A stretch of 37,668 bases of DNA, taken from positions 1 through 37,668 of the forward strand of contig CAJONO010000217.1 in assembly GCA_905235905.1 (NCBI GenBank). Direction: 5' to 3'. Source of the stretch: an uncultured Prevotella sp. Lineage in GTDB: Bacteria > Bacteroidota > Bacteroidia > Bacteroidales > Bacteroidaceae. Below the pieces are notes generated by a model. The model saw nothing but the letters and a program-made list of their open reading frames with translations. It did no database searches and had not been told where the DNA came from. Positions 1 through 37,668 of this stretch are shown here, piece by piece; within the stretch, counting starts at the first letter, position 1; every line of letters starts with the position of its first letter. Made by a program: the position numbers and the translations under genes.

Positions 1-60
1 CGCCGTCCTTCAACCCAGGGCGTTGCCCTGGGCTAAGAGTATTCTGCCCCTTTGGGGCGC
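1..60. repeat. Double-hairpin intergenic repeat, cut by the window edge
   Basis: Two inverted repeats stand in tandem. CCCAGGGC (14-21) pairs with GCCCTGGG (25-32) around a 3-base loop, and GCCCC (46-50) pairs with GGGGC (54-58) around TTT. Neither is followed by a T-run, so this is not an obvious terminator. The pairing is seen directly. That it belongs to a dispersed Bacteroidales repeat family is inference. The left end may lie outside the window. Confidence 0.55.
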
Positions 61-95
61 TAGTGGTATGATTGCGGATAATCATAAGAATTATT

Positions 96-812
96 ATGAA
101 TAGACTAAGGAAATTGCTATTTGTCTTGCTGACAGCTTCTGTGATGACGGTCAATGCGCAAGAAATTGCAAACAGTGCCTCCTCCAACCAAGCGAAGTTG
201 GAGGGGGCCAAGATTGGCATTCTGGGCGACAGCTACGTGCGCAATCACCGCGAGCCTGTGGAGAACACCTGGCACTATAAGTTTGCGAAGAAGCACCGGA
301 TGGAGTACTATAACTACGGGCGCAACGGAAACTGCATAGCCCTCGACCTGAAGCAGTGGGGCACGGGCATGTACCAGCGCTATCAGGAGATGCGCCCCGA
401 CCTGGACTATGTGGTGGTTATTGCCGGGCACAACGATGCTTCGCGGGGACGGCTCGACTCTATTGGTATTACAACGTTCAAGGAGCGCCTCGGCATTCTC
501 TGCCGTGGGCTCATCGAGCGCTATCCCCATGCCCGCCTGTTCTTCTTCACCCCCTGGACTTGCGATGATTTTCAGGGCAGTCCGCGCCAGCGCGTGGTCG
601 ATGCCATGCTCGAAGTGTGCGGCTCCTACGGCATTCCTGTCTTCGATGCTGCCCGTTGCTCCAACATCTTTGCCACCAGCGAGCAGTTCCGGAAAATCTA
701 CTTCCAAGGCGGCAAAGGCACCGACACGGCCCATCTGAACGCCCGTGGCCACGACCGTTTCCTGCCTGTGGCTGAGAACTTTATCCTGCAGCACGTGGTA
801 GCGAGGTGGTAG
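96..812 (+). CDS. Secreted SGNH/GDSL-type hydrolase
   Basis: Predicted exported serine hydrolase (esterase or lipase type), 238 residues. The ATG at 96 is preferred over a TTG 24 bases upstream because it places a classic signal peptide at the N terminus: a basic start (MNRLRK), a hydrophobic core, and a likely cut after VNA near residue 21. The four SGNH blocks are visible: GDS at 44-46 (nucleophile Ser46), a Gly/Asn block GRNGN near 75-79, GHND at 111-114 (oxyanion Asn113), and the DTAH block with Asp210 and His213 as the other catalytic residues. The substrate cannot be told from sequence; sugar-ester deacetylation is common in this family in gut Bacteroidetes. The stop lies 9 bases before the next gene, so the two are probably co-transcribed. 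Confidence 0.82.
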   Translation: MNRLRKLLFVLLTASVMTVNAQEIANSASSNQAKLEGAKIGILGDSYVRNHREPVENTWHYKFAKKHRMEYYNYGRNGNCIALDLKQWGTGMYQRYQEMRPDLDYVVVIAGHNDASRGRLDSIGITTFKERLGILCRGLIERYPHARLFFFTPWTCDDFQGSPRQRVVDAMLEVCGSYGIPVFDAARCSNIFATSEQFRKIYFQGGKGTDTAHLNARGHDRFLPVAENFILQHVVARW

Positions 813-821
813 CAGACGAAA

Positions 822-1490
822 ATGAACCATTCGGAGATTTACAGTCAGGCACAGCTCATGGAGCTGATTGGGCAGATAGGCTTTCTGCCCCTGTTGGATA
901 GTGGCATTCGTGGCTATTCGGCCGAGGATATGGTGGCCGACGACTGTCGCTACGTGGTGATGCCCGACGGTGGCTGGGACTGGCCGCTATGGAAATGGAA
1001 AGGCCCCATCGTGACCGAGGGCAGCGTGGTCTACGGCAAGTTCTTCGCTGGCAAGGCCGGTTTCATCAGCCGCGAATGGTGGCCTGACTTCTGCAACTAT
1101 CGCCGTCATCAGCATCCGGAGCCTGAGGAGGGCAGTATCGAAGAGGCTATTCTGCTCACGCTGCAGGAACATGGCAGCCTGATAACCCGTGAGTTGCGGG
1201 CTGCCTGTGGCTTCACGGGGCCGAAGATGCGCAGCCGTTTCGACGGTTACGTTACGCGTTTGCAGATGGCTTGCCGCATTGTTACCGAGGACTTCGTCTA
1301 TCCGCAGGACAAGCATGGCCATGAATATGGGTGGGGATGGTCGCTGCTCACCACGCCCGAACAGCTGTTTGGTCGTGAGGCCTGCCATTGCGACCGCTCG
1401 CCCGAAGCGTCGTTCCGCCGCATTGCAGGCCATCTCTGTCGGCTATTGCCTGAAGCTTCCGAGCAGGCTGTCATCAGGATTATCAAGTGA
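822..1490 (+). CDS. AlkZ-related winged-helix protein
   Basis: Conserved protein of 222 residues resembling the short bacterial proteins annotated as AlkZ-related, a branch of the winged-helix family that includes the DNA glycosylase AlkZ/YcaQ. The N-terminal half (about 15-95) carries the pattern GFLPLLDSGIRGYS, a Trp-rich stretch (WDWPLWKWKGPI) and YGKFFAGKAGFISREWWPDF, which I recognise from those proteins. The middle (about 105-155) fits a helix-turn-helix that would sit on DNA. No signal peptide or membrane segment is present, so it should be cytoplasmic. It is shorter than true AlkZ (about 370-400 residues), and glycosylase activity should not be assumed. It starts 9 bases after the SGNH gene. 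Its stop codon falls inside the first, degenerate unit of the 22-bp palindrome array. Confidence 0.6.
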   Translation: MNHSEIYSQAQLMELIGQIGFLPLLDSGIRGYSAEDMVADDCRYVVMPDGGWDWPLWKWKGPIVTEGSVVYGKFFAGKAGFISREWWPDFCNYRRHQHPEPEEGSIEEAILLTLQEHGSLITRELRAACGFTGPKMRSRFDGYVTRLQMACRIVTEDFVYPQDKHGHEYGWGWSLLTTPEQLFGREACHCDRSPEASFRRIAGHLCRLLPEASEQAVIRIIK

Positions 1491-1613
1491 TCGTACCTGA
1501 ATTACCTCGCAATTCAGTATTCATTGGCCTGCAATTCATGCTGAACCATCGGCTAATTCATACCGAATTGTGAGGTAATTTGTAATATATTGACTTTCAG
1601 TTTGTTACGAAAT
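1489..1613. repeat. 22-bp-period palindrome array A (AATTC...GAATT type)
   Basis: Palindromic 15-mers begin at 1511, 1533 and 1555, exactly 22 bases apart: AATTCAGTATTCATT, AATTCATGCTGAACC and AATTCATACCGAATT. They are separated by 7-base spacers of unrelated sequence. In-phase degenerate units occur on both sides: 1489-1503 (ends GAATT), 1577-1591 (AATTTGTAATATATT) and 1599-1613 (AGTTTGTTACGAAAT). In addition GAATTACCTCGCAATTC (1499-1515) pairs with GAATTGTGAGGTAATT (1565-1580), so the whole block could fold as one long hairpin. It fills the gap between two converging genes. Function unknown. Confidence 0.75.
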
Positions 1614-1626
1614 CCTTAAAACTATG

Positions 1627-1674
1627 TGCAAAAAGAGCCGGCGACTCGGTATTCAGACCAAGTCGCCGGCTCTT
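1627..1674 (-). terminator. Rho-independent terminator of the rfbA-wzc-HAD operon
   Basis: A perfect 14-bp stem (AAGAGCCGGCGACT at 1633-1646 with AGTCGCCGGCTCTT at 1661-1674) is extended past one mismatch by GGT/ACC. Read on the minus strand it is followed at once by TTTTTGCA. It lies just beyond the HAD gene stop and could also stop transcription arriving from the plus strand. Confidence 0.88.
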
Positions 1675-1694
1675 CTTCATATATGCTTATTGTC

Positions 1695-2135
1695 TCAGAA
1701 CCGCCACCAAGGCTTCTTCTTGGGGTGCATTTCCTCGTAGGGAGTCAGCGTGGCGCTCTGCACTTCTTCAATCATCAGGTCGTGCCAAGTCTTGTGACGG
1801 GAAATCATGCGATAGATGGTGCCCCAGTCAGGCAGTCCACCCAGGTTGCGGTCGTCGATGAACTTGTCAACCTTCAGCTTGCGGCTGAAGTGCTGGTTGT
1901 TCTGAACCGTCTCTTCAGGATAGTCGCGGTTGACGGCGTAGAATTCCACGCCCCGCGCCCTGCACCACTCTACGGCCTGCTCGAGTGTCTCACCCTCGCG
2001 CACAGTCCAGAGTATGATGCGGTGACGATCCTTGATCAGCATCTTCAGCGTGTCGGTAGCAAAAGGTATTTCGGGACCAATCTTCGGATACTGGTCTTCG
2101 ACGATGGTTCCGTCAAAATCTACAGCTATTGTCAT
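1695..2135 (-). CDS. HAD-superfamily hydrolase, BT0820-like, coupled to the tyrosine kinase gene
   Basis: Small HAD-fold hydrolase of 146 residues with no cap domain. Motif I is DFDGT with Asp6 (nucleophile) and Asp8; motif II is the Thr of LWT at 44; a Lys around 86-88 fits motif III; motif IV is IDDRN with Asp94 and Asp95. All residues needed for Mg-dependent phosphoryl transfer are present, so it should be active. Related Bacteroides proteins are named BT0820-type phosphatases; the true substrate is unknown. The start overlaps the stop of the upstream kinase gene by one base (TAATG), which suggests translational coupling. Many Wzc systems pair the kinase with a low-molecular-weight tyrosine phosphatase. 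None is visible here, so this protein could act on phosphorylated Wzc or on a sugar phosphate of the same pathway; that is inference. Confidence 0.82.
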   Translation of the reverse strand: MTIAVDFDGTIVEDQYPKIGPEIPFATDTLKMLIKDRHRIILWTVREGETLEQAVEWCRARGVEFYAVNRDYPEETVQNNQHFSRKLKVDKFIDDRNLGGLPDWGTIYRMISRHKTWHDLMIEEVQSATLTPYEEMHPKKKPWWRF

Positions 2136-4672
2136 TACTTCTTGATTGAGTCGTCGTCTTTGTTGCCATAGTGGCTGTTGGCGTAGTTGCCATAGTTACC
2201 GTAGTTGCCATAGTTGCCGTAGCCATAGCCACCGTAGCCATAACCATAGCGTCCGTAGCCGTAGCGACCGTACTTGCCATACTTGCCGTAGCCATAGTAG
2301 TAGCCGTACTTCTTCTTCGACATGTCGACACCGTTGAGCACGACGCACATGTTTTTCAGCTTCTCTTCCTGGGCCAGGCTGTTAATCAGGCCGAAGCTCG
2401 ACTTCGGCGTGTAGTCGGCACGGCAGACAAACACGGAAACATCGGCATACTTGCCAATCTGCAGCGTATCGGTAACCAGACCCACGGGAGCTGTATCGAG
2501 GATGATATAGTCGTACTGTTCGCGCAGCAGGTCGATGATGACGCCCAGGCTGTCACGTGCCAGCAACTCGGTGGGGTTGGGAGGCGTAGGACCAGCCAGC
2601 AGCAGGTCGAGGTTGGCATTGACACCCGACGGTCTGATTTGCGAGAGAAGGTCTTGCTTGGTTATCTGGTCTTTTACCAGCAGTGTGGTGATACCACCGC
2701 TGCGGTCGGTCACGTCGAACAAGCGTCCCAGTGCAGGCTTGCGGATGTCGAGACCCATCAGAACCACCTTCTTGCCGAGCAATGCGAAGCTGACGCCCAG
2801 GTTGGCGGCGTTGAACGTCTTACCCTCGCCCGATGTCGATGAAGTGAAGAGAATCGTCTTGTCGCTCTCCTTCATCATGAACTGGATGTTGGTACGCATC
2901 GAGCGGAATATCTCGTCGATCTGGTTGTTCTTGTTCTCATGCACCACGATGCCGGCAGCCGTCTTCACGCTGTCGCTGGCTACGGCCACGTCGGCCACGA
3001 TGGGCAGGCGGGTGAGACGTGCCACGTCCTCATGGCCCTCAATCTTGTAGCGCAGGAGCTGCAGCAGGTAGACGATGACGAGGGGAATGGCAAAACCGAG
3101 CACTAAGGCAGCAAGCATGATGATAGAGCTCTTGGGGCTCACCTTGCCGCTTGAGATAGGCTCGTCGATGAGCTTGCCCTTGTCGGCGGTAGCGGCAAGC
3201 GAGATGGAGTTCTCCTCGCGCTTCTGCAGGAGCATCAGGTAGAGGCCCGACTTCACTTCCTGCTGACGGCCAATCTGTGTGAGCACACGCTCCTGTTCAG
3301 GAGTGTCTGACACACGCGACTGGTAGAGGTTGTACTGCTGCTGGATGCCCTGGCGCTGAATGTCGGCCGAGCGACGGGCCTGGACAAGGGCGTCCTTGAT
3401 ACTGGCAATGAGGCGCTCGAGGGTGTTGGTGATGGTCACCACCTGGGGTGACGACTCTGACGAGGCGGCCAGCATGCGGTTGCGCTCGAGCACTGCCTTG
3501 TTATACTCGTTGATGAGCGACGACGACACGTTGTCGGAAAGACCTACGTTCGAAGGGATGATCTGGAACGTGTTCTGGGGGTTGTTCACATACTCACGCA
3601 GGTAGTCGAGCAGCTCGATCTGGGTGCGGGCCATGGTGAGCTTGTCGTAGTACTGCGACGTCTGGGCCAGCGTCTGTGTAGCATCCAAGCGTATCTGTGT
3701 CAGGTTGTGACGACGCTTGTAGTCCTCCAGCTCGCCTTCCGTGGCCCCCAGCTCGGCATTGATCTTCTCCAAACGGCTGTTGATGAACTCCTCGGTCTTA
3801 TAGGCTATCTCGTTCTTGTCGGCATTGGCCTGACGGTTGTAGACCTCGGCCAGCTGAAGCAGATAGTCGTAGGCACGCTCGGGGTTCTTGTCCTTCAGCG
3901 TGAGCTGGGCAATAGAGGTCATCTTCGATGTCGGCTCTACCGACAGCGACATGGCGTATCTTGATGCCACAAACTTCGGCGGATAGATGCGAATGAAGAA
4001 CACCATGCTCTTGTTCATCTCTATCGGCTGCTCCAGATTCCTGGTAAACGTCAGGCGGCCATAGTCGGTGGGAATGACTGCCGGGAGCGTCTTGAATGTA
4101 GAGTGGAAGGGAATCTTGTCGCCTTCGCCCGTAATGATGTTACCCTCCAATTCGTATTGCTCTTCGTCTCTTGTCAGTTTCAGCTCGAAGGTGTTCAGCG
4201 AGTCGTTCATCATGATCAGATGCTCCATGTCAAGGTCAACCGAGACAGGCTGGCGCTTATACACAAGGCGCTTCTTCACTTTTCCCTGCAAATAATAGTC
4301 TACGTAGAGCTTCAGGTCTTTCACTGCCTCGTGTGCCAGGATGCGCGACTGAAGAATCTCCACCTCATTGTCGATACCGGTGGAGTTGGTCATGAAGCCC
4401 AGGTCCTGCATGTTGGCAAGCATTTGTCCGGTACTGCGGCGGTTGTTCACCTCGTCCTTGATCAGCATCTTGACCGACATCTGGTACATGGGGTCGGTAT
4501 AGCGCAGGTAGAGTGCTGCGCCAGCCAAGCAAATGAACAGGGAAACGAGGAACCACTGCCAATTAAGCACAACTAACGTAAAGATGTTCCTAATACTGAA
4601 AGAGGACTCTTCTTCTTGTTGACCCAAAACGTCAACATTCTCGATTGGGTCGATTTTCTTGTTTTCTTCCAT
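2135..4672 (-). CDS. wzc: Wzc-type polysaccharide co-polymerase and tyrosine autokinase
   Basis: Inner-membrane chain-length regulator fused to a bacterial tyrosine kinase, 845 residues. Order: a cytoplasmic N terminus, a first membrane helix at about 31-57, a Wzz-type periplasmic domain with a long coiled-coil section (about 290-480), a second membrane helix at about 517-542, then the BY-kinase. The kinase shows Walker A (SGEGKT, about 612-618), Walker A' (VVLMGLDIRKP) and Walker B (YIILDTAP, about 721-728). The C terminus (about 785-835) is a tail with 19 tyrosines set in Gly, Lys, Arg and Asn repeats, the expected autophosphorylation cluster but unusually long and regular. It follows rfbA by 20 bases and overlaps the HAD gene by one base. 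No Wza exporter, Wzx, Wzy or glycosyltransferases lie nearby, so the rest of the system must be elsewhere. Confidence 0.95.
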   Translation of the reverse strand: MEENKKIDPIENVDVLGQQEEESSFSIRNIFTLVVLNWQWFLVSLFICLAGAALYLRYTDPMYQMSVKMLIKDEVNNRRSTGQMLANMQDLGFMTNSTGIDNEVEILQSRILAHEAVKDLKLYVDYYLQGKVKKRLVYKRQPVSVDLDMEHLIMMNDSLNTFELKLTRDEEQYELEGNIITGEGDKIPFHSTFKTLPAVIPTDYGRLTFTRNLEQPIEMNKSMVFFIRIYPPKFVASRYAMSLSVEPTSKMTSIAQLTLKDKNPERAYDYLLQLAEVYNRQANADKNEIAYKTEEFINSRLEKINAELGATEGELEDYKRRHNLTQIRLDATQTLAQTSQYYDKLTMARTQIELLDYLREYVNNPQNTFQIIPSNVGLSDNVSSSLINEYNKAVLERNRMLAASSESSPQVVTITNTLERLIASIKDALVQARRSADIQRQGIQQQYNLYQSRVSDTPEQERVLTQIGRQQEVKSGLYLMLLQKREENSISLAATADKGKLIDEPISSGKVSPKSSIIMLAALVLGFAIPLVIVYLLQLLRYKIEGHEDVARLTRLPIVADVAVASDSVKTAAGIVVHENKNNQIDEIFRSMRTNIQFMMKESDKTILFTSSTSGEGKTFNAANLGVSFALLGKKVVLMGLDIRKPALGRLFDVTDRSGGITTLLVKDQITKQDLLSQIRPSGVNANLDLLLAGPTPPNPTELLARDSLGVIIDLLREQYDYIILDTAPVGLVTDTLQIGKYADVSVFVCRADYTPKSSFGLINSLAQEEKLKNMCVVLNGVDMSKKKYGYYYGYGKYGKYGRYGYGRYGYGYGGYGYGNYGNYGNYGNYANSHYGNKDDDSIKK

Positions 4673-4692
4673 TTTCTTTTATATATACCTTA

Positions 4693-5571
4693 TTATTTAT
4701 TATCAGTGAGCTGGGCCAGATACTGGCCATATCCGTTCTTGAGCATGGGCTTGGCCAGCTCGGCCAGCTGCTCGCGGCTAATCCATCCTTTCTTGTAGGC
4801 AATCTCCTCTAAGCAGGCCACCTTCAGTCCCTGGCGCTTCTCAATCACCTCGATAAAGGTGCTGGCCTCGGCCAGCGAGTCGTGGGTGCCCGTGTCGAGC
4901 CAGGCAAATCCGCGCTGCAGCGTCTGCACCTTCAGGGCCTTTTGCTTGAGATATTCCTGGTTGACGGTTGTTATTTCCAACTCGCCACGAGGACTGGGCT
5001 TGATGTTCTTGGCTATTTCTACCACACTGTTCGGATAGAAATAGAGGCCTACCACGGCATAGTTCGACTTCGGGTGCTCAGGCTTTTCCTCAATGCTCAG
5101 GCAGTTGCCCTCGGCATCGAACTCGGCCACGCCGTAGCGCTCTGGGTCATTGACATAATAGCCGAACACCGTTGCCAGTCCGTGCTTCTCGGCGTTCTCC
5201 ACACTCTGGCGCAGCAGGCCGCTGAAGCCTGAGCCGTAGAAGATGTTGTCGCCCAGAACCAGACATGCACAGTCGTTGCCAATAAACTGCTCGCCAATGA
5301 TGAATGCCTGTGCCAGACCATCGGGCGAAGGCTGCTCGGCATACTCAAAATGCACACCCAGCTCACTGCCGTCGCCTAAGAGACGCTTGAATCCCGGCAG
5401 GTCGTGAGGTGTCGAGATAATCAGAATCTCGCGTATGCCTGCCAGCATGAGTGCCGATATGGGATAGTATATCATCGGCTTGTCGAAAATAGGAATCAGC
5501 TGCTTGCTGATGCCCTTGGTAATTGGGTAGAGGCGTGTTCCGCTTCCACCTGCCAAAACAATTCCTTTCAT
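4693..5571 (-). CDS. rfbA: Glucose-1-phosphate thymidylyltransferase
   Basis: Makes dTDP-glucose from glucose-1-phosphate and dTTP, the first step toward dTDP-rhamnose and other deoxysugars. Length (292 residues) is normal for RmlA. The nucleotide-binding signature [11 protein letters not shown] begins at residue 8, [10 protein letters not shown] carries Lys31, and GDN at 107-109 supplies the metal-binding Asp. [12 protein letters not shown] (79-90) and [11 protein letters not shown] are standard RmlA landmarks. It is first in a minus-strand operon with wzc and the HAD gene, behind a promoter element at 5594-5601. The other dTDP-rhamnose genes (rfbB, rfbC, rfbD) are not in the window. Its placement next to wzc ties dTDP-sugar supply to surface polysaccharide assembly. 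Confidence 0.96.
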
Positions 5572-5593
5572 AATTATAACGTTATATGGGCTG

Positions 5594-5601
5594 CAAAGTT
5601 A
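5594..5601 (-). promoter_or_regulatory. Bacteroidetes -7 element for rfbA operon
   Basis: The minus strand reads TAACTTTG, a match to the TAnnTTTG -7 consensus. A CTTG at 5622-5619 lies roughly where the -33 element is expected. It lies about 25 bases before the rfbA start, in the region shared with the divergent gene at 5694. Confidence 0.6.
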
Positions 5602-5664
5602 CAAAAAAAAACTTGCTTCAAGACGTTTTTTTGAAAAAAATGTATGATTATAGGAAAAAAATAG

Positions 5665-5672
5665 TAACTTTG
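5665..5672 (+). promoter_or_regulatory. Bacteroidetes -7 element for the gene at 5694
   Basis: TAACTTTG followed by CACCC, the common Bacteroidetes form, 21 bases before the ATG at 5694. No good -33 TTTG is visible at the expected distance. It is arranged back to back with the rfbA promoter. Confidence 0.6.
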
Positions 5673-5693
5673 CACCCGATTTAATAGTAAACT

Positions 5694-6323
5694 ATGGGAT
5701 TTTTTGCAAAATTATTCGGTAAAAAGAGTTCCGAAGACAGTAATATGAAGATTGGTGGCATGGAAGATTTCATGACGCTTATTCGAGTTTATTTCCAGGC
5801 TGCCATTGCAGCCGACGTGGGCATCACCAACTTGGCAGCACTGCCCGATTTGCGCGTGTTTAAAACAACCCTTCGTGTGCCCACTCAGGGCGGAAAGCTG
5901 GGCATAGGCGAAAAGGCAAGGTGCAAGAAGATGCTCAAGGAGATGTATGAGATGGACGATAGCTTTTTCAAGGAAATCGACCAGAGCATTCGTCGTCGCT
6001 GCAAGAAGCTGCAGGACGTGCAGCCCTATTTGCTTCAGTTTCAGTCGTTTGTGCAAGACCTGATGATGCTCACTACAAACCTCATGAAGTTCAAACTGCG
6101 CCTGCCTGGCTTCTTCAAGAAAGCCTTGCGACAGATGACGGAGAAGACTGTCGACGACATCTTCAACAAGAACGACTTCACCGATGCCAGTACGCTGAAG
6201 ACGGTGGTCGAGGTGCGTGAACTGAACAAGCGGATGGGCTTCTCACAGCAATGGGCCACCGACTTCGTTTATCGCGTTGTCATGCTGGCCAAAAAGGAAA
6301 AGCGACCAAGCGACGAGAAATGA
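5694..6323 (+). CDS. Conserved protein of unknown function
   Basis: A 209-residue protein that I do not recognise. It begins MGFFAKLFGKK with no convincing signal peptide or membrane helix and is mostly charged and helical, with a basic cluster (RRRCKKL) near residue 100 and a hydrophobic helical stretch around 112-140. The C terminus is rich in Lys and Glu. The amphipathic basic N terminus could rest on a membrane surface, but that is a guess. It is probably real: it has its own promoter element just upstream, codon use like its neighbours, and an uninterrupted frame. It is divergent from rfbA and lies about 140 bases before the zap-rny group, which has a separate promoter. Confidence 0.7.
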   Translation: MGFFAKLFGKKSSEDSNMKIGGMEDFMTLIRVYFQAAIAADVGITNLAALPDLRVFKTTLRVPTQGGKLGIGEKARCKKMLKEMYEMDDSFFKEIDQSIRRRCKKLQDVQPYLLQFQSFVQDLMMLTTNLMKFKLRLPGFFKKALRQMTEKTVDDIFNKNDFTDASTLKTVVEVRELNKRMGFSQQWATDFVYRVVMLAKKEKRPSDEK

Positions 6324-6437
6324 AAAACGAAGGAAAGAAATGGTTAAAAAAGAAGAAATCAAAGACGGTCGCGGTTAAATGTTGTTAAGCTTCGGCTGAT
6401 TCTTTTTCCACCTTTCTTTTCTTTCACTTTTTATGCC

Positions 6438-6445
6438 TACTTTTG
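6438..6445 (+). promoter_or_regulatory. Putative -7 element for the zapB-like/zapA/rny group
   Basis: TACTTTTG fits TAnnTTTG and sits 18 bases before the ATG at 6464. T-rich sequence lies upstream where a -33 box would be, but it is not a clear TTTG. Confidence 0.45.
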
Positions 6446-6463
6446 TAAGGCAAAAATGTAGTC

Positions 6464-6760
6464 ATGACCGAAAGCGAAAAAGCCTTAGCAACGTTTCAAA
6501 CCCGGATTAGGGATCTGATTCGCCGATTTCAGGAACTGAAAAAGGAGAATGAGGAGCTTTATGCCATGGTCGACAAGAGCGAGCAGGACATCAAAGCCCT
6601 CGAAGCAAAGCTCAAGCAGCAGGAATATGACTATGAGACACTCAAGATGGCAAAGATGATGGCCATTACCGACGGCGACCTTGAAGGGGCTAAAAGCAGG
6701 GTGGCAAAACTCATTCGCGACGTCGACAAGTGCATTGCAGTCCTTAGTGACGAACAGTAA
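6464..6760 (+). CDS. Small coiled-coil protein, ZapB-like
   Basis: A 98-residue cytoplasmic protein that is almost wholly coiled coil from about residue 5 to 62 (heptads such as IRRFQELKKENEELYAMV), followed by a short helical C-terminal part. It stands 11 bases before zapA and shares its promoter. In many bacteria ZapA joins FtsZ filaments and ZapB, an antiparallel coiled coil, binds ZapA. Size, fold and position fit a ZapB-like partner. Coiled coils match one another easily, so homology to E. coli ZapB cannot be claimed from sequence alone. Confidence 0.72.
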   Translation: MTESEKALATFQTRIRDLIRRFQELKKENEELYAMVDKSEQDIKALEAKLKQQEYDYETLKMAKMMAITDGDLEGAKSRVAKLIRDVDKCIAVLSDEQ

Positions 6761-6771
6761 GAAGGCTGACG

Positions 6772-7071
6772 ATGGAAGAAAGTAAGGAGAAACTAAATAT
6801 CAGGTTGCACGTCTATGACGAAGATCTTCCGGTGGTGCTCCACAACCGCGAAGACGAAGAGTATTATCGCAGTGCAGCCCGACTCATATCAGAGCGATAT
6901 GGCGCATACTCGCAGGTCTACAAAGGCCGAAAGAGCGACCATACCATTGCCTTGATGACGCTCATCGAGATTGCGCTCAGATATGAGAAAGAACGTGTTC
7001 GCAACAACACGGCTCCCTATGATAATATTCTCTCTCAGCTTACATCCGAAATTGAGGCTGCCATGAAATAG
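6772..7071 (+). CDS. zapA: Cell division protein ZapA
   Basis: A 99-residue protein matching the short ZapA family: an N-terminal beta part (KLNIRLHVYDEDLPV), the EEYYRSAARLISERY helix with its conserved Arg and Ala, and a C-terminal dimerisation coiled coil containing DHTIALMTLIEIALRYE. ZapA binds FtsZ and bundles its filaments at the division site. The length is typical. It is between the zapB-like gene and rny, with 33 bases to rny, so all three probably form one transcript. Confidence 0.9.
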   Translation: MEESKEKLNIRLHVYDEDLPVVLHNREDEEYYRSAARLISERYGAYSQVYKGRKSDHTIALMTLIEIALRYEKERVRNNTAPYDNILSQLTSEIEAAMK

Positions 7072-7104
7072 GGAGAATATTAACACTAACATATATATAA
7101 TTTT

Positions 7105-8652
7105 ATGGAAATTAACGTCTTATTGTTTATCGGCATAACCATTGCTGCCATCGTATTGGGCGGTGTGGGCGGATTCCTTATTTTCCGCTTTGTGCTGAAG
7201 GGAAAATACAACGAAATTATTGCGGCTGCAGAAAAAGAGGCAGAAGTCGTCAAAGAGAAAAAACTGCTTGAGGTGAAGGAGAAATTCCTGAACAAGAAGG
7301 CCGAACTGGAGAAGGAAGTGCAACAGCGCAACCAGCACATCCAGCAGAGCGAGAACAAACTGAAGCAGCGCGAACTGTCGCTCAATCAGCGGCAAGAAGA
7401 GCTGGGGCGCAGGAAAAACGAACTCGACAACCAGCAGCAGCGCATTGACAACGAGAAGAAGACAATTGCCTTGAAACAGGAGGAACTGGGCAAGATGCAG
7501 CAGAAAGAGCGGGAAAAACTTGAGGAACTCTCTGGGCTGAGTGCAGAAGAGGCACGCAACCGACTGGTGGAAAGCCTGAAAGACGAGGCCAAGACCGCCG
7601 CTGCCAGCTACATCAACGAAATCATGGACGAGGCTAAGCTGAATGCTAATGCCCAGGCCAAGAAGATTGTCATACAGACCATACAGCGAGTGGCCACTGA
7701 GACGGCTGTCGAGAACTCCGTGTCCGTATTCCATATAGACAACGATGAGGTGAAAGGCCGAATCATTGGTCGTGAGGGTAGGAATATCCGGGCCTTGGAG
7801 GCTGCCTGTGGCGTGGAAATCGTGGTCGACGACACCCCTGAGGCCATCGTTATTTCGGCCTTCGACCCTGTGCGCCGCGAAACCTGCCGTTTGGCCCTGC
7901 ACCAGTTAGTCAGCGACGGCCGCATCCATCCCGCACGTATTGAGGAGGTGGTGACCAAGGTGCGCAAGCAACTCGACAATGAGATTATAGAGACGGGCAA
8001 GCGAACGGCCATCGACCTTGGTATTCATGGCTTGCATCCTGAACTGGTGCGCATCATAGGCAAGATGAAGTACCGCTCGTCCTACGGACAGAACTTGCTG
8101 CAGCATGCCCGTGAAACGGCCAATCTCTGTGCCGTGATGGCCGCAGAACTGGGACTGAACCCGAAGAAGGCCAAGCGTGCCGGACTACTACACGATATTG
8201 GCAAGGTGCCCGACGAGGAGAGCGAGATGCCCCACGCACTCTATGGCGCCAAGATTGCCGAGCAGTATAAGGAGAAACCCGACATTTGCAATGCCATCGG
8301 TGCCCACCACGACGAGATGGAGATGCAGACGCTACTGGCACCGATCGTCCAGGTTTGCGATGCCATTAGCGGTGCCCGCCCCGGTGCTCGCCGCGAGATT
8401 GTAGAGGCCTACATCAAACGTCTGAACGACTTGGAGGCCATTGCCATGAGCTATCCAGGCGTTACGAAGACATACGCCATCCAGGCAGGACGCGAACTGC
8501 GTGTCATTGTCGGGGCCGACAAGATGAGCGATGCAGAGACCGAGGCACTCAGTGGTGAGATTGCTACGAAGATTCAGAATGAGATGACCTATCCAGGACA
8601 GGTGAAAATCACCGTGATACGTGAGACACGCTCGGTGGCCTACGCCAAATAG
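7105..8652 (+). CDS. rny: Ribonuclease Y
   Basis: Membrane-anchored endoribonuclease that starts mRNA decay, 515 residues, a usual length. Order: an N-terminal membrane helix (about 4-28), a long charged coiled coil (about 35-150), a KH RNA-binding domain with [15 protein letters not shown] near 215-230, and an HD phosphohydrolase domain with LLHDIGK near 361-367 whose His-Asp pair binds the catalytic metal. A downstream HHDEME segment completes the metal site. It follows zapA closely. RNase G in the same window gives a second route of RNA processing. A symmetrical element lies just after the gene. Confidence 0.97.
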
Positions 8653-8668
8653 ACATCTTATGAAAATA

Positions 8669-8736
8669 GGGAGCTAAAGGGAGTTAGAGGAAGTTGAAGA
8701 GCAATGGTTCTTCGCCCCTTTAACTCCCTTTGCTCC
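8669..8736. repeat. Decamer-type repeats forming a hairpin between rny and purL
   Basis: Near-10-base units GGGAGCTAAA, GGGAGTTAGA and GGAAGTTGAA run in tandem from about 8669. Their complement, TAACTCCCTTTGCTCC, follows at 8721-8736. It pairs with 8670-8685 apart from one bulge. It may end the rny transcript, but no T-run follows (CTAAAAAG), so a repeat-derived hairpin is the safer call. Confidence 0.55.
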
Positions 8737-8790
8737 TAAAAAGTAGAGCGAATGCGAAACCATGTATATATAATAAGGTAATTAGATAAT

Positions 8791-11700
8791 ATGATTCTTT
8801 TCTTTCAGACTCCAGGTCAAAGCGTGATTGCCACACAAGTGGATCACCAGCTCAATCATGACGAAGTACAAGAACTCTGTTGGCTTTATGGAGGTGCCAC
8901 GCTATTCGAGGGCGAGCAGATTAAGGGCTATTTCATTGGTCCGCGCCGCGAAATGGTGACCCCTTGGTCGACGAATGCCGTTGAGATTACGCAAAACATG
9001 AATCTCAAGGGCATTCGCCGCATAGAGGAGTATTTTCCCGTGGATAGCGAGGAGGCCGACCACGACCCCATGCTGCAGCGCATGTATAAGGGACTCGACC
9101 AGAACATCTTCACTGTCAACATCAAGCCTGAACCCATCAAGCATGTAGAGAACTTGGAAGAGTATAACGAGCAGGAGGGGCTGGCTCTTTCGCCCGAAGA
9201 GATTGAGTATCTGCACGGACTGGAGAAGCAGAACGGACGGCCGCTGACCGACTCGGAAATCTTCGGCTTTGCCCAGATAAACTCGGAGCACTGCCGTCAC
9301 AAGATTTTCGGAGGAACCTTCATCATCGACGGCAAGGAGATGGAATCGTCGCTCTTTGCCATGATTAAGAAAACCACGCAAGAGAATCCCAACAAGATTC
9401 TCTCGGCCTATAAGGATAATGTGGCCTTTGCCCAGGGACCCGTCGTCGAGCAGTTCGCTCCTGCCGACCAGAGCACCAGCGACTATTTTCAGGTGAAGGA
9501 TATTGAGAGTGTTATCTCGCTGAAGGCTGAGACCCATAACTTCCCCACCACTGTAGAGCCGTTCAACGGTGCAGCCACGGGCACGGGTGGTGAGATTCGC
9601 GACCGTATGGGTGGCGGCGTAGGCTCATGGCCCATCGCCGGTACGGCTGTCTACATGACCGCCTATCCCCGCCTCGATGATACAGAGGAAAGCGCTCAAC
9701 TCTCAACTCTCAACCCTCAACTTAAAAGAGATTGGGAAGATATTCTTCCTGTGCGACAGTGGCTCTACCAGACGCCTGAACAGATTCTTATCAAGGCCTC
9801 GAACGGCGCCAGTGACTTTGGCAATAAGTTCGGCCAGCCCCTCATCTGCGGCTCAGTGCTCACCTTCGAGCACCAGGAGCGTCCCGTGGGCAGCAATCAG
9901 CAGGAGTCCGTGGGCAGCAATCAGCAGGAGCGTCCCGTGGGCAGCAATCAGCAGGAGTCCGTGGGCAGCGGTTTGCCCGCTGCCACCAAATACGCCTACG
10001 ACAAAGTAATCATGCTGGCTGGTGGTGTAGGCTACGGCACCAAGCGCGACTGCCTGAAGAAAGAACCCCAGAAAGGCAACAAGGTAGTTGTGGTTGGTGG
10101 CGACAACTATCGCATCGGTCTCGGTGGTGGCTCCGTTTCGTCGGTCGATACGGGACGCTACTCGAACGGCATCGAGCTGAACGCCGTGCAGCGTGCCAAC
10201 CCTGAGATGCAGAAGCGCGCCTACAACCTTGTTCGCGCCCTCTGCGAGGAAGACGTGAATCCCGTCGTATCTATTCACGACCACGGTAGTGCCGGCCACC
10301 TGAACTGCCTCTCCGAGCTGGTCGAGGAGTGTGGCGGCGAGATCGACATGACCAAACTGCCCATTGGCGACCAGACCCTATCCTCTAAGGAAATCATTGC
10401 CAATGAGAGTCAGGAGCGCATGGGCCTGCTTATTGACGAGAAGCATATAGAGCACGTGCGAAAGATTGCCGAGCGTGAACGCGCACCGATGTATGTGGTG
10501 GGCGAGACCACGGGCGATGCGCACTTCTCTTTTGTACAGGGCGACGGCGTGAAACCCTTCGACCTCGATGTGGCTCAGATGTTTGGGCACTCGCCCAAGA
10601 CCATCATGCGCGACAACACCGTAGAGCGTCACTACGCTCCAGTCACATATAGTGTGGGCAGCGGTTTCCCCGCTGCCATCAACGATTATCTGGAACGTGT
10701 CCTCCAACTCGAGGCTGTTGCCTGCAAGGACTGGCTCACCAACAAGGTCGACCGCTCGGTGACGGGTAAGATTGCTCGCCAGCAGTGCCAAGGCGAAATA
10801 CAGCTGCCGCTCAGTGACTGTGGTGTGGTGGCTCTCGACTATCGGGGCGAGAAAGGCATTGCCACTGCTATTGGTCATGCGCCGCAGGCTGGTCTGGCCT
10901 CGCCTGAGGCAGGCAGTGTGCTCTCCGTGGCCGAGGCACTGACCAACATCGTTTGGGCTCCATTGGCCGATGGTATGGATTCGCTCTCATTATCGGCCAA
11001 CTGGATGTGGCCCTGTCGTTCGCAGGAGGGTGAGGATGCCCGCCTCTATACGGCCGTCAAGGCCTTGAGTGATTTCTGTTGTGCCCTGCATATCAACGTG
11101 CCTACGGGTAAGGACTCCCTCTCCCTCTCGCAGCAGTATCCCAACGGCGAGAAGATCATTTCGCCTGGAACGGTCATCGTCAGTGCCGGTGGCGAGGTGA
11201 GCAATGTCAGGAAGGTGGTGTCGCCCGTACTGGTCAACGACAAGCGGGCCTCCATCTATCACATCGACTTCTCGTTCTGCGAGCAGCGCCTCGGCGGCTC
11301 GGCCTTTGCCCAGAGCTTAGGCAAGGTGGGCGACGACGTGCCTACGGTTGAGAATCCCGAGTATTTTGCCGATGCCTTTATGGCTGTCCAGGAGATGATT
11401 AAGCGCGGCTGGATTATGGCTGGCCACGACATCTCGGCTGGTGGTCTTGTCACCACCTTGTTAGAGATGTGCTTTGCCAACACTCGTGGCGGCATGCACA
11501 TCAACCTGCACGACATTTGTTCTGACGGCGATGTGGTGAAAACGCTTTTTGCCGAGAATCCAGGCGTGGTTGTCGAGGTGAGCGATGAGCACAAGATAGA
11601 GTTCATGAAACTGATGGAGGAGATGGGCATCGGCTATGCCAAGATAGGCTATCCCGTTGAGGACAGCCGCACCATCGAGGTGGTCTGGCCTACAGATAAT

Positions 11701-12702
11701 TCTCAAGCCTCAAACCTCAAATCTCAAATCACCTTCGACATTGACCATCTGCGCGACGTTTGGTACAAGACCTCCTACCTGCTCGACCGCAGACAGAGCT
11801 TCAACGGCAAGGCCCGTGAGCGCTATGAGAACTACAAACAGCAGCCGTTGGAGATGAAGTTCCCTCGCCACTTCAAGGGTACGCTGAAGCATTATGGTCT
11901 CAACCCCGACCGTTGGAAAGAAACCTCAAACCTCAAACCTCAAACCTCAAACCTCCCCAAGGCTGCCATTATTCGTGAGAAAGGAACGAACGGTGAGCGC
12001 GAGATGGCCTACTCCATGTATCTGGCGGGCTTCGACGTGAAGGATGTGATGATGACCGACCTGATTAGTGGCCGCGAGACGCTCGACGACATCAACCTCA
12101 TCGTCTTCTGCGGAGGCTTCTCCAACAGCGATGTGCTCGGCTCGGCCAAGGGCTGGGCGGGTGCCTTCCTTTTCAACCCCAAGGCCAAGGAGGCCCTCGA
12201 CAAGTTCTATGCCCGCAAGGACACTCTCTCGTTAGGCATTTGCAATGGATGCCAACTGATGGTGGAACTGGGTTTGACGGGGGCAAAAGGCGCAAAGATG
12301 CTACATAATGACAGCCATAAGTTCGAGAGTGAGTTCATTACGCTTCAGATACCGAAGAATAATAGTGTGATGTTCGGTTCGTTGAGTGGTTCGAAGCTTG
12401 GTCTCTGGGTGGCTCATGGCGAAGGAAAATTCTCTCTGCCGGAAGCAGAGAGCACGTACAACGTGATTGCAAAGTACAACTACCACGGCTATCCCGCCAA
12501 TCCCAACGGCTCTGACTACGACGTGGCCGGCATCTGTTCTGAGGATGGCCGCCACCTGTGCATGATGCCCCATCTCGAAAGAGCCATCTTCCCCTGGCAG
12601 TGTGCGTGGTATCCGCAGAACCGTCGCAATGATGAGGTGACACCGTGGATTGAGGCCTTCGTCAACGCAAGGAAGTGGGTGGAACAATGTACTGAACTAT
12701 GA
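8791..12702 (+). CDS. purL: Phosphoribosylformylglycinamidine synthase, large single-chain form, with repeat insertions
   Basis: Converts FGAR, ATP and glutamine to FGAM in purine synthesis. It is the single-chain type: an N-terminal PurS-like part, a linker with NSEHCRHKIF near 168-177, two ATP-binding synthase repeats, and a C-terminal class I glutaminase with nucleophile Cys1151 (GICNGCQ) and the His1261/Glu1263 pair (MPHLER). At 1303 residues it is longer than I would expect for Bacteroidetes homologues (about 1230-1240). The excess fits several in-frame low-complexity insertions: three CTCAA-type heptamer arrays, a 51-bp tandem repeat encoding QERPVGSNQ/QESVGSNQ units, and a second copy of the GC palindrome. 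All catalytic motifs are intact, so the enzyme is probably active and the inserts lie in surface loops. The downstream transporter frame overlaps its 3' end. Confidence 0.96.
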   Translation: MILFFQTPGQSVIATQVDHQLNHDEVQELCWLYGGATLFEGEQIKGYFIGPRREMVTPWSTNAVEITQNMNLKGIRRIEEYFPVDSEEADHDPMLQRMYKGLDQNIFTVNIKPEPIKHVENLEEYNEQEGLALSPEEIEYLHGLEKQNGRPLTDSEIFGFAQINSEHCRHKIFGGTFIIDGKEMESSLFAMIKKTTQENPNKILSAYKDNVAFAQGPVVEQFAPADQSTSDYFQVKDIESVISLKAETHNFPTTVEPFNGAATGTGGEIRDRMGGGVGSWPIAGTAVYMTAYPRLDDTEESAQLSTLNPQLKRDWEDILPVRQWLYQTPEQILIKASNGASDFGNKFGQPLICGSVLTFEHQERPVGSNQQESVGSNQQERPVGSNQQESVGSGLPAATKYAYDKVIMLAGGVGYGTKRDCLKKEPQKGNKVVVVGGDNYRIGLGGGSVSSVDTGRYSNGIELNAVQRANPEMQKRAYNLVRALCEEDVNPVVSIHDHGSAGHLNCLSELVEECGGEIDMTKLPIGDQTLSSKEIIANESQERMGLLIDEKHIEHVRKIAERERAPMYVVGETTGDAHFSFVQGDGVKPFDLDVAQMFGHSPKTIMRDNTVERHYAPVTYSVGSGFPAAINDYLERVLQLEAVACKDWLTNKVDRSVTGKIARQQCQGEIQLPLSDCGVVALDYRGEKGIATAIGHAPQAGLASPEAGSVLSVAEALTNIVWAPLADGMDSLSLSANWMWPCRSQEGEDARLYTAVKALSDFCCALHINVPTGKDSLSLSQQYPNGEKIISPGTVIVSAGGEVSNVRKVVSPVLVNDKRASIYHIDFSFCEQRLGGSAFAQSLGKVGDDVPTVENPEYFADAFMAVQEMIKRGWIMAGHDISAGGLVTTLLEMCFANTRGGMHINLHDICSDGDVVKTLFAENPGVVVEVSDEHKIEFMKLMEEMGIGYAKIGYPVEDSRTIEVVWPTDNSQASNLKSQITFDIDHLRDVWYKTSYLLDRRQSFNGKARERYENYKQQPLEMKFPRHFKGTLKHYGLNPDRWKETSNLKPQTSNLPKAAIIREKGTNGEREMAYSMYLAGFDVKDVMMTDLISGRETLDDINLIVFCGGFSNSDVLGSAKGWAGAFLFNPKAKEALDKFYARKDTLSLGICNGCQLMVELGLTGAKGAKMLHNDSHKFESEFITLQIPKNNSVMFGSLSGSKLGLWVAHGEGKFSLPEAESTYNVIAKYNYHGYPANPNGSDYDVAGICSEDGRHLCMMPHLERAIFPWQCAWYPQNRRNDEVTPWIEAFVNARKWVEQCTEL
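9695..9722 (+). repeat. Heptamer tandem repeat 1 within purL
   Basis: Four 7-base units: CTCAACT, CTCAACT, CTCAACC, CTCAACT. They are read in purL as AQLSTLNPQL, at a junction between conserved blocks, which looks like an inserted loop. Confidence 0.85.
9874..9984 (+). repeat. 51-bp tandem repeat ending in a palindrome within purL
   Basis: A 27-base unit (9874-9900) and a 24-base unit (9901-9924) recur as 9925-9951 and 9952 onward. All lengths are multiples of three, so the purL frame is kept and gives QERPVGSNQ, QESVGSNQ, QERPVGSNQ, QESVGSG. The last unit runs into a palindrome: GGCAGCGG (9964-9971) and CCGCTGCC (9977-9984) around a 5-base loop. Confidence 0.9.
10657..10677. repeat. Second copy of the GGCAGCGG palindrome within purL
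   Basis: GGCAGCGG (10657-10664), loop TTTCC, CCGCTGCC (10670-10677): the same arms and loop length as the copy at 9964-9984, 0.7 kb upstream. The preceding bases are also shared (GTGGGCAGCGGTTT in one, GTGGGCAGCGGTTT after TGT in the other). It is translated as SVGSGFPAA, against SVGSGLPAA in the first copy. Confidence 0.8.
11702..11729 (+). repeat. Heptamer tandem repeat 2 within purL
   Basis: Four units: CTCAAGC, CTCAAAC, CTCAAAT, CTCAAAT. They are translated as SQASNLKSQI between two conserved parts of the second synthase half. Confidence 0.85.
11925..11952 (+). repeat. Heptamer tandem repeat 3 within purL
   Basis: Four perfect units of CTCAAAC plus a partial CTC, read as TSNLKPQTSNL just before the glutaminase domain (AAIIREKGTNGE). 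Confidence 0.9.
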
Positions 12703-13228
12703 ACTCGTAAAGACCTTCTTCAAGATTGGCATATTCACCCTTGGGGGTGGGTATGCCATGATACCCTTAATTGAGACGGAGGTGGTCGACAAGCACAAAT
12801 GGATTACTAAGCAGGAGTTTCTCGACCTCATTGCCATTGCTCAGAGTTGTCCGGGCGTGTTTGCCATCAACATGAGTGTCTTCATAGGCTATAAGTTGCG
12901 CAAGCTGCGCGGAGCCATCAGCTGTGCCCTCGGCACCGCCTTGCCCTCCTTCCTTATCATTCTGGCCATTGCCATGTTCTTCCAGCAGTTTCAGGACAAT
13001 CCGGTGGTGGCTTCCATCTTCCGTGGCATACGCCCGGCCGTCGTGGCACTCATTGCCGTGCCCACCTTCAACATGGCCCGCAGTGCAAAGCTCAGTTGGT
13101 TCAACTGCTGGATACCCATTGTCTCGGCACTGCTCATCTGGGCTTTGGGCGTATCACCTATTTATATTATATTGATAGCAGGTATCGGTGGCTATCTCTA
13201 TGGCACCCTTATCAAACCGACGGAATAA
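12650..13228 (+). CDS. Chromate transporter, first half-size subunit
   Basis: Membrane protein of the CHR (chromate ion transporter) family, half-size form. FKIGIFTLGGGYAMIPLIE near the N terminus and the later SCPGVFAINMSVFIGYK are family signatures, and about five or six hydrophobic segments follow. The half-size proteins are expected to work as a pair with the next gene. The start is uncertain: the frame has no ATG near the expected N terminus. Options are TTG at 12650 (used here, 192 residues, overlapping purL by 53 bases) or CTG at 12692 (178 residues). The ATGs at 12687 and 12699 are in another frame and soon stop. The natural substrate may not be chromate; many family members in anaerobes have never been tested. 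Confidence 0.85.
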   Translation: MRPSSTQGSGWNNVLNYELVKTFFKIGIFTLGGGYAMIPLIETEVVDKHKWITKQEFLDLIAIAQSCPGVFAINMSVFIGYKLRKLRGAISCALGTALPSFLIILAIAMFFQQFQDNPVVASIFRGIRPAVVALIAVPTFNMARSAKLSWFNCWIPIVSALLIWALGVSPIYIILIAGIGGYLYGTLIKPTE

Positions 13229-13250
13229 TCCCCTAACTCTCTTCCACACC

Positions 13251-13826
13251 ATGATCTACCTTTATCTCTTCATCACTTTCTTCGAGATTGGCCTCTTCGG
13301 CTTCGGGGGAGGCTATGGCATGCTCTCGCTCATACAGAACGAAACGGTGGAGCACTGGCACTGGCTTACCACCGCCGAGTTTACCGATATCGTGGCCGTG
13401 AGCCAGATGACTCCAGGACCTATTGGCATCAACTCGGCCACGTATTGTGGCTACACAGCCTGTGTCAACGCCGGTTACTCCATGCCGATGGCCGTCTTAG
13501 GTTCTGTCACAGCTACGTGTGCCCTTGTCTTGCCGTCATTCATCCTGATGATTCTCATTAGCAAGATGTTTCTCAAGTATATGAAGACGGTGGCCGTGCA
13601 GTCTGTCTTTGCAGGACTACGGCCTGCCGTGGTGGGACTATTGGCTGCTGCAACACTGCTGCTTTGTACGAAGGAGAACTTTTCCGCCCCCGGCGAGAAT
13701 GCTTGGCAGTTCGGAATAAGCGTCATGCTTTTTATCGCCACCTTTGTGGGCACCCTCTTCTTCAAGGTCAATCCCATTAAGATGATAGTGATGAGTGCCT
13801 TTGCCGGTCTGCTCTTGCTCTATTAG
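13251..13826 (+). CDS. Chromate transporter, second half-size subunit
   Basis: Second CHR-family protein, 191 residues from ATG 13251, chosen because it begins MIYLYLFITFFEIGLFGFGGGYGML as in related proteins; an in-frame upstream start at 13188 would overlap the previous gene and add a non-hydrophobic leader. The family marks GFGGGYG and SQMTPGPIGINSAT are present, with roughly six membrane segments. It follows the first subunit by 22 bases, and the two should form a heterodimer equivalent to one full-length ChrA. A strong terminator follows. Nothing here points to a chromate-responsive regulator. Confidence 0.9.
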   Translation: MIYLYLFITFFEIGLFGFGGGYGMLSLIQNETVEHWHWLTTAEFTDIVAVSQMTPGPIGINSATYCGYTACVNAGYSMPMAVLGSVTATCALVLPSFILMILISKMFLKYMKTVAVQSVFAGLRPAVVGLLAAATLLLCTKENFSAPGENAWQFGISVMLFIATFVGTLFFKVNPIKMIVMSAFAGLLLLY

Positions 13827-13893
13827 CGACTAAACCGCTCACTTCAACGAATCTACGTTGCTTGCTTTTTGGGGGGTGATGTCGCACGTAAAA

Positions 13894-13936
13894 ATAAATC
13901 TCCATCGCTTCACAGCGACGGAGATTTCGTTTTCTT
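13894..13936 (+). terminator. Rho-independent terminator after the chromate transporter genes
   Basis: AAATCTCCATCGCT (13896-13909) pairs with AGCGACGGAGATTT (13914-13927) with one internal mismatch and a TCAC loop. It is followed by CGTTTTCTT. It lies between the end of the transporter operon and the converging rhaD gene and may serve both. Confidence 0.8.
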
Positions 13937-14006
13937 CAGTTGTAGTAATTTAAAATGATCTAAATATATAGTCAGTAGTTGTTTTTTGTCTTTTGAGAAT
14001 CAGTTG

Positions 14007-14816
14007 TTATCGCGGCAGATTGAAAGCTCGGGTCATTTCCTTCATCTGTTCGTCGCTCATGCCCTCAGGTTCGAAGCCCATGCACTTGGCGTTGATATAG
14101 ATTTTTGCACTCTTTGAGAGAACGTCTATCTGGTCGAAGGCATCCATCACGTCCTTGCCCTTGGCAAAGACACCATGCTTCTCCCACATCACGACATCAT
14201 ACTCCTCAAGCTCTTTCAGCGTGGCTTCGGCCAACTCGTTCGAACCTGGCAGGGTGTAAGGCACTATGCCCAATCCTAACGGACAGAAAGCTTTCGTTTC
14301 GGGAATCATCGACCATAAGATACGTGTCAGCACGTCTTTGCCCAGGAACTCGCGTTTGTGGCTCATAGCCACCAATTCTATGGGATGCGTGTGAACCGTT
14401 GCCTTATAGCCCGAACCTGTTTCAATCTGACGGGCATGAACGGCAAGATGGCTGGGCAGTTCGCTGGTAGGCATCACGGCGTTGTCGGCAATAATCACAT
14501 ACGAAGCGCAGTCGTCGAGAATACGTATCACGCTTCCGTTGTCCATTGGCCATCGGGCCAGATCGCGCATGCGCTTGCCCGTTCCCTTACAATAGAAATA
14601 ACAGCCTTTCAGTGCAGGAAGCGTGATGCCTATTTGCTTCACGTCGCTGATGGCAGGCAACTGGCAGATTTCGTCGTCAACATATTCCGTCACGTTCACG
14701 GTGATATTGCCACCGTTGCGCTCGGCCCATCCGTTCTGCCAAAGATAGCCTGCCACTTCGGCAGTCTTCTCAATCTCTGCCCTCAGTGCTGGTCTTCCCT
14801 CTAAAATACTTTTCAT
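14007..14816 (-). CDS. rhaD: Rhamnulose-1-phosphate aldolase
   Basis: Zinc-dependent class II aldolase that splits L-rhamnulose-1-phosphate into dihydroxyacetone phosphate and lactaldehyde. Its 269 residues match the E. coli enzyme (about 274). Visible landmarks are NGWAERNGGNIT (29-40), the substrate phosphate site, the zinc-binding HTHP motif near 140-143, and the later EKHG motif that gives a third His ligand. It stands alone: no rhamnose isomerase, kinase, transporter or AraC-type regulator lies next to it, although these are often clustered with rhaD. It has its own promoter element at 14845-14852 and is divergent from mrp. Confidence 0.95.
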   Translation of the reverse strand: MKSILEGRPALRAEIEKTAEVAGYLWQNGWAERNGGNITVNVTEYVDDEICQLPAISDVKQIGITLPALKGCYFYCKGTGKRMRDLARWPMDNGSVIRILDDCASYVIIADNAVMPTSELPSHLAVHARQIETGSGYKATVHTHPIELVAMSHKREFLGKDVLTRILWSMIPETKAFCPLGLGIVPYTLPGSNELAEATLKELEEYDVVMWEKHGVFAKGKDVMDAFDQIDVLSKSAKIYINAKCMGFEPEGMSDEQMKEMTRAFNLPR

Positions 14817-14844
14817 TTTGTATCTTTTAGTTTTAAATTTGTTG

Positions 14845-14852
14845 CAAAGATA
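14845..14852 (-). promoter_or_regulatory. Bacteroidetes -7 element for rhaD
   Basis: The minus strand reads TATCTTTG 28 bases before the rhaD ATG. A TTG at 14877-14875 is slightly farther upstream than usual for the -33 box. Confidence 0.55.
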
Positions 14853-15012
14853 TACCTATTTTTCGGTAATAGAGCAAGTTTTTTGATTTTTCGTCCCTAA
14901 TTTATGATTTTTTTATTTGTTGTATCGTGGGAATCTGTGTTTTGCTTTCCATACAATTGCTTGAAGAATTATTTTTTTGTTGCTACAGGCTGGTTATCTC
15001 GAAAAAAATGAT

Positions 15013-15020
15013 TAAATTTG
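15013..15020 (+). promoter_or_regulatory. Bacteroidetes -7 element for mrp
   Basis: TAAATTTG followed by CACC, 43 bases before the mrp ATG. The -33 region is not convincing. Confidence 0.5.
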
Positions 15021-15063
15021 CACCGAAAAAAGGAGATTGTGAATACTGTAATCAGAATCGTTT

Positions 15064-16131
15064 ATGACTTTATATCCTAAGCTTATCATGGATGCCCTCG
15101 CTACGGTGATGTATGCGGGCACTAAGAAGAACCTGGTGGAGAGCGGTATGGTGGTCGACACACCAAGTATTAATGGCATGAAGGTGCGTGTGGTGCTTGA
15201 GTTTCCTCGCGACACCGACCCCTTCCTCAAGTCGACGGTCAAGGCTGCCGAAGCGGCCATTCACTACCAAGTGTCGAACGAGGTCGAGGTGGAGATTGTC
15301 ACTGAGTTCAAGTCGAAGGCTCGCCCCAAGGACGAGAAGCTGCTGCCTCAGGTAAAGAACATCATTGCCGTGAGTTCGGGCAAGGGTGGGGTGGGAAAGA
15401 GCACCGTCGCTGCCAATCTTGCCATTGCCTTAGCCCGGCTTGGCTATAAGGTGGGACTGCTTGATACCGACATCTTCGGCCCCTCGGTGCCCAAGATGTT
15501 TCATGTGGAGGATGCCAATCCTTATGCTGTCGAGATAGATGGCCGTAATTTGATAGAACCTATCGAGAAATATGGCGTGAAGCTCCTGTCCATCGGTTTC
15601 TTCGTCAGCCCTGACACGGCTACTCTTTGGCGCGGAGGAATGGCCACCAACGCCCTGAAGCAGCTGCTTGCCGATGCCAACTGGGGCGAACTCGACTATT
15701 TTATCCTCGACACTCCGCCGGGCACCAGCGATATTCACCTCACTCTTCTGCAGACGCTCACCATTACAGGCGCCGTCATCGTGTCGACTCCCCAGCAGGT
15801 AGCTTTGGCCGATGCCCGGAAGGGTATCGACATGTATCGTAACGAGAAGGTGAATGTGCCTATCCTTGGACTCATTGAGAACATGGCGTGGTTCACGCCT
15901 GCCGAATTGCCCGGTAACCGTTACTACATTTTCGGTCGCGAAGGCTGTAAGAAGCTGGCCGAGGAGATGCAGGTGCCCCTGCTGGCTCAGATTCCATTGG
16001 TGCAGAGCATTTGCGAGAGTGGCGACCAGGGTGAGCCGGCAGCTCTCAGCAGCGACACAGCAACCGGCCTTGCCTTCATTAATTTGGCGCAGTCGGTTGT
16101 CACGGTCGTTAACCGTCGCATCGCCAAATAG
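15064..16131 (+). CDS. Mrp/ApbC-type iron-sulfur cluster carrier ATPase
   Basis: P-loop ATPase of the Mrp/NBP35 family, which carries Fe-S clusters to target proteins in the cytoplasm; 355 residues. The first 85 or so residues are a MIP18/DUF59-type domain. The ATPase follows, with the deviant Walker A GKGGVGKS at 106-113 and the typical DTDIFGPSVPKMF, FFVSPDTATLWRGGMA and LDTPPGTSDIHL blocks. The C-terminal CxxC that bridges the cluster between subunits in most family members is missing: the segment after IENMAWF reads TPAELPGNRYYIFG. I believe this variant is common in Bacteroidetes. No isc or suf genes are nearby. The gene converges on the LytTR regulator across array B. Confidence 0.92.
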   Translation: MTLYPKLIMDALATVMYAGTKKNLVESGMVVDTPSINGMKVRVVLEFPRDTDPFLKSTVKAAEAAIHYQVSNEVEVEIVTEFKSKARPKDEKLLPQVKNIIAVSSGKGGVGKSTVAANLAIALARLGYKVGLLDTDIFGPSVPKMFHVEDANPYAVEIDGRNLIEPIEKYGVKLLSIGFFVSPDTATLWRGGMATNALKQLLADANWGELDYFILDTPPGTSDIHLTLLQTLTITGAVIVSTPQQVALADARKGIDMYRNEKVNVPILGLIENMAWFTPAELPGNRYYIFGREGCKKLAEEMQVPLLAQIPLVQSICESGDQGEPAALSSDTATGLAFINLAQSVVTVVNRRIAK

Positions 16132-16163
16132 GCATTAACAAGTCAATTTTAGTAAGAGGGTCT

Positions 16164-16292
16164 CATTACAAAGTGCTTGTAACGTCATTACAAAGTGCTT
16201 GTAACGTTGTTACAGAGTACTTGTAACGCTATTACATAGTACTTGTAATGGCATTACAAAGGCTTTGTAATAAGACTGTGTGACTTTTGTAA
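16164..16292. repeat. 22-bp-period palindrome array B (TTACAA...TTGTAA type)
   Basis: Five palindromic 17-mers start at 16166, 16188, 16210, 16232 and 16254, exactly 22 bases apart. Units 1 and 2 are identical (TTACAAAGTGCTTGTAA), units 3 and 4 vary inside the core, and unit 5 is a perfect palindrome with 8-base arms (TTACAAAG, G, CTTTGTAA). Spacers are 5 bases. A sixth, half-decayed unit ends in phase at 16292 with TTGTAA. The array fills the gap between the stop codons of mrp and of the converging regulator gene (16296). Function unknown. Confidence 0.88.
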
Positions 16293-16295
16293 CGA

Positions 16296-17036
16296 TTACT
16301 TGCCTAAAAACTTGGTGTTTATATAGGCTTGGAACGCCTCCTTGTAGAGGTCGCCGATGGGAAGATAGGTGTTGGCATCCATAATGACGCGGTTCTTGTT
16401 TACCTCTTGAATCTTGGTGAGGTTGACGATGTATGAGCGGTGTATGCGCATGAAGTTGTCTGGCAGCCTCTCTTCTATTTTCTTCATTGAGAGCAGGGTG
16501 ATGATGGGCTTTGCCTCGCCCTCTATCCATACCTTCAGGTATTCGCTCATGGCCTCGACGTAGCGTATGTCGTGAATGCTCACCTTCACAATGCGGTAGT
16601 CGGTCTTCAGGAAGATGATGTCTGCCTCGCTCTCGCCTTTTTGTTCGGCAGGGGCCGCTGATGTCTGTTCAGGCGTGTTGGGGGCAAGGCGCTCTTTCAG
16701 CCGCTGTGCCGAGCGCTGGAACTCTTGGAGGCCGAAGGGCTTGAGCAGATAGTCGACGGCATTGACGCGGAAGCCCTCGACGGCATATTCCGAATAGGCG
16801 GTGGTGAAGACGACAAGTGGCGGCGTGGCCAGCGACTTCACAAAGTCCATGCCGTTCAGGTCGGGCATGTTAATGTCGCAAAAGATGGCATCTACCATGT
16901 CGTGTTCCAGAAACGACCGTGCTTCCAAGGCACTTTTGCACTTGGCAGCGAGTTCGAGGTAAGGCACCTTACTGATATAAGTGACGAGCTGTTGCAGTGC
17001 GAGCGGCTCGTCGTCGATGGCGAGACAACGAATCAT
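16296..17036 (-). CDS. LytTR-family response regulator
   Basis: DNA-binding response regulator of the LytR/AlgR type, 246 residues. The receiver domain (about 1-115) has the acidic pair Asp8/Asp9, the phosphoacceptor Asp54 (CDINMPDLNG), the Thr of FTTAYSEYAV and the conserved Lys of LLKPF. A short linker rich in Ala, Gln and Glu leads to a LytTR DNA-binding domain (about 140-245) with the typical VEAMSEYLKVW and MRIHRSYIVNL motifs. The start codon overlaps the stop of the kinase gene by four bases (ATGA), so the pair should be translationally coupled. Its targets are unknown; LytTR proteins generally bind paired direct repeats upstream of promoters. Confidence 0.95.
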   Translation of the reverse strand: MIRCLAIDDEPLALQQLVTYISKVPYLELAAKCKSALEARSFLEHDMVDAIFCDINMPDLNGMDFVKSLATPPLVVFTTAYSEYAVEGFRVNAVDYLLKPFGLQEFQRSAQRLKERLAPNTPEQTSAAPAEQKGESEADIIFLKTDYRIVKVSIHDIRYVEAMSEYLKVWIEGEAKPIITLLSMKKIEERLPDNFMRIHRSYIVNLTKIQEVNKNRVIMDANTYLPIGDLYKEAFQAYINTKFLGK

Positions 17037-18250
17037 AGGAATGGAATGTTTAGTTCGACAGTGTACACGCCGGCATTGTCGCTGATGCTGAGTGTGTAGT
17101 TTTGTTCATAGAGCAGGTCGAGTCGTTTGCGCACATTGGCAAGTCCCACGCCGCCTTCCTGCTCTGCTATGTGCGAATTGGGCGCAGGGCTTGGTTCTTC
17201 GGTCTTCGAGTTTCGGCAGGTGAAGTGCAGCTCGTGGGCAAGTACTTCTGCCTTCACCTCAATGAACGACGTGTGCTGATAGCTTACGCCGTGCTTGAAG
17301 GCATTCTCGATGAAGGTGATGAGTATCAGTGGCGGTATCTGGCGGTCGGGCAGTTCTTGGGGCAGGTCGACTGTAATGGTCACTTTCTCCGTATAGCGCA
17401 GTTGCATGAGCGATATATAGTGGCGGATAAAGTCGAATTCCCGGGAGATCGGTACGCTTTGCTTGTTGCCCTCGTAGAGCACGAAGCGCATCATCTTCGA
17501 CAGTTCAACAATCGTCTTCTGTGCCTTTTCGGGATCTATGTCTACAAGGGCATGGATGTTGTTGAGTGTGTTCATGAAGAAGTGCGGATTAATCTGGTAG
17601 CGCAGGTACTCCAGTTGCTGCTCCAGGTTTTGCCGTTCGAGCTCTGCCAGTCGCTTTCGGTCGCTACGGCTACGGTAATAGCCCTTGATGCCGAGGTTTG
17701 CACCAAACATGAGGATGAGCACCATGACGGCAAGTAGGTCGCGCTCGCCAACGATAGGAGGCGGACCGTCGCGATGAAGCTTGTGGGGTGGGCGCTTGTC
17801 TGCCCGTGGTGGCATTTCGTCGGGCATCGTCGGGCGTTCGTCTTCAAATGTCATGGGCTGCGAATCGTCGAAGTGTGGCGGTTGGTGCCCGTCAGACAGC
17901 TCCATAGGCCTGTCGGGCAGAGAGTGATTCCTCTTGTCGAAAGGGCGACTGTTGCATTGGTAAAAGGTGAATGCGGCCAGCACTACGGCCACGACAGAAA
18001 AGTAGGCCATGCGCTTGTGGCCGTGTATCAGCAACGGAGCCAAGAGAAAATTATGGACGAGAAACAGCAACAGATAGACCGAGAACTTGCGCCACACGAG
18101 GAGTATCTCGGTCCAGTTGAACACGGCATTCGAGTCGCTCATGGTACGCACATAAAGACTTAGCAGCGGGGCTGCAAAGAGCAGGCCCCACACTACCAAG
18201 TATGTAATATTCTCCTGTCGAGATTGTTTCATCCAATATGCTCTCTTCAT
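17033..18250 (-). CDS. LytS-type sensor histidine kinase with a Pro/His/acid-rich extracytoplasmic loop
   Basis: Membrane sensor kinase, 405 residues, partner of the LytTR regulator. Four membrane helices are predicted (about 17-35, 53-71, 80-97 and 171-188). With both ends in the cytoplasm, the segment at about 98-170 faces outward; it holds about 15 prolines, five histidines and many Asp/Glu residues, a composition suited to binding metal or cationic ligands. A short coiled coil (200-220) leads to the His_kinase domain, with phosphoacceptor His223 in YQINPHFFMNTL, and an ATPase domain containing FIENAFKHG and GGVGLANVRKRL. ATG at 18232 is an alternative start. It follows the beta-helix lipoprotein gene by 32 bases and is probably in the same transcript. 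Confidence 0.93.
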   Translation of the reverse strand: MKRAYWMKQSRQENITYLVVWGLLFAAPLLSLYVRTMSDSNAVFNWTEILLVWRKFSVYLLLFLVHNFLLAPLLIHGHKRMAYFSVVAVVLAAFTFYQCNSRPFDKRNHSLPDRPMELSDGHQPPHFDDSQPMTFEDERPTMPDEMPPRADKRPPHKLHRDGPPPIVGERDLLAVMVLILMFGANLGIKGYYRSRSDRKRLAELERQNLEQQLEYLRYQINPHFFMNTLNNIHALVDIDPEKAQKTIVELSKMMRFVLYEGNKQSVPISREFDFIRHYISLMQLRYTEKVTITVDLPQELPDRQIPPLILITFIENAFKHGVSYQHTSFIEVKAEVLAHELHFTCRNSKTEEPSPAPNSHIAEQEGGVGLANVRKRLDLLYEQNYTLSISDNAGVYTVELNIPFL

Positions 18251-18282
18251 ATCAATAACGCGTGAAAGAGATTATTATTGTA

Positions 18283-20046
18283 TCAATGCCATCCGTTAAA
18301 ATTGCCGCCTCTCTGATTGCCGCCCATACTGGTGCCGCCGGTATAGCTTGAGAGCGAGACGGTAGAGCCACCGCTGGCAGTGCCGTCGGCAATGCCGATG
18401 CCGCCGAAGTAGGAGGTTCCGCCACTGACACTGACGCCCGACTGGAGCGTGGGCTGCGAACTGCCGGACACCACGATGCCAGAGCCGCCGCTCGATGGGC
18501 TTTGGAACGAGAACACGTTTGTGCCTACGGTCAGTGCATACCATGTGTTGGCGTTCCACGACGATGCCTGATAGCATGACTGCGTGAGTTGCGAACCGTT
18601 CTCCAGACCGCCCACGGCTACGATGGTGCCGCCAGTGACGTAGAGCTTGTAGCCTTCCTCGGTATTGGCATCGATGGCCACTTCGGGCGAGCCAGAGCAG
18701 ACGGCATAGATTACACCGCCCTTTATGTAGCAGTTGCCGTTGGAGTCGATGCCGTCGTTATGCTGGCCGTGGGCATAGATATAGCCGCCGCTGATGGTCA
18801 TCGTGCTCTTCGAATTGACGGCATCGTCGTAGGCGTAGGATGCCACTTCCCCGCCAGTGATGCTGAGCTCTTTCTTCGTCTCGATGCCTTCACCGTTGGT
18901 GCCGCTGGTGCGCACCCAGATTCTTCCACCGCCTACAGTGATGTTGCCGTCGGTCTTGATGCCCTTTGGCGACGAGGTTTTGTTGTTGCTCTTGTACTGT
19001 CCGCCTGTTGTTATAATATAAACGTTGCCGCCATTGATGCAGGCCTCCATGTCTACATTGATTCCCTTGCCTCCCGAGCCGGTGCTCTTCAGCCACAGTT
19101 CGCCGCCGTTCACCGTCAGCGTCGAGTCGGCCTTGATGCCTGCAGCACCTTTCGCCTCGTTGTCGTCGCTGTCATAGGTGCCATTGCCCGTAGTTAGTAC
19201 GGTGGTACGTCCGCCATTCACGATGATGTTACTCTCGCAGTTGATGCCCTTGGCTGCCGCTGCCGATACTTCGATGTTGATAATGCCGCCGTTTATGAAT
19301 ACGCCGTCGTTGGCCTTGATGCCGTGATTGGCGTTCGATTTCACGTAGATGTTGTTGCCCTTGTTTAGCACGATGTAGTCGGCCGAGTGGATACCGTTGC
19401 CCGTGTTGCCGGTAACGCTAAGCGAGCCGCTGCCATTGAAGAGCAGTTTGCCCTTGCAGTAGAGGGCTGCTTTGTGACTGCCGCCGGTGCCGTCGGTCAG
19501 TGTGTTGGTAGTGCCGTCGGCCAATATGACGTAGGCCCGCTTGCTGCTTAGCAGACTCAGTGCCGCAGAGTCGGGATTGGTGATATTGGCTCCGTTGAGC
19601 TTCACCGCATACTTCTTGCTGCCCACAACCGTCAGCGAGCCATTGTCGGTGGTTCCACTCAGCACATAGCACACATTTTTTGTAGAGCCGTGATTGGCTG
19701 TTATGTGACCGGCGTCGACCGTCACCTCCACGCCGTTTCCTGTCTTTGCCACAGGGTTTGCCAAGTCGATAGCGACTTCCGTCGTGAAATCGTTGTTTGC
19801 GAGTATGTCTTCCTCGTCAGGGAAATACTCCGTTGCCACCTCTGTCGGTTCTGCCGTAGTCTTGTCTATTGCAATGTCAAACGTGGTTAGTTCGCCCGTC
19901 GTGGTTGCGCTGCCATTGCCGCCTGCTGCGTTGCCGTTGTTGCTCCATCCGTTGTTGCTGTATCCTTCAAACGGGTCTTCCGCCGTGCAGCTTGTCATTA
20001 CTGCAAGGGATGCAACAAACATTGAAAAAATCATTGTCTTCTTCAT
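18283..20046 (-). CDS. Cthe_2159-like beta-helix lipoprotein, putative carbohydrate-binding
   Basis: A 587-residue predicted lipoprotein. The signal peptide ends in a lipobox with MTSC at Cys20. From about residue 85 to 500 the chain is a run of imperfect repeats rich in Gly and Asn, with motifs such as INGGIINIE, VNGGELWLKS and ITGGEVASYA, as expected for a right-handed parallel beta-helix. The pattern resembles the Cthe_2159 family, whose founder binds polygalacturonate with calcium. The C terminus is Gly/Ser-rich and ends GNFNGWH. It is probably surface-exposed, although the usual acidic surface-export signal after the Cys is only partly matched (TAEDPFE). Gene order (lipoprotein, kinase, regulator) suggests a sensory or output link with the two-component system; that is inference. 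Confidence 0.85.
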   Translation of the reverse strand: MKKTMIFSMFVASLAVMTSCTAEDPFEGYSNNGWSNNGNAAGGNGSATTTGELTTFDIAIDKTTAEPTEVATEYFPDEEDILANNDFTTEVAIDLANPVAKTGNGVEVTVDAGHITANHGSTKNVCYVLSGTTDNGSLTVVGSKKYAVKLNGANITNPDSAALSLLSSKRAYVILADGTTNTLTDGTGGSHKAALYCKGKLLFNGSGSLSVTGNTGNGIHSADYIVLNKGNNIYVKSNANHGIKANDGVFINGGIINIEVSAAAAKGINCESNIIVNGGRTTVLTTGNGTYDSDDNEAKGAAGIKADSTLTVNGGELWLKSTGSGGKGINVDMEACINGGNVYIITTGGQYKSNNKTSSPKGIKTDGNITVGGGRIWVRTSGTNGEGIETKKELSITGGEVASYAYDDAVNSKSTMTISGGYIYAHGQHNDGIDSNGNCYIKGGVIYAVCSGSPEVAIDANTEEGYKLYVTGGTIVAVGGLENGSQLTQSCYQASSWNANTWYALTVGTNVFSFQSPSSGGSGIVVSGSSQPTLQSGVSVSGGTSYFGGIGIADGTASGGSTVSLSSYTGGTSMGGNQRGGNFNGWH

Positions 20047-20133
20047 ATTCGCGTAATCTTTATTGTTTGTAATCTGTCCAATCGAAAATCTTACTATGTA
20101 ACTACCAGTTTTTCACCGTTTTACAGTAGCAGG

Positions 20134-20211
20134 CAACGCTTCCAAGCGTTACGCTGTTGTCACGCTGGGAAACGCGACATCCGCCGTAGAAGTCACGCTG
20201 GGAAGCGTGAC
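20134..20211. repeat. Three REP-like palindromes (GTCACGCTnGGAAGCGTGAC family)
   Basis: AACGCTTCCAAGCGTT (20134-20149), a decayed copy at 20159-20178 (GTCACGCTGGGAAACGCGAC) and a good copy at 20192-20211 (GTCACGCTGGGAAGCGTGAC) followed by CCTACTA. The last differs by one base from the element at 36911-36930, which is followed by the same CCTACTA. They lie between the promoter region and the lipoprotein ATG and could be transcribed as leader hairpins. Confidence 0.82.
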
Positions 20212-20228
20212 CTACTACTTGGACGCTG

Positions 20229-20236
20229 CAAAGGTA
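20229..20236 (-). promoter_or_regulatory. Possible -7 element for the lipoprotein/two-component operon
   Basis: The minus strand reads TACCTTTG, a match to TAnnTTTG, about 180 bases before the lipoprotein start. No -33 box is visible because the terminator hairpin of the upstream gene occupies that place, so this is tentative. Confidence 0.35.
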
Positions 20237-20242
20237 ATAATA

Positions 20243-20282
20243 ATCGGGGCATCCATCGAATTTTTTCAATGGATGCCCCGAT
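20243..20282 (-). terminator. Strong stem-loop after the PpiD gene
   Basis: A perfect 14-bp inverted repeat (ATCGGGGCATCCAT at 20243-20256 with ATGGATGCCCCGAT at 20269-20282) sits 66 bases past the PpiD stop. On the minus strand it is followed by TATTATTA rather than a pure T-run, so termination is likely but not certain. Confidence 0.7.
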
Positions 20283-20348
20283 TTGTTAAGCGAAAATAGC
20301 GGCTATTGATGTATGATTGTAATCCTTTGTAAGGGTATTGGCATTTGT

Positions 20349-22487
20349 TTAGAAGAGCAGCTGATAGCGGTTGTCAACCACTTTTGCCTTCTGGTAAAGT
20401 TCCTGCATGAAGCGGCTTGCGGCTTGCATGGCCTGCTGCTGCAGACGGCTTTCCTCGCTCTTGGCGTTGAAATTTGCATTTTGGCGCTGTGTCTGATCCA
20501 GAACCTGGAAGCAGTATGCACCACCATTGCCTTTCACCACGTTCTTGCTGAACTCACCCTTGCCAGTTGCTGAAACGGCACCGCTCAAAGCAGGTTCGCT
20601 GGCTCCTGTAGCCTGCACGTAGACGGGTGCGGAGAATGTAATCTGAGAAATGGTGTCAATACGTGCGCCCTTGCTCTTGGCCTCGTCGATGCTCTTCACG
20701 CCGTTGAGTTGTTCAGCGAGCTTCTCAAACTTCTTTTCGCGCTGAACTTCCTGTGTGAGCTCGTCCTTCACGCTTTCCCAGTCGCGGTAGCCTTCAGGAT
20801 GAACTTTCGTGAGAGCCACCACCAGCAGACGGTCGTTGTTTCCGCATTCATAGAGGGGCGAGATATTGCCGGGCTTGGCCTCGAATATCCATTTCAAGGC
20901 CTCGCGGGTGGCACGGATGCCAGCCACGCCATGCTCGTAGCTTGCCAGGTCGTTGCGCTCCATAACCTGGAAGCCGAACTCTGCAGCATTCTTTTCCAGG
21001 TCTTCGAGCTTCTTGTTCTCGCTCACGTACTTGCTGAAATTGTTATAAGCGTCAGAGTATGTCTGCTGTGAGAAATCGATGGTGTGCTTGACAATGGCCA
21101 CATCATACTTGTCGACCATTGCCCGGCGGTCTGTCACCTTGACAATCAGGTTGCCCCCCGACAGCTCAATGTTCTTCGTTTCGTTCTTGGCCAGACCGTT
21201 GATGGTGTTGATGATAGTCTTGCTGTCAGCATCGATAACGGGAGAATTCTGGTACTGTGAAGAGACAAGCCATGTCTTTGCATTCTCCTGTCCTAACTTG
21301 CTGGCAATAGAGTCAAACACGCTTCCTGCTTTCAGGGCTGTCATAATGCTGTCGGCAGTCTTGCGGGCAGCATCGATGCTCACGCCACCCACCTGGATAA
21401 CGCTGTATTCGATGGAGTCGGGCATCTGTGTCTTGGCAATCAGCTTCACGACATTGAGCGTATTGTCGCTTTTCGTCTCGAAGGGTGCTGATGTCTGGCC
21501 AACACTCATGGAGTCAAGGCGGCGGGCAATGTCGGTAGGCAGTGCGGCACGGGTGACGGGGAGTCCCTGATAGGCCACCTGCGACTGTGCCTTGCGAACC
21601 ACTTCGGCGGGCGATGTGCCCTCTGTGAGACTCTGGGCGGCTTCGGTCATGGTCTGCATGAGCTCAGCACGGTCCTGCTCGGAAGGCAACACCTGGTAGG
21701 CCACATATTTGATGTCGCGGGTTTCTACCTGCTGCTTGAACATCTCCTTTTTCTCGTTATACTTAGCTTTGAGGTCGGCATCTTCAATCTTCACATCGTT
21801 GTCGTTCACGCCTGAGTAGGGCATGGATGCCAGCAAGATGCTGCTTTCTGTATTCTGGTTGTCGAATGCGGCCTTTGCTGAGATGGGGTTGGACAGGAGG
21901 CTTCCTTGAATCAGCGACTGGTACTTCATGGCCAATGTCTGCTGGCGCAGAGACTTCTCTACCCATTGCCAGTACATGTAGATAGACTGCATCTGGTCAA
22001 GGTATTGGCCACCCTGTGCCCGTGCCGTCTTGTAGTTGTCAAGGAACTGTCTGAGCGACTGTACGTTGAACTTGCGCGTTTGTTCGTCGACGAAAGGAGT
22101 GTTCAAAAGCATGGGATTGGTTCCCTCGACCAGAATGTTCTGCAGTTCTTCATCGGTAACGGTAAGGCCCAGCTTGTTTGCCTCCTTCTCAATGATTTTG
22201 TTCTGAACAAATGTGTTCCACACTTGGTCTTTCATGCGGTTTTGTTCTTCCTCTGTCAGGTTGTCGCGTCCTTGAAGCTTCAACACTTCCTGATACTCGT
22301 TGATGAGTTCCTGAAACTCCTGAACGGAGATTTTTTCACCTAATACCTGGCCTACCTGCTGGCGCTGCTCGTTGTTCGTGGCTTCGCACGAACGGAACAG
22401 CTCTTCAGCAATGAAGGCAAAAAGGGCGAGACCAATCACTGCTACGAGTGCCGGTCCCCAGCTTCTGATTTTTCCAATTGCTGCCAT
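20349..22487 (-). CDS. PpiD/SurA-type periplasmic folding factor (peptidyl-prolyl isomerase)
   Basis: Membrane-anchored chaperone and prolyl isomerase, 712 residues. A single membrane helix (about 11-29) follows a short basic cytoplasmic N terminus, the PpiD layout. A SurA-like N-terminal chaperone part follows (about 45-235, with VGQVLGEKISVQEFQELINEY). Parvulin-type sections begin near 257 (ETRDIKYVAYQVLPSEQD) and near 355 (SIEYSVIQVGGVSIDAARKTAD). The remaining C-terminal region is helical. It should assist proteins emerging from the Sec channel, which fits SecA and the envelope genes nearby. It has its own promoter element at 22542-22549 and ends at a strong hairpin. Whether the parvulin domains are catalytic cannot be judged by eye. 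Confidence 0.9.
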   Translation of the reverse strand: MAAIGKIRSWGPALVAVIGLALFAFIAEELFRSCEATNNEQRQQVGQVLGEKISVQEFQELINEYQEVLKLQGRDNLTEEEQNRMKDQVWNTFVQNKIIEKEANKLGLTVTDEELQNILVEGTNPMLLNTPFVDEQTRKFNVQSLRQFLDNYKTARAQGGQYLDQMQSIYMYWQWVEKSLRQQTLAMKYQSLIQGSLLSNPISAKAAFDNQNTESSILLASMPYSGVNDNDVKIEDADLKAKYNEKKEMFKQQVETRDIKYVAYQVLPSEQDRAELMQTMTEAAQSLTEGTSPAEVVRKAQSQVAYQGLPVTRAALPTDIARRLDSMSVGQTSAPFETKSDNTLNVVKLIAKTQMPDSIEYSVIQVGGVSIDAARKTADSIMTALKAGSVFDSIASKLGQENAKTWLVSSQYQNSPVIDADSKTIINTINGLAKNETKNIELSGGNLIVKVTDRRAMVDKYDVAIVKHTIDFSQQTYSDAYNNFSKYVSENKKLEDLEKNAAEFGFQVMERNDLASYEHGVAGIRATREALKWIFEAKPGNISPLYECGNNDRLLVVALTKVHPEGYRDWESVKDELTQEVQREKKFEKLAEQLNGVKSIDEAKSKGARIDTISQITFSAPVYVQATGASEPALSGAVSATGKGEFSKNVVKGNGGAYCFQVLDQTQRQNANFNAKSEESRLQQQAMQAASRFMQELYQKAKVVDNRYQLLF

Positions 22488-22541
22488 TGTTTTTTTATTG
22501 TTTTTATTGTTTTAATTTTTTTATTTTTCAAATTCAGCCGA

Positions 22542-22549
22542 CAAAATTA
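22542..22549 (-). promoter_or_regulatory. Bacteroidetes promoter for PpiD
   Basis: The minus strand reads TAATTTTG at this position, with GTTG at 22569-22566 upstream as the -33 element (16 bases between). The ATG is 55 bases downstream. Confidence 0.65.
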
Positions 22550-22569
22550 CTAAATTTATATGAAACAAC

Positions 22570-22944
22570 TGCACTTTTTTATGAAAAAATGACATTTTAC
22601 TCGTCTTTCACACCACATTTTCCTTTTTTTTGACGATTGAGTGATGGTGAAAAAATAACTTGGGACGATTAATGGCCTTCAAAATTGTCTGATAAGTATC
22701 CCATACTTTTTGGCAGTTTTGAATCCACTCGTCAGTTATGTAGCTTGGATAAATTCGACTCCACAGCCAAATACTTCCTGCAAAAGACAGGAAGCGAAAA
22801 CAAAGCTTTTCGTCATTTTTGCCTTAGTAATTCATGGGTGACGCTGAAAATGTACCGATGTCTTCCACCCTTTAAGGAACTATTAGTCATGAATATATAT
22901 TCACTTTGACAGTTTTGTTAAATCGTTGATTTACAGTATGTTGC
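22570..22944. other. AT-rich intergenic stretch with no supported gene
   Basis: This stretch lies between the PpiD promoter and array C. The only open frame of note (22685-22909, 74 codons) has no recognisable motif, no promoter element and an unremarkable composition, so I do not call it. It may be the relic of an earlier gene. Confidence 0.5.
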
Positions 22945-23025
22945 AATTCGGTCTAAATTGTGTTTCAATTCATGTTGAATTGCACGATAATTTAAACTTG
23001 ATTGCATCGGAATTCAGCATGAATT
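22945..23025. repeat. 22-bp-period palindrome array C (AATTC...GAATT type)
   Basis: Four 15-mers start at 22945, 22967, 22989 and 23011, exactly 22 bases apart: AATTCGGTCTAAATT, AATTCATGTTGAATT, AATTTAAACTTGATT and AATTCAGCATGAATT. Spacers are 7 bases. The core and period are those of array A at 1489-1613, over 21 kb away. It ends about 60 bases before the Rpn promoter. Confidence 0.8.
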
Positions 23026-23087
23026 TCAAACGTGCTTGCGTGAAGCCCCAAAATGTATGATTATGCAAACGAAAAAGGGCAGAAAAG

Positions 23088-23119
23088 TTTGGCTATTCAA
23101 CGTTTTTTTCTTATTTTTG
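23088..23119 (+). promoter_or_regulatory. Bacteroidetes promoter for the Rpn-family gene
   Basis: TTTG (23088-23091), 20 bases, then TATTTTTG (23112-23119), the best -33/-7 pair in the window. It places the start of transcription after 23119 and so rules out the upstream in-frame ATG at 23053. Confidence 0.75.
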
Positions 23120-23145
23120 CACCCACAACAAAGTTAAAAAGACGT

Positions 23146-24096
23146 ATGATTTACATTGCCAACCCCATCTACGACGTAGTATTCAAATACCTGATGGCCG
23201 ATGAGCGCATCGCACGCACCATCCTGTCGGCCCTGCTCCAAATGAACATCACCGACATAGAAGTGCGCCCCCATGAGTACCCCAACGGCCAGCGCGACAC
23301 GTTGTCGATATTCCGCATCGACTTTGCTGCTACCGTGCGCGAAAATGACGGCAGCACACACGTCGTACTGATAGAACTACAAAAGACTTGGCTGGAAACA
23401 GAGACGCTGCGCTTCAGGCAATACATAGGCGTACAATACCAGAATGCGGCAAACATGAGTAAGGATGGCTATGGACTACCGATGGTGGCCGTCTACCTGC
23501 TGGGCCACCGTGTGGGCAAACTCACGGAGCCGGTGATTTATATAAATAAGGAGATACGCAACCGCGACGGAGAAGTAGTGACGCAAGGACTGCCAGACCC
23601 CTTCCTGTCGAGCTTGACACACGACAGCGTCATCGTGCAGATTCCACTGCTACGCGGACAAGTGAACACGCGGTTAGATCGTATTCTCAGCATTTTCGAC
23701 CAGACACACAAGGATGACAACAACCAACACACTCTGCGCATAGACGAAGCCCTTTACACGGGCGACCCCGACATGCATCACATCATTCACCGTCTGTTAG
23801 CCGCTGCCAGCGAACCACAGGTACGTCAGGACATGAACGTAGAGGACGAATACTTCTCTATCATTGAGAAACGCGACACCGAGATTCTTATGCGTGACCG
23901 TAAACTGGCAGAACAAAGAGTGGAAATTGACGAACAGAAAGCACTACTTAACGAGCAGAAGGAGCAGCTTAACGAGCAGAAGGAGCAGCTACGCATTTCT
24001 ATCGTAACATTGCACAAGAAAGGGTTGTCGGCTGAAGAGATTGCCAGCATCCTAAACATGGACGCGGACAGGGTACAATCACTGCTCAGTCGTTGA
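23146..24096 (+). CDS. Rpn-family PD-(D/E)XK nuclease (transposase-like)
   Basis: Protein of 316 residues from ATG 23146, chosen because the promoter lies just upstream and the family begins with an N-terminal block like NPIYDVVFKYLM. The PD-(D/E)XK core is visible: Asp59 in FRIDFAA and Glu77 in LIELQK, with Gln79 where many members have Lys. After the nuclease domain comes a Glu/Gln/Lys-rich coiled coil built from a 21-bp tandem repeat (NEQKEQL units, 23950-23991), then a helix-turn-helix-like tail (GLSAEEIASILNMDADRVQSLL). Rpn proteins are DNA endonucleases first linked to recombination and more recently to phage defence. The coding region overlaps the converging CNNM gene by 11 bases. It splits an otherwise minus-strand envelope cluster, so it is probably an accessory insertion. 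Confidence 0.88.
   Translation: MIYIANPIYDVVFKYLMADERIARTILSALLQMNITDIEVRPHEYPNGQRDTLSIFRIDFAATVRENDGSTHVVLIELQKTWLETETLRFRQYIGVQYQNAANMSKDGYGLPMVAVYLLGHRVGKLTEPVIYINKEIRNRDGEVVTQGLPDPFLSSLTHDSVIVQIPLLRGQVNTRLDRILSIFDQTHKDDNNQHTLRIDEALYTGDPDMHHIIHRLLAAASEPQVRQDMNVEDEYFSIIEKRDTEILMRDRKLAEQRVEIDEQKALLNEQKEQLNEQKEQLRISIVTLHKKGLSAEEIASILNMDADRVQSLLSR
23950..23991 (+). repeat. 21-bp tandem repeat in the Rpn coiled coil
   Basis: Two almost identical 21-base units (23950-23970 and 23971-23991) encode NEQKEQL twice. A third, diverged unit (EQKALL) precedes them. Copy-number change would lengthen the coiled coil without breaking the frame. Confidence 0.8.
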
Positions 24097-25342
24097 CTTT
24101 TAGCCTTACAAGCTCAATTTTCGTGGCAGTATTCTTGATAATTTTGAACTCAAATTGTCCAAATCTTACGATTTCGTTCAGTTTGGGGAAACTTTGGTAT
24201 TCGTGCAGAATGAGGCCTCCGATTGTCATGTATTCGTCACTCTCAGGCAGTTCGAGGGCAAAAAGTTCGTTCACCTTTTCAATCTCAAGTCGTGCTGACA
24301 GCAGATACTCTCCGTCGTCAAGTCTCTTGGCAACATATTTCGAAGAATCGTGCTCGTCCTCAATATCGCCGAATATCTCTTCAACTATATCTTCCAGGGC
24401 GATGAGGCCGCTGGTGCCGCCAAACTCATCGACTACCACGCCGAGCGACTTCTTTTGCGACAACAGCGTTTGCATCATCTTGCTGGCTGCCATTGTTTCG
24501 GGTACAAATGTCATTGTGCGTAGGCTCTTTCGCCAGTCTTTTGGTGCGCGGAACATTTCCGACGAATGGATATAGCCGATGATGTGGTCAATGTCTTCGT
24601 GGTAGACAACAATCTTCGAGTGGCCGCTCTCAATGAATTTCTGCTTTAGCTGTTCTATGTCGCAAGTGTCTTCCACGGCTTCTATCTCAGTGCGTGGCAC
24701 CATACAGTCGCGAACTTTCGTATCGCTGAATTCCAAGGCGTTCTGGAAGATGCGCACTTCCTCTTCTATCTCGTCGTCGTTCTTGGCATTGTCTATGCTC
24801 GATTGCACCAAATAGTCCAAGTCTACCTTGGTAAATTCCTTGTCGCCTGCCTCTTTCTCAATTTTTACCCCGACCATGCGCAGCAGTCCTTTCGAGAGGA
24901 GTGTGGCAAAGCGCGAGATGGGGTAGAGCACGACGTAGCACACGAATGCCGGAATGGCAAAGATGGTGAGCATCGTGTTAGGGTTGCTTTTGAAGATAGT
25001 CTTGGGAAGGAACTCACCGGTGAAGAGCACTACGAGTGTGGAAAGGAGCGTGTCGGCTGTGACCCGCATGCCATCGCTAAAGGAACTGAAAAGAGTGGCA
25101 TCGAAAATTTGTGCGAACAGAATGCCATAGATGACAAGCGAGATGTTGTTGCCCACGAGCATGGTTGACACGAAATTGTTCGGATGCTGATAGAAAAGGG
25201 CAATGGCACGTTGTGCAGGACCGTTTTTCTCGCGATCCATCTCTACGAGCAAGCGATTGCTCGACACGAAGGCAATCTCCATGCCTGAGAAGAAGGCTGA
25301 GAATATCATTGAGACCAAAAGTCCGAAAATGAGAGATGACAT
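24086..25342 (-). CDS. CNNM/CBS-domain membrane protein (HlyC/CorC or GldE-like)
   Basis: Integral membrane protein, 418 residues. The N-terminal CNNM (DUF21) transmembrane domain occupies about 1-175 and has the FFSGMEIAFVSSNRL signature. Paired CBS domains begin around 205 (VRDCMVPRTEIEAVE), and a small CorC_HlyC domain lies at about 340-415. Such proteins are implicated in magnesium or cobalt efflux; a Bacteroidetes branch is called GldE after gliding motility. The name hemolysin is historical and should not be taken as function. It lies 34 bases after lptC, with the same orientation, and its last codons overlap the 3' end of the Rpn gene on the other strand by 11 bases. Confidence 0.9.
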   Translation of the reverse strand: MSSLIFGLLVSMIFSAFFSGMEIAFVSSNRLLVEMDREKNGPAQRAIALFYQHPNNFVSTMLVGNNISLVIYGILFAQIFDATLFSSFSDGMRVTADTLLSTLVVLFTGEFLPKTIFKSNPNTMLTIFAIPAFVCYVVLYPISRFATLLSKGLLRMVGVKIEKEAGDKEFTKVDLDYLVQSSIDNAKNDDEIEEEVRIFQNALEFSDTKVRDCMVPRTEIEAVEDTCDIEQLKQKFIESGHSKIVVYHEDIDHIIGYIHSSEMFRAPKDWRKSLRTMTFVPETMAASKMMQTLLSQKKSLGVVVDEFGGTSGLIALEDIVEEIFGDIEDEHDSSKYVAKRLDDGEYLLSARLEIEKVNELFALELPESDEYMTIGGLILHEYQSFPKLNEIVRFGQFEFKIIKNTATKIELVRLKVND

Positions 25343-25376
25343 CTGTTATATGATAGTTTCTTGTTTTTTTGTTTAC

Positions 25377-26057
25377 TTAGTGTTTGCCAGAAGAGGCATG
25401 TTTCTTCGACATGGGTCGTTTGGCAGGTGTTAGGCTGTCGGTGGCAGCAGCTTCGCCCGTTTGCTGTGATTCGTCCTTTTCCATGTCCTCGGTGACGAAC
25501 GAGCCTTTCGAATTGGTTACTGTATAGTGATTCATGTTCTCGTCGCTGCGAAAGCAGGTTCCTTGTATGGTACGTTCAGGAGTGACGAGACGTGAGAACA
25601 CATTGGAATAGAACTCATGCTGAATGCCATCCCAGTAGAGTTCCTCACCCCGGTAGACGAGACCGTTGGTGTTTCTTACCACCACCCGTCCTCTCAGCTT
25701 CCATAGCCGTTGCTGATCAAAGTACCATGCAGTGTCGGCTTGGATATAGCCTTGTACGTGGAACTGCTCGTCGAACTGTTCAAAGAAGATGCCTTTCATG
25801 AATTCCCAGCGTGAAGGTTTGCGGATGGTGTTCACGTCCCATCTCTCAGTGACGATACGGTATTTGATGACACCTGAGTCGCTGATGAGTGTGTTAACTC
25901 CGTATGAGGTCATCATAGAGACGGAGTCTTCCGGTAGTATGGCAGATGCCGTGTGCTCATGTGCTTCGCTGCAAGAGAAAAACGAAAGTATAAGCGAACA
26001 GGAGAAAAAAAGAGAGAAAAAGTAGAAGGACGAAAAGGATGGAGGCAAGATAGGCAT
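25377..26057 (-). CDS. lptC: LptC-type LPS transport protein
   Basis: Inner-membrane/periplasmic component that passes lipopolysaccharide from the LptBFG transporter to the LptA bridge. From ATG 26057 it has 226 residues. An upstream in-frame ATG at 26120 is possible but would put a polar leader before the signal sequence. The N terminus is a very hydrophobic Phe/Ser/Leu helix ending in a lipobox-like LSFFSC (Cys29), so it may be a lipoprotein. The body has the beta-jellyroll features of LptC (ADTAWYFDQQRLWKLRGRVVVRNTNGLVYRGEELYWD). The C-terminal 40 residues are polar and probably disordered. It lies between the porin-like gene and the CNNM gene, both minus-strand. lptB, lptF and lptG are not in the window. 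Confidence 0.87.
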   Translation of the reverse strand: MPILPPSFSSFYFFSLFFSCSLILSFFSCSEAHEHTASAILPEDSVSMMTSYGVNTLISDSGVIKYRIVTERWDVNTIRKPSRWEFMKGIFFEQFDEQFHVQGYIQADTAWYFDQQRLWKLRGRVVVRNTNGLVYRGEELYWDGIQHEFYSNVFSRLVTPERTIQGTCFRSDENMNHYTVTNSKGSFVTEDMEKDESQQTGEAAATDSLTPAKRPMSKKHASSGKH

Positions 26058-26159
26058 CCGTTTGCCTTTGCCTGTTGGTGACGGCATCCCATTATCGCTC
26101 TTCACAGTTCTGTTCTTCACCTTTTGTCCCCTTTGTTTAATTGCGCTTCCTCTCTGTCC

Positions 26160-27437
26160 TTACTCAATTTTCCACTTGGCAAACCACCGCTCGTTGAAGG
26201 TGAGTCCGATATTAATGCGGAAAGTGTTCTCCTTAATCATTCCTGTAGCAGCCGTGCGAGTCCATTGAGCACTGATATTGAGCACCGAACGGTTATTATA
26301 GACATTTTGCAGGGGTATGCCGAAGCCGGCACTGGCACTCAGCTCTTTCGGCCCTTCTTTTCCGTTTATATAATAATAAGGTGTAGCGTAACCAATGCCA
26401 CAGCGATAGTGAATACGATTCAGGAACTTGCGCACATCCGTTTCGTTGGGCACGTAGTCAACGCCAATTTTCACTTGATAGCGATCCTTTAGCAGACCAC
26501 TGCGCAAGGCGTAGTCGCCGTTGGTTCCTGCACTTTCAGCAGGAAAGTCTATCTTTCCCCATTTCTGTAGCGTGAAGTCGGCATCTATTATCAGTTTTGA
26601 GTCGTGGCTCAATGCTAAGCCAACCCCGTAGCTCACAGGGAGCGCCAGGCCATTCTCTACCTGGAACGTGGTTGTGTCGGCTGCGTTTATATTAATAATT
26701 TCGCATGTTGGGGTGGCTCCCAGCTTGTGACCAAGTCCCAAAGTGGCACCCAGAGTAAGCGTGTTTTTTGCATTAAGCCTTTGTTGCCATTGCATACCAA
26801 GGTCAACCTTATAGCTTGACACCGTTGCCTTATAGTCCTTTTTCAGTGAATTGATAGAGGTAGTACTGCTGGTTTGTATCGTGCGCTCCGTCGTTCCCCA
26901 CAAATAGCTCACGTTTGCTCCGATTGAGAGGTGTCGCCCCAAGAGCCAGCCGGCTCCAATGAATGCCTGCCGATAACCTCCAGAACCATTATAGGTTTTG
27001 GTTATCGTACCGTTGGCACTATCAAGATAGGATGAACTTTGGTATTTGTAGCCAACGTTCGAGAAAGGCAAGATGCCGAAAGACATTCCTACTTTGGGAA
27101 ACAGCCGGAAAGACCCCACGGCATATTCGAAGTTGGTGTTGCGGGCATTGATGCTTGTGGCCCCTTCCTTGAAATTGGTTATCTGTCCCGACACGCCCAT
27201 GTCGAATATCATGGTCAGTGAGTCGACGGCTGAATAGGATGCAGGATTCAGCGTGTTGGCAATATTGCCTTTCCGTAGGCCTATGCCAGCACCGTTCATT
27301 CCTCTGCTGAACCCCTGGGAGGCATCCGACAGCAGACCTATTCCGTACTGACTGTAGGGTGAGTTTGTACCGCTTTGAGCTTGTGCGCCCAAAGCAAGTA
27401 GAAAAGCCATGCAGTTGCATGTAATTATCTTCTTCAT
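26160..27437 (-). CDS. Outer-membrane beta-barrel protein, FadL/OmpP1-like
   Basis: Predicted outer-membrane barrel of 425 residues. The ATG at 27437 is chosen because it gives a clean signal peptide (MKKIITCNCMAFLL to AQAQ); an in-frame start at 27494 would lie upstream of the promoter element at 27462-27469. The N-terminal motif SPYSQYGIGLLSDAS and NPASYSAVDSLTMIFD resemble the FadL/OmpP1-type proteins common in Bacteroidetes. Alternating hydrophobic strands continue to an aromatic-ended C terminus. The cargo is unknown; FadL itself takes up fatty acids. It is the first gene of the minus-strand envelope group, 102 bases before lptC. Confidence 0.82.
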   Translation of the reverse strand: MKKIITCNCMAFLLALGAQAQSGTNSPYSQYGIGLLSDASQGFSRGMNGAGIGLRKGNIANTLNPASYSAVDSLTMIFDMGVSGQITNFKEGATSINARNTNFEYAVGSFRLFPKVGMSFGILPFSNVGYKYQSSSYLDSANGTITKTYNGSGGYRQAFIGAGWLLGRHLSIGANVSYLWGTTERTIQTSSTTSINSLKKDYKATVSSYKVDLGMQWQQRLNAKNTLTLGATLGLGHKLGATPTCEIININAADTTTFQVENGLALPVSYGVGLALSHDSKLIIDADFTLQKWGKIDFPAESAGTNGDYALRSGLLKDRYQVKIGVDYVPNETDVRKFLNRIHYRCGIGYATPYYYINGKEGPKELSASAGFGIPLQNVYNNRSVLNISAQWTRTAATGMIKENTFRINIGLTFNERWFAKWKIE

Positions 27438-27461
27438 GATTACAATTTTTGTATCAGCTTG

Positions 27462-27469
27462 CAAAATTA
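27462..27469 (-). promoter_or_regulatory. Bacteroidetes -7 element for the porin-like gene
   Basis: The minus strand reads TAATTTTG 25 bases before the ATG at 27437. The A/T-rich sequence upstream has no clear TTTG. Confidence 0.5.
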
Positions 27470-27514
27470 TTAAAAAAAAACGAACTAAACGCACTGAAAG
27501 TGGAAAATATAGCT

Positions 27515-27522
27515 TAATTTTG
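27515..27522 (+). promoter_or_regulatory. Bacteroidetes -7 element directly abutting the lnb start codon
   Basis: TAATTTTG ends four bases before the GTG at 27527. Transcription would begin at or within a few bases of the start codon, giving a leaderless or nearly leaderless mRNA. Confidence 0.5.
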
Positions 27523-27526
27523 CATC

Positions 27527-28705
27527 GTGAAACAATTAGAAAACATTTTTAGGACATTTTTTCTTTCTCTTGTTCTGCTTTCTATGGCAATCGGGGGCAA
27601 GGCGCAACAGCGTAATGTTGCCCACATGGATAGTGTCGAAATAAGTCTCGTTACCTGTTCGCCACACGAGGAAGTATATAGCCTGTATGGCCATAGTGCC
27701 CTGCGTTACCACGATTTGCAGACTGGGCAGGACTTGGCCTTCAACTGGGGTGTTTTCAATTTCAAGGCTCCTCATTTCGTTTTCCGATTTGTCTTCGGTC
27801 TCACCGACTATGAATTGGGTGTCTTTCCTTTCGGCGCATTTTGTGAGTATTACCGACAATGGGGCAGTGAGGTCACCGAACAAGTGCTGAATCTCACGGT
27901 CGAGGAAAAGCTAAAGGTGGCAATGGCTCTTGCCGAAAACCTGTTGCCTGAGAACCGCGTCTATCGCTATAATTTTTTATACGACAATTGCAGCACACGG
28001 CCTCGGAATATTATTGAGCAGAACATTGACGGTCGTGTTGCCTATGCCGAACGCCCTGACTATATGCCCAGTTTCCGGCAGATGATACACGCCAAGTCTG
28101 CCCATCGCCCTTGGGCAACAATGGGCAACGACTTGCTATTAGGCATGAAAGCCGATTTGAAGGCCACTCAGCGTGAGCAGGAGTTCCTGCCCGAAAACCT
28201 GATGTACGACTTTGCCCATGCTAACATTGAGCATAACGGAAAAAGCAGACCGTTGGTAAAGAGTGAGAGGATTGTCATTGCTGCTGGCGTACAGAAAGTA
28301 AAGAAAGAATTTCCACTCACACCATTGGAGTGCTCGCTCCTTCTTGCCTTGGTCTCTTTGTTGGTTGTCTTTTGGGAATACAGGAAAGGCAGATGTCTGG
28401 TTTGGTTCGATGCTTTGCTTATGTCGCTGTTGGGCTTGGTAGGCTGCATAATCTTAGTCATGTTTTTCTCTCAGCATCCCACAACGAGTACCAATTTACA
28501 GTTGTTACTGTTCAACCCTTTGCATTTATTCTTTATCCGCTCCGTGTTGCGCCGCGATAGGCAGACGCGTTACTGGACTTTGCTGCTCATACAGGTTTGC
28601 CTGTTCCTTGTATGCAGTCTTGTGCAAGACTATGCCTATGGGGTAAATGTTTTGGCACTAAGTTTGCTGTTACGCCATTGGATTCATCGCAGAAACGAGT
28701 CATGA
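27527..28705 (+). CDS. lnb: Lipoprotein N-acyltransferase-type protein (Lnb, DUF4105)
   Basis: Polytopic envelope protein of 392 residues. A signal sequence (to about residue 26) is followed by a periplasmic DUF4105 domain with conserved His56 in SLYGHSALRY and Cys155 in YNFLYDNCSTRPRN, the expected catalytic His/Cys pair. The C-terminal part (about 270-385) has four hydrophobic helices. DUF4105 proteins of this layout have been reported as the lipoprotein N-acyltransferase (Lnb) in Bacteroides, adding the third acyl chain to lipoproteins. The assignment rests on family resemblance and the two residues. The start is GTG at 27527; the only later ATG near the N terminus would cut the signal sequence. 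It overlaps the next gene by four bases (ATGA), so the two products are likely linked. Confidence 0.78.
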   Translation: MKQLENIFRTFFLSLVLLSMAIGGKAQQRNVAHMDSVEISLVTCSPHEEVYSLYGHSALRYHDLQTGQDLAFNWGVFNFKAPHFVFRFVFGLTDYELGVFPFGAFCEYYRQWGSEVTEQVLNLTVEEKLKVAMALAENLLPENRVYRYNFLYDNCSTRPRNIIEQNIDGRVAYAERPDYMPSFRQMIHAKSAHRPWATMGNDLLLGMKADLKATQREQEFLPENLMYDFAHANIEHNGKSRPLVKSERIVIAAGVQKVKKEFPLTPLECSLLLALVSLLVVFWEYRKGRCLVWFDALLMSLLGLVGCIILVMFFSQHPTTSTNLQLLLFNPLHLFFIRSVLRRDRQTRYWTLLLIQVCLFLVCSLVQDYAYGVNVLALSLLLRHWIHRRNES

Positions 28706-30282
28706 CAAACAGATATATCTACATAACATTGTTGGCGGTGCTGGGATTCAGCATAGAGTCGCAGGGCGAGGACCGTCAGTCGAAGTCGACCCCGCGTTTA
28801 GTTGTCAATATCGCCATCGACCAGCTTCGCGGCGACTATTTGGAGGCCTTTGCCCCGCTATATGGTGATAAGGGCTTCAGCCGTCTGTTGTCTGAAGGGG
28901 TGGTTTATGCGAATGCGTCCTATCCGTTTGCTCCTATCGACCGTGCTTCGGCCTTGGCTGCCATCAGCACGGGTACCACACCTTATTATAATAATATAGT
29001 AGGTGAACGTTGGCTCAACCGTGAGACGCTACGTCCGGTGTGGTGTGTCGACGACAGTAAGTTTCCAGGCATCAATACCAACGTCGCTTCCTCGGCTGTC
29101 AACCTGGGAACCTCTACATTGGGCGACGAGCTGAAAGTGGCAACTGTGGGAAAGGCCGTGGTCTTTGGCGTTGCTCCTTTTCGCGATGCCGCCATTTTGT
29201 CGGTTGGCCATGCTGCCAATGGTGCCGTATGGATTGACGATGTACAAGGACAATGGTGTTCCACGACCTACTATTCTTCAGTTGCTCCTCATTGGCTGAA
29301 GGCTTTTAACGGATTGAATGCTCCTGCTAAAACGATTGACAAGGTGGTGTGGGAGCCTATCGACGAACTGGTGGGCAACTTCAGCTATTTCATGCAGACA
29401 GGCATGCAGAAGCCTTTCCGCCATGATTTCAAGGGGCAACGACGTTTTGCTGAGTACAAGACGAGCGGACTTGTCAATGACGATGTGACCAACATGGCAT
29501 TGCAATGCATGCTCAGCACAGGTATGGGCAATGACCGAGTGACCGACTTGCTCTGCCTGACCTATTATGCAGGTAATTACGACCATCGTACGCTGACAGA
29601 GTGTCAGATGGAACTGCAAGACACGTATGTGCGTTTGGATAATGCACTGGCGCGTCTTATTGACGAGATTGAGGTCAAGCTGGGCAAGGAGAATGTGCTC
29701 TTTGTGGTTACCAGCACAGGCTATCGCGATGAAGAGATGGCCGACTATGAGACCTATCGCATTCCGTCAGGCACGTTTTATATGAGCCGGACGGCTAATC
29801 TGTTGAATTTGTATTACGGAGCCATTTGGGGACAGGGGAAATATGTGGATACCTCCTTTCGGAACCAGTTGTTTCTGGATCACAAGCTCCTTGAGACCAA
29901 GAAGATAAGCATTGCCGAGGCAACCAATAGGGCACAGGAGTTCTTGGCCTTAATGTCAGGCGTGAAAAATGTCTATACCTCATTGCAACTGCTTACCACT
30001 AATAATGAGAATCTACAGAGAATTCGCAATGGTTTCAATCCTGAACGTTGCGGCGATTTGGTTATTGAGACCGCCCCGGGATGGAAACTTCTGAACGAAG
30101 ACACGCAGGAACAGCAGATTTCACGTGCGTCCTTTATCCCTTTCCCCATAATTATCTACGGAGCAGCCACGCGTCCTGAGCATATCAGTCAGCCTGTCAC
30201 AACCGACCGCATCGCTCCGACTGTGGCTCGTGCCATACGTATCAGGGCACCGAATGCTTGCTCGGCAGAGCCACTCTTTTAG
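28702..30282 (+). CDS. Alkaline-phosphatase-fold protein lacking catalytic residues (probable pseudoenzyme)
   Basis: Exported protein of 526 residues from ATG 28702, with a signal sequence. The overall pattern is that of PafA/NPP-type phosphatases: VVNIAIDQLRGDYL (Asp40), a strand-loop block ending AAISTG, EDTY-like QDTYVRLDNALARL, and PIIIYGAATRP through to IAPTVARAI. Key sites seem lost. The nucleophile Thr position holds Asp80 or Arg81 (PIDRASALAAISTG). The DxxGH motif appears only as a compressed DH (294-295). The SDHG block reads STGY (338-341). The DTHVP block reads ASFIP, with Phe478 replacing the His. The alignment is by eye, but four sites agree. A structural or regulatory role is inferred. 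It overlaps lnb by four bases and precedes secA. Confidence 0.82.
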   Translation: MTNRYIYITLLAVLGFSIESQGEDRQSKSTPRLVVNIAIDQLRGDYLEAFAPLYGDKGFSRLLSEGVVYANASYPFAPIDRASALAAISTGTTPYYNNIVGERWLNRETLRPVWCVDDSKFPGINTNVASSAVNLGTSTLGDELKVATVGKAVVFGVAPFRDAAILSVGHAANGAVWIDDVQGQWCSTTYYSSVAPHWLKAFNGLNAPAKTIDKVVWEPIDELVGNFSYFMQTGMQKPFRHDFKGQRRFAEYKTSGLVNDDVTNMALQCMLSTGMGNDRVTDLLCLTYYAGNYDHRTLTECQMELQDTYVRLDNALARLIDEIEVKLGKENVLFVVTSTGYRDEEMADYETYRIPSGTFYMSRTANLLNLYYGAIWGQGKYVDTSFRNQLFLDHKLLETKKISIAEATNRAQEFLALMSGVKNVYTSLQLLTTNNENLQRIRNGFNPERCGDLVIETAPGWKLLNEDTQEQQISRASFIPFPIIIYGAATRPEHISQPVTTDRIAPTVARAIRIRAPNACSAEPLF

Positions 30283-30335
30283 GGCGTAATCATTAAATAT
30301 TGTGCAATTTATGCTGTTATCAGCAAAAAAAACAG

Positions 30336-30343
30336 TAACTTTG
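30336..30343 (+). promoter_or_regulatory. Bacteroidetes -7 element for secA
   Basis: TAACTTTG followed by CACCC, the same core seen upstream of 5694, 45 bases before the secA ATG. The -33 region is weak. Confidence 0.6.
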
Positions 30344-30388
30344 CACCCAATTTCAAACATACAAGGACAAGATTAACAATAAATAACA

Positions 30389-33300
30389 ATGGATTTCAAT
30401 AGTCTTTTAAAGAAATTGTTCGGCGACAAGTCGTCGCGCGATATGAAACTCATTCAGCCTTTCGTTAAGAAAGTAAAGGCAGCTTATCCTGCCATTCAGC
30501 AGCTGAGTAATGACGAGCTGCGTGAGCGTTCGGCTCAGATACGCCGCAAGGTGCAGGATTCGGCAAAGGCCGAGAAAGAAGAAATAGAGAAGCTGAAGGC
30601 CACTATCGAGCAGACACCGCTCGACGAACGTGCGCCCATTTTCGAGAAAATTGACAAGATAGAGAAAGACGCGCTCGAAGTCTATGAGAAAGCTCTTGAC
30701 GAAGTAATGCCCGAGGTATTTGCCATCGTCAAAGACACTGCCCGCCGTTTTGCCGAGAACGAAGAAACCATCGTCACCGCCAATGATTTCGACCGTGAGT
30801 TGGCCGGCGATCCGCGCAAGGACTTCATCACCATCGATGGCGACAAGGCCATCTATCACAATCACTGGACGGCAGGAGGCAACGACCTGAAGTGGGAGAT
30901 GATTCACTACGACGTGCAGCTTTTCGGCGGAACGGTGCTCCATCAGGGCAAGATTGCCGAGATGGCCACGGGTGAAGGTAAGACACTGGTTGCCACCTTG
31001 CCTGTGTTCCTCAATGCCTTGACGGGCAATGGCGTCCATGTAGTAACGGTCAATGACTATCTGGCCAAGCGTGACTCGGAATGGATGGGGCCGCTCTACA
31101 TGTTCCACGGACTCTCTGTCGACTGCATAGACAAGCATCAGCCCAATTCCGAAGCTCGCCGTCGTGCCTACCAGGCCGACATTACCTTTGGTACGAATAA
31201 TGAGTTTGGCTTCGACTATCTGCGCGACAACATGGCCATCTCGCCTGCTGACCTCGTGCAGCGCTCTCATAACTATGCCATCGTCGACGAGGTTGACTCT
31301 GTGTTAATCGACGATGCCCGTACACCTCTTATTATTAGTGGCCCTGTGCCTAAGGGCGACGTGCAGATGTTCGAGGAATACCAGCCGCTTGTAGAGAAGC
31401 TTGTGGGTGTTCAGCGCCAGCTGGCCACACAATTCTTGGCCGATGCCAAGCAGAAGATAGGCGAAGGGCAGAAAATGATGGCCGAAGGCAAGCACAAGAA
31501 AGAGGCCGAACAGTTGCTTGAGGAGGGCTTCCTTTCGCTCTATCGTTCCCATAAGGCTCTGCCTAAGAACAAGCCACTCATTAAGTATCTCTCCGAGGAA
31601 GGCATCAAGGCTGGCATGCTGAAGACTGAGGAAACCTACATGGAGAACAACAACCGTCGCATGCCTGAATGTGTGGAACCTCTCTATTTCGTGGTCGACG
31701 AGAAACTGAACTCCTGCGACCTGACCGATAAGGGTACGGGGTGGCTGGCCGATCAGGTGAAAGATGCCGAGCTGTTTGTGCTGCCCGACATTGCTGCCCA
31801 GCTGTCGGTACTCGAAGGCGAAATGGGGCTCAGCGACGAAGAGCGTGTCAACAAGAAGGACGAGCTGATGAATCACTATGCCGTACAGAGTGAGCGAGTT
31901 CACACCCTGCAGCAGCTGCTCAAAGCCTACACCATGTTTAATATCAACGATGAATACGTGGTCATCGACGGCGAAGTGAAGATTGTCGACGAGCAGACGG
32001 GCCGCATTATGGAAGGCCGACGGTGGAGCGACGGCTTGCACCAGGCCGTGGAGGCCAAGGAGCACGTAAAGGTTGAGGCCGCCACGCAGACCTTTGCCAC
32101 CATCACCCTGCAGAACTACTTCCGTATGTATCATAAGCTGGCCGGTATGACGGGTACGGCATCGACCGAGGCTGGCGAGTTCTGGGACATCTATAAGCTC
32201 GACGTGGTCGAGATTCCGACTAACAAGCCCGTCATCCGCAATGATATGGACGACCGTGTCTATAAGACGCAGCGTGAGAAGTACAAGGCTGTTATCGAGG
32301 AAGTGGTGAAGATGCGCAATAGTGGTCGCCCCACTCTGATTGGTACGACGTCGGTTGAAATTAGTGAGCTGCTTTCCCGCATGCTCGATATGTATGTAAA
32401 CCCCGAGACAGGCAAGCGTGAAGGCATTCCACATCAGGTGCTGAATGCAAAACTGCACCAGAAAGAGGCCGACATCGTAGCCTTGGCTGGTCAGCAGGAC
32501 AGCAATGGCAAGGGTGCAGTGACCATCGCCACCAACATGGCTGGCCGTGGTACCGACATCAAACTGTCGCCTGAAGTGAGAGCCGCCAGCGGTTTGGCCA
32601 TCATTGGCACGGAGCGGCATGAGAGCCGCCGCGTAGACCGCCAGTTGCGTGGTCGTTCCGGTCGTCAGGGCGATCCCGGCTCATCGGTGTTCTACGTTTC
32701 GCTCGAAGACAAGCTGATGCGCCTTTTCGCTTCGGAAAGAATTGCCAGCGTCATGGATCGTCTGGGCTTCAAGGAGGGCGAAATGATTGAGCATCCCATG
32801 ATATCGAAGAGCATCGAGCGCGCACAGAAGAAAGTTGAGGAGAATCATTTTGGTGTGCGTAAGCGCTTGCTGGAATACGACGACGTGATGAACAAGCAGC
32901 GCAAGGTGGTCTACGAGAAGCGTCGCCACGCTCTGATGGGTGAGCGCATAGGCATGGATATTGCCAATGTCATCTGGGACAGGGTGGCCAGCATCATTGA
33001 GACAAACGACTATGAAGGCTGCAAGGAAGAGTTCATTCGCCTCTTTGGTATGGAAGTGCCTTTTGGCGAACAGGAGTTCCAGAACATGTCGAAGCGCGAA
33101 GAATTGGCCGAGAATGCTTTCCAGGTAGCTCTTGGCAACTTTAACCGCCGTATGGAGCGCATTCAGGAGGTAGCCATGCCTGTCATCAAGCAGGTCTATG
33201 AGATGCAGGGACAGATGTACGAGCGTATTCTGGTGCCTATTACCGATGGTCGCCACATGTACAATATTGCTTGTAACCTGCAGGAGGCCTACGAAACGGA

Positions 33301-33796
33301 ATGCAAGTCGGTCATCAAGGAGTTTGAGAAACAAATGCTTCTCCACATCATCGACGATGCGTGGAAGGAGAACCTGCGCGAACTCGACGAGCTGCGCCAC
33401 TCTGTGCAGAACGCCAGCTACGAGCAGAAAGACCCGTTGCTCATCTTCAAGCTGGAGAGCGTGAAGCTGTTCGATTCGATGGTCAACACGATGAATAATC
33501 GCACTGTGTCTATTCTTACCCATGCTGCTATTCCGCAGCAGGTGCAGGAGGGCATTCAGGAAGCAGCTCCCGAACAGCACACCGACCGTCGGCAATACAG
33601 GGAGAGCAAGGCCGGCAGCCAGCCGTCGGCAGAACAACTCGTCGACGAGAACCAGCAGGCGGCGGCCGGCCACGACACCCGTACACAGCAGACGCGCACC
33701 CCGATTGTCAGAGACAAACTGCCTGGCCGAAACGACCCTTGCCCCTGTGGCAGTGGCAAGAAGTTTAAAAACTGTCACGGTAAGGGACTTGTGTGA
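30389..33796 (+). CDS. secA: Protein translocase ATPase SecA
   Basis: Motor of the Sec export channel: ATP hydrolysis pushes unfolded preproteins through SecYEG. At 1135 residues it is longer than E. coli SecA (901), as is usual in Bacteroidetes, which carry insertions. Walker A is ATGEGKT at 193-199; the DEAD-type motif appears as [20 protein letters not shown]; the second motor domain shows [13 protein letters not shown] and the arginine-finger region [23 protein letters not shown]. The C-terminal tail is Gln-rich and ends in the zinc/SecB-binding motif [14 protein letters not shown]. An insertion rich in Lys, Glu and Ala (about 345-400) splits the first motor domain. It has its own promoter and follows the lnb operon. 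Confidence 0.98.
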
Positions 33797-33835
33797 TTGA
33801 ATAATTAGAAAACAAGTAATAGATAATTGTGAGCT

Positions 33836-34537
33836 ATGATTAGCATCGCTAATCTCAAGAAGTGTTTTGGTGAGACAACAGCCTGCAACATCCCGTCGTT
33901 CACCGTGAACGACGGTGATGTGTTAGGGCTTGTCGGAAACAATGGCGCAGGAAAGACAACCCTTTTCCGCATGATGCTCGACCTGCTGAGGCCCGATGAA
34001 GGCACGGTGATGCTCAATGGGGTTAATCCTGCCGTGTCGGAAGACTGGAAGCAGAATACGGGAGCCTATATCGACGATGGCTTTCTCATTGACTATCTTT
34101 CCCCCGAAGAGTATTTTTCCTTCCTGGGAAAAATCAGCGGCTTGTCGCAAAAGGAAGTCGACCAGCGTTTGCAGGCTTTCGAACGATTGGATGGTGGCGA
34201 AATTTTAGGACAGAAAAAACTGATTCGGAACCTCTCGGCGGGCAACAAGCAGAAAGTGGGAATCATATCAGCCTTAATCCGCAGGCCGGCTCTTGTTATC
34301 CTCGACGAGCCTTTCAACTTCCTCGACCCCACGAGCCAGAATGTCTTGAAGCATCAGCTCAGAGAGTATCACCAGCAAACGGGAGCCACCATTCTTGTCA
34401 GCTCCCATAATCTGCAGCACACAATCGATGTCTCGACACGCATCGTCTTGTTGGAAAAAGGTGTTATCATCAAGGATCTCGCCAACGAGAACGGGAGTGT
34501 AAAAGAGGAACTAACCGACTATTTTGGAGGGGAATAA
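33836..34537 (+). CDS. ABC transporter ATP-binding protein without a visible permease
   Basis: ATPase subunit of an ABC transporter, 233 residues. Walker A is GNNGAGKTT from residue 34, the signature is NLSAGNKQKVG (about 131-141, with LSAGN in place of the common LSGGQ), Walker B is LVILDEPF (about 151-158), and the H-loop His is in VSSHNLQH. It resembles the single-domain ATPases of Bacteroidetes that partner with a separate membrane protein for export. No permease lies on either side: secA is upstream and HU downstream. It begins 39 bases after secA and may share its transcript. Substrate unknown. Confidence 0.9.
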   Translation: MISIANLKKCFGETTACNIPSFTVNDGDVLGLVGNNGAGKTTLFRMMLDLLRPDEGTVMLNGVNPAVSEDWKQNTGAYIDDGFLIDYLSPEEYFSFLGKISGLSQKEVDQRLQAFERLDGGEILGQKKLIRNLSAGNKQKVGIISALIRRPALVILDEPFNFLDPTSQNVLKHQLREYHQQTGATILVSSHNLQHTIDVSTRIVLLEKGVIIKDLANENGSVKEELTDYFGGE

Positions 34538-34602
34538 ATGTCGAAGAGTGTTATTTTTCAAAAAAAATAAGCAGAAAATTTTCGTATCTGACTGAAAAAC
34601 AG

Positions 34603-34610
34603 TATCTTTG
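34603..34610 (+). promoter_or_regulatory. Bacteroidetes -7 element for the HU gene
   Basis: TATCTTTG followed by CACTCC, 45 bases before the HU ATG. The AT-rich sequence upstream contains only a partial -33 box (TTTT/TTTC). Confidence 0.6.
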
Positions 34611-34655
34611 CACTCCAAAACGAAGAAATCATATATTTTATCGAAGAAAAAAGAC

Positions 34656-34940
34656 ATGACAAAAGCAGAAATGGTTAATCTTATAGCCAATCAGACGGGG
34701 ATTGGCAAGAAAGAGGTTGGAGTAGTTATTGAGAGCTTTATGGAGGAAATCCGTAACAGCCTTGCGAACAATAAAGAAAATGTCTATCTGCGTGGTTTTG
34801 GCAGTTTCATCGTCAAGCACCGTGCCAAGAAGACAGCACGTAACATATCAAAGAATACTACTTTGGTCATTGATGCCCACGACCTACCGGCATTCAAGCC
34901 CGCCAAGAGCTTTGTTGAGCGCATGGAAACTGCAGAGTAG
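34656..34940 (+). CDS. HU-family DNA-binding protein
   Basis: Nucleoid protein of 94 residues that bends and wraps DNA as a dimer. It starts MTKAEMVNLIANQTG; an in-frame codon 48 bases upstream is rejected because it lies right at the promoter element. The helical dimer core (1-45) is followed by YLRGFGSFIVKHRAKKTARN (the GFGSF turn and start of the DNA-binding arm) and HDLPAFKPAKSF, both diagnostic for HU/IHF. It heads a short transcript with the 29-residue protein that follows and ends at a strong terminator. Confidence 0.95.
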   Translation: MTKAEMVNLIANQTGIGKKEVGVVIESFMEEIRNSLANNKENVYLRGFGSFIVKHRAKKTARNISKNTTLVIDAHDLPAFKPAKSFVERMETAE

Positions 34941-34986
34941 ACCATGTTTCATTCAAAAAATTAATTATAAATAAAAGTAAAGAACT

Positions 34987-35076
34987 ATGCCAAACGGAAA
35001 AAAGAAGAAAGGCCACAAAATGGCTACCCACAAGCGTAAGAAGCGCTTGCGCAAGAACAGACATAAGAGCAAGTAA
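34987..35076 (+). CDS. 29-residue basic ribosomal-type protein (AURKAIP1/COX24 domain)
   Basis: Very small gene, easy to miss. It encodes MPNGKKKKGHKM followed by ATHKRKKRLRKNRHKSK, with over half of its residues Lys or Arg. I recognise this as the short Bacteroidetes protein annotated as AURKAIP1/COX24-domain, related to mitochondrial mS38 and to the small-subunit protein bS22 of mycobacteria. A ribosomal role is therefore likely, but I infer it from resemblance. It lies 46 bases after HU, and the terminator at 35110 follows it, so it should be expressed with HU. Confidence 0.85.
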   Translation: MPNGKKKKGHKMATHKRKKRLRKNRHKSK

Positions 35077-35109
35077 AAACGCCTTAGGCCTGTAAAAAAA
35101 CAAGAAATG

Positions 35110-35154
35110 AAGGGAGTGTGCCAAGATAGCGATTACCTTGGTACACCCTTTTTG
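35110..35154 (+). terminator. Rho-independent terminator after HU and the small basic protein
   Basis: AGGGAGTGTGCCAAG (35111-35125) pairs with CTTGGTACACCCTT (35137-35150), with one mismatch and one bulge, and runs into CCCTTTTT. It separates this unit from the RNase G gene. Confidence 0.82.
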
Positions 35155-35189
35155 GTAACACGAATGTATTCCAGATTTTTAGAAAAGAA

Positions 35190-36767
35190 ATGACAAGCGA
35201 AATCATTATTGATGTTCAGCCCAAGGAGATAGCCATCGCCCTGCTCGAAGACAAGCAACTGGTGGAATACCAGTGCGAACCGCGCTCGGCCAACTATGCC
35301 GTGGGCAACATCTATTACGGAAAAGTCCGCAAGCTCATGCCGGGACTTAACGCCTGCTTCGTCGATGTTGGCTCCGAACGCGATGCCTTCCTCCATTATC
35401 TTGATCTGGGCCTTCAATTCAGCTCTTACGAAAAATACCTGAAACAGGTAACAAGCGACCGCAAGAAACTCTATCCCATACAGAAAGCCACCCACCAGCC
35501 CGACCTGCCCAAGGAAGGTTCCATACAGAACGAGCTGAAAGTAGGACAGGAAATTCTCGTGCAGGTAGTCAAGGAACCCATCAACACAAAGGGTCCCAGG
35601 GTTACCTGCGACCTCAGTTTTGCCGGGCGATTCATGGTGCTCATACCCTTCGGCGATAAAGTATCGGTTTCTTCAAAGATAAAGCGTGGAGAAGAGCGTA
35701 GCCGGCTGAAACAGCTGGTGCAGAGCATGAAACCCAAGAACTTTGGGGTGATAGTGCGCACTGTGGCTGAGGGGAAAAAGGCGGCTGAGCTCGACCAGGA
35801 ACTCAAGATGCTACTGAAACGGTGGGACGACACCATCGCAAAAGTGCAGAAGACCACGAAGACTCCTGAGCTGGTCTTTGAGGAACAAAGCCGCAGCGTG
35901 GCTCTTATTCGTGATTTGTTCAACCCCACCTACGATGGCATCCATGTCAACGATGCCGACATTTTCAATCAGGTGCGTGACTATGTTTCGCTCATAGCAC
36001 CAGAGAAAGCCGAGATTGTAAAGCAATACACTGGTAGCGTACCCATTTTCGACAATTTCAACGTTACCAAGCAAATCAAGTCAGGGTTCGGACGAACCGT
36101 CAACTACAAGCGGGGAGCCTATCTCATTATTGAGCACACCGAGGCCATGCATGTGGTAGACGTGAACAGCGGTACGCGTATTAAGAAAGAAAACGGACAA
36201 GAAGCGAATGCACTTGAGACCAACCTTGGTGCTGCCGACGAACTGGCACGCCAGCTGCGACTGAGGGACATGGGCGGAATCATCGTCGTCGACTTTATCG
36301 ACATGAATCTGGCCGAAGACCGTCAGCTGCTCTATGAGCGCATGTGCGAGAATATGAAGAAAGACCGTGCCCGCCACAACATTCTGCCACTCAGCAAGTT
36401 CGGACTCATGCAGATAACCCGTCAGCGTGTGCGTCCGGCTATGGATGTGGCAGTAGAGGAAAGCTGTCCCACCTGTCATGGCACAGGAAAGATAAAGTCG
36501 AGCATCTTGTTTACCGACCAGTTAGAGAGCAAAATTGACCGCCTTGTCAATAAGATAGGCGTTAAGCGCTTCACCCTGCACGTCCATCCTTATGTCGCTG
36601 CCTTTATTAATCAGGGCGTCTTCTCAATGAAGCGCCGCTGGCAGCTGAAGTATGGTCTTGGGGTGCACATCATGCCCAGCCAGAAAATGGCTTTCCTGCA
36701 ATATGAGTTCTACGACAAGGACAACCAGTTCATTGATATGCAGGAAGAAAATGAGACCAATAAATGA
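35190..36767 (+). CDS. rng: Ribonuclease E/G family endoribonuclease
   Basis: Endoribonuclease of the RNase G type, 525 residues, involved in rRNA maturation and mRNA decay. An S1 RNA-binding domain lies at about 38-130, interrupted by an insertion after LDLGLQF. The catalytic domain carries the two metal-binding Asp residues, Asp324 (VVDVNSG) and Asp368 (VVDFIDMN). The zinc-link CPTC motif (Cys426, Cys429) holds the tetramer. A normal C-terminal domain follows, with no long RNase E-type scaffold. No membrane anchor is visible, unlike RNase Y upstream. A terminator follows at 36837. Confidence 0.95.
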   Translation: MTSEIIIDVQPKEIAIALLEDKQLVEYQCEPRSANYAVGNIYYGKVRKLMPGLNACFVDVGSERDAFLHYLDLGLQFSSYEKYLKQVTSDRKKLYPIQKATHQPDLPKEGSIQNELKVGQEILVQVVKEPINTKGPRVTCDLSFAGRFMVLIPFGDKVSVSSKIKRGEERSRLKQLVQSMKPKNFGVIVRTVAEGKKAAELDQELKMLLKRWDDTIAKVQKTTKTPELVFEEQSRSVALIRDLFNPTYDGIHVNDADIFNQVRDYVSLIAPEKAEIVKQYTGSVPIFDNFNVTKQIKSGFGRTVNYKRGAYLIIEHTEAMHVVDVNSGTRIKKENGQEANALETNLGAADELARQLRLRDMGGIIVVDFIDMNLAEDRQLLYERMCENMKKDRARHNILPLSKFGLMQITRQRVRPAMDVAVEESCPTCHGTGKIKSSILFTDQLESKIDRLVNKIGVKRFTLHVHPYVAAFINQGVFSMKRRWQLKYGLGVHIMPSQKMAFLQYEFYDKDNQFIDMQEENETNK

Positions 36768-36836
36768 AGCAGGGGTGGCTCTCTTTCAGCTGCATAACAG
36801 CTCTATGCAACCCTGAAGAATCATGAAAATGTTGAA

Positions 36837-36890
36837 TATGACGGAGTGTCGGATATTATTTCCAAGACACTCCGTCATAATTTTGTTTTC
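36837..36890 (+). terminator. Rho-independent terminator after the RNase G gene
   Basis: A perfect 14-bp stem, TATGACGGAGTGTC (36837-36850) with GACACTCCGTCATA (36866-36879), and a 15-base loop. It is followed by ATTTTGTTTTC. Confidence 0.88.
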
Positions 36891-36910
36891 CCCTCTTTTT
36901 CATCATCTTT

Positions 36911-36930
36911 GTCACGCTTGGAAGCGTGAC
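36911..36930. repeat. REP-like palindrome, GTCACGCTTGGAAGCGTGAC
   Basis: A palindrome with 9-base arms and a GG centre, followed by CCTACTA. It differs from 20192-20211 by one base and shares the CCTACTA flank, so the two are copies of one dispersed element. Confidence 0.82.
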
Positions 36931-37086
36931 CTACTATGTTGCTACCCACACAATTTCTTGCAGAACCTATTTAGAGAAACCACAGGGCGGGCGCTATAGC
37001 TTGCTATCAACGGGACGCAAGAATGGCCGATTTTCTCATTTTCTTATTTTTCCGACTGAAACGGATGGAGTTTGAAGAAATTGTTG

Positions 37087-37133
37087 TATCTTTGCACCCA
37101 CAGAACAATATAACCAAGATAAAATAAGGAGGA
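37087..37133 (+). promoter_or_regulatory. Promoter and strong Shine-Dalgarno site before the decayed DUF2442 gene
   Basis: TATCTTTG (37087-37094) followed by CACCC is a good -7 element. AAGGAGGA (37126-37133) lies 6 bases before the ATG at 37140. A full Shine-Dalgarno match is rare in this phylum, and no other gene in the window has one this good. Confidence 0.65.
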
Positions 37134-37139
37134 CAGATT

Positions 37140-37280
37140 ATGTTACTGACGGTTACAGATGTAGAGTACCTGGGCGACTAAACTTTGCTCTGTACGTTCA
37201 GCACGGGCGAGCGCCGCAAGGTTGACCTCACGCCGCTGCTCGTCTATCCCGCTTTCGAGGAGCTTCTGGAGCGCGCCGCG
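37140..37280 (+). pseudogene. DUF2442 gene fragment with premature stop
   Basis: Translation from ATG 37140 gives MLLTVTDVEYLGD, then TAA at 37179-37181, then TLLCTFSTGERRKVDLTP and LLVYPAFEELLER in the same frame. This is the N-terminal two thirds of a DUF2442 protein, where the residue after GD is normally Tyr, so a single base change made the stop. The conserved C-terminal part is missing: at about 37270-37280 the sequence switches to a HepT-like fragment in another frame. DUF2442 genes are often beside toxin-antitoxin-type genes. Two independent lesions, with intact promoter and ribosome-binding site, mark this as a recent pseudogene. Confidence 0.8.
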
Positions 37281-37579
37281 AGGTCAGCGACCCTAACGAA
37301 CTGCTCACCTCGCCAGGCGGCATGATGCACCTCGATGCCATCTGTATGAATCTGATTGCGCTGGGCGAGGCCGTGAAGGGACTCGACAAGCAGACGCACG
37401 GCCAGCTACTGCCCCGCTTTCCCGAAGTCTACTGGAGCGGCGTGATGCGTATGCGCGACAAGATAGCCCACCATTATTTCGAGGTAGACACCGACGTCGT
37501 GTTCCGCACCGTGCAGGAAGAAGTGCCGCAAATGAAGGACGTCATCGACAGGATGATTGCCGAGGTCGAGGGACTGTAA
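37280..37579 (+). pseudogene. HepT-like (DUF86-type) toxin fragment lacking its N terminus
   Basis: The frame from about 37280 to the stop at 37579 encodes a HepT-like domain: SDPNELLTSPGGMM, then DAICMNLIALGEAVKGLDK, and the diagnostic RX4HXY motif as RDKIAHHYF, the catalytic signature of HepT RNases/AMPylated toxins. About 40 N-terminal residues expected in full-length relatives are absent, replaced by the end of the DUF2442 fragment. An ATG at 37322 could still give an 85-residue product containing the motif. The partner MntA-type nucleotidyltransferase is not seen. An internal deletion joining two genes is the simplest explanation; a domain with an alternative start remains possible. Confidence 0.75.
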
Positions 37580-37610
37580 GATATTCAACTTTCGCAAGTA
37601 AAATAGAACC

Positions 37611-37637
37611 ACGGATTTAACGGATGAAACGGATTTT
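37611..37637. repeat. 9-bp ACGGAT repeat
   Basis: Three tandem 9-base units: ACGGATTTA, ACGGATGAA, ACGGATTTT. They lie in the non-coding tail after the HepT fragment, 31 bases from the window edge. Confidence 0.7.
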
Positions 37638-37668
37638 TTCTGTATAGTAGATTCAGCCACAAGCGTCC

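Follow-up and report, generated by a model that had tools for sequence, protein, structure and literature searches.

Tandem palindrome arrays at a 22-bp period in Prevotella genomes and DUF6078 as their candidate reader family

REPs, as described in the available part of PMC3733652, are stem-loops of 20–40 bp that occur singly or in pairs and bear an unpaired GTAG or CGTC tag. On this partial description, the arrays reported here are similar to REP/BIME in being short intergenic palindromes that occur in many copies near the 3' ends of convergent or unidirectional genes, and the arrays were indeed found in intergenic regions between convergent or tandem genes, close to 3' ends. They are unlike REP/BIME in that their units are arranged in tandem at an exact 22-bp period with no selection for core pairing seen. 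No fixed tetranucleotide corresponding to the GTAG/CGTC tag was found, the spacers varying over 456 units.

In the Prevotella lineage, the available part of PMC4755523 describes PINSR of Prevotella intermedia/nigrescens, a 188-bp intergenic repeat of unknown function present in 177–184 copies. About three quarters of the PINSR sites were common to two strains, and none was found outside the intermedia/nigrescens clade, P. veroralis being among the species tested (PMC4755523, same part). PINSR and our arrays are both intergenic repeats of this lineage. Unlike PINSR, for which an internal palindromic period is not described in that part of the paper, the 22-bp arrays also occur in P. veroralis, which carries TTACA arrays; the species distribution thus differs. 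For P. gingivalis, an annotation paper (PMC5771137, available part) left short repeats of 3–31 bp unannotated. Our literature search, which most subscription journals lay outside, returned nothing fitting on palindromes repeated in tandem at 22 bp in Prevotella or Porphyromonas and no paper on HU-HIG. The nearest published repeats found were PINSR (PMC4755523) and the tagged REPs (PMC3733652), and both differ from the arrays as far as the available parts describe them. CRISPR, with repeats of approximately 20–50 bp and unique spacers of similar length, was ruled out, in agreement with an earlier note on this DNA, as the spacers here are 5 bp long and partly conserved.

Protein-bound dyads are known in two further forms. 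The tandem operator arrays of Cro/C1-type regulators, C proteins and plasmid iterons comprise dyads spaced at about two helical turns, whose reader is a small helix-turn-helix protein acting as a dimer. Unlike the operators of Cro/C1-type regulators and C proteins, the present repeats form dozens of chromosomal arrays, which are mostly not at promoters and have arms that differ between species. As for the iterons, the array studied here lies beside genes for an Mrp-type ATPase and a LytTR protein, not a replication initiator, and such arrays were distributed over 10 contigs of its own genome; elsewhere, one array checked adjoined a VapE/primase-like gene. On the other hand, matS/MatP, the SlmA sites, the Noc sites and parS/ParB are single dyads of one conserved sequence with a dedicated protein. 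Our arrays resemble them in the many copies of a short dyad over the chromosome and in the single, here candidate, protein, but differ in their tandem arrangement, their exchangeable arms and the presence of several classes per genome.

The window array and its relatives

The window, that is, the whole stretch of 37,668 nucleotides that was analysed, contains five 17-bp palindromes of the form TTACA-N7-TGTAA at 16166–16270, with a period of exactly 22 bp and no strand assigned. Unit 1 (16166..16182; TTACAAAGTGCTTGTAA) and unit 2 (16188..16204) are identical in sequence and are followed by unit 3 (16210..16226; TTACAGAGTACTTGTAA), unit 4 (16232..16248; TTACATAGTACTTGTAA) and unit 5 (16254..16270; TTACAAAGGCTTTGTAA). 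At 16276..16292, a sixth, decayed unit retains the right arm TTGTAA alone in exact phase, the left arm being gone; this register matches 6/10 arm bases, against at most 4/10 in each of 19 other registers at 16270–16289. The array is flanked by two converging genes, namely a gene for an Mrp/NUBPL-type iron-sulfur P-loop ATPase on the + strand (15064..16131; PF10609, E 5e-90), whose stop codon is 34 bp ahead of the array, and a gene for a LytTR response regulator on the – strand (16296..17036; PF04397 and PF00072), whose 3' end is 25 bp past unit 5. Altogether, the earlier note was right in describing five palindromes with starts exactly 22 bases apart (16166, 16188, 16210, 16232 and 16254), two identical units, a decayed sixth unit in phase and a position between converging genes. 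Its 6-bp arms TTACAA/TTGTAA hold for units 1, 2 and 5 and not for units 3 and 4, the 5-bp arms TTACA/TGTAA being fully paired in 5/5 units. The 5-bp spacer between units is roughly symmetric (YRNYR) and makes a second dyad, TGTAA-N5-TTACA, so that dyads recur every 11 bp. Tandem Repeats Finder reported one period-22 array in the window. When the Mrp/LytTR junction was sought in 200 genomes, both genes were mostly at separate places among the matches listed, and the 29 flank loci retained had no 22-bp array; thus, no history of the window array could be drawn from this junction.

In the window's own genome (3.23 Mb in 231 contigs, 82% complete), the two-unit pattern gave 34 matches on 10 contigs and its reversed control gave 0, which upholds the claim that the array is more than chance; the window array is one of 10 TTACA arrays found there. 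The TTACA array family was detected in 34/398 genomes of the genus (at most 1 mismatch), while the reversed control was found in 1. A scan of named genomes yielded at least 105 stretches, and the 80 matches listed came from Prevotella, Prevotellaceae and a few Bacteroides and Bacteroidaceae. Twelve named carriers possessed 2 to 142 two-unit matches each (at most 2 mismatches), with the reversed control at 0 in 12/12. P. histicola probably belongs to the window's genus, because G042 (histicola, by its locus) and G407, a genome of that genus, gave matches at identical coordinates. The pattern was found in one stretch among viral contigs and had no match in 16 genomes of the order's other families, each family being represented by one genome. 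In the arrays of Candidatus Bacteroides pullicola (G046), TTACA units were mixed with symmetric TCACA..TGTGA and TTCCA..TGGAA units as well as asymmetric TTTCA..TGTAA units, the variant units often being at array edges.

We searched for three in-phase palindromes with free arms. The stretches of F0043, most of those of P. histicola and 9/20 of those of the window's own genome had been chosen for holding TTACA arrays, so the following counts are not densities: 25 arrays at 22 bp and 0 at the other periods of 14–43 in 400 kb of F0043; 34 at 22, 4 at 21, 1 at 33 and 1 at 36 in 400 kb of P. histicola, besides 17 rows at period 44, mostly the double period; and 21 at 22, 9 at the harmonic 33 and 1 at another period in 314 kb of the window's own genome. 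There were 3 arrays at 22 and 4 at other periods in 420 kb of G016, and 3 at 22 and 2 at other periods in 261 kb sampled from six genomes of the genus, where one of the 3 is the known array of G003, fetched on purpose. The other families (262 kb) gave 1 array at 22 and 5 at other periods, and a single AT-rich contig contained them all. Besides TTACA, the arms AATTC, AAAAG, TTACC, TTCCA and GTTTC were found at the 22-bp period. AATTC-N5-GAATT arrays occur in the window's own genome, two of them in the window, AAAAG-N5-CTTTT arrays in P. histicola, and TCACA and TTCCA arms in Bacteroides pullicola. Paired arm changes, which the earlier note had expected in other genomes, were detected in the symmetric forms TCACA..TGTGA, TTACC..GGTAA and TTCCA..TGGAA. 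With other arms at 22 bp and few arrays at other periods, these scans support the idea of a repeat class defined by the 22-bp period, not by sequence.

The class II arrays of the window, AATTC-N5-GAATT at 22 bp with no strand assigned, are located at 1489..1613 (15-mers; 6 registers, 3 with at most 2 arm mismatches) and 22945..23025 (4 registers, 3 with at most 2 arm mismatches), and are most likely those that the earlier note called arrays A and C. The start of the former coincides with the stop codon of an AlkZ-related gene, and the latter sits between divergent genes. A third type of 22-bp array was seen in the window's own genome (L306:13935; GTTTGGGCATACGCGAACGGTC). P. histicola has a further type of palindrome array with a 21-bp period, ATTATCACGCTTAGATAAT (L188:19799, L189:1290, L194:17544 and L200:14544), and many AAAAG-GGCRY-CTTTT arrays at 22 bp (L187–L206), within which the orientation flips and whose TTTT ends resemble bidirectional terminators.

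Genomic placement and persistence

By a simple ORF caller, 1/80 arrays was inside a called ORF, and in a second set 15/115 overlapped an ORF call. The 115 arrays were located in tandem (48), convergent (33) and divergent (10) settings or at a locus edge (24). Among intergenic regions 120 bp or longer, an array was present in 27/70 convergent, 31/174 tandem and 10/78 divergent ones (convergent vs divergent, Fisher P=0.0005). In the tandem cases, the end of the upstream gene was nearer than the start of the downstream gene in 27/42 (P=0.045). Array positions were compared between KH2C16 and F0043. Both flanks were inside the F0043 sample for 14 of the 30 KH2C16 arrays, and for 14/14 of these F0043 carries an array between the same genes; this sample was chosen around arrays, yet arrays are present in only 22 of the 113 intergenic regions in these 400 kb. 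The positions were kept while the units diverged under a strict code (see below), which suggests selection at the site.

To our knowledge, how Bacteroidota keep convergent genes from reading into each other is poorly known. We consider, at about even odds, that the arrays are rows of operators to which a dimeric protein binds, a predicted member of the DUF6078 family, and that they keep adjacent transcription units apart, converging ones in particular, as a roadblock or insulator. Adjacency and co-variation point to DUF6078 as the putative binder, and the position of the arrays suggests the roadblock or insulator role. DUF6078 dimers would occupy one palindrome after another on the same side of the helix, the units being two helical turns apart, and would cooperate in binding; the row so formed would cover the DNA that follows genes, DUF6078's own among them, and end or insulate transcription, while residue 103 of DUF6078 and the array arms would change together across species. 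More tentatively, and somewhat short of even odds, dozens of 22-bp-phased arrays may constitute chromosome-wide barriers at gene ends, each set with its own co-changing DUF6078 reader. The arms would then drift freely while the 22-bp architecture stays, and the class would consist of a geometry and a paired reader. Should this hold, protein-bound DNA arrays would be in use at many gene ends in a genus that is prominent in the gut, the rumen and the mouth; the DUF6078 family (found in 239/398 genomes of the genus) would gain a first function, and a natural series of protein-operator pairs that diverged together would become available, which is useful for studying the evolution of DNA-binding specificity.

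The main rival, which we regard as rather unlikely, is that protein-bound arrays serve in chromosome organisation by anchoring the nucleoid or buffering supercoils at converging genes. Such a role is in line with the dispersal of the arrays along the length of the largest contig of F0043 (at least dozens, among the matches listed), with the enrichment in convergent regions, where supercoils collect, and with the two dyads per 22 bp that lie 11 bp, or about one helical turn, apart. However, the arms differ between species and between classes in one genome, unlike a readout of the gyrase or HU type, and the arrays tend toward gene 3' ends, the array of DUF6078 itself being behind its gene.

Base code of the units

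The consensus drawn from 122 arrays (456 units) was approximately TTACA-MRYNRYK-TGTAA-YRNYR, in which p19 and p21 are looser and the conservation of the arms is itself biased by the way the arrays were discovered. At p18/p22, the combinations CA, CG, TG and TA appeared 88, 88, 86 and 79 times, respectively, as expected if the two positions are independent. In the 14 orthologous array pairs of F0043 and KH2C16, substitutions were A<->C in 12/14 at p6, A<->G in 12/12 at p7, C<->T in 13/13 at p11, G<->T in 10/11 at p12, C<->T in 6/6 at p18 and A<->G in 6/6 at p22, with free variation at p9 (19/40) and p20 (10/26) and a mixed pattern at p19 and p21. In the major groove, A and C have an amino group in common, and A and G an N7 acceptor. 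Thus, the A/C and A/G exchange rules look like protein contacts with each half-site, and the inner positions appear to follow a dyad-symmetric, protein-like code without base pairing. This code, along with a candidate protein family, lends indirect support to the phased protein-binding array that had been suggested from the window alone.

The same note had offered stacked RNA hairpins, by which the two converging transcripts would be protected or ended; as RNA, the arrays could also be bidirectional terminators. A position behind genes suits such a function, and the window array folds strongly as RNA (z –6.9 vs shuffles), albeit uninformatively, because any row of palindromes would give such a fold. 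Nevertheless, in the 84 distinct units of F0043 and KH2C16, Watson-Crick pairing was not above shuffles at p6/p12 (30/84 vs 31.5 expected) or at p7/p11 (37/84 vs 42.9 expected), and none of p6/p12, p7/p11 and p8/p10 exceeded shuffles in the other five genome sets. Covariation was seen at p5/p13 in F0043 and KH2C16 (77/84 vs 68.3 expected), through units such as TTACC..GGTAA. When all genomes were pooled, p8/p10 (0.460 vs 0.277) and the arm pairs p2/p16 and p5/p13 were above shuffles and p7/p11 slightly so; we read the pooled core-pair excess as differences between genomes. On the transcribed strand, G-U was not favoured over A-C (93 to 80, P=0.36), and in none of six genome sets did mirror-order pairing over whole arrays exceed that of shuffled units at P<0.05. 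The units of the histicola class II arrays end in TTTT, and a terminator-like appearance was found in this species for 22/38 array-side 3' ends vs 23/99 others, but no excess was seen in F0043 (6/29 vs 16/85) or G000 (2/18 vs 6/45). At 16050–16400 of the window there were 0 intrinsic terminators (a GC-rich stem with a T run), and Rfam gave 0 matches above the gathering score in the window. Moreover, an RNA function would leave it unexplained why arms of unrelated sequence share one exact period. We therefore rejected hairpins and terminators on the covariation, strand-bias and mirror tests and hold this explanation to be clearly improbable, as the core changes follow a strict code without base-pair covariation within genomes. 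The arms remain paired while the core varies, as noted earlier, but the core changes are not base-paired. In several genome sets, adjacent units resembled each other more closely than shuffled units did, which fits array growth by tandem duplication.

DUF6078 proteins beside the arrays

The 310 proteins beside 151 arrays were clustered under 46 genome labels, some of which may stand for the same genome. DUF6078 (PF19555) flanked arrays under 7 of these labels, and the next best family under 3. In a profile search, 11/11 DUF6078 genes (5 artefact hits dropped) had a TTACA array on the 3' side, from an overlap of the stop codon up to about 260 bp away; most of this DNA was fetched around TTACA arrays, so the result concerns closeness within 8-kb loci, not presence. 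The rough chance expectation is 0.2, assuming two such genes among 2,800. The coordinates agree for G214, G338 and G046. As for presence, DUF6078 was found in 28/34 carriers of TTACA arrays vs 211/364 other genomes (P=0.006).

The link was then examined in 20 further 3' flanks of DUF6078 genes, 18 from genomes without TTACA matches and 2 from carriers. Arrays of 22 bp with other arms were located behind 7/20 genes (6/18 in non-carriers and 1/2 in carriers), with the arms TTACC in three cases and TTCCA, ATTCCC, ATTCC/GTTTC and GTTTC in one each, and any period other than 22 gave arrays in at most 3/20 flanks. The 7 array-bearing genes were all among the 8 lower-scoring of the 20, and no array was found behind the 12 top-scoring genes (L346–L357), implying that probably only some members of the family are linked to arrays. 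Among 6 later genes, chosen in carriers, 5 had arrays. The right arms were partly decayed in L375 and L377, the latter read by eye, and no array was found at L363 and L373.

Residue 103 of DUF6078 was Arg in 9/9 pairs with non-TTACA arrays and in 1/14 pairs with TTACA arrays (P=1.2e-5), L080 being the exception to this rule, and the next best of the 142 columns compared with arm class gave P=0.013. In G056, an Arg-type DUF6078 was paired with a TTACC array, though the genome has 27 TTACA matches. The structure models place residue 103 in a helix after a tight turn, and the predicted fold (residues about 66–133) had weak matches to Cro/C1-type structures (4yba, 3zhm and 7xi5). From these models, the residue is predicted to be part of the recognition helix in a helix-turn-helix of Cro/C1 type. 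Among 55 members, Pfam (E<=10) gave no helix-turn-helix family besides a weak winged-helix hit (PF21213, E 0.088, in 1 member); NCBIfam returned nothing for two members, PDB by sequence two chance-level hits only, and the literature search, outside which lay most subscription journals, no paper on DUF6078. No DUF6078 gene was above the cut-off in the window's genome, which is 82% complete, so that the binder of the window array itself may or may not be DUF6078. Nor was one found in G327 (99% complete, 22 array matches) or in G049, G129, G154, G180 and G187, and these absences speak against DUF6078 as the reader. The class II (AATTC) arrays may use a protein other than DUF6078.

DUF6078 and its array could instead be mobile or selfish as a pair, in the manner of RAYT and REP, with DUF6078 spreading or maintaining arrays that have no function for the host. 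We hold this to be clearly improbable, although the gene stands beside its repeat as REPs flank RAYT genes, several genomes have DUF6078 in multiple copies, and an array separates DUF6078 from a large gene at three loci. DUF6078 has no transposase domain in Pfam, and array positions were kept in two species while the units diverged under the strict code. Mobilisation of the RAYT/REP kind was rejected: Y1_Tnp (RAYT) had no match in the array-rich G041, G042, G044, G045 and G046, though it was found in 11/17 genomes searched, including the window's own (4 matches). Y1_Tnp can thus co-occur with the arrays but is not needed, as array-rich genomes without it exist.

A local role of the window array, as an ordinary operator for the LytTR regulator, for instance, whose gene ends 25 bp off, is highly improbable and largely refuted by the dispersal of the arrays, this type being found at 10 places in its own genome and in 34/398 genomes, mostly outside promoter positions.

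Returning to DUF6078 as the candidate reader of operator rows, the three loci with an array between DUF6078 and a large gene are from rumen genomes (L041, L057 and L071), and their large genes belong to one family. PADLOC gave nothing for DUF6078 and matched only the neighbouring VapE/primase-like protein. The DUF6078 gene, the array and the large gene are perhaps part of a mobile element; the one large gene checked, in L041, is VapE/primase-like with DUF3874.
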